In this document: one piece after another, positions 1-64,000 of the stretch
Layout of the letters: each line of letters starts with the position of its first letter
Position numbering within the stretch: the first letter of the stretch is position 1
From: Deltaproteobacteria bacterium
Lineage (GTDB): Bacteria; Myxococcota; Myxococcia; Myxococcales; 40CM-4-68-19
Reading direction: 5' to 3'
NCBI GenBank assembly: GCA_005879315.1
Contig: VBLC01000033.1
Location: forward strand, 62,001-126,000
Length of the DNA stretch: 64,000 bases
Program-made: the position numbers and the translations under genes
The notes under the pieces: model-generated
What the model was told of the DNA's origin: nothing
What the model saw: the letters and a program-made list of their open reading frames with translations, nothing else
The model's database searches: none

Positions 1-4
1 GCTT

Positions 5-379
5 TTAGGGCCTGGCGACGAGCTCGATCTCGACTCGCGCTCCCTTGGGCAGCGCCGCGACCTGCACGGTGCTGCGAGCCGGGGGATCCTTCGGGAAACG
101 CTTTCCGTACATTTCGTTGACCGCTGCAAAATCATTCAGGTCGATCACGAAGATGGTCGCTTTGACGACTCGATCGAATCCGCTGCCCGCGGCGGCGAGG
201 ACCGCGGCCAGGTTTTCCATCACCCGCTCGGTCTGCGCGCGGATGTCGCCCTGGACGAGCTGCTGTGTCGCGGGATCGAGCGGGATCTGCCCGCTGGTGA
301 AGATCAGATCGCCGCTGCGGATGGCCTGCGAGTAAGGCCCGATCGCCTTGGGCGCCTTCTCGGTCGAGACGACCGTCAC
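5..379 (-). CDS. ridA: RidA family enamine/imine deaminase
   Basis: A 124-residue protein of full family length. RidA proteins hydrolyse reactive 2-aminoacrylate and related imines released by PLP enzymes to ketoacids and ammonia in the cytoplasm. The N-terminal AIGPYSQA, the central FTSGQIPLDP and the late ARSTVQVAALPKGARVEIE with the substrate-binding Arg are classic RidA signatures. The start is a GTG whose last bases overlap the TGA of the small lipoprotein gene (GTGA), so translation is probably coupled. It is the last gene of rel-lipoprotein-ridA. Family is secure; the exact substrate is not. Confidence 0.93.
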   Translation of the reverse strand: MTVVSTEKAPKAIGPYSQAIRSGDLIFTSGQIPLDPATQQLVQGDIRAQTERVMENLAAVLAAAGSGFDRVVKATIFVIDLNDFAAVNEMYGKRFPKDPPARSTVQVAALPKGARVEIELVARP

Positions 380-579
380 TTCACCCTCACGCAGCGCTGG
401 CCGTCCGCATTGTCGGGCCGGTATTCATAGACGCCGAGCCAGCCCTCGGCCTTGTTCTGCAGGAGGCAGGCGCCGCATTCCACCCGGCGCTCGCCCGCGA
501 CTTTGTCGCAGTCGGAGACGTCCTTGATGACGTGCGCGCAGCCGGCCAGAAGCAAGAGCAGCAATGCCGCGATTTTCAT
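376..579 (-). CDS. Small Cys-containing lipoprotein
   Basis: A 67-residue product, MKIAALLLLLLAGCAHVIKD at its start, with a hydrophobic signal segment and a clear lipobox (LAGC), so the mature protein should be lipidated at Cys14. Four more Cys residues follow in a short polar region (C24, C35, C38, C63), which could form disulfides in the envelope. The ATG overlaps the rel stop codon as ATGA and its own TGA overlaps the ridA GTG, so it is coupled on both sides. No function is recognised; its position between rel and ridA is the only clue. Confidence 0.72.
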   Translation of the reverse strand: MKIAALLLLLLAGCAHVIKDVSDCDKVAGERRVECGACLLQNKAEGWLGVYEYRPDNADGQRCVRVK

Positions 580-2753
580 ATGCGCTCCACGGAATGAACG
601 CCGGGGATCTTGCCGATGGCCGAGAGCACGTCGTTGAGCTGCTTGACGTCGGCGATTTCCACCTCGAAGGTGGAGAGCGCGCCCCGCTCGCCGTTGGAGC
701 GCGCGTTCGCCTGGATGATGTTCACGCCCAGGTCCGCGAAGCTCTCGCTGATCCGCGCGAGAAGGCCCTTGCGGTCGTCGCTCTTGACGCGCAGGTTGAC
801 CGAGCGCTTGAACTCCCCGTGCACGTCCCAGGCGACGTCGACGCGCCGCTCGGGATCGGTCTCCATCGCCTTCTTGCAACCGCGCACGTGCACCGTGACG
901 CCGCGCCCGCGGGTGATGAAGCCGACGATGGGATCGCCCGGCACCGGCCCGCAGCATTTTCCGTAGCGGACGAGCACGTCATCGACGCCCCCGATGCGCA
1001 CGCCGCCAGTGGTGCGCGTCCGCTGCGCCACTCGCCGGAAGAGCTCCGTCAGACGATTGCCGCCCGGCTCGCCGTTGCCAGTGGTCGCCTCGGCGACTTT
1101 TTTCTGCGCGTCTGGATAAAGCTTGTTGAGAACATTTGCCGGCGAGAGCTTGCCGTACCCGACCGCGGACACCAGATCCTCGGGCCGCGAGTGGCCCATC
1201 TCGTTCGCGGCCTTGAGGAAGTCCGTCCCCTTCACCACCTTGCCGAAGTTCAAATCGAAGCGCTTGAACTCGCGCTCGAGCAGATCGCGCCCGATGTCGA
1301 TGGAGCGCTCGCGCTGCTGCGTCTTGATGAAGGAGCGGATCTTCGCCTGCGCCCGGGACGTCTTGACGAAGCCGAGCCAGTCCTTGTTGGGGCGCGCGCC
1401 GGGAGAGGTGAGGATCTCGACCGAGTCTCCGTTCTTCAATTTGTAGCGGAGCGGCACCATCTTCCCGTTGACCTTGGCGCCGATGCAGCGCGCCCCCACC
1501 TCCGAGTGGACTGCGTAGGCGAAATCCACCGGCGTCGACCCCTGCGACAGGCTCTTCACGTCGCCCTTGGGGGTGAAGACGAAAACCTCGTCCTGGAAGA
1601 GATCGACCTTGACCGTCTCGAGAAACTCGCGCGGGTCCTTGAGGTCGTGCTGCCACTCCATCAGCTGCCGCAGCCAGGCGAACTTCTGCTCGTCCTTGCC
1701 GCCCTTGTTCCCCTCCTTGTAGGCCCAGTGCGCCGCGATTCCTTCCTCGGCGATGCGGTGCATCTCCTCGGTGCGCATCTGGATCTCGATGCGCTCGCCG
1801 GAAGGGCCGATCACGGTGGTGTGCAGCGACTGATACATGTTCGGTTTGGGAATGGCGACGTAATCCTTGAATCGCCCGGGAACCGGCTTCCAGAGGGAGT
1901 GGATCAGTCCGAGCGCCTCATAGCAGGCAGGCACCGTCTTGAGAATCAGCCGGAAGGCGACGATGTCGTGCAGCTGCGTGACCGACGACAGCCCGTTCTT
2001 CCGCATCTTCTTCCAGATCGAATAGAGATGCTTGGGCCGCCCCTCGACCTGCGACTCGAGACCGGCTTCCTTCAGCTTGGTCTCGAGCAGCTCGACGACG
2101 TCGGCGATGAACTTCTGCCGGTCCTTGTGGCTCTCCTCGAGCTGCTTCTCGACGTCGGTGTACTCGCCCGACTTCAAGTAGCGGAAGGCTAGATCCTCCA
2201 GCTCGATCTTGATCCACTGGATGCCCAGCCGGTTGGCGAGGGGCGCATAGATGTCGAGCGTCTCCTGGGCGATGCGCTGCTGGCTGTCGGGATTCATGTG
2301 CCCGAGCGTCCGCATGTTGTGGGTGCGGTCGGCCAGCTTGACGAGGATGACGCGGATGTCCTTTGCCATCGCCACCAGCATCTTGCGGAAGTTCTCCGCC
2401 TGCTTCTCCTCGATGCTGGCGTTCTGCGAGGTCTGGAAGGTCCCCAACTTGGTCACGCCCTCGACCAGGTCGAGCACCTCGGGACCGAAGAGCTCCTTGA
2501 TCTCCTCCGGCTTGGCGAGCGTGTCCTCGATGGTGTCGTGCAACAGGCCGGCGACGATGCTCGCCTCGTCGAGCTTGAGATCGGCCAGGAGTCCCGCCAC
2601 CTCCAGCGGGTGGACGAGATAGGGCTCGCCCGATTTCCGGATCTGGCCCTGGTGCACCTTGGCGCTGTAGACGTAAGCCTTCTTGATCAGGTCCAGGTCG
2701 GCGTCCGCATGGTACCCGCTCACCTTTTCGAGAATGTCGTTCAGCCGAATCAT
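576..2753 (-). CDS. rel: Bifunctional (p)ppGpp synthetase/hydrolase RelA/SpoT
   Basis: A 725-residue long RSH protein, the usual length, which makes and degrades the alarmone (p)ppGpp in response to starvation. Domains in order: an HD hydrolase with intact metal residues (H48, H72-D73, then IEDT), a synthetase domain with RFKDYVAIPKPNMYQSLHTT near residues 290-310, a TGS domain around 385-450 (VFVFTPKGDVKSLSQGSTPVDF), a conserved Cys region (YGKCCGPVPGDPIVGF) and a C-terminal ACT domain from about 650. The intact HD motif indicates that hydrolysis is retained. It heads the coupled rel-lipoprotein-ridA unit and diverges from the FHA gene at 2866 across a 112-base spacer. Confidence 0.96.
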   Translation of the reverse strand: MIRLNDILEKVSGYHADADLDLIKKAYVYSAKVHQGQIRKSGEPYLVHPLEVAGLLADLKLDEASIVAGLLHDTIEDTLAKPEEIKELFGPEVLDLVEGVTKLGTFQTSQNASIEEKQAENFRKMLVAMAKDIRVILVKLADRTHNMRTLGHMNPDSQQRIAQETLDIYAPLANRLGIQWIKIELEDLAFRYLKSGEYTDVEKQLEESHKDRQKFIADVVELLETKLKEAGLESQVEGRPKHLYSIWKKMRKNGLSSVTQLHDIVAFRLILKTVPACYEALGLIHSLWKPVPGRFKDYVAIPKPNMYQSLHTTVIGPSGERIEIQMRTEEMHRIAEEGIAAHWAYKEGNKGGKDEQKFAWLRQLMEWQHDLKDPREFLETVKVDLFQDEVFVFTPKGDVKSLSQGSTPVDFAYAVHSEVGARCIGAKVNGKMVPLRYKLKNGDSVEILTSPGARPNKDWLGFVKTSRAQAKIRSFIKTQQRERSIDIGRDLLEREFKRFDLNFGKVVKGTDFLKAANEMGHSRPEDLVSAVGYGKLSPANVLNKLYPDAQKKVAEATTGNGEPGGNRLTELFRRVAQRTRTTGGVRIGGVDDVLVRYGKCCGPVPGDPIVGFITRGRGVTVHVRGCKKAMETDPERRVDVAWDVHGEFKRSVNLRVKSDDRKGLLARISESFADLGVNIIQANARSNGERGALSTFEVEIADVKQLNDVLSAIGKIPGVHSVERI

Positions 2754-2865
2754 CGCCAGAACCTTTGAGGCTAGCGGATCAATAACTCGCCAGCAAACTC
2801 GTCGGTCCTTTTTCGACGCCTTGCGACACTGTGAGATTCGGCCCGCATTGACCTAAGATGCCGCC

Positions 2866-4269
2866 ATGATCACCTGTCCGGCTTGCGGGAAGGAGAACGA
2901 GGACTCCGCGGTCGAGTGCCGCCGCTGCAGGGCGCCCTTGCGGGAAGAAGCGGCGGCTGCTTCGTCCGCTGCCTTCGGCGAAGTCTGCCGGCGCTGCGAG
3001 GCGTACAACGAGCCCGGCGCCACGGTGTGCTCCAACTGCGGGCTGCAGCTTCTCGCCGGCGAGCAAGGCGGCGAGCCGCCGCTCGACAAGACTCCCGAGC
3101 AGCCGTACGCGGGCGGCTCGGTCAGCGACGAGATGTCTGCATTTGCGCTCAGCGCGGAGGAGGCTGCCGAGGCCGGCGGCTCCGCACGCAACGGCGATCC
3201 TTCGCTGGATCGGACGCCCGCCGACCCGTACGCCCCGCCTGCGCAAGCGCGCGGAGCCGCCCCCGCTCCGGGAGTTGCGCCGCGGAAGGCCGAGCCCGCT
3301 CCTCCGCCCCCGCCGGCGGCGGCGCCGGCCAGGGCGCAAGCCGCGGAACCCGCCGCGGCCGAGAAGAACTGCAAGAGCTGCGGCGCGGCCAATCCTCCCG
3401 CGGCTAAATTCTGTTTCGACTGCGGGACGCCCTTCATCAAGCGGCCGGAGCCGCCCAGGGCCGCGCCGACCGCGGAGCCGGTGAAATCGGAGCCGCCGCC
3501 TTCCATCCATGTCGATGCCGATCTGATCGCCGAGGAGGCCGCCTCGGAGGCGCCGCCGGCAGTCGAAGAGCAGGTCGCCGACTGGCCCTCGGCGGAACCC
3601 GCCGAGGAGGCGCCCCCGCCGTTCCAGGCCAGCCTGGTGGTGGAAAAGGGCAGCGCGCCCGGCACTGCCTTCGCTCTCGCCAGGCTGGAGAATTCAGTGG
3701 GCGCTTCCGGAGCGCAGATCGAGCTGGGCGAGGACGCTTTCGTCGCGCCTCACGCGGCCACGCTGCTCTTCGCCGAGGACCACCTCGTGGTGCGCGACGA
3801 GGGCAGCGCCAACGGTATCTTCGTCAAGGTTCGCGAGTCGGCGCCTCTGGAGCCGGGCGATCTCTTCATCGCCGGCGAACGGCTCTTGCGCTACGAGGGC
3901 GCCTGCGAGCTGCCCAGGGAGAGCGAGAGCGACACTCCCTTCCTCGGCGCGCCGCGGCCGGCCGGTCCGGTCGCCGTGCGCGTCAGCGAAGTTCTCGCGG
4001 GAGGCAAGACAGGCCGCACTTGCCATCGCTCCGGGCCGGTCATCGCGGTCGGGCGGAGCGGGTGCGATCTCAACTTCCCGAGCGACTCATCGCTCGCCGC
4101 GCGGCACGCGGAGATCCGGCTCGCCGAAGATGGATCGGCGACGCTCGCCGACCTGGGCCAGGCGCCGACGGGCGTGTTCCTCCGGGTCAGGCCGCAAGCG
4201 ACGATGGATCTGCAGGCGGGTGACATCGTCCAGATCGGCGAACAGCAGCTGCGTCTCGAGCTGGGGTGA
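2866..4269 (+). CDS. Triple zinc-ribbon, double FHA-domain protein
   Basis: A 467-residue cytoplasmic protein. Three four-Cys zinc ribbons are visible (C4/C7/C18/C21, C41/C44/C55/C58, C169/C172/C183/C186), separated by Pro/Ala-rich linkers. Two FHA-like domains follow at about 255-345 and 370-466. FHA domains bind phosphothreonine, but the first lacks the usual GR and the SxxH Ser (it reads APHA), and the second has GRS but AARH, so phosphopeptide binding may be weak or lost. It converges on the Ser/Thr kinase gene with one base between the two genes and shares its architecture with the FHA protein at 5926. Probably a scaffold or substrate of that kinase (inference). Confidence 0.85.
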   Translation: MITCPACGKENEDSAVECRRCRAPLREEAAAASSAAFGEVCRRCEAYNEPGATVCSNCGLQLLAGEQGGEPPLDKTPEQPYAGGSVSDEMSAFALSAEEAAEAGGSARNGDPSLDRTPADPYAPPAQARGAAPAPGVAPRKAEPAPPPPPAAAPARAQAAEPAAAEKNCKSCGAANPPAAKFCFDCGTPFIKRPEPPRAAPTAEPVKSEPPPSIHVDADLIAEEAASEAPPAVEEQVADWPSAEPAEEAPPPFQASLVVEKGSAPGTAFALARLENSVGASGAQIELGEDAFVAPHAATLLFAEDHLVVRDEGSANGIFVKVRESAPLEPGDLFIAGERLLRYEGACELPRESESDTPFLGAPRPAGPVAVRVSEVLAGGKTGRTCHRSGPVIAVGRSGCDLNFPSDSSLAARHAEIRLAEDGSATLADLGQAPTGVFLRVRPQATMDLQAGDIVQIGEQQLRLELG

Positions 4270-4270
4270 T

Positions 4271-5818
4271 TCAGAGTCCCTTCAGGATCGTGTCGACGAC
4301 GTCGCCGTACTTGGCGCGGTTGAGCCGCTTGGCCGCCTGGTATTCGCTGCGGGCGCGCTCCGTCTGGGAATTGAGGAAGAGCCCGCCCAGGCGGTAGTGC
4401 GCCTCCGCGTTGTCGGGGTCGAGCCGGATGGCCTGCTCGAGCAGGTCGCGAGCCGTGCCGGTGTCGTTGTTGGCCTGCCAGTCGGCGGCGCGCTGGACGA
4501 GCTCTCGCGCCTTGGCGGTGTCGCGCTCGACCGGAGGCAGCGGTGCAGCGGGAGCAGGAAGCGACGCAGCTGGCGTGCTCGTCGCGACCGGCGGAGCGGG
4601 CGGCGAAGGAGGCGAGGGCCGCGCGCGGATGACCAACATGGCAGCGCACAATCCAGCGATGGCAACGCCGAAGGCAATTGCCGCGCGCTTGCGCTGGAGC
4701 GGCCGCGGCGCGCCGACCACAGGGGCAGAGAGCGCGTCCGACTTGAGCGCGCTGGGATGAGTCGCCGGCGTCACTGTGTGCGGCGTCCCGGCGAAGACGA
4801 AGACGTCGCCGCGCTGCTGCGGCACCTGCAGCAAGAGCTCGCGGAATTCCTCGGCGGTCTGCGGCCGCAGCGCCGGATCCTTCTCCAGCGCGCGGAGGAT
4901 GAGAGACTGCATCGCTTCGCTGATGGGCGCGTCGGGCTTCCGCTGCCGCGGCGGGATGGGCTTCTCGTTGACGTGCTTGGTGAGCACCTCCATCGAGTTC
5001 TGCCCGTCGAAGGGCAGATGGCCGGTCGCCATCTGGTAGAGGATCACGCCCACGGCATAGAGATCGCAGCGCGCGTCGAGCTGCGATCCGGTGGCCTGCT
5101 CCGGTGCCATGTACTGCGGCGTGCCGCAGACGACGTCGTGGCGGGTGAGGCCCGGCATGTCGCTGTCGAGAATCTTGGCGATGCCGAAATCGAGCACCTT
5201 GACGAAGTCGGGCCGGCCGCGCCGCTGCTCGACCATGACGTTCTCGGGCTTCAGGTCGCGGTGGATGACCTTGCTCGCGTGCGCCTCGCCCAGCGCGGCG
5301 AGCACCTGCGCCATGATCTTGCAGAGCCGCTCCTCGGCGAGCGGCCACTCGTCGCGGAGCAGGATGCGCAGATCCTTGCCCTGCACCAGCTCCATGACGA
5401 TGTAGAGCGAGCCGTCGACGTCGCTCTTGCCGAAGTCGAGCACCTGGATGCTGTTCGGGTGGTTCAGCCTGCTGGCGGCCTTGGCCTCTCGCTCGAAGCG
5501 GCCGACCAGCGTCGGGTCCTCGAGCAGCGCCGGCTTGAGCATCTTCAGACAAACCAGGCGATCGAGTGCGAGGTGGCGGGCGCGATAGACCTTGCCCATC
5601 CCGCCTTGGCCGATCAGCTCCTCGATCTTGAATCGCCCCGCGACCGTCTGACCCGACAGCGCATCGCGCGCGGACCGGGGCGGCGCGGTCGCGATGCGCG
5701 CCGGCGTCACCGCGAGCGGCGTGCCGCAGTAGATGCACACCTTGCTGATGCCCGGCGGGAGGACGCGCGCGCAGCGGGGGCAGGTGGCGGACGCTGCCTG
5801 GTCCTTCGGCGCGGGCAT
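4271..5818 (-). CDS. Zinc-ribbon Ser/Thr protein kinase with TM and TPR region
   Basis: A 515-residue Hanks-type kinase. It has an N-terminal zinc ribbon (C13, C16, C28, C31), a glycine loop GQGGMGKV at 70-77, catalytic Lys92, the HRDLKPEN loop at 186-193, DFG at 210-212 and MAPE at 237-240, so it should be active. A single membrane helix lies at about 379-397, followed by a Pro-rich linker and a TPR-like tail (DLLEQAIRLDPDNAEAHYRL) that would be outside the membrane. The ATG was chosen because AAGGAGGAG lies just upstream; longer frames run into the divergent FHA gene. It sits between two zinc-ribbon FHA proteins, its likely partners. Confidence 0.93.
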   Translation of the reverse strand: MPAPKDQAASATCPRCARVLPPGISKVCIYCGTPLAVTPARIATAPPRSARDALSGQTVAGRFKIEELIGQGGMGKVYRARHLALDRLVCLKMLKPALLEDPTLVGRFEREAKAASRLNHPNSIQVLDFGKSDVDGSLYIVMELVQGKDLRILLRDEWPLAEERLCKIMAQVLAALGEAHASKVIHRDLKPENVMVEQRRGRPDFVKVLDFGIAKILDSDMPGLTRHDVVCGTPQYMAPEQATGSQLDARCDLYAVGVILYQMATGHLPFDGQNSMEVLTKHVNEKPIPPRQRKPDAPISEAMQSLILRALEKDPALRPQTAEEFRELLLQVPQQRGDVFVFAGTPHTVTPATHPSALKSDALSAPVVGAPRPLQRKRAAIAFGVAIAGLCAAMLVIRARPSPPSPPAPPVATSTPAASLPAPAAPLPPVERDTAKARELVQRAADWQANNDTGTARDLLEQAIRLDPDNAEAHYRLGGLFLNSQTERARSEYQAAKRLNRAKYGDVVDTILKGL

Positions 5819-5925
5819 GCTCCTCCTTCGAGCTGCGCGAGAGATTCGCACATCGAGCAGGCTTGCACCAACCGCGATTGCGCGCGCCTTGACCCCTCTT
5901 CGCGGCAGGGCATAAAAGCGACGCC

Positions 5926-7056
5926 ATGGATTGCCCCCGCTGCGGCGCGCACAACGAGACCGAGGTCGGCTCGTGCCTTTCCTGCGGGGCTCCGATGGGC
6001 GACGACGAGGCGGTGCCCACCATGATGCAGAAGCCACCGAACACGCCAGTCTCCGCCACCGGGAAGGGGCGGCTGCAGCAGGGCGCTCCGCCCAAGCAGT
6101 GCCCCAACTGCATGACGCTCAACGCGGCGACCTTCAAGTTCTGCGCGCGCTGCGGGACCCCGCTCGGCGCGACGGGGCCGTCCGAGCAACCTGCGCAGCC
6201 CAAGGCGCCCGCAAAGCCCGCCGCGCGACCGGGGGCTGCCGCTGCTCCCGCGATGAAGCCCGCGCCGGCAAGACAATCGGCGCCTGCTGCGCCCGCCAAG
6301 GCGCCCGCGGCTGGAGGCGCGACGAGGCCGCCCACTTCCTCCCGCCCCGCTCCACCGCCTCCGCCGAAGCCCGTCACCGGCATCAACAAGCCGGTCGCGG
6401 CCAAGGCGCCCGCTCCGAGCAAGCCGCGCGCGCGCGTATCGGCCATCGCGCGCGACGGCAGCCGCTCCGCGGATTTCGTCCTCGTCAAAGACGAAACCAA
6501 AGTCGGCCGGGAGGTCGGCGACGGCGACGTGCGGCTCGACAAGGATCCGTTCATCGCCCCCCTGCACGCCGTCTTCAAATTCGAGGGGCAGCAGCTGACG
6601 GTGCTGGACACGGGCAGCCCCAACGGCGTCTTCCTCTGGCTGAAGGAGGGGCAGCTGCAGTCGGGCGACGAGCTGCGCATCGGCCGCCAGCGGCTGCGCA
6701 TCGAGTGGATGCCCGAAGAGCCCGAGCAGCTCGCCGACCAGCCGCTCTGGGGAAGCCCGAACCCCGGCTATGCAGCGCGCGCGGTGCAACTGCTCGAGGG
6801 CGGCGGCGAGGGAGACGTCTTTCCCCTCCGGCCGGGCGAGAACATGGTGGGCCGTGGCACAGGCGACATCAGCTTCCCCCACGACGGATACGTCTCGAGC
6901 AAGCATGCCACCATCGTGGTGGACGAGGGCTCGCTCAAGGTGAAGGATCTGGGCAGCGCCAACGGCACCTTCGTGCGCATCAACGGGCAGGCGCCCGTCA
7001 ACGCCGGAGATCTGCTTCTGGTCGGGGAGCAGATCCTGCGCGTCGATCCCGCCTGA
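5926..7056 (+). CDS. Double zinc-ribbon, double FHA-domain protein
   Basis: A 376-residue protein with two zinc ribbons (C3/C6/C17/C20 and C59/C62/C73/C76), a long Pro/Ala linker and two FHA domains at about 170-262 and 285-375. The second FHA is canonical: GRG, SSKHATI and DLGSANGTF are all present, so it should bind phosphothreonine. The first has GRE but APLH in place of SxxH. It is divergent from the kinase at 5818 and most likely recognises phosphorylated kinase or kinase targets. The paralogue at 2866 lies on the kinase's other side. Confidence 0.88.
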   Translation: MDCPRCGAHNETEVGSCLSCGAPMGDDEAVPTMMQKPPNTPVSATGKGRLQQGAPPKQCPNCMTLNAATFKFCARCGTPLGATGPSEQPAQPKAPAKPAARPGAAAAPAMKPAPARQSAPAAPAKAPAAGGATRPPTSSRPAPPPPPKPVTGINKPVAAKAPAPSKPRARVSAIARDGSRSADFVLVKDETKVGREVGDGDVRLDKDPFIAPLHAVFKFEGQQLTVLDTGSPNGVFLWLKEGQLQSGDELRIGRQRLRIEWMPEEPEQLADQPLWGSPNPGYAARAVQLLEGGGEGDVFPLRPGENMVGRGTGDISFPHDGYVSSKHATIVVDEGSLKVKDLGSANGTFVRINGQAPVNAGDLLLVGEQILRVDPA

Positions 7057-7057
7057 A

Positions 7058-7204
7058 TCAGCAGCGGTTGTTTGCCGGATCCGCAGCGCAAAGCGGCGCG
7101 GACATCCGGGCCGGCGCCGGCACCGGCGACTCGCCCTGCAGCGCCGCGAAAATCGCGCCGACCGCGATGGCGATGAGGATCTGTCGCAACGTCAGCCTGC
7201 TCAT
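7058..7204 (-). CDS. Small 48-residue membrane or secreted peptide
   Basis: A short open frame with ATG at 7204 and TGA at 7058-7060. The upstream strand reads GAAGGGATGTC before the ATG, a fair ribosome site. The product begins MSRLTLRQILIAIAVGAIFA and continues with a Pro/Ala-rich stretch and two Cys residues, so it looks like a signal-anchored or exported peptide. It lies 34 bases downstream of the ECF sigma gene on the same strand, where an anti-sigma factor is often found, but it is too short for a normal anti-sigma domain. No family is recognised. Confidence 0.5.
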   Translation of the reverse strand: MSRLTLRQILIAIAVGAIFAALQGESPVPAPARMSAPLCAADPANNRC

Positions 7205-7238
7205 GACATCCCTTCGATGAAACAGACAGCGATTCGAT

Positions 7239-7898
7239 TCACCCCGCCCGCTGCAGCCGTTCGCAGAGCTGCGCCTTGACCCGCGCGCGGAAGCGCTCCA
7301 GCCGCATCGTCACCGCGCTCTTGCCGACCCCCATCCGCAGCGCGATCTCGCGGGCCGACAAAGTGCCCTCCAGATAGAAGAGGCGCACCGTCTCCTTCTC
7401 CGGGCCTTCGCGCAGGCCGTCGATCACCTCGCGCACCGCGCGCAACTCGGCCTCGCGTTCGAGATGGTGCGAGGCCGCCGGCACGTGGTCGGCGAGCAGC
7501 ACGGCCTCGCGGGTGGCATCCTCGGCCGCCTTGTTGTGGGTGGCGCGCGCGCTCAAGTAGCTGCGGGCGCGGTTGCGCGCGATGGTGAAGAGCCAGGCGC
7601 CGAAGCGGTCGCGGTCCTTGAGCGCGCCGAGAGCGCGGAAGGCGCGCACGAAAGCTTCCTGGACGACGTCCTCGGTCTCGTCTGCATCCAGCTCGGAGAA
7701 GGAGGCCGCCAGGCGCGCCACGGCGGGTCGGTAGCGGCGGTAGAGCTCTTCTTCGGCGAGCCTCTCGCCGCGCAGCGCGCGAGCGACCAGCGTGGAGTCT
7801 TCATTGCGCCCATCGAGCAGGGTCAGGCGGGCGGTCTCGAAATGGCGAACTGCCGGTTCGGCAATCGCTCGAATCGCGCGGTTCGTCGCAGGGGCCAT
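7239..7898 (-). CDS. ECF-type RNA polymerase sigma factor
   Basis: A 219-residue sigma-70 family factor of the extracytoplasmic-function class. Region 2 is at about 45-110 (EELYRRYRPAVARLAASF, then EDVVQEAFVRAFRAL and the DNA-melting WLFTIARNRARSYL), and region 4 is at about 155-215 with the helix-turn-helix LSAREIALRMGVGKSAVTMR. It should direct core polymerase to a small stress regulon. No recognisable anti-sigma gene follows, only a 48-residue peptide gene. It is divergent from mutS2 across a 167-base spacer in which I see no other gene. Confidence 0.92.
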   Translation of the reverse strand: MAPATNRAIRAIAEPAVRHFETARLTLLDGRNEDSTLVARALRGERLAEEELYRRYRPAVARLAASFSELDADETEDVVQEAFVRAFRALGALKDRDRFGAWLFTIARNRARSYLSARATHNKAAEDATREAVLLADHVPAASHHLEREAELRAVREVIDGLREGPEKETVRLFYLEGTLSAREIALRMGVGKSAVTMRLERFRARVKAQLCERLQRAG

Positions 7899-8065
7899 GT
7901 CCCTTTAGCACCCGCCGTGCCCATGCCAAGGCCGGAAGTCAGTTTCAACGATTTCAGCGGCTTGCGTGGGCAGGGAACTGCGATACGCGACTCCCTACAT
8001 GACAGCCGTGTCGCAGCCCGCCGCGCCTTGTGCGTGACTCGCCTCACGGATAACTTCCGCGCCCC

Positions 8066-10435
8066 ATGCTCGGGCCGATCGACGAGAAGGCGCTGCGGGA
8101 GCTGGGCTGGCCGCGCCTCTGCGCCGAGCTGGCTTCCCGGAGCCGCACGCCGATGGGCCGCGAGCGCTGTCTTTCGCTTTTGCCTGCCGACGACGAGCAG
8201 GTCGCCCGGCGGCGACTGCAGCTGGTCGAGGAGTCGCGCCTCTTGCGGCAGCACGAACGGGAGCTGCCGGTTTCCGACGCCGTCGACATCCGTCCTGCCT
8301 TGGGGAGGGCGGCGCGCGAGGGATCGCTCGAGCCGGCCGATCTTCTCCAGGTCTCGCGCCTCATCCGCGCCTCCGACGCCGTGCGCCGCTCCTGCTTCTC
8401 GCAGGCCGACCGCGCGCCGCTCCATTTCGAGATGGCGCAGACGCTCGCGGAGCTCCTGCCGCTCGCCCAGGAGCTGGAGCGCGCTTTCGATCCCAAAGGC
8501 TCGCTGCTCGACAGCGCCAGCGCGCTCCTGGCCGAGCTGCGCGAGAAAGCGCGCGGCCTGCATCGCGCGATCAAGGCGCGCATCGAAGAGATGCTGCGCG
8601 ACGAGAAGGTCGCCGCGATGCTGCGCGACAACTATTATTCGGTGCGCGGCGACCGCTACGTCCTGCCGATCCGCGCGGAGCACAAAGCGCACCTGCCGGG
8701 CATCGTCCACAACGCCAGCAACTCCGGACAGACCCTCTTCGTCGAACCGCAGGTGCTGGTCGAGCTGGGCAACCAGCTGACCATCGCCGAGGCCGGCGCG
8801 CTGGAAGAGGAGCAGCGCATCCTCGCCGAGCTCTCCGCGGCGGTGGGCCGGCGCGCCGATGTGCTGGCGCGCGACGTCGAGACGCTGGCGGTGATCGACG
8901 AGACCTCGGCGGGAGGCCGGCTCGCCGATGATCTCGCGGCCGGCGCGCCGGAGCTGGGCGGCGACCGATTCGAGCTGTTCAAGGCGCGCCATCCGCTGCT
9001 CGTCCTGCAGCGCAAGACGGGAGATGTGGTCGCCAACGACATCGCCCTTCCGGCGCCGGCGCAGGCGCTGGTGATCAGCGGACCGAACGCGGGCGGGAAG
9101 ACCGTGACGATCACCTCGGTGGGGCTGTTCGCGCTGATGGCGCGGGCAGGGCTTCCCCTCGCGGCGGCGGCGGGCTCGCGAATGCCGCTCTACCGGACAG
9201 TCCACACCGCCATCGGCGACGAGGGCGACCTTTCGCGCGACCTCTCCACCTTCACGGCGCACCTCTCGGCGCTGCGGCGCATTCTCGAGGAGGCGGGGCC
9301 CGGATCGCTGGTGTTGATCGACGAGATCGCGGCCGACACCGATCCGCGCGAAGGAGCGGCGATCGCCATCGCGGCGCTGGAGAAGCTGGTCGGAGCCGGA
9401 GCGCAGGTCCTGATCACCACGCATCTCGAGGAGCTGAAGGCGCTGGCGCTCGCGGACGAGAGGTTCGCGCCGGCGAGCGTCGGCTTCGATGTGGACCGGC
9501 TGGCGCCCACCTATGCGCTGCGGCTGGGGGAAGTGGGCGCCTCCTCGGCCATCGAGATCGCGCGCCGGGTCGGTCTGCCCGAAGAGGTCTGCGAGCGGGC
9601 GCGGCAGATCCTCGGCAGCGGCGCCTCGGTCGTGTCGCAGGCGGTGGCGCTCCTCGAGAAGGAGCGCGCGGCGCTTTTGCAAGAGCGCAGCGAGATGGCC
9701 GCTGCCCGCGCCGAGCTGGAGCGATCGCAAGCGGCCCTGGAGCGCGAGCGCGAGCGGCTCCGCGAGCTGGAACGAGAGACGCGGGCCGGCGCGCGCGCCG
9801 AGCTGGTCGAGGACCTGTCCCGCAAGCGCACGCAGGTGGCGGAGCTGATCGCCGAGCTGCAGGCGGCGCCGAAGATGTCCCAGGCGGTCGAGACGCAGCG
9901 CGCGGTGGAGCGCGCTATCGCCGAAGAGGATCGCGAAGAGGCGCCGGCCGCAGCCGCTGTGCCGATCGCGCCGGGCATGACCGTGCGCCATCTGCGGCTG
10001 GGAACCGAAGGCGTCGTCCTCGACGTCACCGACGACCATGCGACGGTGCAGATGGGCGCACTCAAGAGCAAAGTGGCGCTCGAGGACCTGGCGCCTTCGC
10101 AGCGGCCGGCGCGCGTCGCGCGATTTCGCAAGAGCGGGCGCGAGAAGCTGGAACGCGCCGAGCAGGTGCGGGCGGCGCCGCTCGAGATGCGGGTGCCGCG
10201 CGTCGATGTGCGCGGAATGCGCGTGGAGGAGGCGCTGCGGGCGCTGGAGATGGAGATGGATCGGCTCCTGCGCGCCGGAGAGGAGATCGTCCAGGTGCTC
10301 CACGGTCATGGTTCCGGAGCGCTCAAGTCGGCACTGCGCGAGCACCTCGCGCGCAGCCCCTACGTGGCGCGCTCCCGTCCTGGCGAGTCACACGAAGGCG
10401 GCGATGCCGTGACGGTGGTGTCCCTGCGCGGGTGA
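8066..10435 (+). CDS. mutS2: Endonuclease/ATPase MutS2
   Basis: A 789-residue protein of full MutS2 length. It has a MutS-like core and ATPase with Walker A GPNAGGKT at about 338-345, VLIDEIAADTDPREGAA as Walker B and ABC-type signature region, a long coiled coil around 530-610 (rich in E, R, A and L), and a C-terminal Smr nuclease domain from about 705 (VDVRGMRVEEAL, then HGHGSGALK). MutS2 proteins act in recombination suppression or in resolving collided ribosomes rather than in mismatch repair. The ATG has only a weak ribosome site; the N-terminal residues match the family well. Confidence 0.95.
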   Translation: MLGPIDEKALRELGWPRLCAELASRSRTPMGRERCLSLLPADDEQVARRRLQLVEESRLLRQHERELPVSDAVDIRPALGRAAREGSLEPADLLQVSRLIRASDAVRRSCFSQADRAPLHFEMAQTLAELLPLAQELERAFDPKGSLLDSASALLAELREKARGLHRAIKARIEEMLRDEKVAAMLRDNYYSVRGDRYVLPIRAEHKAHLPGIVHNASNSGQTLFVEPQVLVELGNQLTIAEAGALEEEQRILAELSAAVGRRADVLARDVETLAVIDETSAGGRLADDLAAGAPELGGDRFELFKARHPLLVLQRKTGDVVANDIALPAPAQALVISGPNAGGKTVTITSVGLFALMARAGLPLAAAAGSRMPLYRTVHTAIGDEGDLSRDLSTFTAHLSALRRILEEAGPGSLVLIDEIAADTDPREGAAIAIAALEKLVGAGAQVLITTHLEELKALALADERFAPASVGFDVDRLAPTYALRLGEVGASSAIEIARRVGLPEEVCERARQILGSGASVVSQAVALLEKERAALLQERSEMAAARAELERSQAALERERERLRELERETRAGARAELVEDLSRKRTQVAELIAELQAAPKMSQAVETQRAVERAIAEEDREEAPAAAAVPIAPGMTVRHLRLGTEGVVLDVTDDHATVQMGALKSKVALEDLAPSQRPARVARFRKSGREKLERAEQVRAAPLEMRVPRVDVRGMRVEEALRALEMEMDRLLRAGEEIVQVLHGHGSGALKSALREHLARSPYVARSRPGESHEGGDAVTVVSLRG

Positions 10436-10494
10436 GGCTCGCATCAGGCAAGTGACGTACTTCGCCCTTGCTCTCCCATCTATAGAACTTGGAC

Positions 10495-10830
10495 ATGCAC
10501 CCCTGGCTGGCCTCGTTGCGCCACGACCTGGTCAAGCGCGCCCTCTGGCCCGCCCGCGACCTGCGCGACAGCGGCAGCCGCGACGTGGCCGCGCTGCGCC
10601 GCGGTCTCCTCGAGCTGACCGATGCACGTGGCGCGACCATCCCGGCCGTTCAGCTCTGGCAAAGGCGTCGGGCAGGATCGCCCTGCAGCCCGGCCGCTTG
10701 CGACGCCTTCGAAGGCGCGCTGGTCCGCGCCCTCCAGGCGTTGGAGCTGCCTTGGCCGGAGCCGCTCGAGGCAGTCCTCGCCCTGGAGAGCGCTTTCGAG
10801 GCCCTGGCGCGTTCCATGGAAGGGAGATGA
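10495..10830 (+). CDS. Small protein with a histidine-kinase-like H-box motif
   Basis: A 111-residue protein, no named family recognised. Near its N-terminus it reads SLRHDLVKRALWPARDL, with H10, D11 and K14 spaced as in the phospho-acceptor box of histidine kinases; the TPR kinase downstream has a similar VRHDVLKHRAS. A helical, Leu/Ala-rich remainder is compatible with an HPt or dimerisation-only domain. It begins a four-gene unit and ends three bases before the regulator start. A TTG at 10489 is an alternative start; ATG is preferred. A phosphotransfer role is inference. Confidence 0.62.
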   Translation: MHPWLASLRHDLVKRALWPARDLRDSGSRDVAALRRGLLELTDARGATIPAVQLWQRRRAGSPCSPAACDAFEGALVRALQALELPWPEPLEAVLALESAFEALARSMEGR

Positions 10831-10833
10831 CCC

Positions 10834-12519
10834 TTGCCACGCCTGCTCGTCATCGACGATCGCGACCAGACCATCGAGATGTGCCACCGGCACCTCCCGC
10901 AGTTCGACTACGTCACACGCTGCGACCGGCCCCATCCCTGCCAGGTGTGCGACGAGCGCGACAAAGGCTGCCCGCTCAAGTGCGCTCACGACTACTTCGA
11001 GGCGGCCCAGGCGCTCGGCCGCGAGGGCGCGCTGCCCGACCTCGTCGTCCTCGATCTCCACTTCGCGCTTCCCGAAGAGAAGCTGCTTCCGAAAGAGAAG
11101 GAGGGCCTCGAGCTCGAGCAGGCGCGTCGCAAGCAAGGGCTCTACATCCTCGAGAAGCTGCGCAAGGACCATCCGAAGCTGCCGGTGGTGATGCTCACCA
11201 CGACCGATGCCGACATGGGCGAGCGGCCGCAGGACCCGCTCGTCCACTTCTGCGAGAACGAAGTGGTCGACTCGCGGACGCTGGCGGCGGAGATTTCCCG
11301 GGCGCTCACGCTGCAGCACGAGGCGCAGGAAGGGCCGGTCTTCTGGGGTCGCTCTCCCGCGATGGCCGATCTCCGCCGGCAGCTGGCGGTGCTCTCGCGC
11401 TCACCTCTGCCGGTCTTGATCGAGGGCGAGACCGGCACGGGCAAGAGCTTCTTCGCCGAGCACGTGCTCCATCCGCGCTCGGGGGCGAAAGGGCCGCTGG
11501 TGGTCACCGACCTGAGCACGGTGCCTTCGACGTTGATGCCCGCGCATCTCTTCGGCTCTCGGCGCGGCAGCTATACCGGCGCGGTCGAGGATCACGCCGG
11601 CGTGTTCGAGCAGGCCCACGGCGGCACGCTCTTTCTCGACGAAATCGCCAACCTCGATCTCGAGCTGCAGCGCCAGCTCTTGCTGGTGCTCGAGCGCGGG
11701 ACGGTCACGCGGCTGGGAGATTCGCGGCCGCGGCCGGCGGCGCCCAAGCTGGTGGCGGCGACGAATCTCGACCTCGAGCAGCTCTTGCGCGAGGGCCGCT
11801 TCCGCCCGGACCTCTACATGCGGCTCAATCCTTCCACGCGGCTGCGCATCCCGCCCTTGCGGGAGAGGCGGCAGGACTTGTCCGAGCTGGTCCGCTTCGC
11901 CGTCCTCGATGCGCTGCGCTCCGAGCAGCTGCGGCCGCTCGCGCGCGCCTACCTGGCGCGCTTTCCCACTCCCGAGGATTTCCTCGAGGAGAACTGCATT
12001 GTCGCCTTCGGCAAGCCGCAGGCGCGATCGGCGCGCCGCGATGCCTTCTCGGTCTTTCTCTCCCAGAGCGCACTGGCGCGGCTCGCTGCGCATCCCTGGC
12101 GCGGCAACCACCGCGAGCTCAAGCTGCTCGTCACCAACGCGCTGGTCTTCGCTCTCGTGCAGCAGCTGGATGCGCCGGAGCGACCGCGCAGCGAGCGCGC
12201 GCCCGCGGTGCTGGCGATCTCCGATCACCTGATCGATCAGCTGCTCGGCAAGACGCACGCGCCCGGACCCGTCCTCTGCAGCAAAGGCGCTGGCGGCGAG
12301 CGGCGCGTCGAAGTGAGCCTCAAGCCGGCGCAGAGCTTCGCGGAGATCTCCGCCGACGTGGAGCGGCAATATCTGATGGCGCTCTTCCACGCCCACGAGG
12401 GAGATCTCGACGGCATCGCCGCCGAGCTGTTCGGGCCGGGAGCGAATCGGCGCAAGGTGCACCTGCGCATGAACCAGCTCGGGCTGCGGCTGCGCGCGCT
12501 GCGGGGGGAGACGGCGTGA
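10834..12519 (+). CDS. NtrC-type sigma-54 activator with Cys-rich receiver
   Basis: A 561-residue regulator. The N-terminal receiver has the acidic pair D8-D9 and the putative phospho-acceptor D74 (LVVLDLHF), but two insertions: a Cys cluster C30/C36/C39/C46/C50, and a charged segment after D74. The usual receiver Lys is not evident. The central AAA+ domain has Walker A GETGTGKS (198-205), the sigma-54 contact loop as GSYTGA (245-250, normally GAFTGA) and Walker B FLDE (267-270), so it should activate sigma-54 promoters. A Fis-like helix-turn-helix ends the protein. The TTG start is supported by AAGGGAGA upstream. The Cys set could bind metal or an Fe-S cluster (inference). Confidence 0.88.
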   Translation: MPRLLVIDDRDQTIEMCHRHLPQFDYVTRCDRPHPCQVCDERDKGCPLKCAHDYFEAAQALGREGALPDLVVLDLHFALPEEKLLPKEKEGLELEQARRKQGLYILEKLRKDHPKLPVVMLTTTDADMGERPQDPLVHFCENEVVDSRTLAAEISRALTLQHEAQEGPVFWGRSPAMADLRRQLAVLSRSPLPVLIEGETGTGKSFFAEHVLHPRSGAKGPLVVTDLSTVPSTLMPAHLFGSRRGSYTGAVEDHAGVFEQAHGGTLFLDEIANLDLELQRQLLLVLERGTVTRLGDSRPRPAAPKLVAATNLDLEQLLREGRFRPDLYMRLNPSTRLRIPPLRERRQDLSELVRFAVLDALRSEQLRPLARAYLARFPTPEDFLEENCIVAFGKPQARSARRDAFSVFLSQSALARLAAHPWRGNHRELKLLVTNALVFALVQQLDAPERPRSERAPAVLAISDHLIDQLLGKTHAPGPVLCSKGAGGERRVEVSLKPAQSFAEISADVERQYLMALFHAHEGDLDGIAAELFGPGANRRKVHLRMNQLGLRLRALRGETA

Positions 12520-15260
12520 TCGCTCTCTTCGCCGCGCTCCTCGCCGCGGGCGCTTCAGGTCAGTCCTCTGCGCCCTCGTCGCTCGAGCGCTCCTATCGCC
12601 GGGCCATCTCGCTCAAGCCTTCGCGATGGCAGCCCTATGCGAATCTTGCCCAGCTGCTCGCCGAGGCGCCCGACCGCTGGGACCGCGCTGAGGAGATCCT
12701 TGCGCTGCTCCAGCGGGGCCTGGCCTCGGTTCCGGCCGCAGCACAGCCCGCGCTCTCGTTGCGCATCGCCGATTTCGAGCGATCGGTGGGCCGGATCGCG
12801 CAGGCCAAAGCAAGACTGGCGGCCCTGCAGGAAGCGAATCCGCGCAGCGACGTCGCGCGGCGTCTGCGCGAGCTGGCCGATGGCATCGGGGAAGAGGAGC
12901 GCGCGCGAGCGATCGAGGACTGGCCTGAGCCGCAGGTCGCCGAAGCGCCGCGCGCTGCCCTCGCCGCCGCGGAGGCGCGCCTCGAGCAGGGTGATGCGCG
13001 CGAGGCGCTGGCGGCGAGCGAGAAGCTTTGTGCGGAGCAGCCCGCGTGGCGCGGCGCCCGCTGGCTGCGCGCGCGAGCGCTGGAGGCGATGGGTCGCGTC
13101 GACGAAGAGGCGCGCGAGCTGCGCATCCTGACGCAGCTTGCGCCCTCGCATGCGGCGGCCTGGCGCAGGCTGGGAGAGATCCTCGCGCAGCAGGGCGGGC
13201 TCTTCGAAGCCGACCGCGCCGACGAGGCGCTGCGCCAGGCGCTCGCGCTCGAGCCCTCCTCGATCGAGCTGTGGCTCTTGCGCGCGCGCGTCGCCATCCG
13301 GCAGGGGCGCGCGCAGGACGCGCAGCGCGCGCTGGAGCGATTCGAGCGCGCCGGCGGCGCCAGTCCCGAGGTGGCGCGGCTGGTCGCGGTGGCGCGCGCG
13401 CAGGCCGGCCTGGCGGCGACGGCGCAGGAAGAAAGGCCGGCGCTGCAGCCGCGCGAGCCCTCGCAACAGGCGCGCGCTCTCTTCCAGCAGGCGGCGAGCG
13501 CACCTCCCGAAATCGCGCGCCAGCTGCTGCAGGAGGCCGTCGACGACTCGCCTGGCTTCGTCGAGGCGGCCGGGGCGCTCTTTGCGCTCGGCGCCGATGT
13601 CCCGGAGAAGACGGTGCAGGCGCTCGACCAGGACGGCCCTGGACTGCTGGAGCTGGCTGCGCGATTGCGCCGGGCGGGGAGCGGAGCGGCGCTGGTTGCG
13701 CCGTTCCTCGATCGCGCTGTGCAGCTGGGCGCGCCCGAAGCGCTCCATGCGCGCGCGGCACTGCGGCTCGAACAGGGCGACCGCGCCGGCGCGCTCGAGG
13801 ATCTGCTCGCCTACGCGGCCTCGCCGCGGCCGGACCATCTGGAGGAGGCGCGCGCGCTGCGAGCGCAGCTCGTGCCGCCGGCGCGCGACGACGTCTCGGC
13901 GCTGCAGGCGCGGTTGCGGCTCGTGGAGGATCGGCCGGAGGCGGCGCTCGCCGTGCTCGGGGGCCGCTGTACGCCGGGGTCTCCTTCCTCGCGGCTGCTC
14001 GCCCTTGGAGAAGTGCGCGAGTTCTCCGGACAGCTGCGCGAGGCGCTCGAGTGCTACCAGCTGGCCGGCGACGTTGGCCTCCCCCGGCTCGCCCGCGTGG
14101 CGGCGCGCTCTCCGGATGCGCGGGCCGTTCCCGAGTTGCAGCGCGCCGCCGGCCGCGGCGTGCCGGCCGCGCTCTGGGCGCTGGCGCGGATCGATCTCGA
14201 TCAGCGAAAGCCGGACCAGGCGCTGCCGCTCGTCGAACGCTTTCTCGCCACGGCCGGCCCTGACGATCCCGGCCGGGCCGACGCGCGCGCCGCGCGAGAG
14301 CAAATCTTGAAGACCACGACCGCGGCAACCGAGGCGCGGCTGCGAAAGAGGGTCGCGGCCGCTCTCGGCGCAGCGGCGCTGCTCGCCGCGCTCGCCTCTT
14401 CCTTCTGGGGCGGCGCGACGATCGAGCGCGCTCTGCGCCGCGCGCCGCGCCTCTTTCCCACTGCCGCGCGCGCCGCGGCAGAGGTGCGCCACGATGTCCT
14501 CAAGCACAGGGCCAGCGCCCTGGGCATGCTCCCGAGCTGCCGCGCGGATGTAGCTCGTGCCCTGCTTTCGCCCGAGCCGGCCTCGCAGGCAGTGGCGCGC
14601 AGGTACCAGGAGCTGCGCAAGACAGCCCGGGCGCAAGGCGTCTCGCTGCGGCGGCTGTCGCGAGAGCCGGTGTTCGGACCGCTGGTGCGCGATCTCGCCC
14701 GAGCCGAAGATTTGTTGCGCGAGCCTTCGGGCAGCGAGGCCGAGCTGGCGCGCCTCGACGAGCGCCTCCGCCAGCTGCACGCGGCGCGGCTCTCGTCGCT
14801 GCTCCGGCTGGGGCCGCGCACGCGGCTGGACGCGGGCGCGATCGCCGGATGGATCCGCGACGTCGAGGCGGAGATGCGACGCGGCGGGTCCTCCTGGACG
14901 GCGCCGTCCATCCTGCTGCAGGGCATGGAGGTGGAATTCCCGGTCGAGCGCGGCGCGCTGTCGACCATCTTCGCCAACCTCCTGCGCAATGCCCAGGCGG
15001 CGGCCCAGGGCGGCAAGGTCATCGTCAGGCTGGGCGAGGAGCGCGACGCCGCGGGGCGTGACCTGACGGTCCTGCTCGTGGGCGACTCCGCGCCGGGCGG
15101 CATCTCGCTGGAGAGCATCGAGCGGCGCGAGACCGGCCGCGGCCTCGCGCTGGTCCGCGACCTCACCCGCGAGTGGCAGGGGCATCTGGTGGTCCGCTCG
15201 GAGGAGCCGCCCTGGAAGAAGGCCGTCGGCGCCTGCTTCCCCGCGCCGCCCGCGACATGA
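12516..15260 (+). CDS. TPR-repeat sensor histidine kinase
   Basis: A 914-residue protein with GTG start overlapping the regulator stop (GTGA). A signal-like helix (IALFAALLAAGASG) is followed by about 590 residues of TPR-like helical repeats, then a membrane helix at about 613-633. After it come a candidate H-box (VRHDVLKHRAS, H659) and a HATPase domain with N-box FANLLRNAQAA (819-829), a DSAPGG G1 box near 857 and GRGLALV. This predicts extracytoplasmic TPRs that sense a ligand and a cytoplasmic kinase for the adjacent regulator. The kinase domain is diverged, so activity is likely but not certain. Confidence 0.82.
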   Translation: MIALFAALLAAGASGQSSAPSSLERSYRRAISLKPSRWQPYANLAQLLAEAPDRWDRAEEILALLQRGLASVPAAAQPALSLRIADFERSVGRIAQAKARLAALQEANPRSDVARRLRELADGIGEEERARAIEDWPEPQVAEAPRAALAAAEARLEQGDAREALAASEKLCAEQPAWRGARWLRARALEAMGRVDEEARELRILTQLAPSHAAAWRRLGEILAQQGGLFEADRADEALRQALALEPSSIELWLLRARVAIRQGRAQDAQRALERFERAGGASPEVARLVAVARAQAGLAATAQEERPALQPREPSQQARALFQQAASAPPEIARQLLQEAVDDSPGFVEAAGALFALGADVPEKTVQALDQDGPGLLELAARLRRAGSGAALVAPFLDRAVQLGAPEALHARAALRLEQGDRAGALEDLLAYAASPRPDHLEEARALRAQLVPPARDDVSALQARLRLVEDRPEAALAVLGGRCTPGSPSSRLLALGEVREFSGQLREALECYQLAGDVGLPRLARVAARSPDARAVPELQRAAGRGVPAALWALARIDLDQRKPDQALPLVERFLATAGPDDPGRADARAAREQILKTTTAATEARLRKRVAAALGAAALLAALASSFWGGATIERALRRAPRLFPTAARAAAEVRHDVLKHRASALGMLPSCRADVARALLSPEPASQAVARRYQELRKTARAQGVSLRRLSREPVFGPLVRDLARAEDLLREPSGSEAELARLDERLRQLHAARLSSLLRLGPRTRLDAGAIAGWIRDVEAEMRRGGSSWTAPSILLQGMEVEFPVERGALSTIFANLLRNAQAAAQGGKVIVRLGEERDAAGRDLTVLLVGDSAPGGISLESIERRETGRGLALVRDLTREWQGHLVVRSEEPPWKKAVGACFPAPPAT

Positions 15261-15658
15261 ACTTTCTCGTCTGCGAGGACGGCAGCGAGTACACCGAGCG
15301 GTTCCAGCGCTTCCTCGGCGGAGAGTTTCATTTCGCCCGCGCCGGCCATTTCGCCGAGGCGCTCGCGCTTGCACCGCAGGCCGGCGCGCTCTTGCTCGAC
15401 CTCGATTTCCACCGCACGCCGCGCGCGCTTCTCGTCGATGAGAGCGGCGCGCCCGCTGCTGGATGCGCAGAGGTGCAAGGCATCCTTCTCTTGCGGGCGC
15501 TCCGCTCGCGCGGCGTGAGACTGCCGGCGCTGCTCTTCGCCGATCTCGACGATCCGCTGCGCGCGGCGCAGCTGGAAAAAGAGCTGGCGCCCCTGCAGAT
15601 CGTTTCGTCGGCGGAAGGATTGCCGCAGATCGCGGTCCTCTTGAGGAGGGTCGTCTGA
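15257..15658 (+). CDS. Stand-alone divergent receiver protein
   Basis: A 133-residue protein whose ATG overlaps the kinase stop (ATGA). It starts MNFLVCEDGSEYTERFQRFL, with acidic residues E7-D8 after the first strand, and has LLLDLDF with D48 at the phospho-acceptor position. As in the regulator at 10834, an insertion follows this strand before QGILLLRALRSRG. The two receivers therefore share an unusual layout and are probably paralogues. It has no output domain, so it may be a phosphate sink, a relay step or an adaptor (inference). Confidence 0.75.
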   Translation: MNFLVCEDGSEYTERFQRFLGGEFHFARAGHFAEALALAPQAGALLLDLDFHRTPRALLVDESGAPAAGCAEVQGILLLRALRSRGVRLPALLFADLDDPLRAAQLEKELAPLQIVSSAEGLPQIAVLLRRVV

Positions 15659-15688
15659 GGCTCTGGCGCTAGCCGCAATGCTGAGAGC

Positions 15689-15859
15689 CGTGGTCGTGCT
15701 CGTGCTGGTCTTCGTGCTCGATGTCGAGCTTGTGCTGGTGCTCCTTTTCGTGCCGGATGTCGAGCTCGTGCTCGTTCTGATTTGGGTGCCGTGAACAAGC
15801 CCCGGGCACCCGAACGGGGACGACGCCGAGCACCAAAACGGGCAGGAGCACGAGCACGG
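15689..15859. repeat. GTGCTCG-rich imperfect inverted repeat between convergent genes
   Basis: The 219 bases between the receiver gene and treY hold no gene. Most are a low-complexity element of GTGCTCGTGCTGG-like units on the left arm (about 15689-15790) and the complementary pattern on the right arm (about 15805-15859). The centre has a perfect 7-bp stem, GGGTGCC at 15784-15790 and GGCACCC at 15805-15811, with a 14-base loop. The reverse complement of 15842-15859 is identical to 27794-27811. It may form a large hairpin acting as a bidirectional terminator or be a dispersed repeat. Confidence 0.7.
15784..15811. terminator. Possible stem-loop at convergent gene ends
   Basis: A 7-bp perfect stem with a 14-base loop lies at the centre of the inverted repeat between the end of the receiver gene and the end of treY. 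There is no adjacent T-run, so it is not a classic intrinsic terminator. Its place between two convergent stop codons is the main reason for suggesting termination. Confidence 0.35.
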
Positions 15860-15877
15860 AAGGACAATGGACGCTGA

Positions 15878-18800
15878 CTAGCCGCGCACCAGCAGGGCGA
15901 CGGGCAGCGTGGAGAAGAGCTCCTCGGCGGCCAGCCCCGCATCGCGCACCTCGCGCTCTTCGCCTGTGAGCACATCGCGCAGCTTCTCGCCCGGCTGCAA
16001 GCCAGGCACGGCGACGGTGGTGCCGGCGAACTTCTCCGGGAGAAACCGTGCGCCATCGAGGAGGCCGCTCACCAGTCGCGGCGCCACCGCGACTGCGACG
16101 TTGTTTTCCGAGGTGCGCGCGAAAGCGCACAGATTCGCGGCCCTCGACCCTTGCGCTTGCAGCGCGACGTATCCGCGGCCCGCGAAGAGCTCCGGATTCT
16201 TCTGCCGCGCGAGCAGCCCTGCCTGGGTGAGGAAGAGCTTGATGCGCCCGTCCTCCCACGAGCCGTACAGCTCCCGCGCCAGCTCGGCCCTGCTCAGCGT
16301 CGAGGCGCGCAGCTCGTCGAGCAGCTTCCTGCGCAGCGCGAAATCCACCGGCCGGCGATTGTCGGGATCGACCAGCGAGAAGTCCCACAGCTCGGTCCCC
16401 TGGAAGAAGTCGGGCACGCCCGGCGCGGCCATCTTGAGCACCAGCTGGGAGAGCGAATTGTGCATGCCGATCTCGGCGATGCGGCGGGCGAAGGGCAAGA
16501 GACCCTTCCAGAGCGGATGCCGGGGCGGCAGCGCGAACAGGCCGTCGATGAAATCGCGCAGCGCCTCCTCCCAGCGCGCATCCTGTTGGATCCAGCTTGT
16601 GTTGGTCTTCGCTTCCTTGGCGGCCTTGAACAGGTACGGCCGGATGCGGCCGCGCAGCGCCTCGAGATCCGCGGCCGGCGGCATGCCGGTGCCGTTGGGC
16701 CAGACGCCGATCAGCGTCTGCAAGAGGAGCATCTGCTCGTTCCGGTCGGGCGCGCGCCGGCCGTCGACCTCCCGGCGCAGCTTCTCGGTGCGGCGGGCGA
16801 AGGCGATGGCGGTCTTGCGCCAGTCGTCGGGCAGTTCCGAGAGCGCGTCGATGCGCGCGCGGATGTCCTCGCCGCGCTTGGTGTCGTGCGTAGCGGTGGC
16901 GAGCAGCGAGCGCGGCCAGCGCTCGGCGCGCAGCGCGTTGTGCTCGTGGAAGGCCTCGACGGTGTTGCCGAAGTGCTGCGGCTCGCCGCCGACCTCGTTC
17001 AAGGAGACGAGCCGGTTGTAGACGTAGAAGGCGGTGTCCTCCAGGCCTTTCGCCTGCACCGGCGCGAGTATCTGCTGCAGCTTGAGAGAGAAGGCGTGCT
17101 GCGCCGGCCGCTCGCTCTCCTCCACGTACGCCGCGAACTTCTGCAAGAGGATGTCTGCGATGAAGTCGTAGATCGATTCGTTCTCGACGGGATTGCGCCG
17201 CCTGGCGCAGGCCACCGCCTGGAGGATGTACCGGCGATCGCGCTCCTCGACCTCGTCCGGGCCGCTGATATAGGTGCGGTAGACGGGAAAGCACGCCACC
17301 ACTTCGATGAGCGCGGCGCGCAGCGAGTAGAGGGTGAAGTCGCGCGTCCACCGGTTGCCCTCGGAGATGCGGTTGAGCTGGCGGGCGAGCAGGTTCATCT
17401 CGCTCGCCATCGCCGTGTAGAGGATCAATTTCTTCTTCTGGTAGACCAGCTCCTCGAAGTCGATCTCGGCGCCGATGAAGCGCGAGTAGATGCGCTGCAG
17501 CTTCTGCTCGTTCTCGCGGGCGACGAAGATGCCGTTGAGCGAATTGAGGAAGTCGTAGCCGGTCGTCCCCGCCACCGGCCAGCTCGGCGGGAGCGTCTCC
17601 GTGCGGCCGAGGATCTTTTCCGCAGCGACGAAGAGCGGCCGCCAGAGCGGCGAGGAGGCGCCCTTCTCTTCCAGCTCGCTCTGCAGTTGCTCGCGCAGGG
17701 CCGGCTCCAGCTGCTCCCAGCGCAATCCCCGCTGCGCGGCGCGGCGCTGGGCGCGCTCGAGGATGCGCGCGTCTTGCAGGAGGCGGAAATAGCGCCCCGG
17801 ATAAGCCAGTCCATCGGGATGATCGATGCGCAGGCCGGAGATCTTTCCCTCCGCGAGAAGTTGCAGAGGCAGGCGATGCGCTTGCCCGAAAACCTCGGCG
17901 TCCTCCATGCGGATGGCGGCGAGGGAATTGATGTCGAAGAACCTCCGGTAATTGATCTCCTCGCTGGAGACGCGCCAGTGCGCCAGCCGATAAGCCTGCG
18001 CGTCGAGCAATTTGTCGAGCAGGTCGAAGCTGCGCGGCTTGCCGGCCGTGCCGTTGAAGAGGCGGACGTTCTCCTCCAGGTGGCGGCGCACCGCCTCGCT
18101 CAAGGCGCAGAGCGTCGCCACCCGCCGCTTGACGACTTCCTTCTCGCGCCGCCGCTCCTCCTGCCGGGCCGGATCCTGTTCGTGCCGCGAGGGCAGGTGG
18201 GAAAGCTCGAAGAGGATGCTCTTCAGCTCATCGAGCGTCTCGCCCGGACCGAGCTGCTTCTCCAGCTCCTCCAGCCGGTAGGCGAGGATATGCCCATAGG
18301 AACGGGGATTGATGGGGAACAGGTGATCGAAATAGCGAAGGCGGAAGGCGCCGTGGACGAGCTCCAGGCGCAGCTCGCCGCGCTCGAGCACCGCGCCGTA
18401 GCGATCGCCCAGGACCGGCACGAGCACCTTGTCGGCCAGCTCCTCCTTGAGCGGATGCCATTCGACGTCGAAGTATCGGGCGGCGCGCGAGCTGGGGCCG
18501 TTCTCGAGCACGTCCAGCCAGAGCCTGTTGCCGCTCCCCAAGCCCATGTGGTTGGGGACGATGTCGAGCACGTATCCGAGGCCAGCCTTCTGCACCGCGC
18601 CGGCGAGCTGGACGAATCCCTCCTCGCCTCCCAGCTCGGAGTTGATCTTGCCGTGGTCGATGACGTCGTAGCCGTGCATCGAACCGGGCGCAGCCTGCAG
18701 CACCGGGCTCGAGTACAGGTCGGTGATCCCGAGCTCGGCGAGATAGGGCATCACCGCCTGCGCGTCTGCAAAGGGGAATCCCTTGTGCAGCTGCAGGCGG

Positions 18801-18898
18801 TAGGTTGCGACTGGCTGCCGGACAGCCGACAGCTCGGCCGCTACCTCGTCGAGCAAGCGGCGGGCCTGCTGGCCGAGCATTTCCCGTTCGATCCTCAC
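15878..18898 (-). CDS. treY: Malto-oligosyltrehalose synthase
   Basis: A 1006-residue GH13 enzyme that converts the reducing-end glucose of malto-oligosaccharides to a trehalosyl end, the first step of the TreY/TreZ route. Seen in it: PVATYRLQLHKGFPFADA at the start, YLAELGITDLYSSPVL, SMHGYDVIDH, DIVPNHMG (catalytic-domain region I), GLRIDHPDGLAYP with the nucleophile Asp, and a C-terminal GTELWDFSLVDPDNRRPVDF. These are TreY hallmarks. It lies six bases after malQ on the same strand, in an alpha-glucan unit. No treZ is in this window. Confidence 0.95.
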   Translation of the reverse strand: MRIEREMLGQQARRLLDEVAAELSAVRQPVATYRLQLHKGFPFADAQAVMPYLAELGITDLYSSPVLQAAPGSMHGYDVIDHGKINSELGGEEGFVQLAGAVQKAGLGYVLDIVPNHMGLGSGNRLWLDVLENGPSSRAARYFDVEWHPLKEELADKVLVPVLGDRYGAVLERGELRLELVHGAFRLRYFDHLFPINPRSYGHILAYRLEELEKQLGPGETLDELKSILFELSHLPSRHEQDPARQEERRREKEVVKRRVATLCALSEAVRRHLEENVRLFNGTAGKPRSFDLLDKLLDAQAYRLAHWRVSSEEINYRRFFDINSLAAIRMEDAEVFGQAHRLPLQLLAEGKISGLRIDHPDGLAYPGRYFRLLQDARILERAQRRAAQRGLRWEQLEPALREQLQSELEEKGASSPLWRPLFVAAEKILGRTETLPPSWPVAGTTGYDFLNSLNGIFVARENEQKLQRIYSRFIGAEIDFEELVYQKKKLILYTAMASEMNLLARQLNRISEGNRWTRDFTLYSLRAALIEVVACFPVYRTYISGPDEVEERDRRYILQAVACARRRNPVENESIYDFIADILLQKFAAYVEESERPAQHAFSLKLQQILAPVQAKGLEDTAFYVYNRLVSLNEVGGEPQHFGNTVEAFHEHNALRAERWPRSLLATATHDTKRGEDIRARIDALSELPDDWRKTAIAFARRTEKLRREVDGRRAPDRNEQMLLLQTLIGVWPNGTGMPPAADLEALRGRIRPYLFKAAKEAKTNTSWIQQDARWEEALRDFIDGLFALPPRHPLWKGLLPFARRIAEIGMHNSLSQLVLKMAAPGVPDFFQGTELWDFSLVDPDNRRPVDFALRRKLLDELRASTLSRAELARELYGSWEDGRIKLFLTQAGLLARQKNPELFAGRGYVALQAQGSRAANLCAFARTSENNVAVAVAPRLVSGLLDGARFLPEKFAGTTVAVPGLQPGEKLRDVLTGEEREVRDAGLAAEELFSTLPVALLVRG

Positions 18899-18904
18899 GG
18901 AGCC

Positions 18905-20434
18905 TCATTTCCGGTCGTACCGCTCCGCAAGATGTGCAAGCTCCCTCGCCATGGCTACCGCCTCGGGGGCGTTCCAAAGCTCGGTGAGGGTCCAGGGGAG
19001 TCGGAACGTCCAGTTGTGGCTGCCTACCGTGCCAGGGATATTCATCCGGTCGCGCCAGCCGAGCCCGTCGGTGATGGGGGTCAAGAGCGCGTCGGAGGCG
19101 GCGGAGTAGGCCAACTCCAAGAGCGCGCTGCGCGTTTGTGCAGTGAAGAGATGCTGCTCCGGACCGCGCAGGCGCCGCAGCGCCGGCTGGGTCAGCTGCT
19201 GTTCCCGTTCCCACTGCGGCAGCGCCTCCCACCAGATGGCCAACGGCTCCGTGTCGTGCGTGCCGGTGACGGTGACCGAGACATGCGGGAACTTCCGCAC
19301 GTCGCGCGGCACGCCGCGGTCGTTCTCCCAGCGCAGAACCTTGGTGCCCGGGATCTCCTGCTCCGCCAACGACTGGCGGACGAAGTCGGGGACGATCCCG
19401 AGGTCCTCTGCCAGCACCTCGGCCTTCTCGCCGAGCAGGGTGAGGATCCGCTCGCCCTGCTCGCGCTGCTGCCGCTCCTCGGCCGGCACGAAGTAGGGTG
19501 CGCTCTTGTCGATCGGCCGCACGTACGTCCGGTAGAGGCCGACCACGTGATCGACGCGGTAGGCGTCGTACAGCTCGGCGGCGCGCTGGGCGCGCATGTG
19601 CAGCCAAGGATCGCCTTGCGCGCGCATCTCGTCCCAGCGCGGCACCGGCAGGCCCCAGTCCTGGCCCTCGGCGCTGTACGCATCGGGCGGCACGCCGACC
19701 GTCGCGTCGAAGCGGAAGAGGTGCTGGAAGCTCCAGACGTCGGCGGAGTCCTCCGCCACCATGAACGGCAGATCGCCCAGCACCTTGACGCCTTGCCGAT
19801 TCGCTTCCTTGCGGCCGCGCTGCCACTGCTCGTCGGCGATGAACTGCACGTAGATGAGCTCGTCGATGGCGCCGCGCAATTCCCCGCGCGCGCGCTCGAG
19901 CGCGGCCGGATTGCGGTCGCGCAGCTCCGGCTCCCAGTCGCGCCAGCTCTTCTGCCGCCGGTCGTGCAGAGCGCGATAGAGGGCCCACTCCTCGATCCAT
20001 TCGCGGTGCTCCTCGCGAAAGCGGCGCAGCGCGCGGTCGGTCTCGCTGCTCTTGCCCAGCTCGCGCTCGCGGAAGCGGGCGAACTCGCGCGCCAGTGCGC
20101 TGCGCTTGACCCGGCGGAAGGCGGTGAAGTCGACGCGCTTGTCGGCGCGCGCAGCGTCCAGCGCGGACCTCTCCGCGTCGGTCAATTCGAGCGGGCCGAT
20201 GTCCGCGTAGACCGGCTCGAGAGCGCAGGAGCTGGATGCGGCGTAAGGACTGTCCTGCCCCGGCGAGACTTCATTGAGGGGCAGAAGCTGCCAGAGCGTG
20301 CAGCGGCTGGAGAGCAGCCAGCGCGCCACCGCGCCGGCGTCGGCGTAGCTGCCCAGATCGCCGCCTTCGCCTCGCACCGACCAGAGCGGAAGGAGGAGGC
20401 CGGCTCTGCGGCCCAGCGAAAAATGGTGTGGCAC
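18905..20434 (-). CDS. malQ: 4-alpha-glucanotransferase (amylomaltase)
   Basis: A 509-residue GH77 enzyme that transfers glucan chains between malto-oligosaccharides, releasing glucose. Motifs include WQLLPLNEVSPGQDSPYAAS, LGDLPFMVAEDSADVW, YRVDHVVGLYRTY with the nucleophile Asp, VLAEDLGIVPDFV with the acid/base Glu, and VTGTHDTEPLAIWWE. It is immediately upstream of treY. Together they would remodel glycogen-derived chains for trehalose synthesis. The region 20435-20533 is a divergent spacer with the small gene at 20534. Confidence 0.94.
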   Translation of the reverse strand: MPHHFSLGRRAGLLLPLWSVRGEGGDLGSYADAGAVARWLLSSRCTLWQLLPLNEVSPGQDSPYAASSSCALEPVYADIGPLELTDAERSALDAARADKRVDFTAFRRVKRSALAREFARFRERELGKSSETDRALRRFREEHREWIEEWALYRALHDRRQKSWRDWEPELRDRNPAALERARGELRGAIDELIYVQFIADEQWQRGRKEANRQGVKVLGDLPFMVAEDSADVWSFQHLFRFDATVGVPPDAYSAEGQDWGLPVPRWDEMRAQGDPWLHMRAQRAAELYDAYRVDHVVGLYRTYVRPIDKSAPYFVPAEERQQREQGERILTLLGEKAEVLAEDLGIVPDFVRQSLAEQEIPGTKVLRWENDRGVPRDVRKFPHVSVTVTGTHDTEPLAIWWEALPQWEREQQLTQPALRRLRGPEQHLFTAQTRSALLELAYSAASDALLTPITDGLGWRDRMNIPGTVGSHNWTFRLPWTLTELWNAPEAVAMARELAHLAERYDRK

Positions 20435-20533
20435 GAGACGGCTCCGGGTACAGGCCCCTATTTACGCCCGGTGCGGTCTCGCGAACAGCGTCAATTGTGG
20501 CATCTCGGTGGAATTTCCGGTACAGGCACGCGC

Positions 20534-20833
20534 ATGCCGAAGCGGGCCACCACCGACCACGGCGAGATCATCCATTTCGCCGGCCGGCATCGGCTCTTTC
20601 CCGTGGCGAAACGCGACGACCGCAAGCAGGTGCGACTGGCGGCGCGCGAGGAAGTGCGCGAGGACGAGCTGCGCGTCGGCTGGCAGGACTACTTCCGGCC
20701 GTTCATCGACCGCGGCCTCGTCTTCCTTTACGACGAGACGGGCGGCCAGGCGGTGACTCGCGCGGAGGCGGATGCGGCGCTCGCAGCTGGACCTGCGGGG
20801 CCCGCGGGCGCTGCTTCGACGGAGCCGACTTGA
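20534..20833 (+). CDS. Small hypothetical protein overlapping the rnr 3' end
   Basis: A 99-residue product beginning MPKRATTDHGEIIHFAGRHR, charged, with an Ala/Gly/Pro-rich tail and no recognised domain. Most of its codons (20534-20702) lie outside any other gene and have strong G/C at third positions, which supports coding. Its last 131 bases overlap, in antisense, the codons for the basic tail of RNase R. The ribosome site is weak. It could be a short conserved protein or a chance frame; coding is somewhat favoured. Confidence 0.5.
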   Translation: MPKRATTDHGEIIHFAGRHRLFPVAKRDDRKQVRLAAREEVREDELRVGWQDYFRPFIDRGLVFLYDETGGQAVTRAEADAALAAGPAGPAGAASTEPT

Positions 20834-23039
20834 CGCCTTCGGGCTTCCCTGCCAGCGCCAGAGTGATGCGGCGCCGCGCCGGGTCGGCGGAGACGACCTC
20901 GACATCGATCTCCTCGCCGACTCCGTAGCTGCGTCCGGACGCGCCGACCACCAGCCGCTGCAGCTCCTTGTCGAGGCGGACGCCCTCGCCGAGCGATTCT
21001 GCCGGCACCAGCCCCTCGACGAACACGTCCTCCAGCTCGCAGAAGAGCCCGAACTCGGCAACGCCGGAGATGACCGCGCGATGCTTCTCGCCGACGCGAT
21101 CCTGCATGTAGAGGGCCGAGTAGAAGGCGGCGATGTCGCGCTCGGCTTTCATCGCGGCGCGCTCGCGGTCCGAGCACTGCGCGGCGACGCCGGCGAGATA
21201 AGTCTCCTGCTCTTCGCGCTCGTGCTGGCGCAGCGGCTGGCCGCCCCGCGCCCAGTGCTCCTTCAAGAGCCGGTGCACCATCAGATCCGGATAGCGGCGG
21301 ATGGGCGAAGTGAAGTGCAGATAGTGCGGCGCCGCCAGCCCATAGTGGCCGATGTTGTCGGGGCTGTACTGCGCCTGCATCATCGAGCGCAGCAAGAGCG
21401 TATTGAGCGCCTTCTGCGCCGGCTTGCCCTCGACAGCTTTGAGAAAGTCGTTGAGCACCGCCGGCGTCAGCTGCTCGGGAAGATCGAAGCCGTGCGTGCG
21501 CGCCAGCGCAGCGAAGGAGAGCAGCTTGTCTTCGTCGGGCACGTCGTGGATGCGATAGACGGTGGGAAGCCCGCGGACGTCGAAAAAGCGCGCCACCGCT
21601 TCGTTGGCGGCGAGCATGAACTCCTCGATCAGCCGGTGCGCGTCGTTGCGCGGGCGGCGGACGATCTCGGCCACCTTGCCCTCGTCGTCGAGGACGATCT
21701 TCGACTCGGGAAGATCGAAGTCGATCGAGCCGCGCTGCTTTCGCTGCGCAGTCAGCTTCTTCGACAGTTCCAGCGCGACGCGCAGGTCGTCGAGCAGCGG
21801 GCGCATCTCGGCGTCCGACGCGCCCGACAGCCCTTCCGCCACCCGCGTATAGGTGAGCCGCGCGTGGCTGCGCATCACCGCCTCGTAGAGATCGGCATGC
21901 AGCGGCCGGCCCTGATCGTCGAGCGCGAGATCGCACACCATGCAGAGGCGGTCGACGTCGGGATTCAAGGAGCAGATCCCGTTGGAGAGCCGCTCCGGCA
22001 GCATGGGCAACACCGTGCCGGGAAAGTAGACGCTGGTCGCGCGCCGGAGCGCCTCGCGGTCGAGCGGGCCGGCCGGCCGCACGTAGTGGGCCACATCCGC
22101 GATGGCGACCACCAGCCGGTAGCCCGAAGAGGTGCGCGAGGCGTGCACGGCGTCGTCGAAGTCGCGCGCGTCCTCGCCGTCGATGGTGACGAGAGGCAGG
22201 TGGCGCAGATCGCGGCGGCCGGCGATCTCGTCGGAGTGGACGTGATCGGGAATGCTCTGCGCAGCGAGCGCGGTCGCCGGGTCGAACTCGTCGGAGAACC
22301 CCTCGGCGTAGGCGGTGGCGAGGACCTCGAAACGCGGATCGCCGCGGTTCCCCAGGACGGCGATGATCTCGCCTTGCAGAGGGCCGTGCAGCTCGCGGCG
22401 CAGGCGGACCTTGACCATCTCGCCGTCGCGCGCCTTGGGATGGCGGGGGACGATGATGTTCTCGGTCATGCTCCGATCGTGGGGGATCACCCAGGAGGCC
22501 TGGCCGCGCGCCTGGTAGATGCCGAGCGCGAGCTGCCGCCGCCGCTCGACCACTTCGAGCACTTCGCCCGCGAGCCGGCCGTCGCGGCCGCGCATGGTTC
22601 GCGCCGAGACGACATCGCCGTCGAGAGCGCCGCGGACGAACTGCGGAGGAATGAAGAGGTCGTTCTCGCGCCCGCCGTCGGACGAGAGCGGCGTGACGAA
22701 GCCGTAGCCCTCCGGCTTGAGGTGGATCACTCCCGTCACTTGCCCGCGCGCCTGCGGCTCGCCGCTGCGCTGCCGTGCAGCTTCGACCATCGCCGCCGGG
22801 GCCTTGCGCGGCTGCGTGCGGCGCTTCTCCGGCGCTGCATCCGGCGCCGGTTGTCCCGCGAGGTAGAGATGCCCGTCGAAGCGGGCGCGGCCGTCCTTGA
22901 GCAGCTGGGCGAGGCCGCGGCGAAGCTGCTGCCGCGCGCTCTGGCCGAGACGGAGCTTTCCGGCGAGCTGCTTGAGGCTGAGGCCCTTCCCCCGCGTGCC
23001 CTGCAGCGCGGAGAGGACCTCGTCAAGATCGAAGGTCAT
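20703..23039 (-). CDS. rnr: Ribonuclease R
   Basis: A 778-residue 3'-5' exoribonuclease that degrades structured RNA. It has an N-terminal winged-helix segment, cold-shock-like domains (GVIHLKPEGYGFVTPLS), the catalytic RNB domain with TIDGEDARDFDDAVH (Asp cluster) and LPMLPERLSNGICSLNPDVD, the HYGLAAPHYLHFTSPIRRYP block, a C-terminal S1 domain (VISGVAEFGLFCELEDVFVE) and a basic tail rich in R, K, P and Q. The tail overlaps the convergent small gene at 20534. It follows an ECF sigma/anti-sigma pair by 11 bases on the same strand, so it may be co-transcribed with them. Confidence 0.96.
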   Translation of the reverse strand: MTFDLDEVLSALQGTRGKGLSLKQLAGKLRLGQSARQQLRRGLAQLLKDGRARFDGHLYLAGQPAPDAAPEKRRTQPRKAPAAMVEAARQRSGEPQARGQVTGVIHLKPEGYGFVTPLSSDGGRENDLFIPPQFVRGALDGDVVSARTMRGRDGRLAGEVLEVVERRRQLALGIYQARGQASWVIPHDRSMTENIIVPRHPKARDGEMVKVRLRRELHGPLQGEIIAVLGNRGDPRFEVLATAYAEGFSDEFDPATALAAQSIPDHVHSDEIAGRRDLRHLPLVTIDGEDARDFDDAVHASRTSSGYRLVVAIADVAHYVRPAGPLDREALRRATSVYFPGTVLPMLPERLSNGICSLNPDVDRLCMVCDLALDDQGRPLHADLYEAVMRSHARLTYTRVAEGLSGASDAEMRPLLDDLRVALELSKKLTAQRKQRGSIDFDLPESKIVLDDEGKVAEIVRRPRNDAHRLIEEFMLAANEAVARFFDVRGLPTVYRIHDVPDEDKLLSFAALARTHGFDLPEQLTPAVLNDFLKAVEGKPAQKALNTLLLRSMMQAQYSPDNIGHYGLAAPHYLHFTSPIRRYPDLMVHRLLKEHWARGGQPLRQHEREEQETYLAGVAAQCSDRERAAMKAERDIAAFYSALYMQDRVGEKHRAVISGVAEFGLFCELEDVFVEGLVPAESLGEGVRLDKELQRLVVGASGRSYGVGEEIDVEVVSADPARRRITLALAGKPEGVKSAPSKQRPRAPQVQLRAPHPPPRESPPGRPSRRKGRRGRGR

Positions 23040-23050
23040 GAAAGGGAGTT

Positions 23051-23359
23051 CTAGACTTTCTTCGGCTCGCTGTCAGAAGGCGGCCGGGGAGCGGCGTCGG
23101 ACTTCGAGCAGCTGAAGCCGGGGACGTGCTCGCTGAGGAACGATTTGAGCGACGACATCAATTCGCGCGGCATCTGCGCCGCCAGCGCGGCGCGGCAAAG
23201 CGAGCGTGTGGCTTTGTAGGTGCGCACGAAGGTGATGCAGGGAGGACAGAGACTGAGATGATCTTCGAGGGCCTTGGACTGCTCCGGCGAGAGCGTTCCC
23301 TCGATGTACTCGCCGAGGAGCTCGACGCACTCCTTGCAGTGATGGATGGGGCTCGTCAA
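23051..23359 (-). CDS. Zinc-finger anti-sigma factor
   Basis: A 102-residue protein with the zf-HC2 anti-sigma pattern: HCKECVELLGEYIEGTLS, then LEDHLSLCPPC, giving the typical His-Cys-Cys set in HxxxCxxC. It lacks an obvious membrane helix, so it would be a soluble ZAS-type anti-sigma, perhaps redox sensitive through its zinc Cys residues. The TTG start is chosen because GAGGGA lies 8 bases upstream and the next codons fit the family start. It lies 76 bases after the ECF gene and 11 before rnr. Confidence 0.8.
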   Translation of the reverse strand: MTSPIHHCKECVELLGEYIEGTLSPEQSKALEDHLSLCPPCITFVRTYKATRSLCRAALAAQMPRELMSSLKSFLSEHVPGFSCSKSDAAPRPPSDSEPKKV

Positions 23360-23435
23360 ACGGGAGTTCCCTCGGGAGGCACTGATTCTAGCCGGCCTGC
23401 AAGTATGGATGCACCGGTCAGAGGGCGGATTCGCA

Positions 23436-24065
23436 TCATTTGGCCTCGAAGAATTCGCCCAGCTTCTCGCGCAGCGCAAGTCTTGCGCGGTGGAGCCGGC
23501 TCTTGACGGCGGGAACGGTCAGGTCGAGGGCGGTGGCGATGTCCTCGTTGGAGAGGCCGTCGACGTCCTTGAGGAGGAAGACCGTTCGATAGTCGTCGGG
23601 AAGCTGGGTGACGGCCTTCTGGATGGCGGCGCCCAGCTGGGCGGACATCATCTTCTCGTCGGCCCGCTGCGACCAGTCGCCCGCCGGATCGAGGTAGCCC
23701 TCGGCCGAGAACTTGGGCCCCACAAGCTCGAGCGGCTGGTCGCTCAGCGCATCTGGGGCCCGGCGCTTGCGGCGCAGGCGCATGAGCGCGCTGTTGGCGG
23801 CGATGCGGTAGAGCCAGCTGGAGAACTGCGCCTCGCCCCGGAAGAGCGGCAGCTTCTGGTAGGCGTTGAGGAAGGCCTCCTGCAGCACTTCCTGGGCGTC
23901 GGCCTCCGAGCCGGTCATGCGCAGGGCGAGCCGGTAGAGCTGGCGCTGGTGGCGCTCGACCAGGGTGGCGAAGGCCTCGCCGTCGCCTTTCTGCGCCTTT
24001 TCGACCAGCTCGCGGTCGCCCGGCTGCCCGTCCTCGCGCGGTTCTTCTGTGACCTGTTCAGACAA
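23436..24065 (-). CDS. RpoE-like ECF sigma factor
   Basis: A 209-residue ECF sigma factor. Region 2 has FATLVERHQRQLYRLALRMT, DAQEVLQEAFLNAYQKL and FSSWLYRIAANSALMRLRR; region 4 has AVTQLPDDYRTVFLLKDVDG and the helix LSNEDIATALDLTVPAVKSR. These match RpoE-type factors paired with zinc anti-sigmas, and such a gene follows at 23359. The start is a TTG without a good ribosome site, so expression may be low or the start may differ slightly. Confidence 0.93.
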   Translation of the reverse strand: MSEQVTEEPREDGQPGDRELVEKAQKGDGEAFATLVERHQRQLYRLALRMTGSEADAQEVLQEAFLNAYQKLPLFRGEAQFSSWLYRIAANSALMRLRRKRRAPDALSDQPLELVGPKFSAEGYLDPAGDWSQRADEKMMSAQLGAAIQKAVTQLPDDYRTVFLLKDVDGLSNEDIATALDLTVPAVKSRLHRARLALREKLGEFFEAK

Positions 24066-24098
24066 GGGGCGGCACCGTAGAGCAGGCCGCGGGGTGGG

Positions 24099-25450
<1,352 letters not shown>

Positions 25451-25454
<4 letters not shown>

Positions 25455-26077
25455 CCGAAGACCTCGACTGCGCTTCCCGTCATGGCGAAAGGCGCCTCGG
25501 TGCAGAGGAAGGTCACCACGCGCGCCACGTCCTCTGGCGAGATCTCCGGCTCGAAGGGAGTCTTCTTCAGCATCGCGGTGTCGACCGAGCCCGGAAGAAC
25601 CGCGGCGCAGAAGATGCCCCGCTCGCGGCCTTCCTCGGCGAGCGACTTGATCAATCCGGTGAGACCCCATTTGCTCGCGTTGTAGGCTGCGGAGTGCGCC
25701 GTGCCGATCGTCCCGCTGATCGAGCCAATGGCGACGATGCGCTTGGCGCGGGCCCGGAAAGCCTCGCGTGCGCAGAGAAACGCGCCGCGCAGATTGACGC
25801 CGAGCACGCGGTCCCACTGCGCGGCGGAGAACTCCTCGATCGGCCCGCGCTCGAGAATGCCGGCATTGATGACGACGCAGTCGGGCTTGCCGGCCTCTTG
25901 GAAGAAGCGCCGCACCTGCTCCTCGTCGGAGACGTCACAGCGCACGCTCAGCGCGGCGCCGGGCAATTGGGGAGCGGCGCTCGAGGCGCAGATCGCGACC
26001 CGCGCCCCCGCGGCGAGGAACGACTCGGCGATGGCGCGGCCGATGCCCCGCGAGGCGCCGGTGACGAGGCAGAGCAT
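25451..26077 (-). CDS. Short-chain dehydrogenase/reductase
   Basis: A 208-residue classical SDR. The NAD(P)-binding TGASRGIGRA is at the N-terminus, followed by NAGI, the active-site SISG...YNASK with Ser, Tyr and Lys, and PGSVDT. The start overlaps the folE stop as TGATG and its stop overlaps the FAD oxidase start. Neighbouring folE and queD make a pterin reductase role possible, for example a sepiapterin-reductase-like step, but sequence alone cannot set the substrate; fatty-acyl or sugar substrates remain possible. Confidence 0.88.
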
Positions 26078-26670
26078 CAGCCCTCCGCGCGCCGGGCCAA
26101 GGACGCGCGCAATTCCCCGTCCTTCTCGAAGACGCCCGCCCAGGCCTCGACGGTGACGCGGCTCTGCCTGCGCATGGGCCCGCGCACTTGAAGGCAGCCG
26201 TGCTCGGCGGTGATGACCACTCCTGCTCCGAGCGGCGAGAGCGCGGCCATCACCGAATCGCACAGGCGATGAACCAGCTGCTCCTGCAGGATGAGCCGGT
26301 GCGCAAGCGCATCGGTCGCCTCGGCGATCTTGCCGAAGCCGACCAGCATCTTGTCGGCCACGTAGCCCACCGCGGCCATTCCCTTGTAGGGCAGCAGATG
26401 ATGGGGGCACATGGCATGGAAATCGATCTGCGAGGCGATCACCAGCTCGCCCCGGCGCGGCGCAGGCACGAGCGAGCTGCGCAAGGCCTCGACGGGATCG
26501 CGGGCGTAGCCGTCGAGCAGATCCTCGGCAAAGGCCTTGGCCACGCGCTCAGGGGTCTCGCGCGTCTCGGCGTCGAGCTCGGCTCCGCTCGCGAGCAACA
26601 GGGCCTCGATCGCCTTGGCGAGCGCCGCGCGATCGGCCGCGCGCGAAGGCCGCTGCGCGGGCAGCGCCAT
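26077..26670 (-). CDS. folE: GTP cyclohydrolase I
   Basis: A 197-residue homodecameric enzyme that turns GTP into 7,8-dihydroneopterin triphosphate for folate, queuosine or biopterin. Seen: TPERVAKAFAEDLLDGY, the zinc/active-site FHAMCPHHLLPYKG, VGFGKIAEATDALAHRL, LQEQLVHRLCDSV and the second zinc Cys in TAEHGCLQVRGPMRR. The ATG overlaps the queD stop (TGATG). Co-translation with queD points to the queuosine route as the main user, or a pteridine route with the SDR. Confidence 0.95.
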   Translation of the reverse strand: MALPAQRPSRAADRAALAKAIEALLLASGAELDAETRETPERVAKAFAEDLLDGYARDPVEALRSSLVPAPRRGELVIASQIDFHAMCPHHLLPYKGMAAVGYVADKMLVGFGKIAEATDALAHRLILQEQLVHRLCDSVMAALSPLGAGVVITAEHGCLQVRGPMRRQSRVTVEAWAGVFEKDGELRASLARRAEG

Positions 26671-27032
26671 CACCACTTCCCCTGCGGGCCGCGATAGGCC
26701 ACGCAGCTGGTGGGGATCTCCCAGAGCCGCAGCTCGAACAATCCGGGCAACTTGCCCGAAAGCTTCAGCCACATCCAGCTGGCGATGTTTTCGGCGGTAG
26801 GGTTCTCGATGAAGTCGTTGAGGTTCTTGTGGTCGACCTGGTCGAGCACCGCTTCCTTCACGGCCTTCTCCACGTCGCCGAAGTCGATGAACATTCCCGA
26901 ATAGGCATCGGGATCGCCGCGGAGCACCACTTGCAGCCGGTAGTTGTGGCCGTGCAAGTTGAAACACTTGCCCTGATAGCGCGGCAGGCGGTGGGCGGCG
27001 GCGAAATTGAATTCGACTTCGATCTGATGCAT
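26670..27032 (-). CDS. queD: 6-carboxytetrahydropterin synthase (QueD/PTPS family)
   Basis: A 120-residue PTPS-fold enzyme. The zinc His residues are in FNFAAAHRL and NLHGHNYRL; the catalytic Cys is in GKCFNLHGHNY (CxxxHGH, the QueD pattern); and AENIASWMW carries the substrate Glu. QueD converts dihydroneopterin triphosphate to 6-carboxytetrahydropterin, the second step to the queuosine precursor. It is the first gene of the four-gene unit and diverges from ribA over 100 bases that contain a 12-bp palindrome. Confidence 0.93.
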   Translation of the reverse strand: MHQIEVEFNFAAAHRLPRYQGKCFNLHGHNYRLQVVLRGDPDAYSGMFIDFGDVEKAVKEAVLDQVDHKNLNDFIENPTAENIASWMWLKLSGKLPGLFELRLWEIPTSCVAYRGPQGKW

Positions 27033-27086
27033 CGGGAATCTCGTATCACCTTTCGATGCGCGTGCGGCCGGGTCGGCTCTGAAACC

Positions 27087-27098
27087 TTTGCATGCAAA
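27087..27098. promoter_or_regulatory. Perfect 12-bp palindrome between queD and ribA
   Basis: TTTGCATGCAAA is a perfect palindrome in the 100-base spacer between two divergent GTP-using genes. It is 34 bases upstream of the ribA GTG and 55 upstream of the queD ATG. It is much more AT-rich than its surroundings, so it may be the operator of a dimeric regulator acting on both promoters. No protein is assigned. Confidence 0.4.
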
Positions 27099-27132
27099 CT
27101 ACATCTAACGGGCCGAGGGGAGGAGATCCCGC

Positions 27133-27774
27133 GTGGCAAGCGCCCGTCTACATGCCATCCAGAAGCCTCAGGCGGTGGAGCTCTATGCGGAGGCGCCGCT
27201 GCCGACCAAGCACGGCGTCTTGCGGGCGATCGTCTTTCGCGAGCGCGCGACAGGCAAGGAGCACATGGTCGCGGTCAAAGGCGACCTGCACGGCGCAGAG
27301 GGCGTTCCGGTGCGGGTGCACAGCGAGTGCCTGACCGGCGAGATCCTCGGCTCGCTCAAGTGCGACTGCCGGCAGCAGCTCGAGCACGCGCTCGATCTGG
27401 TGGGCAGCTCCGAGCGCGGCGCGGTCATCTACCTGCGCCAGGAGGGCCGCGGCATCGGGCTGGGCAACAAGATCCGCGCCTATGCGCTGCAGGCGGCCGG
27501 CGCCGACACCTACGAGGCCAACCGGCAGCTCGGCTTCGGCGACGATCTGCGCCGCTACGACGTCGCCGCGGCGATCCTCGAGCAGCTTGGGGTGAAGTCG
27601 ATCGATCTGATCACCAACAATCCGCTCAAGATCGCCGGGCTGCAGGAAGAGGGGATTGCGGTTCGCCGGCGCATTCCTTCGCTGGCGCAGAGCAACCCGC
27701 ACAACATCGGCTATCTGCGGACCAAGCGCGAGCGGACGGGGCACCTGATCGAGCTGGACAAGAGCACCGCCTGA
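27133..27774 (+). CDS. ribA: GTP cyclohydrolase II
   Basis: A 213-residue enzyme for the first step of riboflavin synthesis, GTP to 2,5-diamino-6-ribosylamino-pyrimidinone phosphate, formate and pyrophosphate. The zinc Cys residues are in SECLTGEILGSLKCDCRQQL, followed by YLRQEGRGIGLGNKI, RQLGFGDDLRRYDVAA and LITNNPLKI. It stands alone without the RibB half. GTG start with GGGGAGGAGA upstream. No FMN riboswitch was seen in the short leader. Confidence 0.94.
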   Translation: MASARLHAIQKPQAVELYAEAPLPTKHGVLRAIVFRERATGKEHMVAVKGDLHGAEGVPVRVHSECLTGEILGSLKCDCRQQLEHALDLVGSSERGAVIYLRQEGRGIGLGNKIRAYALQAAGADTYEANRQLGFGDDLRRYDVAAAILEQLGVKSIDLITNNPLKIAGLQEEGIAVRRRIPSLAQSNPHNIGYLRTKRERTGHLIELDKSTA

Positions 27775-27793
27775 AGGTAATGCCGATCAAAGG

Positions 27794-27866
27794 CCGTGCT
27801 CGTGCTCCTGCTCGACATCGTGTCCGACATCGTTCTCGTGCCTGAGCTCGTTTTCGTCCAAGGAAC
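27794..27866. repeat. Second GTGCTCG-rich repeat between convergent genes
   Basis: The 116 bases between the ends of ribA and the lipB fusion gene hold no gene. They contain a run of related units (CCGTGCTCGTGCTCCTGC at 27794-27811, then CATCGTGTCCGACATCGTTC and further variants). The first 18 bases are identical, in inverted orientation, to 15842-15859. Both copies are at tail-to-tail junctions. Confidence 0.65.
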
Positions 27867-27890
27867 GATCGGTGCGGGTAGCACGCCGCT

Positions 27891-28943
27891 TTAATTGAGC
27901 GGCATTGCGCTTGAAAGCGCCCTGCGGACGGCGCGGCGCAGGCCTGCAAAGGGGAGCAGTTGCTCCGCTTCTTCGAGCGTGCACCAGCGATGCTCGATGT
28001 GCTCGGCCGAGAGCTTCGGCTCGCCCGCGGCCTGCAGCGCAAACGCCGTCTCCTCCGCGAAGAGCAGCCGCTCGCCGAGCGCGAAGGAATGCCGATAGCC
28101 GAGGTCGCGCAGCTCGCCGTTGAAGCCCGTCTCCTCGGAGACTTCCCGCGCCGCCGCCTGCAGCGGACTCTCACCGGGCTCGATGCCGCCGGTGAGGATC
28201 TGCCAGAATCCGCCCCGCTCCGGTGCGCGCTTGAGCAAGAGCACGCGGCCGTCCTCGCGGGTGACCGCCACACTGACCGTGCGCAGCTCGAAGGAAAGCT
28301 CGCTCACTTCGCTTTCCCACACCTCGCCGGCGCGGGCCGAGACAGTCTTCTCTACCTCCGCCATCGAAGGCGCCTTGCCCAGCAACGATTCGAGCGAGGC
28401 AACCCCGGCCTCGCCGATCCCGCAAGGAACGATGGCGGCGAAGTCGCGCAGATCGGTGCCGACGTTGAGAGCAAATCCATGCGAGGTGATCCAGCGCGAG
28501 ATGTGCACACCGATGGCGCCCAGCTTTCCCGAGCGCGTCCACACTCCGGTGCGGCCGGCGCTGCGCTCGGCCGCGACGCCGAAGTCGCGCGCCGCGCGGA
28601 TCATCAGCTCCTCGACCGAAGCGACGTACTTGCGCACGTCCTTGCGGTCGGGCTTGAGGTCGAGGACGGGATAGCCGACCAGCTGTCCCGGCCCGTGATA
28701 GGTCACGTCGCCGCCGCGGTCGGTCTCCCAGATCTCGAAGCCACGCCGCTCCAGCTCTTCGCGCGGGAGAAGGATGTTCGCTTCCTTCGCGCCGCGGCCG
28801 AGCGTGATCACGCGCGGATGTTCGAGCAGGAGCAGCGTGTCGGGCACCTCGCCCCGCGCGCGCGCCTCGACCAGGAGCTTCTGCATCGCAAGTCCGTCCG
28901 CATACTCGACCAGGCCGAGCCGGCGGACGTGCAGCGTCCTCAC
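27891..28943 (-). CDS. lipB: LipB octanoyltransferase fused to a NUDIX hydrolase
   Basis: A 350-residue fusion. Residues 1 to about 210 are LipB, which moves octanoyl from acyl carrier protein to lipoyl domains: GGDVTYHGPGQLVGYPVLDL, GKLGAIGVHISRWITSHGFA with the conserved Lys, and PCGIGEAGVASLE with the active Cys. From about 215 a NUDIX domain follows with an intact box, GGIEPGESPLQAAAREVSEE then TGF. GTG start overlaps the E1-alpha stop. It ends the lipA-E1beta-E2-E1alpha-lipB unit. The NUDIX substrate is unknown; a housecleaning role for a CoA or nucleotide compound is one possibility. Confidence 0.92.
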   Translation of the reverse strand: MRTLHVRRLGLVEYADGLAMQKLLVEARARGEVPDTLLLLEHPRVITLGRGAKEANILLPREELERRGFEIWETDRGGDVTYHGPGQLVGYPVLDLKPDRKDVRKYVASVEELMIRAARDFGVAAERSAGRTGVWTRSGKLGAIGVHISRWITSHGFALNVGTDLRDFAAIVPCGIGEAGVASLESLLGKAPSMAEVEKTVSARAGEVWESEVSELSFELRTVSVAVTREDGRVLLLKRAPERGGFWQILTGGIEPGESPLQAAAREVSEETGFNGELRDLGYRHSFALGERLLFAEETAFALQAAGEPKLSAEHIEHRWCTLEEAEQLLPFAGLRRAVRRALSSAMPLN

Positions 28944-29998
28944 TGCGAGGTCTTCCCGGCGGGCGGCGAGGCGAGAAGCTCCTCGCGCTGTTCGCGCAAC
29001 GACCAGGGCAGGACCGAATAGACATCTTCGAAGAGGCTCTCCCGCGGCGGCTCGGGCTTCTTCTCGGCCTCGGCGATGGCCGCGTTCACTTCCTCCAGCA
29101 CCTTGGCGCGCAGCTCGTCCTCTTCGCGCGCGCTCCAGATTCCCCACGACTGCAGCCGGCCGCGCAGCAGGTCGAGCGGATCGCGCTTGCGCCACTGCTC
29201 GACCTCGCGCTCGTCGCGATAGCGGGTCGGGTCGTCGCTCGAGCTGTGCGCGCCGATGCGATAGGTCTCGCACTCGACCAGCGTCGGGCCGCCGCCGCTG
29301 CGCGCCTTGTCGACGGCCTGCTTCACGGCCGCATGGACCGCGACGGCGTCGTTGCCGTCGACCTTCACCCCCCCGAAACCGTAAGCCTGCGCCTTGATGG
29401 CGATCGATTCGCTCGCCGTCTGCTTGCTCGAGGGTACGCTGATGGCCCAGTGGTTGTTCTGGCAGATGAAGACCACCGGCGCCTTGAAGACGCCGGCGAA
29501 GTTCAGAGCCACGTGGAAATCGCCCTCGCTGGTGGCGCCGTCGCCCAGATAGGCGGCGACGACGGTGCGGTCGCCCTTGATCTTCGCCGCCATCGCTGCG
29601 CCGACCGCCTGCGGCAGCTGGGTGCCGATGCAGGACGACCAGCTCACTTGATGGACGGACTTCGACGCCATGTGCGAGGGCATCTGGCGGCCCTTCGTCT
29701 CGTCGCCGGCGTTGCCGAAGATCTGGCAGAGGTAGGGCACCAGGGGAAATCCGCGCAGGAGCATCGCCCCGCCCTCGCGCAGCGCGGGGAAGATCCAGTC
29801 GCTCTTTTCCAGCGCGATGGCGCTCGCGAGCGTGGCTGCTTCCTGGCCGGTGCAGGCGCCGTAGAAGCCGACGCGGCCCTGCCGCTGCAGGGTCATCATC
29901 CGCTCGTCGAGCGTGCGCAGGCGCACCATCTCGCGGTAGATCCGCAGGAGGATCTCGCGCGGCAGCGGCGGGGTCTCCAGCTTGTGCAGAGGCTGCAT
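28940..29998 (-). CDS. 2-oxoacid dehydrogenase E1 component, alpha subunit
   Basis: About 352 residues. The ThDP-binding motif GDGATSEGDFHVALNFAG ending in ICQNN is intact, and LREGGAMLLRGF, SSCIGTQLPQAVGAA and the phosphorylation-loop-like YRIGAHSSSDDPTRYRD match branched-chain and pyruvate E1-alpha subunits. With E1-beta it decarboxylates a 2-oxoacid and loads the acyl group on E2. The ATG at 29998 is preferred because GAAGG lies five bases upstream; a TTG at 30010 overlapping the E2 stop is the alternative. The substrate (branched-chain or pyruvate) is not decided. Confidence 0.92.
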   Translation of the reverse strand: MQPLHKLETPPLPREILLRIYREMVRLRTLDERMMTLQRQGRVGFYGACTGQEAATLASAIALEKSDWIFPALREGGAMLLRGFPLVPYLCQIFGNAGDETKGRQMPSHMASKSVHQVSWSSCIGTQLPQAVGAAMAAKIKGDRTVVAAYLGDGATSEGDFHVALNFAGVFKAPVVFICQNNHWAISVPSSKQTASESIAIKAQAYGFGGVKVDGNDAVAVHAAVKQAVDKARSGGGPTLVECETYRIGAHSSSDDPTRYRDEREVEQWRKRDPLDLLRGRLQSWGIWSAREEDELRAKVLEEVNAAIAEAEKKPEPPRESLFEDVYSVLPWSLREQREELLASPPAGKTSQ

Positions 29999-30006
29999 GG
30001 GCGCCT

Positions 30007-31263
30007 TCAATCGATGAGCAGCCGCTCGGGCGACTCGAGCGCGGCGATGACCTCATACAAGAACGCCGCACCGATATGGCCGTCGATGACGCGGTGATCG
30101 AACGAGCAGGAGAGGTTCATCCGCTCGGCGATCTCGATCCCGAGCGCCCCTTCGGTGCCGTGACGCACTGGCCTGGCCCACTCCTTGATCTTGTGCACGC
30201 CGAGGATGGCGACCTCGGGATGCTTCACCACCGGAGTAGCCATCAGGCCTCCATCCTTGCCGAGCGAAGTGATGGTGAAGGTCGAGCCCTGCAGCTCGTG
30301 CAGCTGCAGCTTGTTCTCCCGAGCGGCCTTGGCCAGGCGTTCGATCTCGGCGCCGAGCTGCCGGACCGACTTGTGCGCCACGTCCCGGACCACGAAGACC
30401 GTGAGGCCGGCGTCGGTGGCGGCGCCGAAGCCGAGATTCACCTCGCGCTTGACGACGAGCGCCTGCTTCTCCTCGTCCATCAGGGCATTGAGATCGGGAA
30501 ATTTGTCAAAGCCGCGGAGGAGCGCCCGGGCGATGAAGGGCAGGTAGCTGAGCTTCGGCTCGCCCTCGCGCGTGAGCTGCGCATTGATCTTCGCGCGCAG
30601 CGCGGTGAGCGCGCCGGTATCGCATTCCTCGACGAAGGTGAACGGCACCACATAGGTGTGGCTCTGCGCCATGGTGCGGGCGATGCTCTTGCGCAGCCCG
30701 CGAAGCGGCCGCACTTCGTCGGCCTCGGCCGCGCCGGGCGAGGGAGGCGGAGGCTGCGCCGGCCTCTCCTGCCGGAGCTGCGCCTGGGCCAGCACGTCCG
30801 CCTTCATCACCCGGCCCTGCGGCCCGCTGCCCTGCAGCTGCGCGAGATCGACTCCCATCTCGCGCGCCATCCTCCGCGTCACCGGCGTGGCGAGCAGGCG
30901 GCGGTCGTCGCCGTTCCCGCCTTTGGCGCCCGGGGCTGGTGTGCCCGCGCTCTGCAGCGGCGCCGGCTGTCCGGCGTGCTGCGGCGGCAACGTCGGCGCG
31001 GCTTGCGCCGTGGCCGGAGCGCCGTCCACCTCGAGCACGACCAGTGTCTGGTGGACCTTGGCGATCTCGCCTTCCTTGCCCACGGTCTTGATCACCTTGC
31101 CGCGGCGCGGGCTGGGGATGGTGACGGTGGCCTTGTCGGTCATCACCTCGACGAGCGGCTGGTCCTCGGCGATCTCGTCGCCCGCCTTGACCAGCCATTT
31201 GACGATCTCGCCCTCGACCACGCCTTCGCCGATGTCGGGCAGCCTGAATTCGAACTGGGCCAT
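30007..31263 (-). CDS. Dihydrolipoamide acyltransferase (E2)
   Basis: A 418-residue E2 core protein. It has one lipoyl domain (DIGEGVVEGEIVKWLVKAGD, with lipoyl Lys in VMTDKATVTIPS), a Pro/Ala linker, a peripheral-subunit binding domain (ATPVTRRMAREMGVDLAQLQ), a second linker and a catalytic domain with SFDHRVIDG, the His and Asp of the acyltransferase. The single lipoyl domain with TDKATV resembles branched-chain E2 proteins. It lies one base after E1-beta. Confidence 0.94.
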   Translation of the reverse strand: MAQFEFRLPDIGEGVVEGEIVKWLVKAGDEIAEDQPLVEVMTDKATVTIPSPRRGKVIKTVGKEGEIAKVHQTLVVLEVDGAPATAQAAPTLPPQHAGQPAPLQSAGTPAPGAKGGNGDDRRLLATPVTRRMAREMGVDLAQLQGSGPQGRVMKADVLAQAQLRQERPAQPPPPSPGAAEADEVRPLRGLRKSIARTMAQSHTYVVPFTFVEECDTGALTALRAKINAQLTREGEPKLSYLPFIARALLRGFDKFPDLNALMDEEKQALVVKREVNLGFGAATDAGLTVFVVRDVAHKSVRQLGAEIERLAKAARENKLQLHELQGSTFTITSLGKDGGLMATPVVKHPEVAILGVHKIKEWARPVRHGTEGALGIEIAERMNLSCSFDHRVIDGHIGAAFLYEVIAALESPERLLID

Positions 31264-31264
31264 G

Positions 31265-32239
31265 TCAGGCCTCGTAGTCTTTCAGCTCGCGGAGCTTGTG
31301 CAAGATGCGCGGCGCGAGCGGCAGGTAATCATTTTCCAGAGCATAGGGAAATGGGGTGTCCCAGCCGGTGATGCGCGCGATGGGCGCCTCGAGACGAGGA
31401 AAGCATCTCTCCTGGACCAGCGCGGCGATCTCCGCCGCGAATCCGCACGTCCGCGGCGCCTCCTGGACGATGGCGCAGCGGCCCGTCTTGCTCACGCTCC
31501 CGACCACGGCCTCGATGTCGAGCGGCCAGAGGGTGCGCAGATCGATCAGCTCTGCGTCCAGCTCGGGGAGTTGGCCGACGGCTTGCTCCGCCTCGTGCAG
31601 CATCGCTCCCCAGGCGATGACGGTCATGCCGCGCCCCTCGCGCACGACCCGCGCCTCGCCGATGGGAATGGTGTAATCGCCTTCGGGCACATCGCCCTTC
31701 GCCGCGCGGTAGACGCGCTTGGGCTCCATGAAGATGACCGGATCGTCGGAGCGGATGGCGCTCAAGAGCAATCCCTTGGCGTCGTAGGGATTGCTCGGAT
31801 AGATGACCTGCAATCCCGGGGTATGGATGAACAATGCTTCGGGCGATTGAGAATGATAATGCCCGCCTTTGATTCCCCCTCCCGCCGGAGTGCGGATCAC
31901 GACGGGCGCGGAATATTGTCCGCCGCTGCGGTAGCGGAGCTTCGCCAGCTCGTTGACGATCTGATCGAAGGCCGGATAGATGAAGTCGCTGAATTGGATC
32001 TCCGGCACCGGCCGCAGCCCGTACATCGCCATTCCGATCGCGGCGCCGACGATGCCCGCCTCGGCCAGCGGCGTGTCGATGACGCGGTCGGCGCCGAACT
32101 CCTCGATGAGTCCCAGCGTGGCGCGGAAGACGCCGCCGAACTTGCCCACGTCCTCGCCCAGCACCACCACCCGAGGGTCGCGGCGCATCTCGACCCGGAG
32201 CGCGTCATTGACGGCCTGGATGATGTTCCAGGACGGCAT
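31265..32239 (-). CDS. 2-oxoacid dehydrogenase E1 component, beta subunit
   Basis: A 324-residue transketolase-type beta subunit. Seen: VVLGEDVGKFGGVFRATLGL, IDTPLAEAGIVGAAIGMA, EIQFSDFIYPAFDQIVNELA, IRTPAGGGIKGGHYHSQSPE and LIDLRTLWPLDIEAV. It pairs with the alpha subunit two genes downstream to form the ThDP active site. The ATG overlaps the lipA stop (TGATG), linking E1 synthesis with lipoate synthesis. Confidence 0.94.
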   Translation of the reverse strand: MPSWNIIQAVNDALRVEMRRDPRVVVLGEDVGKFGGVFRATLGLIEEFGADRVIDTPLAEAGIVGAAIGMAMYGLRPVPEIQFSDFIYPAFDQIVNELAKLRYRSGGQYSAPVVIRTPAGGGIKGGHYHSQSPEALFIHTPGLQVIYPSNPYDAKGLLLSAIRSDDPVIFMEPKRVYRAAKGDVPEGDYTIPIGEARVVREGRGMTVIAWGAMLHEAEQAVGQLPELDAELIDLRTLWPLDIEAVVGSVSKTGRCAIVQEAPRTCGFAAEIAALVQERCFPRLEAPIARITGWDTPFPYALENDYLPLAPRILHKLRELKDYEA

Positions 32240-33126
32240 CAGGCGCCTCCGTCCACCCAACGCTGCACGAAGAATTCGCCGGCCTTGTAGCTCGAGCGCA
32301 CCAAGGGGCCCGCGGCGACGAAGCGGAAGCCGAGGCCGATCCCCTGCTGCTCCAGCTCGGCGAAAACTTCGGGCCGGACGAATTCCTCCACCGGCAGATG
32401 CTTCTCGCTCGGCCGCAAGTACTGCCCGAGGGTGAGGATGTCGCAACCGACCGAGCGCAGATCGCGCATCGCCTGCAGCACTTCCTCGCGGCGCTCGCCG
32501 AGGCCGAGCATGATCGAGCTCTTGGTGCGCATGCCCCCGCGCTTGTAATGGGCGAGGACCTGCAGCGACTGGCGGTAGGTCGCGCGCCGGTCGCGCACGC
32601 GCGGCGTGAGCCGCTCGACCGTCTCGAGGTTGTGCGCGGCGACGGTGGGCGCGGCGTCGATGATCATCTCGAGAGCTTCGACCGAGCCCTGAAAGTCGGG
32701 CGTGAGCACTTCCACGAGAGTGCGCGGCGCGGCCCGGCGCAGCTCCACGATCGCCTGCGCAAAATGCGACGCGCCGCCATCGGACAGCTCGTCGCGGTTG
32801 ACGCTGGTCACCACCAGGTAGTCGAGCCCCAGCCGGCCCACTGCCTCGGCGAGGTGGCGCGGCTCGAGTGGATCGAGCGGAGGGGGCGTGCCGCTCGCCA
32901 CGTCGCAGAAGCGGCAGCCGCGCGTGCAGACGTCGCCCATCAGCATCACCGTGGCCGTGCCGCTGCCCCAGCATTCGCCCATGTTGGGACAGCTCGCTTC
33001 CTCGCAGACCGTGTGCAGGCCGAGCTCGCGCAGCGTGCGGCGGACGGAGTGATAACGGCCCGAGCCGGGCATGCGGACCTTGAGCCACTCGGGCTTCGGT
33101 TCCCTCTTGCCGAGCTGCACCAGCAT
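32239..33126 (-). CDS. lipA: Lipoyl synthase
   Basis: A 295-residue radical SAM enzyme that inserts two sulfurs into octanoyl-lipoyl domains. The auxiliary cluster Cys residues are in CEEASCPNMGEC, and the radical SAM cluster is in GDVCTRGCRFCDVASG. VVTSVNRDELSDGGASHFAQ and SSIMLGLGERREEV match LipA, and the C-terminal VRSSYKAGEF carries the conserved Ser. It heads the 2-oxoacid dehydrogenase unit. Confidence 0.96.
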   Translation of the reverse strand: MLVQLGKREPKPEWLKVRMPGSGRYHSVRRTLRELGLHTVCEEASCPNMGECWGSGTATVMLMGDVCTRGCRFCDVASGTPPPLDPLEPRHLAEAVGRLGLDYLVVTSVNRDELSDGGASHFAQAIVELRRAAPRTLVEVLTPDFQGSVEALEMIIDAAPTVAAHNLETVERLTPRVRDRRATYRQSLQVLAHYKRGGMRTKSSIMLGLGERREEVLQAMRDLRSVGCDILTLGQYLRPSEKHLPVEEFVRPEVFAELEQQGIGLGFRFVAAGPLVRSSYKAGEFFVQRWVDGGA

Positions 33127-33181
33127 CGCGCGGCGGTATAACCGAAAGAGCCGGCGAGCGCGAGTGGCGTATGCTCGCCGC

Positions 33182-34459
33182 GTGCACCGCTGGCGCATTG
33201 CCACGCTGGGCGCCGTTCTCGCGGTCGCGACGGCGGCGCTCTTCCGCGGGCGGGTGCACCCCGACGAGATTTTCCAGTACCTCGAGCCCGCCAACCATCT
33301 CGCTTTCGGGCCCTGGATTCGCTCCTGGGAATGGGAGCAGGGCCTGCGCAACTGGGCCGTGCCCGGCGCCCTCGGCGGCCTGCTCGAGCTCCTCTCGCTG
33401 GTCGGTGTGCGCCATCCCTGGGCGCTGGCCGGGGTGGTCTTCATGTCCTGCGCGGCGATGCAAGCGATCGGCACCGTCGCGCTTCATCGATTGATCGAGG
33501 AGCGCGACGGCGGCGGCCCGGCCCTCCTCGCCGCGATCGTGCACGCCAGCTGGGGCGGATGGCTGCTCTATGCCGCGCGGCCGCTCGGCGATGGCTTGAG
33601 CGTCGCCGCGCTCTTGCCTGCGCTGCTTTTCGCGCAGCGCAAAGACGGGTTTCGCTGCGGTCTCCTCCTCGGAGCGGCCTTCGTCATCCGATACCCTTCG
33701 GCGATTTTCGCGATCCCCATCGCCGTGAGCCTGGCAAGAGAGCCGCGCCAGTTGCTCGCCTTCCTCGGCGGTGGTGCGATCGTTCTTTCAGGGCTGGCTG
33801 CGCTCGACTGGCTCACCTGGGGCAGCCCGCTCTACTCCGCGCTCCATTACCTTGCCTTCAACTGGTATTCCGCCGCGCACTTCGGAGCGCAGCCCTGGTG
33901 GTGGTATGCGCCCATCTTCGCCGGCATGGCGCCGATCCTGCTCGCCTGGCATTTCCTGCGCGGTCTGCGGCGCAAAGACCTGCTGGTCGGAGCCTTCGCC
34001 ACCTATCTTGCCGCCTTCACGCTGATCGGACACAAGGAGGCGCGCTTTCTCGTGCCGCTCTTGCCGCTCTTCGTCGGCATCGCGGCAGCGCCGGCCTTCG
34101 CCGATCTCGCTCGCCTCCCCAGGACGCCCGTCGCAGCCCTCTATCTCCTCACGTCTCTAGCTGCCGCCACCGTGCTGCGCCCCTTCGGCCTGCACGCCGA
34201 GGTGATCGACGCGACCGTCGAGATGGGCCGCGATCCCTCGCTCACGGCCGCGCTCGTCGCCGGCCCGCAGATGTGGAATACGGGCGGCCGCTTCTATTTC
34301 GGCCGCAGCGAGCCGCTCTACCTCAACGAGATCGATCGGCTCTCGGTGGTCTCGCACGCTCTGGTGGTGCAGGGCGCCCTGCCCGACACGGAGCTCGAGC
34401 GCGCGGGCATGAAACGATGGCGATCGCGTGGCGATGCGGTGATCTGGCGGAAACGTTAG
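33182..34459 (+). CDS. GT22-family mannosyltransferase-like membrane protein
   Basis: A 425-residue multipass protein. HPDEIFQYLEPANHLAFG followed by SWEWEQGLRNW, and GHKEARFLVPLLPLF in the C-terminal half, are the signature blocks of the Alg9/PIG-B/SMP3 family (GT22), which use dolichyl-phosphate mannose in eukaryotes. A bacterial member probably uses a polyprenyl-phosphate sugar outside the membrane. About nine membrane helices are visible. The GTG start at 33182 is inferred from the beginning of the membrane region. It is divergent from lipA. Confidence 0.85.
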   Translation: MHRWRIATLGAVLAVATAALFRGRVHPDEIFQYLEPANHLAFGPWIRSWEWEQGLRNWAVPGALGGLLELLSLVGVRHPWALAGVVFMSCAAMQAIGTVALHRLIEERDGGGPALLAAIVHASWGGWLLYAARPLGDGLSVAALLPALLFAQRKDGFRCGLLLGAAFVIRYPSAIFAIPIAVSLAREPRQLLAFLGGGAIVLSGLAALDWLTWGSPLYSALHYLAFNWYSAAHFGAQPWWWYAPIFAGMAPILLAWHFLRGLRRKDLLVGAFATYLAAFTLIGHKEARFLVPLLPLFVGIAAAPAFADLARLPRTPVAALYLLTSLAAATVLRPFGLHAEVIDATVEMGRDPSLTAALVAGPQMWNTGGRFYFGRSEPLYLNEIDRLSVVSHALVVQGALPDTELERAGMKRWRSRGDAVIWRKR

Positions 34460-34695
34460 CCGCAACCGCGGTGCAGCATGAAATCGACGACTGCCTTGGC
34501 AACGCGCTGCGCAATCCACGGCGCCCCGATCCTCGGGCTGACGTTCTCCACCAGCGAAGAGCGCCGGGCCGCCAGCGGGCAGGTGGCTTTCGCCTCGGAA
34601 ACAGTGGCGAAATGCCCACCCAGCGAGAGCCCGAGGGCGACGGTGCCGGCCGCAAAACTACGCCGCCATTGACTGGCTTCGAGCGTGCGGTCCAT
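34456..34695 (-). CDS. Small hypothetical exported or membrane protein
   Basis: A 79-residue product. GGGAGGAGG precedes the ATG by six bases, a strong ribosome site, which supports it as a real gene. It has a hydrophobic stretch near residues 14-30 (AAGTVALGLSLGGHFATV) and then a basic segment with two Cys residues. Its stop overlaps the end of the convergent GT22 gene by four bases. It lies downstream of lpd on the same strand. No function recognised. Confidence 0.6.
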   Translation of the reverse strand: MDRTLEASQWRRSFAAGTVALGLSLGGHFATVSEAKATCPLAARRSSLVENVSPRIGAPWIAQRVAKAVVDFMLHRGCG

Positions 34696-34761
34696 CGGGA
34701 GCCTCCTCCCCGCGCCCGCTTGAACAACGGCCGCGGGACATCCTTCCCCGCGATAGTGACG

Positions 34762-36177
34762 CTAGATGTGCAGCGGTTTCCCGCGCACGCCGTGGGCGGC
34801 TTCGCCGACCGCTTCCGAGAGCGTCGGATGCGGCCGGATGACCTGCATCATCTCCTCGCTGGTGGCCTCCAGCCGGAGGAGCGAACAGGCCTCGGCGATC
34901 AGTTCGGTCGCGCGCGGCCCGACGATGTGGACGCCGAGGACTTCATCGTATTTCTCGTCGGCGACGATCTTCACCAGCCCTTCCTGCGCGCCGAGGATGG
35001 CCGCCTTGGCGTTGGCCGAGAAGGGGAAGGTGCCGACCTTCACTTTGTATCCCTTCTCCCGAGCCGCCTTTTCGGTCAGGCCGACGGACGCGATCTCAGG
35101 ATCGGAATACGTCGCCCCCGGCGTCAGATCGATGCGAACCGGATGCGGCTTGAGGCCGGCGATGCGCTCCGCCGCGAAGATGCCCTCCACCATGGCGAGA
35201 TGTGCGAGCTGCGGATGCGGCCGCCCCTCGACGGAGATGACGTCGCCGATGGCGTAGAGCCACTCCTCGCCGGTGAGCATGGTCCTGGCATCGACCGCGA
35301 CGAAGCCGCGGTCGAGCTTCACCTTGGGAAAGGCCTCGAGGTTCAGGTTCTCGCTCACCGGCCGGCGGCCGACGGCGCAGAGGAACATGTCCGCTTCGAT
35401 CACTTCGCTCCCCTTCTCGGTCGCGACCGTCGCCTTCAAGGAGTCGCCCGCGGGCTCGACCTTCTCCAATTTCGCCCCGGTGAAGGACTTGATGCCCCGG
35501 CGGCGGAAGGCCTTCTCGAACTCGGTGGAGATGTCCTCGTCCTCGAGCGGCACCAGCCGCGGCAGCATTTCGACGATGGTGACTTCGCTGCCGAACCGCT
35601 TGTAGACGGAGGCGAACTCCACTCCGACCGCGCCCGCGCCGAGGACGATGAGGCGCTTGGGAACTGCTTCGTTCTGCAGCAGCTCGTCGGAGGTGACGAT
35701 CTTCTTGCCGTCGATCTTGATGCCGGGGATGACCTTCGGCGCGCTGCCGGTGGCGAGAATGACGTTGCGCGCCTCGATGGACTGGCTGCCCGAGGTGCCG
35801 CCGCTGACGGAGAGCTTCCTCGGCCCGGTGAAGCGCGCTGCGCCATGCAGCCGGTCGACCTTGTTCTTGCGGAAGAGGAATTCGACGCCCTTGGCGTTCT
35901 TGCTGACGACCTTGTCCTTGTAGGCGTTGACTCCTTTCATGTCGAGCGAGACGTCCTTGACGACGATGCCGTGGTCGGCCCCATGGCGCGCCTCTTCGAG
36001 AAGCTCGGCCGAGTGGAGCAGCGCCTTGGTTGGGATGCACCCGCGCAACAAGCAGGTGCCGCCCAGCCGCTCGTCCTTCTCGATCACGACGGTCTTGAGG
36101 CCGAGCTGGCCGGCGCGGATGGCCGCGACGTAACCGCCGGGGCCGGCGCCGATGATGACGAGGTCGTAAGTCGCCAC
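34762..36177 (-). CDS. lpdA: Dihydrolipoamide dehydrogenase (E3)
   Basis: A 471-residue flavoprotein that reoxidises the lipoyl arm of 2-oxoacid dehydrogenases with NAD+. FAD site YDLVIIGAGPGGYVAA, redox-active disulfide GGTCLLRGCIPTKAL, NAD site LIVLGAGAVGVEFASVY, FAD site YAIGDV, and the C-terminal His-Glu of IRPHPTLSEAVGEAAHG. The GTG start is set by GAGGAGG five bases upstream and by the family start. It lies on the same strand as the lipA-lipB unit, but a GT22 gene on the other strand separates them, so it has its own promoter. Confidence 0.96.
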   Translation of the reverse strand: MATYDLVIIGAGPGGYVAAIRAGQLGLKTVVIEKDERLGGTCLLRGCIPTKALLHSAELLEEARHGADHGIVVKDVSLDMKGVNAYKDKVVSKNAKGVEFLFRKNKVDRLHGAARFTGPRKLSVSGGTSGSQSIEARNVILATGSAPKVIPGIKIDGKKIVTSDELLQNEAVPKRLIVLGAGAVGVEFASVYKRFGSEVTIVEMLPRLVPLEDEDISTEFEKAFRRRGIKSFTGAKLEKVEPAGDSLKATVATEKGSEVIEADMFLCAVGRRPVSENLNLEAFPKVKLDRGFVAVDARTMLTGEEWLYAIGDVISVEGRPHPQLAHLAMVEGIFAAERIAGLKPHPVRIDLTPGATYSDPEIASVGLTEKAAREKGYKVKVGTFPFSANAKAAILGAQEGLVKIVADEKYDEVLGVHIVGPRATELIAEACSLLRLEATSEEMMQVIRPHPTLSEAVGEAAHGVRGKPLHI

Positions 36178-36325
36178 GCCTCCTCCTCTGGCAAAGGGGG
36201 CAGCTTGGTAGCGCCCGACGAATCGCCTGTCAAGGACGGCCGGCGCGCTGCGCGGCGAGGAGCGCAATGAGAATGGCGAGGCTCAGGCCCGGATTGTATT
36301 CTCCGCGCCCTGAAAGGGGGTACCC

Positions 36326-36910
36326 ATGAAGCTCGCAGCGTTTCTCCTCCTCGCCGCAGCCGCTGCCTCCGCAGACGAAGCCAAGAAAGCGCCCAGCCCC
36401 GAGGAGCAGGCGTTGATGGAGAAGTACATGAAGGCCGCCGCACCGGGTCCCGAGCACCAGAAGATGGCGAAGATGGCCGGCAAGTGGAAGCTGAAGGTGA
36501 CTTCCTGGATGGCGCCCGGCGCGCCGCCGCAGACCAGCGAGGGCACCGCCGAGTACCGGACCATCATGGGCGGGCGCTTTCTCGAGGAGGAAGTGCACGG
36601 CACGATGGGGAACGACCAGCCCTTCGAGGGCCGCGGCATCGACGGCTACGACAACGTCACCAAGGAGCACTTCGGCACCTGGATCGACAACATGGGAACG
36701 AGCGCGATGATGATGCGCGGCAAGTGCGCCGGCGAGGGCAAGAAGTGCACGATGAAGGGCAAGATGGCCGACCCGATCGCCGGCAAGGAAGTGCCCGTCA
36801 GCTCGATCATGACCGTGAAGGACGACAACAACTTCACCTGGGAGATGCACTCGCCCGGGCCGGACGGAAAGCCCTTCAAGTCGCTGCAAATCGATTACAC
36901 GCGGCAGTGA
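36326..36910 (+). CDS. DUF1579 family secreted protein
   Basis: A 194-residue protein. It has a cleavable signal (MKLAAFLLLAAAAASADEAK), then a lipocalin-like DUF1579 domain with MAGKWKLKVTSWMAPGAPPQ, YRTIMGGRFLEEEVHG and FEGRGIDGYDNVTKEHFGTW. The function of this family is unknown. A strong ribosome site AAAGGGGG precedes the ATG. It is divergent from lpd over 148 bases that show no other gene. Confidence 0.87.
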   Translation: MKLAAFLLLAAAAASADEAKKAPSPEEQALMEKYMKAAAPGPEHQKMAKMAGKWKLKVTSWMAPGAPPQTSEGTAEYRTIMGGRFLEEEVHGTMGNDQPFEGRGIDGYDNVTKEHFGTWIDNMGTSAMMMRGKCAGEGKKCTMKGKMADPIAGKEVPVSSIMTVKDDNNFTWEMHSPGPDGKPFKSLQIDYTRQ

Positions 36911-37798
36911 TCAGCGCCGCGCGGGCAGACCGGCGGCCTCGCGCACGGTGCTGGCGAGGCCGCCCCAGTCCCACTTGTCGCGCGCCTTGGCGAGCGCGGC
37001 GATCAGGTTGTCCCTGATCAGCGAAGCGAGCGGCAGCGGCACGCGCAGATCCTCGGCGGCGCGGAGCGCGAGGGAGATGTCCTTGAGGCCGAGCGCCAGC
37101 GCGAAGCCGGCGGGCTCGAAGCTGGTCGCGGCGATGCGGTTGGCGTAGCCCTTGGGCAAGGGCGCATCGGCGAAGAGGATGCGCGAGAGGGTCTCGGAGA
37201 GCCGCATCGGATCGATCCCCGCCTTCTCCGCCAGCGCGAAACCCTCCCCGAAGGATTCGATCAAGGAAGCGATCATGAAGTTGCCGCACAGTTTCGCCAG
37301 CGAGGCTTGCGGCGCGGTGCCCATGGGAAAGATGCCCTCGCCGAGCGCATCGAAGAGCGGCTTGCACTGCGCCACGGCCTGCTCGTCCCCGCCGGGAACG
37401 ATGCGCAGCTTGCGCGCGGCAGCCGCGTCGGGGCGGCCGAAGACCGGCGCGGCCACGAAATGCTGCCTCGCCGCCTTGTGCGCCTCGTGAAGCCGCTGCG
37501 AGAGCGCGGGCGAGATGGTGCTCATCCCGACATGGGTTCCGCCCTCGCGCAGGCCGCCGACGATGCCGCCCTCGCCGAGCGTCACCGACTGCACCGCAGT
37601 GTCGTCGGCGAGCATGCTCACGACGATGCGCGCACCTCTGGCTGCCTCGCGCGGGGTGTCGCATTCCTGCGCGCCCTCCGGAGCCTTGCCGCGCGTGCGA
37701 TTCCAGGCGCGCACGGAAAATCCGGCGGCGACGAGATTCGCCGCCATCGGGCGCCCCATCTGCCCCAGGCCGCAGAAGCCGATCGTCTCGCCGGCCAT
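36911..37798 (-). CDS. NAD(P)-dependent 3-hydroxyisobutyrate dehydrogenase-family protein
   Basis: A 295-residue beta-hydroxyacid dehydrogenase. It has the dinucleotide site IGFCGLGQMGRPMAANL, MSTISPALSQRLHEA (substrate loop), AAPVFGRPDAAAARKL, GTAPQASLAKLCGNFMIASL with the catalytic Lys and Asn, and FALALGLKDISLAL. Members act on hydroxyisobutyrate, tartronate semialdehyde or glyoxylate. Its start overlaps the stop of the aldehyde dehydrogenase gene (TGATG), so the two act together in an aldehyde/hydroxyacid pathway. The substrate is not known. Confidence 0.9.
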   Translation of the reverse strand: MAGETIGFCGLGQMGRPMAANLVAAGFSVRAWNRTRGKAPEGAQECDTPREAARGARIVVSMLADDTAVQSVTLGEGGIVGGLREGGTHVGMSTISPALSQRLHEAHKAARQHFVAAPVFGRPDAAAARKLRIVPGGDEQAVAQCKPLFDALGEGIFPMGTAPQASLAKLCGNFMIASLIESFGEGFALAEKAGIDPMRLSETLSRILFADAPLPKGYANRIAATSFEPAGFALALGLKDISLALRAAEDLRVPLPLASLIRDNLIAALAKARDKWDWGGLASTVREAAGLPARR

Positions 37799-39384
37799 CA
37801 ATACCTCCCGAAGAGCGCCTTCAGGCGGCCGAAGCCTTTGCCGAGCATCGTGCGGTAGACGCGCAATCCCGTCGCCCAGGCCTTGCGCGAGTACGGGTAG
37901 TACCAGAAGGCGGGGAAGTCGATCCGCTCGAGGTTGACGTGGCGGACCTCGCACAGGTCCTGGATGCCGTGCTTGCCGTGCACGCGCCCGAGTCCGGAAG
38001 ACTTCACGCCGCCCCAGGGGGTCTCGGTCGCGGCGTGGGTGTAGAGCGTGTCGTTGTGCATCACCGTGCCGGCGATCAATTGATTTGCGATCCGATCGGC
38101 TTTCGCTCTGTCTTTGGTAAAGACATATGCCGAGAGCCCATAGGAAGAATCGTTGGCGAGCTTGATCGCCTCGTCCTCCGATTTGAAGGTCATGATCGGC
38201 AGCATCGGCCCGAAGGTCTCCTCGCGGACGATGGCCATGTCCTGGGTCGTGCCGACGAGCACGGTGGGCTGCACGAAGCGCGCGCCTTCGGGGGTGACCG
38301 TGATCTCCCCGCCGACCAGGACTTTCGCGCCGCGCTGGCGGGCCTCGTCGAGGTGCCGCTTGACGATCTCCACCTGCGCCTGCGTCGTCATGGCGCCGAC
38401 GTCGACCTCGTGCTGGTTGGGCTCACCCTGCCGCAGCTTGCGGGCCAGCTCGGTCACTTTTTCGGTGAAGGGCTTGGCGATGCTCTCGTGCACGTAGACG
38501 CGCTCGACGGAGGCGCAGGTCTGCCCGGAGTTGGCGAAGGCGCCCCAGGCGATCTTGCGCGCCGCGCTCTCGACGTCCGCGTCCGCCAGCACGATCGCGG
38601 GATCCTTGCCGCCCAGCTCGAGCACGCAGGGGATCATCTGCTCGGCGGCGGCGACGTTGACCTTCCTTCCCGTCACCACGCTGCCGGTGAAGATGACCAT
38701 GTTGATGCCCGATCGGATCAACTCCGCTCCGACGTCGCCCTTGCCTTGCACCACGCCGAAGAGGCCGCGCGGCAGGCCGGCCTCCTCGAAGAGCGCGCGC
38801 GTCTTCTCCAGGATGATGGGAGTGAACTCGCTCGGCTTGACCACGACCGCGTTGCCCGCCATCAGGGCCGCGATGGCGTCGGCTGCGGGAATGGAGAATG
38901 GATAGTTCCAGGGGGAAATGATTCCGATGATCCCGCGCGGATGACGTCGAAGGTACGATTTCTTGTGCGGGAACAGATGCAGGGAGATCTTCTCCTCGCG
39001 GAGCAGCTTCTGCGCATGGTTGCCGTAGTAATGGGCCGCGTCGGCGACCGGCAGCACCTCCATGAAGAGCGATTCGTTGCGCGTCTTGCCGTTCTCGCGC
39101 GTCAGGTGGTCGCAGAACTCCGCGGCGCGATCGAGCAGCAGATCCTTGAAGCGGAGGAGCACCTCGCGCCGCGCGGCGAAGCTCTTGCGGGCCCACTCGG
39201 GCTGCGCCGCTCTCGCGGCCTGCACGGTCTCGCGCACCTGCGCTGCGGTCGCGACACGCACTTCGCCGAGGAGCTTGCCGCTGCCCGGCTCGTAGACGGC
39301 GAGCGTGCCCTGCGAGGTGACCGACCCCTGGGGAGCCCGGGAGACGGGGCGAGCTGTCACCTGGTGTCCGATCGACTCTGCCAT
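37798..39384 (-). CDS. NAD(P)-dependent aldehyde dehydrogenase
   Basis: A 528-residue ALDH superfamily enzyme. It has GIIGIISPWNYPFSIPAADA, VVKPSEFTP for cofactor binding, FTGSVVTGRKV, LELGGKDPAIVLADAD with the general-base Glu, SGQTCASVERV with the nucleophile Cys, and EETFGPMLPIMTF. The C-terminal extension with aromatic residues (FPAFWYYPYS) is like that of coniferyl/fatty aldehyde dehydrogenases. A good site GGAAGGGAAA precedes the ATG. It is the first gene of a two-gene unit with the 3-hydroxyacid dehydrogenase. Confidence 0.92.
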   Translation of the reverse strand: MAESIGHQVTARPVSRAPQGSVTSQGTLAVYEPGSGKLLGEVRVATAAQVRETVQAARAAQPEWARKSFAARREVLLRFKDLLLDRAAEFCDHLTRENGKTRNESLFMEVLPVADAAHYYGNHAQKLLREEKISLHLFPHKKSYLRRHPRGIIGIISPWNYPFSIPAADAIAALMAGNAVVVKPSEFTPIILEKTRALFEEAGLPRGLFGVVQGKGDVGAELIRSGINMVIFTGSVVTGRKVNVAAAEQMIPCVLELGGKDPAIVLADADVESAARKIAWGAFANSGQTCASVERVYVHESIAKPFTEKVTELARKLRQGEPNQHEVDVGAMTTQAQVEIVKRHLDEARQRGAKVLVGGEITVTPEGARFVQPTVLVGTTQDMAIVREETFGPMLPIMTFKSEDEAIKLANDSSYGLSAYVFTKDRAKADRIANQLIAGTVMHNDTLYTHAATETPWGGVKSSGLGRVHGKHGIQDLCEVRHVNLERIDFPAFWYYPYSRKAWATGLRVYRTMLGKGFGRLKALFGRY

Positions 39385-39484
39385 GATCTTTCCCTTCCTC
39401 TGCGGGGGCCCGGCGTACGCCGCGAGGCGCAGCATGTCAATCGTTCCTTGCGCCTGCTCCGGCGGCGGCGGTACACGTCGATCG

Positions 39485-39805
39485 ATGCGCCTTTCGCTCA
39501 CGCCGCGCGCGGTTACGGCCGTGCTCGATCGCGCCCGCCAGGCAGACGCAGCCGGATGGCTCCTGCGCATTGCAGTCGTCGCGGGCGGCTGCAATGGGTT
39601 GACCTATGATCTCTACCTGGTGCCCGACGCCGGCCCGGAAGACTTTACGATCGAGGCTGGCGCCTTGCGCGTCGTCGTAGACAAGGCGAGCGCTCCCTTG
39701 CTGGAGGGCACCGAGATCGATCTTCCCGCCCGCTCGCCCGGCTTCCGCTTCGAGAATCCGCGGGCGCGCAAGTCGTGTTCCTGCGGGGCGAGCTTCGAGG
39801 TCTAG
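39485..39805 (+). CDS. A-type iron-sulfur carrier (IscA/HesB family)
   Basis: A 106-residue HesB-fold protein. The first Cys is in VAGGCNGLTYDLYLV and the C-terminal pair is in RKSCSCGASFEV, so the three cluster Cys residues are kept although the usual CGCG reads CSCG. These proteins bind and deliver Fe-S clusters; the adjacent dehydrogenase module with LipA is a likely client but this is inference. Divergent from the ALDH gene over 100 bases. Confidence 0.85.
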   Translation: MRLSLTPRAVTAVLDRARQADAAGWLLRIAVVAGGCNGLTYDLYLVPDAGPEDFTIEAGALRVVVDKASAPLLEGTEIDLPARSPGFRFENPRARKSCSCGASFEV

Positions 39806-40114
39806 GTGCCAAAGCTGCTCCGCTACGGCGCGCTGGTGCTGACGGTCGCGGTGCTCGTCTGTCTGTTCGGTTTCGTCCACGCGCGCGTCTCGGGCGGTCC
39901 GGCCGAAGGAGCGCGGCCCTGGATGTATGGGCTGCTCGTCTGCTTCGCCGTGATGGCGCTCGCCGCCGTGTACATGGCGGCTGTCGGCGCGTACCACACC
40001 ATCCTCGCGCTCTTCGGCTGGGACGGCGGCCCGGGCATCCTGCGCAAGAATCCTCATTACGTTCCGGGCAGCGACGAGCCGGTCCCCGACGGCACGCGGC
40101 TCGATCGGAAGTAG
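39806..40114 (+). CDS. Small two-helix membrane protein
   Basis: A 102-residue protein; GTG start follows directly on the IscA-like stop codon. Two membrane helices are seen at about 8-27 (ALVLTVAVLVCLFGFVHA) and 41-65 (YGLLVCFAVMALAAVYMAAV), then a polar tail. No family is recognised. The zero-base spacing suggests co-translation with the A-type carrier gene. Confidence 0.7.
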   Translation: MPKLLRYGALVLTVAVLVCLFGFVHARVSGGPAEGARPWMYGLLVCFAVMALAAVYMAAVGAYHTILALFGWDGGPGILRKNPHYVPGSDEPVPDGTRLDRK

Positions 40115-40133
40115 GGGTCCCGATTTCGAACGG

Positions 40134-41716
40134 CTATTCGTCGCGCGAGAGCGCGGCCAGGAGCAGCTCGCGGCGTGAGTCGAGCAATCGGGCCGCAAAA
40201 GCGAGCAGGCCGCCATAGGCGAGGGCCATGGCGATCAGCTCTCCTCCATAGGCGGCGAAGAGCGGCAGGCCGAGCAGCTGCGCCAGCGCGTACGGCGCCC
40301 AGGCCGCGCCGGCGAGGAGCGCCATCGCCAACAGTCGCGCGCCGACCGGTCCTGCGCCGCGCACGCGCCGCAGACGCGCTCCGCGCACTGGCAAGGGAAA
40401 GAGCGCGCTGGTGGCGTTTCCCAGAGTGGCGAGCAACGGAAAGGTCGCGGCGTGGGCGATGAAGCCGACCGCGATCTGCTGGCCGCTGACATGGGCCGAG
40501 AACGCCGCCACTGCCGCGAGCAAGCAGAAGATGGCGGCCGAGAAGCAGTAGGCGACGAAATTCTTCGCCGCGATCAGCTCGCGCAGCGAGACGGGCCAGA
40601 GAAACCAGGCGCGCGCCGCCCCGACATCGCGCCCGAACGCATTGGTGGTGATCTCCAGCACCCCCAGGTGCGCATAGACGGCGGCGACGAGCAGCGGCTG
40701 CGGCCCCGAGAACATCGTCCGCACCAGGAGCAGGTACGCCACCGGCACCAGCACGAGCTGCAGCCAGCCGATGCGCACGACGGTCTTCGCCTCCTTCTCG
40801 AAAAGCGCCGAGAACGACTGCGGCAGGAGCGGCAGCTTCCATCCCGAGGAGCGCGCCGCCCGCTCTGGCGCAGCCGAGCTCTCCGGCGGACGCAACAGCT
40901 CGCGCTGCGAGAGTCGATGCGCGAGGACGCTGCAGGCGAGGCCGAGCAAGAGGAGCAGCAGCGCGGGCGTGAGTGCATGCAGCGGGCGATGCTCGGACCA
41001 TTCCTGCGCCAGCACCGCCGCCCAACCCGGCGGGGTCCAGGCGATGGCGCGCCAGTGATGCTGCGCGAAGAGCGCGGCCAGCCCCGGCCGCCCGGGCCGC
41101 GCGACGGAGAGTTGAAATCCGCCGAAGCCGGTGATGAGCAGCGCGACGGAGAATCCGCGCCGGAGCATCGGCCGCGCGTCGAAGACGGCCCCAAGCGCCG
41201 AGCCGAGGTGGAGCACGCCCACCGTCGCCCAGATGGACAAGATCTCGGCGACGAGCAGGGCCGCGAAAGATGGCGCGCCCGGCATCCGCGAGACGCCCAG
41301 GGCAATGGCGACGAGCGGCGGATAGAGCAAGAGCCAGACCGGCTCGAAAAAGATGGCCGCAAGATTGATCGCGCTGAGCAGCCGCGCCGGCACCGGGAAG
41401 GTGCGGAAGCGGCGCGGATCGAGAAAGGTCGCCCCCTGTGCCGCGGAGATGAGAGCCAGCCAGACGCGCCCGACCAGGACCATCGTCAGCCAGGTGGCGA
41501 AGACGGCGAGCGGTCCGCCGCGCGCGGCGAGCGCTGCGGGACTGCGCGCCAGGCCCTCCGCGGTCTCGAGCGCGACCAGACAGAGCGCGGCGCTGAAGGC
41601 TCCGCCACCCAGGGCAGCGACGAGCGCCAGCGCCACCCGGCCCCACTGCCGCTCCTGGATCAAGCGCCGCCGCCAGAGCGTGAAGCGGAGCCAGAGAAGC
41701 GCGCGAGTCGCTTCCA

Positions 41717-41717
<1 letters not shown>
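40134..41717 (-). CDS. ABC-type exporter membrane subunit
   Basis: A 527-residue protein with at least ten hydrophobic segments, no signal peptide and a charged N-terminus (LWLRFTLWRRRLIQERQWGR). It resembles ABC-2-type permeases of bacterial exporters. Its start overlaps the stop of the ABC ATPase (TGATG), so they make one transporter. The substrate is unknown. FEKEAKTVVRIGWLQLVL in the middle is typical of permeases with a cytoplasmic loop that meets the ATPase. Confidence 0.8.
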
Positions 41718-43950
<2,233 letters not shown>

Positions 43951-44068
43951 TTAAAACGGGGTTGGACAGTAACGGCGCCGCCTCGGCGCGTCAACGGGCC
44001 AAAAAACGAAAGCGCAGCGATCGCCGCCCGCCTTCGGCAGGAGCCGCGGGTCGCGGTAGCATCGGAGG

Positions 44069-45061
44069 ATGCGACCGCTTCTCTTGACCCTTGCGGCGAT
44101 GGGCTGCGCTTCCCTGCGCACCGCGCCGCCGCTGCCGGCGGCGCCTGCCTGGCTCAACGGACAGCACATCGCCGTCGAAGGTCCGCTCAAAGTCGGCGTG
44201 GGCGGACCCGAGCTGGCAGCCGCTGGCTTGCGCGGCGCGGTGCAGGCCGACCTGCGCAGCGCCGGCTTCGAGGTGGTCAAGGCCGCTTCGGCCAGCGAGC
44301 TGCGCCTCTCGCTCGACTCCTTCACGCGCACCGACGAGGCGGTGATGGGCGGCACCCTCGTCAAGGCCAGCCTCTGGCGCTCCGGCCGCGAGGTCGATCG
44401 CTTCGAGGTCACCGCCGATCAGCTCGACTGCGTCTCGCCTTTGTGGGGGGTCTCGGCGCAGAAGAACGCCGAGTGCTTCGGCCGCGGCGTGGTGACGGCG
44501 CTGCTCCGCTCCGGCAAGGTGGCGGAGGCCGCAACCAATGCCCCGGCCACTCCGCGCGCGCAGCCGGCGCCGGTCCAGATGCTCGCCGCGCAACCCTCGC
44601 CGCCCCGCAGCGACAGCACCGCGATCGCCGCGCCGGTGCAAACCCGCGCTCTGCCGCTCAAGGGAAAGCTGGCCGTCCTGGATCTGAAGAATTTCACGCG
44701 CGACCTGAGCAAGGAGAACGCGCAGTACTTCAGCGACGTCATCCGCCAGGCCTCGTTGAAGATGGAGCCGGGTCTCGACATCATGACGCGCGAGAACCTC
44801 CTGGTGCTGCTGCAGGCGACCGGCAAGAAGCTGGAGGAGTGCGAGGGCGAGTGCGAGGTCGACACCGGCCGACGCATCGGCGCCGACCACATCGTCAGCG
44901 GCGAGATCCAGAAAGTCGGCAGCCGCTACAAGCTCACCCTGCGCCTGCACGACACCAAGGAGGGCAGGCTGCTCGCCTCCTCCATCGGCAGCGGCAAGAG
45001 CATCGACGAGCTCGACGAGAGCGCCCAGAAGGCCGCCGAGGATCTCTTCACCGCTCGCTGA
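44069..45061 (+). CDS. Lipoprotein with a CsgG/LpoB-like domain
   Basis: A 330-residue protein with a signal and lipobox (LLLTLAAMGCAS; Cys13). A central Pro/Ala linker separates an N-terminal domain from a C-terminal one in which KLAVLDLKNFTRDLSKENAQ, SLKMEPGLDIMTRENL, RRIGADHIVSGEIQKVGSRY and LTLRLHDTKEGRLLAS give the CsgG/TolB-N type fold found in LpoB-like activators. Conserved Cys pair in ECEGECEVD. The function is not known; an outer-membrane accessory role is plausible. Its last 14 bases overlap the convergent peptidase gene. Confidence 0.75.
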   Translation: MRPLLLTLAAMGCASLRTAPPLPAAPAWLNGQHIAVEGPLKVGVGGPELAAAGLRGAVQADLRSAGFEVVKAASASELRLSLDSFTRTDEAVMGGTLVKASLWRSGREVDRFEVTADQLDCVSPLWGVSAQKNAECFGRGVVTALLRSGKVAEAATNAPATPRAQPAPVQMLAAQPSPPRSDSTAIAAPVQTRALPLKGKLAVLDLKNFTRDLSKENAQYFSDVIRQASLKMEPGLDIMTRENLLVLLQATGKKLEECEGECEVDTGRRIGADHIVSGEIQKVGSRYKLTLRLHDTKEGRLLASSIGSGKSIDELDESAQKAAEDLFTAR

Positions 45062-47141
45062 TGCCGGACGGAGGTCCGCCCTTCAATTCACCGGCGATCC
45101 GCCGCGCGCCGTAGATGTGATCGAGCGCCTCGAGCAGCGCCGCGCTGTGCACCGCCACTGCGCGGTTGAGCTTCTCGTCGTAGTAGTAGTCTCCGCCCAG
45201 CGAGTGGATGTTGCCGTCGAAGATGAGCCCGACGATCTGCCGGTCCTTGTCGAACACCGGCGAGCCGGAATTGCCGCCGATGATGTCGTTGGTGCTGCAG
45301 AAGTCGAGCGGCGTCGAGAGATTGATCTGCTTCTTCTGGTTGGCCCGCAGCCAGCTCTCGGGAAGCTTGAACGGATCGCGGCCCGTGGCGCGCTCGAAAG
45401 CGCCCGCCATGGTGGTGAGCGGCTCGACGTGGTGGTCGATCTCGTCCCACCCCTTCACCGAGCCATAGGACAGCCGCAGCGTGAAGGTGGCGTCGGGATA
45501 GGTCGAGGTTCCCTCCAGCTCGAACTTGGCCTTGGCGATCATCTCCGCGCCCCTCTTCTCCGCCGACTCGATCTCGTCGTCGTGCCACTTGCGCAGCGCG
45601 CGGGCGTCGGGATCGATGAAGCGCGCGAGATCGATCATCGAATCGGTCGAGGCCAGCACCGCCTCCTTGCCCTTGCCGTCCTGCCAGAGCTGCCGGCGCA
45701 GCTGCACGTCCTTGAGCTTGCTGCCCGCCACCAGCTCGCGGGCGAGCTCGTCTGGGGATTTCTTGCCCAGCACCTTGTGCACGAAGGGATGGTCCGCCCC
45801 CAGCTCCTCGCGCAGCTTGGTCAGGCTGTAGGTGAGCCGGAAGACTTCGAGCTCGTCGTAGATGGGCGCCTTGGAGAAGAGCGACTGCTTCAGCGAAGGC
45901 AGGGCCGAGTCGCGATACTCGCGCAGCCGCTTCTGGTTGGGCTTGCCTAGCTCCTCGGTGCCGCGCAAGAGGGTGCGGGCGATGGTGAAGAGGCGCGACT
46001 TGAAGCCATCGCCGCCCTCGACGTACCGGTACTCCTTGCGCCGCGGGCGGTACTCGGCGAGCGCCTTGGCGATCATTCCCCAGCCTCCGCCGTACTCCCG
46101 CTTCATCCGCGGCTTGGAATCGACCTTGGCGCGCAGCGACTTCTCGCGCTCGCGCTTCGGGTCCCACACTTCCCGCGAGATGAGCGCCTGGTAACGGCCC
46201 TTCAACGCCTTGTAGCTGTTCTCCACCCCGAACAGCTCCGCCTCGGAGATGCGGTAGTGCTCGGGCGAGATCTTGCCGAACTCGGCGACCGCGCCGCGGT
46301 ATTCGGCGAGATCGAACAGCCTCTCGGGGAGCGCCACGTCGCGCTGGTACTGCAGCTCCGCCATCGTCAGGTCGCGGTCGGTGCCGCCGGGATGGCCGGA
46401 GACGAAAGTGAGATCGCCCTCGCGCGCGCCGTTCGGCGACCATTTGAAGTAGTGCTCGGTGCGCGCCGGCTTGTCGTTCTCGTAGGCGCGCAGGAAGGAG
46501 ACGTCGAGGTCGTAGCGGGGGAAGTTGAAGTTGTCGGGGTCGCCGCCGAAGAAGGCGATGGCGAACTCGGGAGCGAACACCAGCCGCACGTCCTGGAAGC
46601 GCTTGTAGCGATAGAGGTCGTAGATGCCGCCGTGGTAGAGCGTGACCACGTCGCAGCGCAGCTTCTCGTCGTCGGCTGCGCATTCCTTCTCGATCGACGA
46701 CATCTCCGCCTTCTGCCGTTCGTTGTACGCCTGCCCCGCGAGCCCCTTGGTGGCGGCGTTGACGCGTGCGGTGACGTCGGTGATCTGGACCAGCTCGTTG
46801 AGCTCGATCTCGGGACAGCGCACCTCGTTCTCCAGCGCCGGCGCGTAGAAGCCGTCCTTGACGAAGTCCTTCTCCTTCGTCGAGAGGTGCTCGATGCAGC
46901 GATGGGCGCAGTGATGGTTGGTCATCACCAGGCCCTCCGGCGAGACGAAGCTCGCCGAGCAGCCGCCCGCGAGCCGGACCGAGGCGAGCCGCGCCTCCTC
47001 GAGCCACTTGGCATCGGGAGCGAAGCCGTACTTCTTCGCTACCTTGGCGGCTGGGAAGTTGTCGTAGGTCCACATCCCTTCGTCGGCGCGCGCGGCGAGA
47101 GCGGCAAAGACTCCAAGCACGAGCATGCGCTTCGGTTTCAT
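45048..47141 (-). CDS. S46 family dipeptidyl-peptidase
   Basis: A 697-residue exported serine peptidase (signal MLVLGVFAALAARA). S46 enzymes cut dipeptides from N-termini. The catalytic His is in VMTNHHCAH, the Asp region is in FGGDPDNFNFPRYDLDVSFL, and the Ser is in IIGGNSGSPVF. The Gly in LIFDGN aligns with the specificity position that is Gly in DPP7 and Arg in DPP11, suggesting a broad hydrophobic preference (inference). AAGGAGA is upstream of the ATG. It would help digest peptides in the periplasm, in keeping with a predatory or proteolytic lifestyle. Confidence 0.93.
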   Translation of the reverse strand: MKPKRMLVLGVFAALAARADEGMWTYDNFPAAKVAKKYGFAPDAKWLEEARLASVRLAGGCSASFVSPEGLVMTNHHCAHRCIEHLSTKEKDFVKDGFYAPALENEVRCPEIELNELVQITDVTARVNAATKGLAGQAYNERQKAEMSSIEKECAADDEKLRCDVVTLYHGGIYDLYRYKRFQDVRLVFAPEFAIAFFGGDPDNFNFPRYDLDVSFLRAYENDKPARTEHYFKWSPNGAREGDLTFVSGHPGGTDRDLTMAELQYQRDVALPERLFDLAEYRGAVAEFGKISPEHYRISEAELFGVENSYKALKGRYQALISREVWDPKREREKSLRAKVDSKPRMKREYGGGWGMIAKALAEYRPRRKEYRYVEGGDGFKSRLFTIARTLLRGTEELGKPNQKRLREYRDSALPSLKQSLFSKAPIYDELEVFRLTYSLTKLREELGADHPFVHKVLGKKSPDELARELVAGSKLKDVQLRRQLWQDGKGKEAVLASTDSMIDLARFIDPDARALRKWHDDEIESAEKRGAEMIAKAKFELEGTSTYPDATFTLRLSYGSVKGWDEIDHHVEPLTTMAGAFERATGRDPFKLPESWLRANQKKQINLSTPLDFCSTNDIIGGNSGSPVFDKDRQIVGLIFDGNIHSLGGDYYYDEKLNRAVAVHSAALLEALDHIYGARRIAGELKGGPPSGISER

Positions 47142-47212
47142 CGGGCGGGTCTCCTTGGGGCGCGCTGTTCTCTGCGAAATCGCGCACTCCGTCAAGGTGA
47201 TCGCGATCCGTC

Positions 47213-48463
47213 TTACGGCGGAGAGACAGCGGCGAGCAGCGCGCCGAAGCGCTCGATCTCCGCGGCCACCTCCGGCTCGTGCAGCCACTCGACCGGAAAA
47301 TGCCGCTGCGCTCGCAGATATGCGTCGAGCTGGACGTCGCGGCCATAGAGGGACGCGACGGCGCGGGCCGCGTCGGCCAGCTCGGCGCGCGCCAGCTCGG
47401 GCCGCTCCAGATTTGCCTGCGCATTCTCCAGGCTGCGCCCGGCGCGCGCCAGCTGCGCCCGGTCGTGCAGCCGGAGATTCTCCCGCCGCGAGACCACCGA
47501 CATGGAGTCGAGAAACCGCGCCAGGTTCTCCACCATGTTCTTGATCTCCCGCGTCTTCGGCGGCGTCACCCGGACGAGCTGGTAGAGCTGCGCGCGAGTC
47601 TCGAGAAAGATCCGCTTGTCGCTGGTGCGCAGGGAGGGGAGCGCGCGAGTGCGGGAGAAGGCGTGCAGATCCTTGAGCGCATCCTCCAATGCCGGAAGGA
47701 TACGCTCATCGTTGGCGGCCGCGACGCGCTTGCTGTGCGCGCGAAAGACGAAGGCGAGATTGGTGGTGGCCTGGCGGACCAGGATGCTCTCCTCCAGCTC
47801 GCTGGCGTAGCCGGGGATGACGTCGCCCCGATCGACCTCGGCGACGAAGCTGCAGATCTGGTAGATGAGCTCGCCCAGCCCGGCGCGCATGCGGCCGCGG
47901 AACTCGAGCAGGTCGCTGATCAGGTGCCAGGGATCGGTCATCACCGTCGGGTTGCGCAGCCGCTCGCCCAGGTGAGCCACGTCGTGGCGCATTCCGCCCG
48001 TCACCGCCGAGACGAGCTTGGCGATCTCCTGCTCGGTGCTGAGCACGGGCTCGGCGACCGGCGGCTGCTCCGCCGAGCCCGGTCCGAAAGCCTGGTCGAG
48101 GTCGTCGGGCGCGTCCTTCCCGGGCGGCGCAGGGAAGTTCTCCTGCGCCGTGGCGATGATGTCGTTGACGTGCTGCACGGTCTCGCCCATCACCGGGGCG
48201 AGCTCTTCCCAGAGCGCGAGCGTATGGCCGCCCTGCTCTTCGTCGGCCTCGTGCCGCACCAGCGCCAGCTCGGCGAGCTTGAGGATGCCCTCGGCGCAGG
48301 CGAGGAGCAGCCGCGTCACCCGCTCGCGCAGGCCCTGGTCGAAGCGGTGGGCCACTTCGAGCAGGCGCCCCTCGACGGCGCGCGCCGCCTGGTCCTCGGC
48401 CGTCAGCGTCGAGTCAGGCGAGGGAGGCATCGGAGGATGGCTAACACGGCGGAGCGCCGCCAT
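47213..48463 (-). CDS. Hypothetical helical protein
   Basis: A 416-residue, largely helical protein with no signal or membrane segment and no family recognised. The N-terminal part (about 20-105) and C-terminal part (180-400) are Leu/Ala/Glu-rich, separated by a Pro-rich stretch. MRHDVAHLGERLRNP resembles a signalling H-box but no ATPase domain follows. The start is unclear: ATG at 48463 and 48430 are both in frame, neither with a strong ribosome site. It begins ten bases after the end of the sulfatase-fold gene and may share its transcript. Confidence 0.65.
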   Translation of the reverse strand: MAALRRVSHPPMPPSPDSTLTAEDQAARAVEGRLLEVAHRFDQGLRERVTRLLLACAEGILKLAELALVRHEADEEQGGHTLALWEELAPVMGETVQHVNDIIATAQENFPAPPGKDAPDDLDQAFGPGSAEQPPVAEPVLSTEQEIAKLVSAVTGGMRHDVAHLGERLRNPTVMTDPWHLISDLLEFRGRMRAGLGELIYQICSFVAEVDRGDVIPGYASELEESILVRQATTNLAFVFRAHSKRVAAANDERILPALEDALKDLHAFSRTRALPSLRTSDKRIFLETRAQLYQLVRVTPPKTREIKNMVENLARFLDSMSVVSRRENLRLHDRAQLARAGRSLENAQANLERPELARAELADAARAVASLYGRDVQLDAYLRAQRHFPVEWLHEPEVAAEIERFGALLAAVSPP

Positions 48464-48472
48464 GGAACAGCG

Positions 48473-50422
48473 TCAGGGCGCGCGGGCCTCGGGCTGCCGC
48501 GCGCGCAGCGCATGGAAAAAGAAAAAGGCATTCAGCCGCCGCTGGAAGTTGCGCAGCTCGGCCACGCGCTGCTGCACGATCAGCGGCCGCGCCTTGGCCA
48601 GGTCGTTCTGCTCGAGCGGGTCGCTCTGCAGATCGTAGAGCTCGTCCGAGCGCCGGCCGAAATGATGGATCACGGCTTCGCTCGCGGTCACGCGCGTCAT
48701 GCAGGTGCCGAGACAGGAGGTGATCAGAACCCGGTCGGGGGGCGAGTCGAAGATGGATATGCCATGCAGCCGCCCGCTCTGGATGCGGAACCCGAGCAGC
48801 TCCAGCACCGTGGGCAGGATGTCGAGCTGGCTGACCGGCCCGGGCAGATGTCCGGGCTGGACGCGCTCTCCGGTTGGATCGTGGAAGAGCATCGGCACGC
48901 GCAGCGCCTCTTCGTAGGGCACGGAATTGTGGGCGCGGCGCCCGTGCTCCCCGAACGCCTCGCCGTGGTCGGCGACGATGACGAACAGCGTGTTCCGCAG
49001 AAGGCCCAACTTGGCGTACTGGGCAAACAGCGAACGGAGGAAGACGTCGTCCGCGTGGACGTTGTTCAAGTAGCGGTCGAGCGCGTCGTCGGCGGAGAAG
49101 AAATGATGGTCGCCGTGCCGGGTGAGCCGGTTGTAGTCGTGGTGCGCGTTGACCGTCAGGTAGGCAGCGAAGATCGGCCCCTCGCGATGCGCCCGCAGCC
49201 ACTGCTCGCTGGGGCCGAGCATCATGTCGTCCTCGCGGCCGAGGAAGTTCGCCTCTTCGTAGCCCGCAGAGGGCATGTCGTCAGGCTTGAGGAACGTCTC
49301 GAATCCCATGCTCGGCACCGCCCGGAGCCGACCCTCGAAGCGCGGATTGGCCGTCTGCATGTAGAGGGTCTGGTAGCCCTGTTCCGCGAGCAGCTTGGGC
49401 AGACAGCGGCCGAGGAGGCCGGTGGTGAGCGCGCGCGGCTCCAGTGAGAGCGAGGGATAGATGCTGCAGAAGATGGCGGTGAGCGCCTTCGCCGTCGAGG
49501 GAATGACGGCGTAGGCCTTGTCGACGACCAGGCTCCGGCGCGCGAGCGAGTCGAGAAAGGGGGTCGTCTGCAGCGAGGGCTCGTAAGGCGTGACCGCCCG
49601 CGCGCGCGTCGACTCGAGGATGACGATGACGAGATTGCGCGGCGGCTTCTCCGAGACGCGCTCGATCGACAGGCGGCCGGGCTCGAAGAAACGCGCTGCC
49701 GCGATCGCCTGATCGACGGCAGGATCGATCGGCCGGCTCGCCGCCAGCGCCGTCGATGCCACGTAGAAAACGGGGCTCTGCGCAGTGGCGCGGTCCTTCA
49801 CGGCGACGCCGGGAGGAAGTGATCCGAGCGCCACCGCGGGCAGCGTGAGAAGTACCAGGCTGAAGGCGACCGCGCGCGAGCGCCGCTCGCGGCCGAGGTA
49901 GAACTCGTGATGGGCGGCGCGCAGCGCCCAGGCCCGCACCAACCAAGGCCCCACCATCGCCAGTACGAAAACCATGCCGCACAGGCACCACTGGCCCACC
50001 GTCACCTCGCCCGCGAGCAGAAGGCCGAGGTCGTGGGGGTTCCAGAACATGTGATTCAGCAGCGGCCAGTCGAGCGCGTCGGCCGTCTGCATGAAGTAGA
50101 CGTGGCTGGCGGTGTTGATCAGCCCGAGCGCCAAGGCGCCGATCTGCAACACGATGGCGACCGCCACCCAGAGGCGGCCATGCTGGTTACGGACGAGCAG
50201 CAGGACGCAGGCGAGCAAGGCAAAGGCGATGTCCCCCAAGAGCCAGTGGATGGTGAGGAGAAGGCCTGCGCCCGTGCCGACATTGGCCGGCTCGGCGATC
50301 TCGTTGAAGTGCAGCGAGAGCCGCGACAGGTGCAGCGTCAGATCATAAAGAATGAACGGCAGCACCAGCGCAGCCACGAACAGCTGCGACTCGGTCCAGC
50401 GCGGCGCGCGCTGCCATTTCAC
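48473..50422 (-). CDS. Membrane sulfatase/LTA-synthase-like enzyme
   Basis: A 649-residue alkaline-phosphatase-superfamily protein. Five membrane helices occupy residues 1-220. The catalytic domain has VIVILESTRARAVTPY with a Thr at the nucleophile position, LDSLARRSLVVDKAYAVIPS, YLTVNAHHDYNRL and VADHGEAFGEHGRRAHN for metal binding. Such enzymes transfer phosphoglycerol or phosphoethanolamine, or hydrolyse sulfate esters, outside the membrane; the TM-plus-domain plan favours a lipid or envelope polymer transferase. GGAGTGAA precedes the ATG. Confidence 0.88.
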   Translation of the reverse strand: MKWQRAPRWTESQLFVAALVLPFILYDLTLHLSRLSLHFNEIAEPANVGTGAGLLLTIHWLLGDIAFALLACVLLLVRNQHGRLWVAVAIVLQIGALALGLINTASHVYFMQTADALDWPLLNHMFWNPHDLGLLLAGEVTVGQWCLCGMVFVLAMVGPWLVRAWALRAAHHEFYLGRERRSRAVAFSLVLLTLPAVALGSLPPGVAVKDRATAQSPVFYVASTALAASRPIDPAVDQAIAAARFFEPGRLSIERVSEKPPRNLVIVILESTRARAVTPYEPSLQTTPFLDSLARRSLVVDKAYAVIPSTAKALTAIFCSIYPSLSLEPRALTTGLLGRCLPKLLAEQGYQTLYMQTANPRFEGRLRAVPSMGFETFLKPDDMPSAGYEEANFLGREDDMMLGPSEQWLRAHREGPIFAAYLTVNAHHDYNRLTRHGDHHFFSADDALDRYLNNVHADDVFLRSLFAQYAKLGLLRNTLFVIVADHGEAFGEHGRRAHNSVPYEEALRVPMLFHDPTGERVQPGHLPGPVSQLDILPTVLELLGFRIQSGRLHGISIFDSPPDRVLITSCLGTCMTRVTASEAVIHHFGRRSDELYDLQSDPLEQNDLAKARPLIVQQRVAELRNFQRRLNAFFFFHALRARQPEARAP

Positions 50423-50470
50423 TCCTGCAGGATAAAGCGCCCTGGCGAGTTGATACCAACCTACAGGGGC

Positions 50471-51190
50471 TTACGCAGCCTCGTCGAAGTCGGACAGGTA
50501 GCGGCTGAGGAAGTTGCGGGTGCTCTTCTCGACCTGCCGGACACGCTCGCGCGACAGGCCCCACTGCTTGCCCAGTTCCTCGAGCGTGCGGGGATCGTCC
50601 TGCGTCAGCCGATCGCTCAAGATGTCCCAGGCCAGCTCGCCCATGCGCTTGCGCACCTTGCCCAGCGCGGTGCGGACGTTCTCGTTCTGCTGGGCGCGCA
50701 TGAGCTGCGCGTCCGGGCCAGGCCCTTCGTCGGCCAGCCGGTCGAGATGGGTGGCGTCGCTGTCGCCGTCGGAACCGAGCGTCTCCTCCAGCGAGATGTC
50801 GCGCGGAGGAAGCCCGCCATTCGGCATGGTGCGCCGCACGGCGGAAGGACCGTCCTTCAAGCAGCGGGTGATGTACGCGCGGATCCACCAGACCGCGTAG
50901 GTGGAGAAGCGGTTGCCCTTCTCCGGATCGAAGTGCTCGATGGCCTTGAGCAACCCGTAGTTGCCCTCCTGCACCAGGTCCTCGAGCCGGACGCCGCGGC
51001 CCATGAACTTGCGGGCCACGGAGATGACGAGCGAGAGGTTGTGGACGACCAGCTTCTCCTGCGCGCGCTTGTCCCCCTTGCGGGCCTGCCGCGTGACGAC
51101 CAGTTCGGTCTCGCGATCGAACGGCGGATGCGCGCGGATCAGCTTGATCAGCGGCGCCAGATCGTCGAATTCACTGCGGTCGCGCATCAT
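50471..51190 (-). CDS. RpoH-like sigma-70 factor
   Basis: A 239-residue alternative sigma factor with regions 2 to 4 and no region 1. Region 2 has EKLVVHNLSLVISVARKFMG, VRLEDLVQEGNYGLLKAIEH and FSTYAVWWIRAYITRCLKD; region 4 has PRTLEELGKQWGLSRERVRQ. It resembles RpoH and the SigB/SigC factors of myxobacteria. Two ATG codons stand in tandem; the second (51187) has better spacing to GAGAGG. The 177 bases upstream, shared with lhr, hold no gene; a short inverted repeat, GCAACG-AGA-CGTTGC, is at 51281-51295. Confidence 0.92.
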   Translation of the reverse strand: MMRDRSEFDDLAPLIKLIRAHPPFDRETELVVTRQARKGDKRAQEKLVVHNLSLVISVARKFMGRGVRLEDLVQEGNYGLLKAIEHFDPEKGNRFSTYAVWWIRAYITRCLKDGPSAVRRTMPNGGLPPRDISLEETLGSDGDSDATHLDRLADEGPGPDAQLMRAQQNENVRTALGKVRKRMGELAWDILSDRLTQDDPRTLEELGKQWGLSRERVRQVEKSTRNFLSRYLSDFDEAA

Positions 51191-51367
51191 GCCCTCTCAT
51201 TTCCCCGAGAACGTCCTTTCCTCCCCTTCGATCTGACTGCCCAACATCCCATCGGTTCACGCATTCCTTTGATGCACAACGCAACGAGACGTTGCTCATT
51301 TCCCGGCGCGTCGTTATGACGCAGGGTTCCGTCTCGGCCTTCCTTAGACGCCCGAGGAGCGGATTCG

Positions 51368-55672
<4,305 letters not shown>

Positions 55673-55716
55673 CCGGCCGCCCGTTGGGTTACAATGGAGG
55701 AGTCGAGGAGGTTTCG

Positions 55717-57174
55717 TTGGGTTCCGTCGAAGGACTCTTGAGCTTTGGCGCTGCGCTGCGCGTCGCGGCGATCGGCACCTATGCCGCCGCGTTCGTCAGC
55801 TACGCCGCGCGGTTGGCGGTGCAGAAGCTCAAGCTCGACCGCGCCGCCACCGCGCTCGCCGCTCTCGGCGTGGCCACCCATACCGCGTACCTGGTGACGC
55901 GCTGGATCGCCGCCGGCCAGATCGAGATCCTCGCCCGCGAGCGGACCGGGGACGTTCTCTCCGGCTACGACCGCTTCTGGTTCATGGTCTCACATCCGCC
56001 CTACACGAACCTGTTCGATGCGCTGAACTTCGTCGCCTGGGCGATGATGGTCTGCTATCTGATCATCGAGCGCAAATGGGGCCTGCGCGTCGTGGGCGTC
56101 CTCGCGGTGGCGCTGGCGCTGGTGGCGATGGGCGAAGCCTCGCTGGTCACCGACAAGCAGATCGAGCCGCTCGTGCCCGCACTGCAGAGCTACTGGATCC
56201 TCATCCACGTCGGCATGCTCTTCGTCAGCTATTCGCTCTTCACGCTCGGCGCCGCCTGCGCGCTCCTTTATCTCGTCCGCACCGGTACGCCGACGGCCTT
56301 GCTCGGAGGAGTTCAGGCCGCCGTCGCGGCGCTCCTGCTCTCGCTGATCGGAGGCGTGAAGCTCCTCACCCAGGCCACCTTCGAGATGGCACCGGGATGG
56401 CAGCATCAGATCCAGAGCCGCCTGCACGCCGGCAAGCTGCTGGACGTGACCACCGCCGTCCATGTGATGGTCCAGGGCTCGGAGAAAGCCGTGAAGTTCC
56501 TCACGCCCGTCTCGGGAGTGGGGCCGTTCTTGCTCGCGGCCGTGCTGCTCTTCATCGCCGGCGCGATCGTCTACTTCCGCCGCCGCGAGGAGGGCACGAG
56601 CGCCCTCGGCTACAGGCTGATCCTTTCGGGCTTCGCGGCGCTCACCTTTGGCCTGCTCCTGCTCGTCTACCGGATCGTGAACAGCCCGGAGATCATCCTG
56701 CCGGCCGAGGTCCAGCTGGCGCCCGGCGAGCACGGCCCTTTCAAGCTGTCGCTCGCCTCGAACTATGCGCTCGGTCTCATCGCGCTCGTCTGGGGAAGCA
56801 CGCTCGGGTTTCTCCTCACCGCGCTCTTCCGCGATCGCATCGCCGAGAGCCTGCCCGACCCTCGCAAGCTCGAGGACATCACCTACCGCGTGATCATCGC
56901 CGGCTGGCCCCTGCTGACCATCGGCATCGTCATGGGCGGGATGTGGGCCAACGAAGCCTGGGGCCGGTTCTGGGGCTGGGATCCAAAAGAAACCTGGGCC
57001 CTCATCACCTGGGTCGTCTACGCGGGATACCTGCACACGCGCATCACCATGGGCTGGTCGGGAAGGCGGCCCGCGGCCATCGCGGTGTTCGCCTTCGCGG
57101 TGGTGGTCTTCACCTTCATGGGCGTGAACCTCGGCCTCACCGGCGAGGGTCTGCACACCTACGGCGCAGGCTGA
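55717..57174 (+). CDS. ccsA: Cytochrome c biogenesis protein CcsA/ResC
   Basis: A 485-residue multipass protein. The haem-handling motif WGRFWGWDPKETW and ALITWVVYAGYLHTR near the C-terminus, and the conserved ligand His in GTY.., HPP and LIHVGMLFVSYSLF regions, match CcsA/ResC of the system II machinery that attaches haem to periplasmic cytochromes c. TTG at 55717 is chosen as the start because GAGGAGG is five bases upstream; a GTG at 55669 that overlaps the lhr stop is an alternative. No ResB is adjacent. Confidence 0.92.
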   Translation: MGSVEGLLSFGAALRVAAIGTYAAAFVSYAARLAVQKLKLDRAATALAALGVATHTAYLVTRWIAAGQIEILARERTGDVLSGYDRFWFMVSHPPYTNLFDALNFVAWAMMVCYLIIERKWGLRVVGVLAVALALVAMGEASLVTDKQIEPLVPALQSYWILIHVGMLFVSYSLFTLGAACALLYLVRTGTPTALLGGVQAAVAALLLSLIGGVKLLTQATFEMAPGWQHQIQSRLHAGKLLDVTTAVHVMVQGSEKAVKFLTPVSGVGPFLLAAVLLFIAGAIVYFRRREEGTSALGYRLILSGFAALTFGLLLLVYRIVNSPEIILPAEVQLAPGEHGPFKLSLASNYALGLIALVWGSTLGFLLTALFRDRIAESLPDPRKLEDITYRVIIAGWPLLTIGIVMGGMWANEAWGRFWGWDPKETWALITWVVYAGYLHTRITMGWSGRRPAAIAVFAFAVVVFTFMGVNLGLTGEGLHTYGAG

Positions 57175-57762
57175 TCAGCGCCGCTGCGCCTTCAATTCCC
57201 GCTCGACGAACTCGATGCGGTCGTTGCCCCAGAAGCTGCGCTCGCCGACGAAGAACATCGGCACGCCGAAGACGCCGCGGCCGAGGGCGAGGTCGGTGTT
57301 CTTGCGCAGCTCGTCCTTGATCTCCTGCTGCTCGGTCTGGGCGAGGATCGCCTTGCTCTCCAGGCCGGCGGAGGCGAGGGCGCGCTCGAGGACGGCGGCG
57401 TCGGCCAGGTCCTCGCCCTGGGCCCAGTAGGCGCGGAAGAGCGCGTCCATCGCCTGGTGCTGCTTGCCCACGCGCTCGGCGGCGACGCAGGCGCGCAGCG
57501 CGCGGATGCTGCTGGTCGGGAAGGCTTGCGGGATCTGCATCGGCACGCCGTATTCCTTCGACCAGCGGGCCGTGTCCTGCGACATGTACTTGAGCTGCAG
57601 CGCGGGCGGCATCTGGTGGCCGGTGCTCTTGCGCAGGCCGCCCAGCGTGATGGGGACCAGATGCGCCTTGACGCCGGTGCGCTCTTCCAGGCCGCGCAGC
57701 TGGGTGGAGGCGAGATAGCTGTACGGGGAGGCGAGGTCGTAGAAGAAGTCGAAGGTGGCCAT
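57175..57762 (-). CDS. 2-hydroxychromene-2-carboxylate isomerase/DsbA-fold protein
   Basis: A 195-residue thioredoxin-fold protein of the HCCA isomerase (kappa GST-like) family: FFYDLASPYSYLASTQL with the Ser in place of the redox Cys, LVPITLGGLRKSTGHQMPP, and GVFGVPMFFVGERSFWGND with the cis-Pro. The reaction in this organism is unknown; members isomerise aromatic-degradation intermediates or act as GSTs. It is divergent from the zinc-ribbon gene over only 30 bases, which hold a 16-bp palindrome. Confidence 0.92.
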   Translation of the reverse strand: MATFDFFYDLASPYSYLASTQLRGLEERTGVKAHLVPITLGGLRKSTGHQMPPALQLKYMSQDTARWSKEYGVPMQIPQAFPTSSIRALRACVAAERVGKQHQAMDALFRAYWAQGEDLADAAVLERALASAGLESKAILAQTEQQEIKDELRKNTDLALGRGVFGVPMFFVGERSFWGNDRIEFVERELKAQRR

Positions 57763-57771
57763 GGCGGGCGA

Positions 57772-57787
57772 GATCTATATATAGATC
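57772..57787. promoter_or_regulatory. 16-bp perfect palindrome between divergent genes
   Basis: GATCTATATATAGATC is a perfect palindrome in the 30-base spacer between two divergent starts (57762 and 57793). It is strikingly AT-rich for this genome, and TATATA could serve as the -10 element on either strand. A shared operator or overlapping promoter is likely; the isomerase start has no clear ribosome site, which would fit a leaderless transcript. Confidence 0.45.
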
Positions 57788-57792
57788 GAGGC

Positions 57793-58281
57793 GTGCTCAA
57801 GATCTGTCCCGTCTGCCGCCGCACCTGGTCGGGCGGCCGCGACTGTCCGCACTGCGGCGAGGGCCATCCCCTCATCGACGTCGCCGAGCCGCAGGGCCGC
57901 AAGACCTTCCTGCGCGACAAGGATCTGGCCGCCGCCATCCGCGGCTACTACGGCGCGCGCACCGGGATGCTCATCGCTTTCTGGGGAATCCTGCTCGGCC
58001 TGGTCGCCGCGCTCTTCCTCTGGCGCAAGGCGGTGGTCACGCCCGATCACGCCACCGCGCTCCTCGTCGCCGCGGTGATCTGCGCCGGCGTTCCCTTCGC
58101 CGCCGCGCTGCTGCTCGCCGACCGCGTCGTGCGCCGCTTCAGCCGTGGCTGTATCGGCCGCGCCCCCGGCCCGGCCGACATCCGCATCGCCCGCGACGCG
58201 TTCACTCCTCGATCTCCAGCTCCTCCGCCAGCGCCGCGAGGATCTCCTGCGCCGCCGCCACCTTCTCGCCGTCGCGCGTGA
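57793..58281 (+). CDS. Zinc-ribbon membrane protein
   Basis: A 162-residue protein. The N-terminus has a zinc ribbon (CPVCRR and CPHCGEGH) and the middle two membrane helices (MLIAFWGILLGLVAALFLW and ALLVAAVICAGVPFAAALLL). The Pro-rich C-terminus overlaps the 3' end of the convergent marR by 80 bases and may not be conserved. GTG start with GAGG close upstream. Function unknown; zinc-ribbon plus TM proteins are common in this lineage. Confidence 0.65.
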   Translation: MLKICPVCRRTWSGGRDCPHCGEGHPLIDVAEPQGRKTFLRDKDLAAAIRGYYGARTGMLIAFWGILLGLVAALFLWRKAVVTPDHATALLVAAVICAGVPFAAALLLADRVVRRFSRGCIGRAPGPADIRIARDAFTPRSPAPPPAPRGSPAPPPPSRRRA

Positions 58282-58672
58282 GCACGCGCCGCACCGCCTG
58301 CTCGACCATCCCCGTCTTGACGCTGTCGAGCTTGCGGCCCTTGGCGGTCAGGCCGAAGAGCGCGCGGCGGGCGTCTCGCGGGTCGGACCTCCGCTGCAGC
58401 ACGCTGCGCGCCTCGAGGCGCTTGAGGATGCCGGTCAGCGTGCTGGGATGGACGTGGAGGATCTCCGCCACGCGGCCCGCCGCGATCCCCGGAAAGCGTC
58501 CGACGATGCGCACCACCAGCCGCTGCGGCCCGGTGATTCCGTAGGTCGACTCCATCCGCTTGGAGGCCGACTGCAGCGAATGGTCCACTGCCCAGAGCAG
58601 CCGCATGAAGTCGAGCACCGCTCCGAGCGGCGGCCCCCGTCCCTCCCCGTGCTGCTCGAGCTCTTCCGACAT
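58202..58672 (-). CDS. MarR-family transcriptional regulator
   Basis: A 156-residue winged-helix regulator. AEILHVHPSTLTGILKRLEA is the recognition helix and VLQRRSDPRDARRALFGLTA the wing. MarR proteins are dimers that repress neighbouring genes and leave DNA on binding small aromatic or oxidising ligands. The ATG follows directly on an inverted repeat (58674-58687), a probable autoregulatory operator, and has no ribosome site. It lies 44 bases after the isochorismatase-like gene. Confidence 0.92.
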   Translation of the reverse strand: MSEELEQHGEGRGPPLGAVLDFMRLLWAVDHSLQSASKRMESTYGITGPQRLVVRIVGRFPGIAAGRVAEILHVHPSTLTGILKRLEARSVLQRRSDPRDARRALFGLTAKGRKLDSVKTGMVEQAVRRVLTRDGEKVAAAQEILAALAEELEIEE

Positions 58673-58673
58673 G

Positions 58674-58687
58674 GTTTGTACCCAAAC
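58674..58687. promoter_or_regulatory. Inverted repeat at the marR start
   Basis: GTTTG-TACC-CAAAC, a perfect 5-bp inverted repeat with 4-base spacer, begins two bases upstream of the marR ATG where a ribosome site would be. This is the place and size expected of a MarR operator that blocks transcription or translation start; binding is not shown. Confidence 0.4.
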
Positions 58688-58716
58688 GATTTCACGGCCG
58701 CCGCCGCCGCGCAACC

Positions 58717-59292
58717 CTACTTGATCAGCCGCGAGAGCTCCTTGAACTCGGCCGAGTCGGAAGTGCCGAGCAGATCGAAGAGGACCGTCTCGGTGCTGGT
58801 CAACGTCGCCCCGGCTTTTTCGCAAAGGCGCAACCCCACGGCGCGATTCTCTTCACTGCGGGAGATGACCGCATCCTGGGCGACGAAGACTGCGAAGTCC
58901 CCGCGCAACAGATCGCGCACCGTCTGGAAGACGCAGACGTGCGCTTCCATCCCCGCGACGATGGCCTGGTGGCGGCCGGTCCCGATGATCTTGCCGGCGG
59001 CGAGCTGCGAGGCGCCGCAGGAGAACTCCATCTTCTGCAGGGGCGGGTCGGGAAGGAGCTCGCGCAGCTGCGCCACGGTCGGCCCGAGGCCCTTGGGATA
59101 CTGCTCGGTGGCGATCACCGGCAGCCCCAACCGCGTCGCAGCGCGGATCAGGACCTCGGCGTTCTTCTTCAACATCGCCCGCCGCTCGGCGGGCATGGCC
59201 TCGATGAGCTTCTCCTGGACGTCGATGACGAGCAGGAAGGCATCGGCGCGATCGAGCGCGAGCGCGCGCTGGTCGGCCTCGTCAGATGGCAT
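58717..59292 (-). CDS. Isochorismatase-family cysteine hydrolase
   Basis: A 191-residue YcaC/isochorismatase-like hydrolase. The triad is visible: Asp in LLVIDVQEKLIEAM, Lys in ATEQYPKGLG and Cys in VAGMEAHVCVFQTVRDLL. Members hydrolyse amides or vinyl ethers, and the exact substrate cannot be read from sequence. Its 5' end overlaps the 3' end of the ThDP enzyme gene by 11 bases, so they are probably co-expressed. Confidence 0.9.
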   Translation of the reverse strand: MPSDEADQRALALDRADAFLLVIDVQEKLIEAMPAERRAMLKKNAEVLIRAATRLGLPVIATEQYPKGLGPTVAQLRELLPDPPLQKMEFSCGASQLAAGKIIGTGRHQAIVAGMEAHVCVFQTVRDLLRGDFAVFVAQDAVISRSEENRAVGLRLCEKAGATLTSTETVLFDLLGTSDSAEFKELSRLIK

Positions 59293-60928
59293 AGCCCTGC
59301 GCGCCGCTCGCGGCCGGAGCCTCGGGGTCGAGCATGACGTTGACGCAGGCGACGGTGCCCGAGGCGACGGCGCGCTCGAGGGCGGGCCGGATCTGCTCCG
59401 GCTCGGTGACGTGCTCGCCGTATCCGCCGAAAGCCTCGACGACCTTGTCGTAGCGGGTCGGCGCAAGCAGCGTGGCGGGGCTCTTCTCCGGACCATGGAA
59501 CTGGAGCTGCGGCAGCCTGATCTGTCCCCAGGAAGCGTCGTTCCCGACCACGCAGATCATCGGCAGCTTGAAGCGGAGCGCGGTTTCGTAGTCCATCCCG
59601 TTGAACCCGAAGGAGCCGTCGCCCTGGACGACGAAGACCGGCCGATCGGGATGGAGGAGCTTCGCCGCGATGGCGAACGGCGCGCCCACGCCGAGACAGC
59701 CCAGCGGACCGGGGTCGAGCCAGCGCCCCGGCCGTCGCAGCTGGATCACTTTCGCCGCGATGGCCACCCAGTTGCCGCCGTCGGCCACGAAAGTGCTGTC
59801 GCCGGCAACGCGCGCGACTTGGTCGAGCTCCTTCGCCAGCCGGAAGTGGTGGATGGGCACCTGGTCCGACTGCTCGTAGGTCGCCTGCTTCGCCGCCTTG
59901 GCCAGCTCGCGCTCGCGGAGCTGGCGCAGCCAGGCGGCCGTCTGCGCCTTTCCCGAGATCGCGGCGGTGATCTGCTGCAGGACGCTGCGCGAATCGCCCA
60001 GGATGCCGATGTCCACGGCGCGGTTGCGGCCGATCTCGGCGGGGTCGGAGTCAATTTGTACAATTTTCGCGCTCTCGCCGATCCCCGCGCCATATCCCAG
60101 GCGGAAGTCGAGCGGGGTGCCGGCGATGAGGACCAGGTCCGCCTCGGCCAGCGCCTCCTTGCGGGTCTGGCTGAAGAAGAGCGGATGATCGGCGGGCAGG
60201 CAGCCGCGGCCGGCGCCATTCAAGTACACGGGCGCGCCCAGGCGTTCGGCGAAGGCGGCCAGCTGGGTGGAGGCGTCGTCCCACCAGATCGAGCTGCCGG
60301 CGACGACCGCGGGTCGCTCGGCGCGCGAGAGCAGCGCCGCCGCGCGATCGACGTAGCCAGGATCGCCCGGCTGCCGCGCCTGCGTGCGATAGCCGGTGGG
60401 CAGTCGCACCTCCTCGTCGTCGACGCCGTTGGAGAGGACATCCCAGGGCACCTCGAGGAAGACCGGCCCCGGCCGGCCCGTCAGCATGGTCCGGAATGCC
60501 TTGGCCATGTACGTCGGCACGCGCTCCGGCGAGGGAATGCGGTCCGACCATTTGCTGATGCGGGTGAAGAGATCGACCTGCTCCATCTCCTGCAGCGATC
60601 CCTTGCCGGCGTTGAACGTGGGCGCCGCCCCGCCGAGGAGCAAGACGGGGCTGGCCGCGGCGAAGGCGTTGGCGACGCCGGTCAGGGCATCGGTCACGCC
60701 TGGGCCGGCGGTGACTGCCGCAACGCCGATGCCGCGGGTGAGCCGTGCGGTCGCGTCGGCGGCGTGCACCGCGGCCTGCTCGTGGCGGGTGTCGATGACG
60801 GCGATTCCTTCCTCGACGCAGGCGGCGTAGATGGGCGCGATGTGCAGACCCGAGAGGGTGAAGATGTGCCGGACGCCCTCGGCCTTGAGCATGCGCGCGA
60901 GGAGCTGCGCGCCGGTCGAAGTGCCCAT
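59282..60928 (-). CDS. ThDP-dependent acetolactate synthase-like enzyme
   Basis: A 548-residue three-domain ThDP enzyme. The activating Glu is in DTRHEQAAVHAADATARLTR, followed by VTAGPGVTDALTGVANAF; the ThDP site is VVQGDGSFGFNGMDYETALR ending at VVGNDASWG. It resembles acetolactate synthase large subunits and 2-hydroxyacyl-CoA lyases; no small regulatory subunit is adjacent, so it is unlikely to be the biosynthetic AHAS. ATG overlaps the lipoprotein stop. A 15-mer shared with lhr is in the AT-rich codons near 60052-60066. Confidence 0.88.
   Translation of the reverse strand: MGTSTGAQLLARMLKAEGVRHIFTLSGLHIAPIYAACVEEGIAVIDTRHEQAAVHAADATARLTRGIGVAAVTAGPGVTDALTGVANAFAAASPVLLLGGAAPTFNAGKGSLQEMEQVDLFTRISKWSDRIPSPERVPTYMAKAFRTMLTGRPGPVFLEVPWDVLSNGVDDEEVRLPTGYRTQARQPGDPGYVDRAAALLSRAERPAVVAGSSIWWDDASTQLAAFAERLGAPVYLNGAGRGCLPADHPLFFSQTRKEALAEADLVLIAGTPLDFRLGYGAGIGESAKIVQIDSDPAEIGRNRAVDIGILGDSRSVLQQITAAISGKAQTAAWLRQLRERELAKAAKQATYEQSDQVPIHHFRLAKELDQVARVAGDSTFVADGGNWVAIAAKVIQLRRPGRWLDPGPLGCLGVGAPFAIAAKLLHPDRPVFVVQGDGSFGFNGMDYETALRFKLPMICVVGNDASWGQIRLPQLQFHGPEKSPATLLAPTRYDKVVEAFGGYGEHVTEPEQIRPALERAVASGTVACVNVMLDPEAPAASGAQGYAI
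60052..60066. repeat. AT-rich 15-mer, copy 2, inside the ThDP enzyme gene
   Basis: CAATTTGTACAATTT, identical to 52657-52671. On the gene strand it sits in codons for Lys-Ile-Val-Gln-Ile. Both copies are islands of AT-rich codons within very GC-rich genes. Confidence 0.55.
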
Positions 60929-62199
60929 CACTGCACCACGAGCGTGCCGACGGCGATGGAGCTGGGAGGAGGGGAGCTTGCCGAGCTTCGGATGCTCAAG
61001 AAGGCGCCCGTGCCGTCGAAAACGGTGCCCTTGCCGCTCGTCGAATTGAGAGTGAGCGTGAAGTGAGCGACCTCGGGGGGCGAGACATCTCCGGCTGGGG
61101 CGGTACCGCTGCCCTTGAGGGCGGCGCCGAGCACCAGCGTGTTCTTCAGCGGACCGGTCCCGATCACGATCTTTGCAGCCGGGGTGGTACCGGTGACGAA
61201 CGTGCCGAACGTCGCCGGGCCTCCCAGCGAAACCCTGGCTGCGTCGAGCGGGATGTTGAGAGCGACTCCGCGCAGCGACACCGTCGTGGCCGGCACCAGA
61301 CGGAAGATCATCGAGGTGCAAGGATTCGGGCAGGCATCGGTCACCACGAGTTTGAGCGTCGCCGAGGCGGTCGGCGCCGTATAGACGAGCGTCGTCCCCT
61401 GAGAAGGGTTCACGGTGATGGACAGCGACTTGGTAACGCTAACGCTGCCGATCGCGCCGATCCCTGTCAGCGTATAGGTCACGTTTGCCGCGGGCTCGAC
61501 GGTGGCGGTCTTGAGCGGGCCGTAGTTGGTGGTCGTAGTGCCATCGGAGAGGGACCAGCTGGTGGCGGTCCCGTCCCAGCTGAGAATGACTTTGTCGCCT
61601 TGGTTGATGCTCGTCGATGAGGCATTGAACGTGATCTGCGGCAGTGCGACCACGCGCGCCACCGCCGTCGCCGTCACGCTCGCCGGCGTCGTCCCGGCAG
61701 CGCCCGTCACTGTCATCGTGTACCTCGTCGTCGCCGCGAGCTGCGGCACCACGAGCTGGGAGGCGGCAGTGACGTCGACCGTCGTCGTGCCGTCATAGAT
61801 CTTGATCGAAGTCGCTCGCGCCACGCTCCAGGTCAAGGTCACCTGCCCGTTGGGCGCAACCTGAGAGGGCAAGGCGCTGAAGTAACTGATCTGCGCCGCC
61901 GTGGGCATGGGCTTGACGTTGATCGACACGTCCTTCGAGTCGGCGCCCGCATCGTTCGCCGCGCGCAGGGTGTACACCGTGCTCACGTGCGGCGTGACCG
62001 CGACGGGGCTCGTCGTGACCGTGCCCGGCGTTGGATTGATGGTGAGGCTCGTCGCGCCGGTTACATCGAAGCTCAAGCTGACGGTGTCGCCGTCGGTGAT
62101 GTCGGTCTTGTCCGCGCTGAAGCTGTTGATCTTGGGCGGGCTCTTTTTCGAGCAGGCGGCGCCGGCGAGGAGCGCAGCGATGAAGAGGAACCTCTTCAC
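60928..62199 (-). CDS. Ig-repeat lipoprotein, possibly with a cohesin-like C-terminus
   Basis: A 423-residue exported protein. It has a lipoprotein-like signal (FIAALLAGAACSKK, Cys16) and three Ig-like repeats at about 23-97, 103-185 and 186-264, each with a GDxVxLSW-like core and YTLT strand. The last 155 residues form a different beta-rich domain with a Cys pair (TDACPNPCTSM); its place next to a dockerin-like partner makes a cohesin-like fold worth testing, but similarity is not established. ATG overlaps the upstream gene stop (ATGA). Confidence 0.75.
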   Translation of the reverse strand: MKRFLFIAALLAGAACSKKSPPKINSFSADKTDITDGDTVSLSFDVTGATSLTINPTPGTVTTSPVAVTPHVSTVYTLRAANDAGADSKDVSINVKPMPTAAQISYFSALPSQVAPNGQVTLTWSVARATSIKIYDGTTTVDVTAASQLVVPQLAATTRYTMTVTGAAGTTPASVTATAVARVVALPQITFNASSTSINQGDKVILSWDGTATSWSLSDGTTTTNYGPLKTATVEPAANVTYTLTGIGAIGSVSVTKSLSITVNPSQGTTLVYTAPTASATLKLVVTDACPNPCTSMIFRLVPATTVSLRGVALNIPLDAARVSLGGPATFGTFVTGTTPAAKIVIGTGPLKNTLVLGAALKGSGTAPAGDVSPPEVAHFTLTLNSTSGKGTVFDGTGAFLSIRSSASSPPPSSIAVGTLVVQ

Positions 62200-64000
62200 G
62201 GCTGGCCTCCGAACTTCGCCAGCAGCGCCGTAAGGTCATTGTCGTCGACGAGATTGACGGTGCCGACGAGGTCGGCTTGGTAACGATAGAACGAGCTCGC
62301 CTCGGTGCTCCCGAAAGCGTCGGCGAGATCGATCAGGTCCTGTCCATCGACCACGAGATCGAAGTTGGTGTCCCCGCGGCCTTTGACTCCGGCGGGATCG
62401 TTGGAGGCGTCCGTGGAGATCTCCCAGAAGCCGCGCCCATAGGTGCCGGCCACCAGCCGCTTGCTGGTCGCCGAGATGCAGACGTCGGTCACTTCGACGT
62501 CCGGCAGGCTACTGGCGCCGAAGCGCGTAAAGTTCTGGCCGCCGTCGCTCGACCTGTAGAGCCCGATTTCGGTGCCGACATAGAGCGTGAGCCGATCGTT
62601 GGGATCCACCTTGACGATGCTGACAGGAACGAAGGGCAGCCCGCCTTGTGTCGTCGCCTGTGCGCCCAGCGACGTCCAGCTCAGGCCGCCGTCGATCGTC
62701 TTGTAGAGATGGCCGAAGGACGAGGGCATCGGCGCGACGTTCGTGCCGAGATCGTCGGTGACGCTCATCGACTTGCTGGTGATGTAGTAGATCTGGCCGG
62801 TCTGATCGGTGGGGTCGAGCGCGATGCTGGAGAGCAGGTATGCACCGCAGCCTGGACAATTGGGAACGCTGGTCGGCACCTTCGCTTGCACCGAGACGTT
62901 CCAGTCGGTGCCGCCGTTCGTGGTGACGTAGGCGTACTTGTTGGAAACTGCTCCGTACAGCCCCGACTTGTTGGGATGTGCCGCGACGTTGCGCAACGAG
63001 ATCGTGCCGCCCGTCGGCGTCGTGAACCCAGAGGTGGTGGCCGGCCCTCCCTGCGCAGGGCTGGTCCAGTGCAGCGTGCCGGAGATGTTCGTCCAGGCGT
63101 TGCCGCCCGACGAGCTGTACATCGCCGCCGGCGTGGAGAAGGTCAGAAACGTGTCGGCCGAAGCCGCCTCGTCGCGCGCAATCCGGACGAGGAACGGCGG
63201 TCCGCTGAGCATGCCGGTGGTGAACTTCGTCCAGTTCTGGCCGCCGTCGTTGCTCTGCCAGATGCCCCCTGCCGTCGAGGCGAGGAAGATGTTCGGTACT
63301 CCGCCGCCCGTGACGCCGCCGCTGACCGCGAGGCCGATACCGTCCCCGCCGAGAAGCTGATCGAACGTAGACGGTCCGTGAATGCTGTTGACGTTGCGCA
63401 CGCGCGTGCCGTCGTCCTGCATGCCTCCCGCGATCCAGCCAAGCATCGTCGAAGGCCAGCTGTCCGGCGCGCAGGCGACGTTGTAGACGAGATGCGTGAC
63501 CAGCCCTTCGTTGTGCGCGCTGGTGAAGGTCACGCTTGCGGCGTCGCCGTTGCGGGCGTTGGCGGACGAGAAGATGCCGCCGTCGGAGCCGGCGTAGAAG
63601 GTGCCGTCGATGCCGACGGCGAAGGCGTGAAAGTCGGCGTGGATGTAAGGGCGACTGATGTTCACCGGAACCGGCAGCCAGTCGGACAAGACCGACCAGG
63701 TCACACCGCCGTCGAGGGAGCGGATCATCGCCAGATTGCCTCCGACGAAGACGGCGTCGGCATTCGTCGGATCGACGGTGATGGCCTGGTTGTACCAGGC
63801 CTGCTCGTGCAGCACGTTCAGATCCGTTTGATCGCCGTTGGGGTTCGTGGGCCGGCCCCCAGAGTTGACCCGGAGCGAGATGAAGGAGTTGCCGCCGTCG
63901 TCGCTGCGGTAGACGTCCCGGGTCGCGTTGCCTCCAAACGAGCCGCTGCCCTTGTTGCCGGCGAGGAGGTAGATGCGCGAGGTGTTCACGTCCGAAACGG
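62196..64000 (-). CDS. BNR/VPS10-type repeat protein with dockerin-like C-terminus, 5' truncated by window edge
   Basis: At least 600 residues; the reading frame is open through the right edge and the true start lies outside. Repeated blocks such as YRSDDGGNSF, WQSNDGGQNWTKF, YKTIDGGLSWTSLG and YRSSDGGQNFTRFG are BNR/sialidase-like Asp-box repeats that form a beta-propeller. The C-terminal 60 residues have GDTNFDLVVDGQDLIDLADA, with Ca-ligand spacing like a dockerin repeat, and a weaker second copy (ADLVGTVNLVDDNDL). An extracellular or cell-surface enzyme or binding protein is likely; it is first in the coupled set toward the lipoprotein gene. Confidence 0.8.
   Translation of the reverse strand, partial: VSDVNTSRIYLLAGNKGSGSFGGNATRDVYRSDDGGNSFISLRVNSGGRPTNPNGDQTDLNVLHEQAWYNQAITVDPTNADAVFVGGNLAMIRSLDGGVTWSVLSDWLPVPVNISRPYIHADFHAFAVGIDGTFYAGSDGGIFSSANARNGDAASVTFTSAHNEGLVTHLVYNVACAPDSWPSTMLGWIAGGMQDDGTRVRNVNSIHGPSTFDQLLGGDGIGLAVSGGVTGGGVPNIFLASTAGGIWQSNDGGQNWTKFTTGMLSGPPFLVRIARDEAASADTFLTFSTPAAMYSSSGGNAWTNISGTLHWTSPAQGGPATTSGFTTPTGGTISLRNVAAHPNKSGLYGAVSNKYAYVTTNGGTDWNVSVQAKVPTSVPNCPGCGAYLLSSIALDPTDQTGQIYYITSKSMSVTDDLGTNVAPMPSSFGHLYKTIDGGLSWTSLGAQATTQGGLPFVPVSIVKVDPNDRLTLYVGTEIGLYRSSDGGQNFTRFGASSLPDVEVTDVCISATSKRLVAGTYGRGFWEISTDASNDPAGVKGRGDTNFDLVVDGQDLIDLADAFGSTEASSFYRYQADLVGTVNLVDDNDLTALLAKFGGQP

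Follow-up and report, generated by a model that had tools for sequence, protein, structure and literature searches.

The question raised by this locus is whether four adjacent genes, named A to D here, are the parts of a single signalling pathway, and what a cysteine-rich insert may contribute to the receiver of one of them. The locus lies in a stretch of 64,000 nucleotides of DNA from a member of the Myxococcota (hereafter the window), and its features are collected in Table 1. All four genes are on one strand, with a gap of 3 bases between A and B and overlaps of 4 bases both between B and C and between C and D. The positions of the reading frames agree with the first-pass annotation, which had described four consecutive genes with 3-base spacing or overlaps. 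A-B-C-D is a single tight operon (10495-15658). The region between D and treY (15659-15880) carries degenerate tandem repeats of 6, 24 and 36 bases which together form a long imperfect inverted repeat; its predicted folding as RNA gave -109.7 kcal/mol, with a z of -4.2 versus shuffles.

Table 1. Features of the four-gene operon, in positions of the window.
Feature	Position	Strand	Description
Gene A	10495-10830	+	111-aa helical protein; predicted histidine phosphocarrier with invariant H10, D11 and K14
Gene B	10834-12519	+	receiver, AAA+ sigma-54 activator and HTH; TTG start
Gene C	12516-15260	+	signal-like N-terminus, TPR region, TM helix 613-631, H-box His659, HATPase; GTG start
Gene D	15257-15658	+	stand-alone receiver of the subfamily of B's receiver; phospho-acceptor D48
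Cys-rich insert in B's receiver	10921-10989	+	C30 to H52, loop between strand 2 and helix 2
Promoter-like element upstream of A	10472-10494	+	TCTATAGA at 10479-10486

Profiles of A and of B's receiver were searched in 195 Myxococcota genomes, with limited candidates scored per genome. One alignment (A7), which may include a misframed row, was set aside. The order A-B-C-D is kept in 12 loci, the window included. It occurs together with the Cys insert in the window, L042, L043, L044, L034, L046, L048, L051 and L112, and without the insert in L052, L054 and L113, where B is only about 40% identical. In several further loci the end of the contig falls inside the cluster, and at L055 the genes that come after A and B are unrelated. 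The first-pass annotation had made its proposal depend on the four genes staying together in relatives among the Myxococcota; they do so, and in the same order, at these 12 loci. Since the order is kept even where B is about 40% identical, the four genes are an old module. It is also a rare one, because strong matches to the two profiles, among the candidates scored in the 195 genomes, were confined to family f1 and a single genome from each of two further families, f13 and f14. All 11 other f1 genomes carry the activator B itself, three of them without a receiver, and distant relatives of 38-41% identity are present in other Myxococcota. Gene A was searched on plasmids and none was found there. 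At L042 (788-1111), gene A of genome G002 is interrupted by a single in-frame TAG, whereas the frames of B and D run through the match uninterrupted; this stop reflects either decay or a metagenome assembly error.

The three genomes with a receiver-less B (G004, G005 and G006; loci L040, L041 and L011) give further information on how the genes belong together. The orthologous activator begins there slightly ahead of the AAA+ domain, and its N-terminus (MTSVLAIQDSTAEL in G005, for example) resembles what would be left of the receiver's first strand. In G004 and G005 the activator is flanked by mutS2 and treY, just as B's operon is in the window, and on the G006 contig only treY was seen beside it. 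A, C and D were not found in any of these three genomes, of which G005 is rated 100% complete. In a tree of the AAA+ part, the three activators form one clade with support of 100/100, nested in a 97/98 set that also includes the window and four more sequences of the Cys type. As the receiver-less activators are one nested clade, the receiver, C, D and A were lost together, most simply once. This co-loss, although a single event, is the strongest argument that A, C and D serve B. Two-component genes are frequent in these genomes, so that four of them with separate roles could have become neighbours by chance. That explanation is extremely improbable, however, as the order persists down to about 40% identity in differing genomic surroundings, the reading frames overlap translationally, and A, C and D disappeared jointly with B's receiver domain; it is already contradicted by the conserved order and the co-loss.

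The roles of B and C could be assigned from known domains. B matched the Pfam family Sigma54_activat with an E-value of 2.7e-50, its Walker motifs are kept, and the loop reads GSYTGA or GAYTGA in the alignment. With an AAA+ sigma-54 interaction domain and a GAFTGA-type loop, B is by its sequence an activator of the NtrC type, and rpoN is present in the window's genome. In C, Pfam detected TPRs and a weak HATPase. A single TM helix (613-631) precedes the H-box at His659, and this places the TPR region most likely outside the inner membrane. The N-terminus of C has a hydrophobic, signal-like stretch that is clearer in the orthologues, consistent with the earlier description of C as a TPR histidine kinase with a signal peptide.

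The receivers are much less typical. Pfam gave mere traces of a receiver in B and no match at all for A and D, and comparison of D with solved receivers yielded E-values of 0.1 or worse. Nevertheless, B's receiver and D align with each other (hhalign probability 98.8, E 1.3e-16) and have the pattern LDxxF ... P ... L ... QGxxxLxxLR in common; judged by this comparison, they are one divergent receiver subfamily. The shared insertion after the phospho-acceptor strand, to which the first-pass annotation had drawn attention, is long and present in both, and may form a docking surface for histidine partners. A model of B's receiver showed a receiver fold with NtrX as the best solved match. D8, D9, D74 and T122 are invariant in B's receiver and the beta5 Lys is missing. 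In D the acidic residues and the phospho-Asp are invariant. Retention of the acidic pair and the phospho-Asp in both would be expected of receivers that share their histidine docking partners. Phosphorylation of D is not assured, because both the beta4 Thr/Ser and the beta5 Lys are missing.

Protein A has no match in Pfam or NCBIfam. In an alignment of 17 sequences, reaching down to 22% identity, H10, D11, K14, A51, A75 and L104 are kept. AF2 modelled A as five helices with high scores (pLDDT 96, pTM 0.87), with H10 located on the long first helix. No solved PDB structure matched it by profile or by fold, and comparison with the HPt, Spo0B and ChpT carriers revealed neither sequence-profile nor fold homology to HPt or DHp. 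The motif [RQ]HD-x-x-K of A recalls the RH[DE]VLK of C's H-box. Homology between the two was considered and rejected: the register was right, but the profile comparison gave a probability of 4, which is not significant. The conservation of these residues and the genomic company of A suggest that it carries phosphate on a histidine.

The five cysteines of B's receiver (C30, C36, C39, C46 and C50) fall within 21 residues, as the first-pass annotation had pointed out. At most four were counted in such a span in the other called genes of the window, and a five-Cys cluster would arise by chance with a probability of about 0.001 in a protein of B's length with 1% Cys. The annotation had also staked its proposal on conservation of this cluster among orthologues, and for four of the five residues that expectation was borne out. 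C30, C36, C39 and C46, together with H52 and C140, are invariant in 12/12 insert-bearing receivers and absent in 6/6 receivers without the insert. C50 did not follow, being replaced by Gly in L046 and by Ser in L039. Mean pairwise identity is 79% in the insert versus 72% in the rest of the receiver. C140 lies in the model on beta5, in the region that normally provides the Lys. Outside f1, the insert was also detected in G071. Acquisition of the insert by B's receiver in this lineage is a simpler account than its loss in the others. The first-pass annotation had inferred a metal- or redox-gated activator; as the cluster is absent from the distant four-gene members, such gating, though possible, would be a lineage-specific addition and not the core function.

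Whether this loop senses anything was then weighed against a purely structural role. Structural zinc sites also use a CX2C core with further cysteines and a conserved histidine, and the insert fits this description. The insert gave no significant sequence match to a zinc finger or a known Fe-S fold, the sole look-alikes being non-significant hits to zinc-finger fragments, and a distribution confined to one lineage suits a structural add-on. A loop held by structural zinc or by disulfides, which would stabilise the receiver or its contact with a partner and have no sensing role, is thus a possible explanation, if a rather doubtful one. On the other side, the spacing C30-x5-C-x2-C-x6-C in the beta2-alpha2 loop extends over 16 residues, as in EndoIII, whose [4Fe-4S] loop has C199, C206, C209 and C215 (PMC9268735), and C140 near the phosphorylation site was gained along with the cluster; neither point is decisive. 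A receiver with a four-Cys motif, FixT, has been shown to bind an Fe-S cluster (PMC7078487). The first-pass annotation had recommended modelling of the receiver in search of a metal site, and the model, with a pLDDT near 50 in the Cys loop, is not confident for the geometry of such a site. From the pattern of conservation, the insert probably binds a metal or an Fe-S cluster, and H52 and C140 may serve as additional ligands; that it has a true sensing role is conceivable, at slightly less than an even chance.

A kinase, a lone receiver, a histidine carrier (assuming this role for A) and a receiver-output protein are all present, linked and co-lost. We infer from this a pathway in which the exported TPR domain of C would sense the state of the envelope or a partner protein, upon which C would autophosphorylate at His659. 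The phosphoryl group would pass to Asp48 of D, from D to His10 of A and from A to Asp74 of B, and the AAA+ domain of B would then drive sigma-54 promoters. The Cys4 loop would hold a metal or an Fe-S cluster and provide a second, cytoplasmic input. Such a pathway is favoured by the order kept in 12 loci and the joint loss of A, C, D and the receiver, by the retention of H10, D11 and K14 in A and the similar motif in the kinase H-box, and by the intact Walker motifs and GSYTGA loop of B in a genome with rpoN; it is weakened by the lack of any detectable resemblance of A, in sequence or in fold, to a known phosphotransferase. A self-contained four-protein phosphorelay controlling the sigma-54 activator, with the Cys loop as a second input in this lineage, is the most likely reading and is given an even chance. 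The stronger version, in which A represents a new histidine phosphotransfer class with its own fold and B's receiver is gated by Fe-S or metal, so that envelope and cytoplasmic signals meet there, is unlikely.

Part of the same evidence would fit an alternative arrangement. C would phosphorylate B directly as in NtrB/NtrC, D would act as a sink for phosphate or, like FixT, as an inhibitor of the kinase, and A, instead of carrying phosphate, would serve for docking or as an anti-activator. The missing beta4 Thr/Ser and beta5 Lys of D and the missing phosphotransferase fold match of A speak for it, and there are precedents: the lone receiver FixT inhibits its kinase (PMC7078487), and for NmpT, in an NtrC pathway of a myxobacterium, the role of a phosphate sink has been proposed (PMC11841059). 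Against it, the H10 of A is invariant although an adaptor would not need a histidine; the phospho-Asp of D is invariant as well, a residue that a sink needs. Direct transfer from C to B is possible but considered doubtful.

The closest parallels for the proposed phosphorelay are the four-protein Pak-SdrG-PhyT-PhyR pathway of Sphingomonas melonis (PMC5898713) and the Spo0 pathway of Bacillus (KinA-Spo0F-Spo0B-Spo0A), which are likewise built of a separate kinase, a lone receiver, a histidine carrier and a receiver-output protein. They differ from the present module, whose output is an NtrC-type activator, whose four genes are in one operon, whose protein A (111 aa) is unlike either PhyT or Spo0B and whose kinase has a TPR region predicted to be exported. 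NmpRSTU of Myxococcus xanthus (PMC11841059) is also multi-component, ends on an NtrC-like regulator and includes an extra receiver protein. It consists, however, of a soluble protoglobin kinase, a hybrid kinase with an N-terminal receiver and a double-receiver protein, and has neither a small histidine protein nor a TPR kinase. Identity with NmpRSTU was rejected, C being a TPR-TM kinase without receiver and D a single receiver. Caulobacter FixT (PMC7078487) resembles B in having a receiver domain with a four-Cys motif (C53, C56, C59 and C64), but it is a lone receiver, whereas the cysteines described here have another spacing and belong to an insert that precedes helix 2 in the receiver of an activator. 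ChpT (PMC3433190) is, like the predicted A, a non-kinase carrier with its active histidine on an N-terminal helix; it is a helical-hairpin dimer with an ATPase-like domain, in contrast to the five-helix A. The four-protein module is apparently undescribed in the open-access literature searched.

Candidate targets of B were sought around the operon. A TATAGAAT-like element, present as the perfect palindrome ATTCTATAGAAT in several relatives, is located just 5' of the ATG of A and is conserved in the Cys-type loci. It is so near the ATG that the mRNA of A would be nearly leaderless. TTCTATAGAA occurs as a single copy per genome, at this site only, in G002, G003, G007 and G008; nine other genomes lack it, and the reversed control gave 4 sites across all 13. 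This suggests regulation by a dedicated protein, for which B would be the natural candidate. A small gene for a DUF2914 protein is divergent from A in L046 (6169-6569), L048 (2173-2639), L050 (around 3531) and L047 (around 2530), with a well-placed sigma-54-like site, CGGCAYGGSGSCTGCA, ahead of it in all four. It is a candidate target of B, as a lead only, L046, L047 and L050 being close kin. A divergent pair of genes adjoins A in six loci (L033 10654-13376, L046 3405-6135, L051 3508-6461, and also L047, L050 and L039) and codes for a membrane protein of the SPFH (Band_7) type and an exported SH3-like protein. This pair was dismissed as a general target, SPFH being absent from the whole genus of the window. 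A scan of the window's genome for YGGCACGNNNNNTGCW returned 26 sites versus 20 in the reversed control, with no clear enrichment. Elsewhere in this genome (L086 1501-2020; G000 contig C42), the 16-mer CGGCACGGCGGCTGCA precedes three genes, whose products are a small coiled-coil protein, a very small membrane protein and a protein resembling a transporter.

Taken as a whole, the four-protein signalling module is real, coherent and rare, with one component of no known family and a lineage-specific Cys site. If the proposed reading is right, the Myxococcota possess a compact phosphorelay encoded in one operon, and A would be a small putative carrier protein absent from the family libraries used. 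The receivers with and without the insert would then offer a natural comparison of how a receiver gains a metal or redox input, and the three genomes that have the activator but no relay can serve as a natural experiment to learn what the receiver controls.

Follow-up and report, generated by a model that had tools for sequence, protein, structure and literature searches.

A conserved cysteine insert and candidate metal site in the receiver of an NtrC-type σ54 activator

Few bacterial signalling domains are more common than the receiver, which is normally taken for a simple phosphate acceptor. Caulobacter FixT is a single-domain receiver that binds an Fe-S cluster through C53, C56, C59 and C64 (CxxCxxCxxxxC). 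Its authors describe it as the first receiver in which a bound Fe-S cluster was found, and its four-Cys site is missing in its non-Caulobacter relatives (PMC7078487). Titles and abstract openings in open-licence PubMed Central from 2020 on revealed no second Fe-S receiver, and the portions of open-licence PubMed Central that were searched gave none on a σ54 or other transcription activator. Fe-S or zinc receivers are likewise absent from the available part of a paper on pseudo-receivers (PMC12632262).

We analysed a stretch of 64,000 nucleotides (hereafter the window, whose positions are used throughout) that encodes an NtrC-type σ54 activator with an unusual receiver.

Cysteine cluster of the activator receiver

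The activator and its main features are as follows.

10834–12519, forward strand: cassette gene 2, NtrC-type σ54 activator with a Cys-cluster receiver (561 aa, TTG start)
10921–10983, forward strand: Cys cluster C30-x5-C36-x2-C39-x6-C46-x3-C50, in an insert between β2 and α2
11053–11055, forward strand: D74, the expected phospho-acceptor Asp, at the end of β3
11251–11253, forward strand: C140, the fifth invariant Cys, at the end of β5, adjoining the usual place of the receiver Lys (E141)
11347–11898, forward strand: AAA+ σ54-interaction domain, with Walker A GETGTGKS and GSYTGA replacing GAFTGA

Translation of 10834–12519 places the Cys residues of the activator at positions 17, 30, 36, 39, 46, 50, 140, 388 and 482. 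All five residues of the original prediction (C30, C36, C39, C46 and C50) are thus present, and the protein is NtrC-type as proposed, with a receiver fold fused to a σ54 AAA+ domain. Two details need correction: the earlier start at 10924 leaves out C30, and the cluster had been placed in α1, which spans residues 12–20, while the predicted structure puts it in the β2–α2 loop.

The receiver matches solved receivers with Z scores of 11–12 (113–118 aligned residues, 2.4–2.9 Å), and scores 14.8 bits with the PF00072 receiver model, under the cut-off of 30.2. An AlphaFold2 model of the activator, built with 12 orthologues, predicts the order β1 (3–7), α1 (12–20), β2 (25–27), α2 (54–63), β3 (70–74), α3 (94–112), β4 (118–121), β5 (137–140) and α5 (147–165); α4 is absent from the predicted receiver structure. 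The cluster is housed in an insert of about 20 residues, after β2 and before α2, that is modelled poorly (pLDDT 51–55). The acidic pair D8 and D9, the phospho-acceptor D74 and T122 are kept in 14/14 aligned rows, including the row of a homologue that lacks the cluster. The conserved receiver Lys after β5 is missing, with E141 in the window and E, Q, A or D in relatives. Since the other residues are kept and the Lys is lost, the sequence suggests an atypical receiver that is probably still open to phosphorylation.

The output part of the protein is clear in sequence (Pfam accession PF00158, Sigma54_activat, E 2.7e-50, 170.8 bits against a cut-off of 20.2, residues 172–333) and poor in the full-length model (AAA+ part, mean pLDDT 63; pTM 0.32). 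The GAFTGA loop occurs in conservative variants, as GSYTGA in the window, GAFTGA in the related genome G158 and GSFTGA in G157. At the C-terminal end, where NtrC-family activators have a Fis-type HTH, AlphaFold2 predicts helices at residues 502–560, and no HTH family matches at E≤1. The same genome encodes RpoN, σ54 itself (PF04552, E 1.8e-62). The AAA+ domain with Walker motifs, the GAFTGA-type loop and RpoN in the genome fit an NtrC-family activator. Viral contigs contained no relatives, and a plasmid search returned ordinary AAA+ matches only, below 60% identity, among the matches listed (5 of 2357 records).

Among 111 receiver matches in the same genome, Cys residues were counted in the 30 best and make up 20 of 3310 residues. 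Any 21 residues hold at most one Cys in 29 of these 30 receivers and two in the remaining one. In a simulation of 200,000 domains of 167 aa at that Cys rate, five Cys within 21 residues arose at a frequency of about 1e-5. The cluster therefore exceeds chance expectation and lies far outside what these 30 receivers contain.

Conservation among relatives

Orthologues are present in 9 of the 147 class genomes and, counting strong matches (E 1e-11 or better), in 11 of 195 of the phylum. Genome contigs supplied 12 loci, 7 of them, to judge by the length and position of the contigs, the same records as genomes in the class search; the contig scan used two patterns, one of which contains the Cys motif and so favours Cys-type relatives, while the other does not. 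Counting each genome once, the cluster region is represented in 14 distinct genomes (the window, L019–L030 and G158, also L037).

C30, C36, C39 and C46 (C-x5-C-x2-C-x6-C) are kept in all 14 genomes. C50 is present in 12 (Gly in L025, Ser in L027) and C17 in 8, and the positions flanking the cluster vary. C140 occurs in 13/13 aligned Cys-type rows, and also in the second fragment of G005. The expected co-variation of C30, C36, C39, C46 and C50 thus holds for the first four, with C140 rather than C50 as the fifth. Free variation of the Cys among homologues, the pattern that would have spoken against the prediction, was looked for and not found.

In the more distant homologue of G157, whose receiver is 39% identical, neither the insert nor C140 is present; it has Leu at the 140 position and contains one unrelated Cys near the place of the insert. 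This pattern suggests that C30, C36, C39, C46 and C140 are linked and go together, a different five from those first proposed. G157 is the sole Cys-less relative in the 195 genomes of the phylum, and a survey of 384 relatives, in which part of the candidates per genome was scored, added nothing new; with a single such homologue, the joint loss of C140 and the insert counts as one event only.

At the nucleotide level, the codon differs among 13 relatives at 63 of the 70 columns in which the amino acid is invariant. TGC and TGT are mixed at C36, C39, C46 and C140, and C30 is TGC throughout. Varied codons at invariant columns indicate that the region is coding and under purifying selection. H52 is also kept in 14/14 distinct genomes; since a comparable AHD segment occurs at this point in canonical receivers, H52 may be part of an ordinary start of α2. 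The Cys set is real and unusual, with a conservation pattern typical of a metal site.

Four-gene cassette and divergent σ54-like sites

The activator gene comes second in a conserved cassette of four. A gene for a small helical protein with an HDxxK motif precedes it, and genes for a sensor histidine kinase with a TPR domain and for another receiver (REC2) follow.

10495–10830, forward strand: cassette gene 1, encoding a small protein (111 aa from ATG), all-helical, with HDLVKR near the N-terminus (H10, D11, K14)
12516–15260, forward strand: cassette gene 3, sensor histidine kinase with a TPR domain, an RHDVLKH box and a diverged HATPase
15257–15658, forward strand: cassette gene 4 (REC2), diverged stand-alone receiver that is related to the one in the activator

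The gene 1 protein is predicted by AlphaFold2 to fold into five helices (pLDDT 96), and residues H10, D11, K14, W18, A20, R21 and D22 are invariant in 11/11 aligned sequences. No Pfam or NCBIfam family matches it at E≤1, and no PDB fold at E≤0.001 (best E 0.41). The HDxxK motif is the sole feature that suggests a phosphotransfer protein. It resembles the RHDxxKH box of the cassette kinase. Gene 3 has TPR and HATPase_c matches, the latter under Pfam's cut-off, and a C-terminal kinase region in which RH[DE]xxKH is kept in 10/10 aligned sequences. REC2 has invariant E7, D8 and D48. In 8 of 9 Cys-type rows it also has a Cys beside the acidic pair (VCEDG), absent from the Cys-less G157 cassette, that may share in any redox or metal chemistry of the cluster.

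In a comparison of 13 Cys-type loci, 9 have all four genes in cassette order; contig ends cut off the remaining four, which have the genes that fit. REC2 and the activator's receiver are found in the identical 11 of 195 genomes of the phylum, with no others at that strength. Both are missing from G001, G003 and G004, three genomes of the window's genus (one of them 100% complete), so the presence of the cassette is patchy. G157 has the same four genes in the same order without the Cys cluster, which shows that the core system can exist without it; the G157 gene 1 is related only distantly to the window type (hhalign E 3e-4, probability 40). The cassette contains no Fe-S genes, and is otherwise undescribed in the libraries searched.

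Elsewhere in the window, two frames overlap on opposite strands (5926–7056, forward; 4271–6037, reverse). By eye, one has two CxxC...CxxC zinc-ribbon-like segments and FHA-like sequence, and the other resembles a Ser/Thr kinase with CxxC pairs near its N-terminus.

We identified σ54-like -24/-12 sites 79–148 bp upstream of the gene 1 start, pointing away from the cassette, at 10/10 Cys-type loci outside the window's genus.

L021 7498, L022 7533, L023 2624, L024 2532 and L025 7554, minus strand: divergent σ54-like sites
L026 3516, L027 4304, L028 7483, L029 6169 and L060 480, minus strand: divergent σ54-like sites

In a shuffle test of 15 loci, which included the three that prompted the promoter idea (L023, L025 and L029) and used scoring weights from general knowledge, the site was better than at least 97.5% of 200 shuffles at 8 of the 10 loci. 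Weaker sites were equalled by 7.5% of shuffles at L027 and 14% at L060. The remaining test loci, four of the window's genus and G157, lack such a site. An open frame of at least 90 aa starts at most 30 bp downstream of the divergent site at 9 of the 10 loci, L022 having no clear divergent gene. At most loci the divergent genes encode envelope-type proteins (SPFH/Band 7, DUF2914 or VIT-vWA); Pfam confirmed two SPFH-like frames, one DUF2914 and the vWA, and the other frames are named by resemblance.

In the window's genus, MutS2 lies upstream of the cassette. The window contains fewer σ54 promoter matches than expected (16 against 20.6), and we therefore claim no σ54 promoter there. A search of the window's genome for an SPFH orthologue found none (best E 1.5e-5, 23%). 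At most loci, the gene 1 start codon is preceded, at a distance of a few bases, by a TCTATAGAA-like element that often takes the form of the palindrome TTCTATAGAA (for example L019 7630–7660; in the window near 10478–10487). This element may be the -10 of a promoter for a short-leader transcript, or an operator.

Because the divergent genes encode envelope-type proteins, the cassette may be a switch for envelope stress, comparable to PspF.

A candidate metal centre and its alternatives

The conservation pattern makes it very likely that the activator's receiver binds a Cys-ligated metal. In the explanation we favour, which as a whole we hold to be about evenly balanced between right and wrong, the receiver insert contains a metal centre, somewhat more likely [4Fe-4S] than zinc, that adds a metal or redox input. 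C30, C36, C39 and C46 would be the core ligands, and C140, across the domain, would serve as a further ligand or as a redox partner. The sensor kinase would read the periplasm via its TPR domain and then signal to the activator's receiver, which would control assembly of the AAA+ ring and so turn on σ54 promoters; in other genera, these would include the divergent promoter that faces envelope genes. In receivers, the β2–α2 loop opens to the face that also carries the active site. As C140 lies beside the active site, we infer that an insert reaching C140 would cover the phosphorylation pocket. The metal centre would then share a face with this pocket and could add a response to cytoplasmic redox state, iron or zinc. 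In an extended form of this explanation, which we regard as unlikely in its entirety, the receiver would need two keys: an Fe-S cluster held by the inserted loop and C140 would form a lid over the pocket, and the AAA+ ring would require both an envelope signal from the kinase and the right cytoplasmic redox or iron state.

Fe-S is placed before zinc because of the endonuclease III-like spacing, the fifth invariant Cys and the FixT precedent. The rival that comes closest is a structural zinc on the four Cys that merely holds the inserted loop, with no sensing. The PCQVCEER segment followed by C46 resembles a zinc knuckle. Zinc and Fe-S sites often have motifs in common, and sequence alone does not tell them apart (PMC11138216). 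When a 38-aa Cys peptide was compared with the PDB, the sole matches were zinc fingers, at E 0.023 or worse, with no Fe-S proteins; these matches are not significant, and we take them as chance. The insert alone gave no significant family in Pfam and NCBIfam scans or in a profile search. A purely structural zinc has no need for a fifth invariant Cys on β5 that vanishes with the insert, and the Cys-less G157 homologue shows that the receiver folds without the insert, leaving this reading rather improbable.

Metal-free chemistry fares worse. Disulfides formed within the loop, or linking it to C140, could control dimerisation, as five invariant Cys with one far from the rest might suggest. It is rare, however, for a thiol switch to require four invariant Cys so close together in a pattern that includes CxxC, and C50, the most exposed-looking spare Cys, is dispensable (12/14). 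We therefore consider such a switch decidedly improbable, even though NtrC-type receivers usually dimerise via α4–β5 (PMC12632262) and C140 lies on β5. Least credible of all is a non-sensory, lineage-specific insert, for example a docking surface for the HDxxK protein or REC2, in which the Cys are kept incidentally. The cassette partners match the insert in conservation, and G157 retains the cassette without it, as such an insert would allow. Strict conservation of four Cys positions in 14/14 genomes is unlike a docking surface, and G157 also has relatives of the HDxxK protein and REC2, so docking does not require the insert.

If the receiver binds a cluster, it would represent a second, independent route to a metal sensor in a receiver, through a different loop, and one protein could read both a kinase and a redox signal. 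If the two-key form were true, the protein would be the first σ54 activator with a metal-gated receiver, its cluster a later addition to a four-gene system for envelope stress. G157, with the cassette and no cluster, provides a natural control.

The activator resembles NtrX, NtrC1 and LuxO, its best PDB matches by sequence and fold, in joining a receiver to an AAA+ σ54 domain. It differs in its Cys insert, which none of the 30 best-scoring receivers of the same genome shows, and in having neither the Lys nor a predicted α4. Replacement of a key catalytic residue, the Lys, recalls pseudo-receivers (PMC12632262), but the acidic-pair Asp, phospho-acceptor Asp and Thr are kept, and phosphorylation may still occur. 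The four-Cys [4Fe-4S] motif of endonuclease III and MutY (C-X6-C-X2-C-X5-C; PMC11138216) has a similar spacing, from which the activator is off by one residue at two gaps; a sequence relationship between the two is not detectable. With FixT the activator shares a lineage-restricted four-Cys receiver motif linked to a two-component system. The FixT Cys lie near the usual phosphorylation-site region, whereas the C-x5-C-x2-C-x6-C motif of the activator lies in the β2–α2 loop and is joined by C140. FixT is without an output domain and inhibits its kinase, whereas the window protein is a full σ54 activator (PMC7078487). The window receiver is thus a probable metal-binding receiver of a different design, carried on a full activator.

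Follow-up and report, generated by a model that had tools for sequence, protein, structure and literature searches.

To our knowledge, cohesin-dockerin pairs outside cellulosomes are mostly known as scattered modules with no clear partner or role. Two described systems are among those closest to the locus studied here: in C. thermocellum, OlpC and OlpA with Doc435 and Doc918 (4dh2, 3ul4), one surface cohesin directly recruits one dockerin protein with no scaffoldin, and in C. perfringens the NagJ-NagH pair (2ozn) joins two secreted proteins. Passages of two reports on ANME archaea and their sulfate-reducing partners also describe non-cellulosomal cohesin and dockerin proteins with a presumed role at the cell surface (PMC9012536, PMC10553843).

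We analysed a window of 64,000 nucleotides (G000:C50:62001-126000) from a 4.43 Mb genome in 125 contigs. Two overlapping genes at its end likewise appear to match one cohesin with one dockerin protein (Table 1), and we propose, with a probability of roughly 80%, that they encode a two-part surface anchor in which a lipid-anchored cohesin stalk holds the secreted dockerin partner of the same operon. The lipoprotein would be exported and lipid-anchored in the outer membrane, carrying a single cohesin-fold domain on an Ig-like stalk; the BNR protein would be secreted via its own signal peptide and clip to that cohesin through its Ca-loaded C-terminal dockerin. The cell would then display a chosen secreted protein on a dedicated one-socket anchor from the same operon, the cargo being a GH74-like double propeller here and, in relatives, an M4 metalloprotease too.

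Table 1. Features of the gene pair, with positions in the window and the basis of each assignment.
Feature	Position	Strand	Basis
BNR/Asp-box protein, predicted double beta-propeller with C-terminal dockerin	62196..63998	(-)	ORF, Pfam PSII_BNR, family profile
Lipoprotein, 423 aa, Ig-like stalk and predicted C-terminal cohesin-fold domain	60928..62199	(-)	ORF, sequence
Predicted dockerin module, C-terminus of BNR protein	62199..62411	(-)	AF2 model, Foldseek, PF00404 matches in family
First Ca-binding loop DTNFDLVVDGQD, canonical D-x-N-x-D-x3-D-x2-D	62337..62372	(-)	family pattern
Second Ca-binding loop DLVGTVNLVDDND, 13 residues (D, +6 N, +12 D)	62235..62273	(-)	family pattern
Lipoprotein signal peptide and predicted acylated Cys16 (MKRFLFIAALLAGAA-C)	62152..62199	(-)	PROSITE-type lipobox
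Three Ig/PKD-like repeats (stalk) of lipoprotein	61405..62130	(-)	repeats read by eye
Predicted cohesin-fold domain, 158 aa, presumed dockerin receptor	60931..61404	(-)	AF2, Foldseek, VIA

The BNR gene crosses the window edge: its 3' 600 codons lie inside and its start, at about 65009, outside. The complete gene in the assembly encodes 937 aa (L005:4197-7010) with a signal-like N-terminus. Read from the sequence, the lipoprotein gene has a GTG start that overlaps the stop of the BNR gene in four nucleotides, GTGA (62196-62199); a scan for promoters and terminators gave no result. A sequence-only reading of this stretch had described a BNR protein ending in a dockerin-type Ca motif, a coupled next gene for a lipoprotein, and a last lipoprotein domain of unknown type. 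All three descriptions held, as the tail combines a canonical first loop with a 13-residue second one, the lipoprotein gene overlaps its neighbour and begins with a signal and a Cys16 lipobox, and its last 158 residues were assigned to no Pfam family.

The tail of the BNR protein is a dockerin, judging from its family alignment and its modelled fold. All Ca ligands of loop 1 are present in each of the 42 aligned tails (A4), and loop 2 is a 13-residue D-x5-N-x5-D in 25 of the 42, the window protein among them; it is degenerate in some relatives. The window protein has the Ca ligands of both loops, and its loop 2 follows the n, n+6, n+12 variant that crystal structures show for the R. flavefaciens group 1 dockerins RfDoc1a/1b, which have a single binding mode (PMC5429695). 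PF00404 (Dockerin_1) matched 27/42 tails at E values up to 1 (best 1.4e-5); the window protein had no match and the C19 paralogue scored above the cut-off. Dockerins were the top chains when the tail family profile was compared with the PDB. The AF2 model (pLDDT 79) places a helix after each of the two Ca loops, giving the two predicted F-hand repeats (Ca loop then helix) of a dockerin, and all 15 Foldseek matches of this model in the PDB were dockerin-bearing entries (best TM 0.71, rmsd 1.8 A, 4fl4_L). The dockerin of 2ozn was among both the profile and the fold matches.

That the two genes belong together beyond chance is confirmed by the genome itself, where profile searches found the cohesin and the dockerin exactly three times each, always side by side and never unpaired, and by the dozens of genomes that keep the pairing. 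The two further pairs of this genome are divergent, with 27-32% identity to the window's C-terminal domain and 36-39% to its tail. Across Myxococcota, the domain profile (A1) had matches in 31 of 195 genomes. For the tail profile (A2) this was 48 of 189, and other dockerin-like tails are among its weaker matches. A tail match lay within 8 kb of 46 of the 51 domain matches. These sets were on the same strand in 45 cases, with the dockerin gene first in 44, and on opposite strands in one, which was not counted as a pair. A direct DNA scan found partners for two more domains (L118, L122), so that 47/51 were paired on the same strand; two of the four domains without a partner sit at contig starts, while the remaining ones, G027:C94:20563 and G027:C213, lack an explanation. 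Chance proximity of domain and tail is estimated at about 1% or less, given genomes of 3.5-14 Mb that hold one to three tail loci each. Pattern scans of GTDB-wide contigs were uninformative, one being without a match and another matching only Pyxidicoccus caerfyrddinensis, a relative in culture that also has this pair. Each lipoprotein carries one cohesin (44 extracted domains). At one locus (L110:2239-6142), two tandem dockerin-tailed BNR genes lie upstream of a single cohesin lipoprotein gene, which amounts to two cargos for one socket.

Cohesin and dockerin distance matrices were then compared over 40 matched loci by a Mantel approach, with partners swapped within the 12 multi-copy genomes in 2000 trials. 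The correlation was r 0.849, and the swaps gave a mean r of 0.671 and a maximum of 0.816, so that none of the 2000 reached the observed value. The pairs travel as units; since linkage of adjacent genes alone could yield such co-divergence, the result is consistent with pair specificity and is no proof of it.

We then considered where the pair would act. The signal and Cys16 of the window lipoprotein satisfy the PROSITE-type lipobox of bacterial lipoproteins, as do 39 of 45 anchors of homologous pairs, and at least two of the six that fail the pattern (L080, L122) resemble lipoproteins by eye. The stalk repeats of the window lipoprotein gave sub-threshold PKD and I-set matches only in Pfam; the stalks of relatives reach about 2,000 aa and have Big_1, Filamin and Ig matches. 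M. xanthus lipoproteins with Lys at +2 are linked to the inner membrane and those with Ala at +7 to the extracellular matrix (PMC3222651). The window lipoprotein has Ser at +2 and Pro at +7, which is consistent with the outer membrane as the default location, and its exposure at the surface is presumed. Binding could instead occur inside the periplasm or at the inner leaflet, where the lipoprotein would help to assemble or secrete the BNR protein; a lipobox by itself does not distinguish the two faces of the outer membrane, and a few relatives (L092, L118) do carry the +2 Lys. We consider this unlikely, given that known cohesin-dockerin pairs act extracellularly and that mature anchors range from 246 to 2,068 residues because the stalk differs, a spread far beyond the need of a periplasmic chaperone.

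The surface-anchor reading assigns the socket to the C-terminal domain of the lipoprotein, for which a structure was modelled with AlphaFold from an alignment of 41 such domains (A3). The model was all beta (pLDDT 88.3, pTM 0.84). Cohesins dominate its top Foldseek matches in the PDB, with a modest best E of 4.4e-4, and two CBM chains are found among the top 25, at ranks 22 and 24. VIA rows 1-49 were all cohesins (Z 10.1-7.5, 116-142 residues aligned), with 1aoh_B (CipA cohesin, Z 10.1) as the best match and the C. perfringens modules 2vo8 and 2jh2 and the archaeal 2xdh also present; row 50 was another protein (Z 7.0). The predicted domain has the nine-stranded beta-sandwich of cohesins.

Profile methods gave little: the Pfam cohesin family PF00963 matched 0/41 domains, nothing in the whole genome even at E 10 and nothing at these loci in other genomes. 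Pfam and NCBIfam searches with single proteins assigned no domain to the lipoprotein C-terminus, and searching the PDB with profiles of the cohesin-family alignments returned chance matches only. The domain profile gave a weak end-to-end hhalign match to one Pfam-recognised cohesin from another Myxococcota lineage (G010; E 0.0017, probability 15%); a mixed collection of cohesins recognised by Pfam, which included secretin-like proteins, gave no link. As neither Pfam cohesins nor PDB entries were matched at the sequence level, homology to known cohesins rests on the predicted fold. Most likely the domain represents a new cohesin family, undetected by current databases, in a known type of interaction. 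The sequence-only reading had suggested that this domain may be cohesin-like and may be the partner of the dockerin. The first suggestion gains support from the fold, which is predicted to be that of a cohesin and not an unrelated one, though a profile search against PF00963 did not recover it; the second is supported by the one-to-one pairing and the co-divergence, with binding at the surface as the probable consequence.

The CBM chains among the Foldseek matches also raise the possibility that the domain is a CBM of related jelly-roll fold, as cohesins and CBM2/CBM3-like modules are related folds; the lipoprotein would then bind a glycan, and the dockerin would have another partner or none. 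This appears quite improbable, since the VIA cohesin matches are uninterrupted down to row 49, the domain is found almost only beside dockerin genes, and the genome would be left without any other recognised cohesin for its three dockerins. As a separate observation, PF00963 matches at two other loci (L140:1297-1686, L141:1468-1857) end proteins that by eye resemble type II secretion secretins (GspD-like), and this context means that some myxobacterial PF00963 'cohesin' matches are not dockerin receptors.

We also examined the cargo that the surface anchor would hold. PSII_BNR scored above the Pfam cut-off in the BNR protein, and the best PDB matches of the family profile were the GH74 xyloglucanases 2cn3/2cn2 (3e-20). 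The GH74 catalytic Asp, D70 in Xgh74A, was located as the residue that differs, D to A, when 2cn2 and 2cn3 are compared. Its position is occupied by S in 13 members, A in 7, T in 1 and P in 1, with a gap in 1, and thus by Asp in 0 of the 22 aligned members; GH74 catalysis is not expected from the family, and the BNR protein was rejected as a GH74 enzyme. The motifs HADxH, GLQDNGTR and GGDGIG are strongly conserved in the family alignment despite the absent Asp, and the GH74-like propeller possibly has a different active or binding site. It is very unlikely that the pair is a pared-down cellulosome acting on plant polysaccharide, with the BNR protein as its GH74 xyloglucanase of cellulosomal type, for while the profile matches point to GH74 and C. 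thermocellum Xgh74A bears a dockerin, the catalytic residue is replaced in every aligned member, the alternative cargo is a protease, and a count of one cohesin per lipoprotein, with no multi-cohesin scaffoldin, led us to reject a cellulosome.

This protease belongs to a second group of pairs, in which the dockerin is carried by an M4 thermolysin-like protease and the next gene encodes an Ig-repeat lipoprotein ending in a homologous domain. Such pairs were seen in many Myxococcaceae genomes (L125:1625-7942, L115, L116, L117, L142, L155-L157). The BNR-linked and M4-linked cohesin groups are homologous (hhalign E 2.4e-15). The profile of the M4-linked domain (A7) matched 36 of 195 genomes, 15 of them without a match to the BNR-linked profile, and at least one of the two groups is present in 46/195 Myxococcota genomes. 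Other arrangements were also observed. One genome (G110; L153 and L154, on two contigs) has four short lipoproteins with a cohesin-like domain, in two neighbouring sets per contig, and three M4 peptidase genes adjoin those lipoproteins, with tails that look like degenerate dockerins. In G010 (L136:2738-7362), a TIG-domain protein carries a Pfam-recognised cohesin, and two M1-peptidase proteins are encoded immediately downstream, with dockerin tails that score slightly below the Pfam cut-off.

Partners are ready-matched in operons across those 46 genomes, with cargo unrelated to cellulose. Current profiles miss the cohesin side, so the annotated cohesin count is too low wherever the family occurs. 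If the predicted binding is true, which would presumably depend on Ca, the pairs would offer many natural orthogonal clips for bioengineering and a testable way for predatory bacteria to keep secreted proteins at the surface. A more speculative extension, which we hold only tentatively, is that myxobacteria maintain an entire set of mutually orthogonal cohesin-dockerin pairs in which each socket serves one cargo. Their lipoprotein cohesins, invisible by sequence, would hold secreted proteases and propellers at the cell surface, or on vesicles that the cells shed, and so form a modular weapon or feeding rack used in predation. Our literature search found no paper on myxobacterial cohesin-dockerin pairs, and a prior mention is possible.

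Among the VIA matches of the domain model, 4dh2 and 3ul4 are what we take to be the C. thermocellum single-cohesin anchors, and the window pair would presumably work like them. OlpC and OlpA are anchored to a Gram-positive cell wall and their cohesins are recognised by Pfam, whereas the window pair combines a lipid anchor with an Ig stalk, is encoded by an overlapping operon and has a cohesin unrecognised by sequence. NagJ-NagH is similarly non-cellulosomal, but its cohesin is part of a glycoside hydrolase and that of the window pair is placed on a lipoprotein stalk. The GH74 xyloglucanases (Xgh74A, 2cn2/2cn3) share the Asp-box double propeller with the BNR family, as judged by profile match, but not the catalytic Asp. 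The R. flavefaciens group 1 dockerins share with the window dockerin a canonical first loop and an atypical n, n+6, n+12 second loop and, unlike the window pair, belong to a large cellulosome (PMC5429695). Finally, the systems of ANME archaea and their partners were found through Pfam-type domains and include some multi-cohesin proteins, and the same passages of those reports do not describe one-to-one operons with BNR or M4 cargos such as those found here (PMC9012536, PMC10553843).
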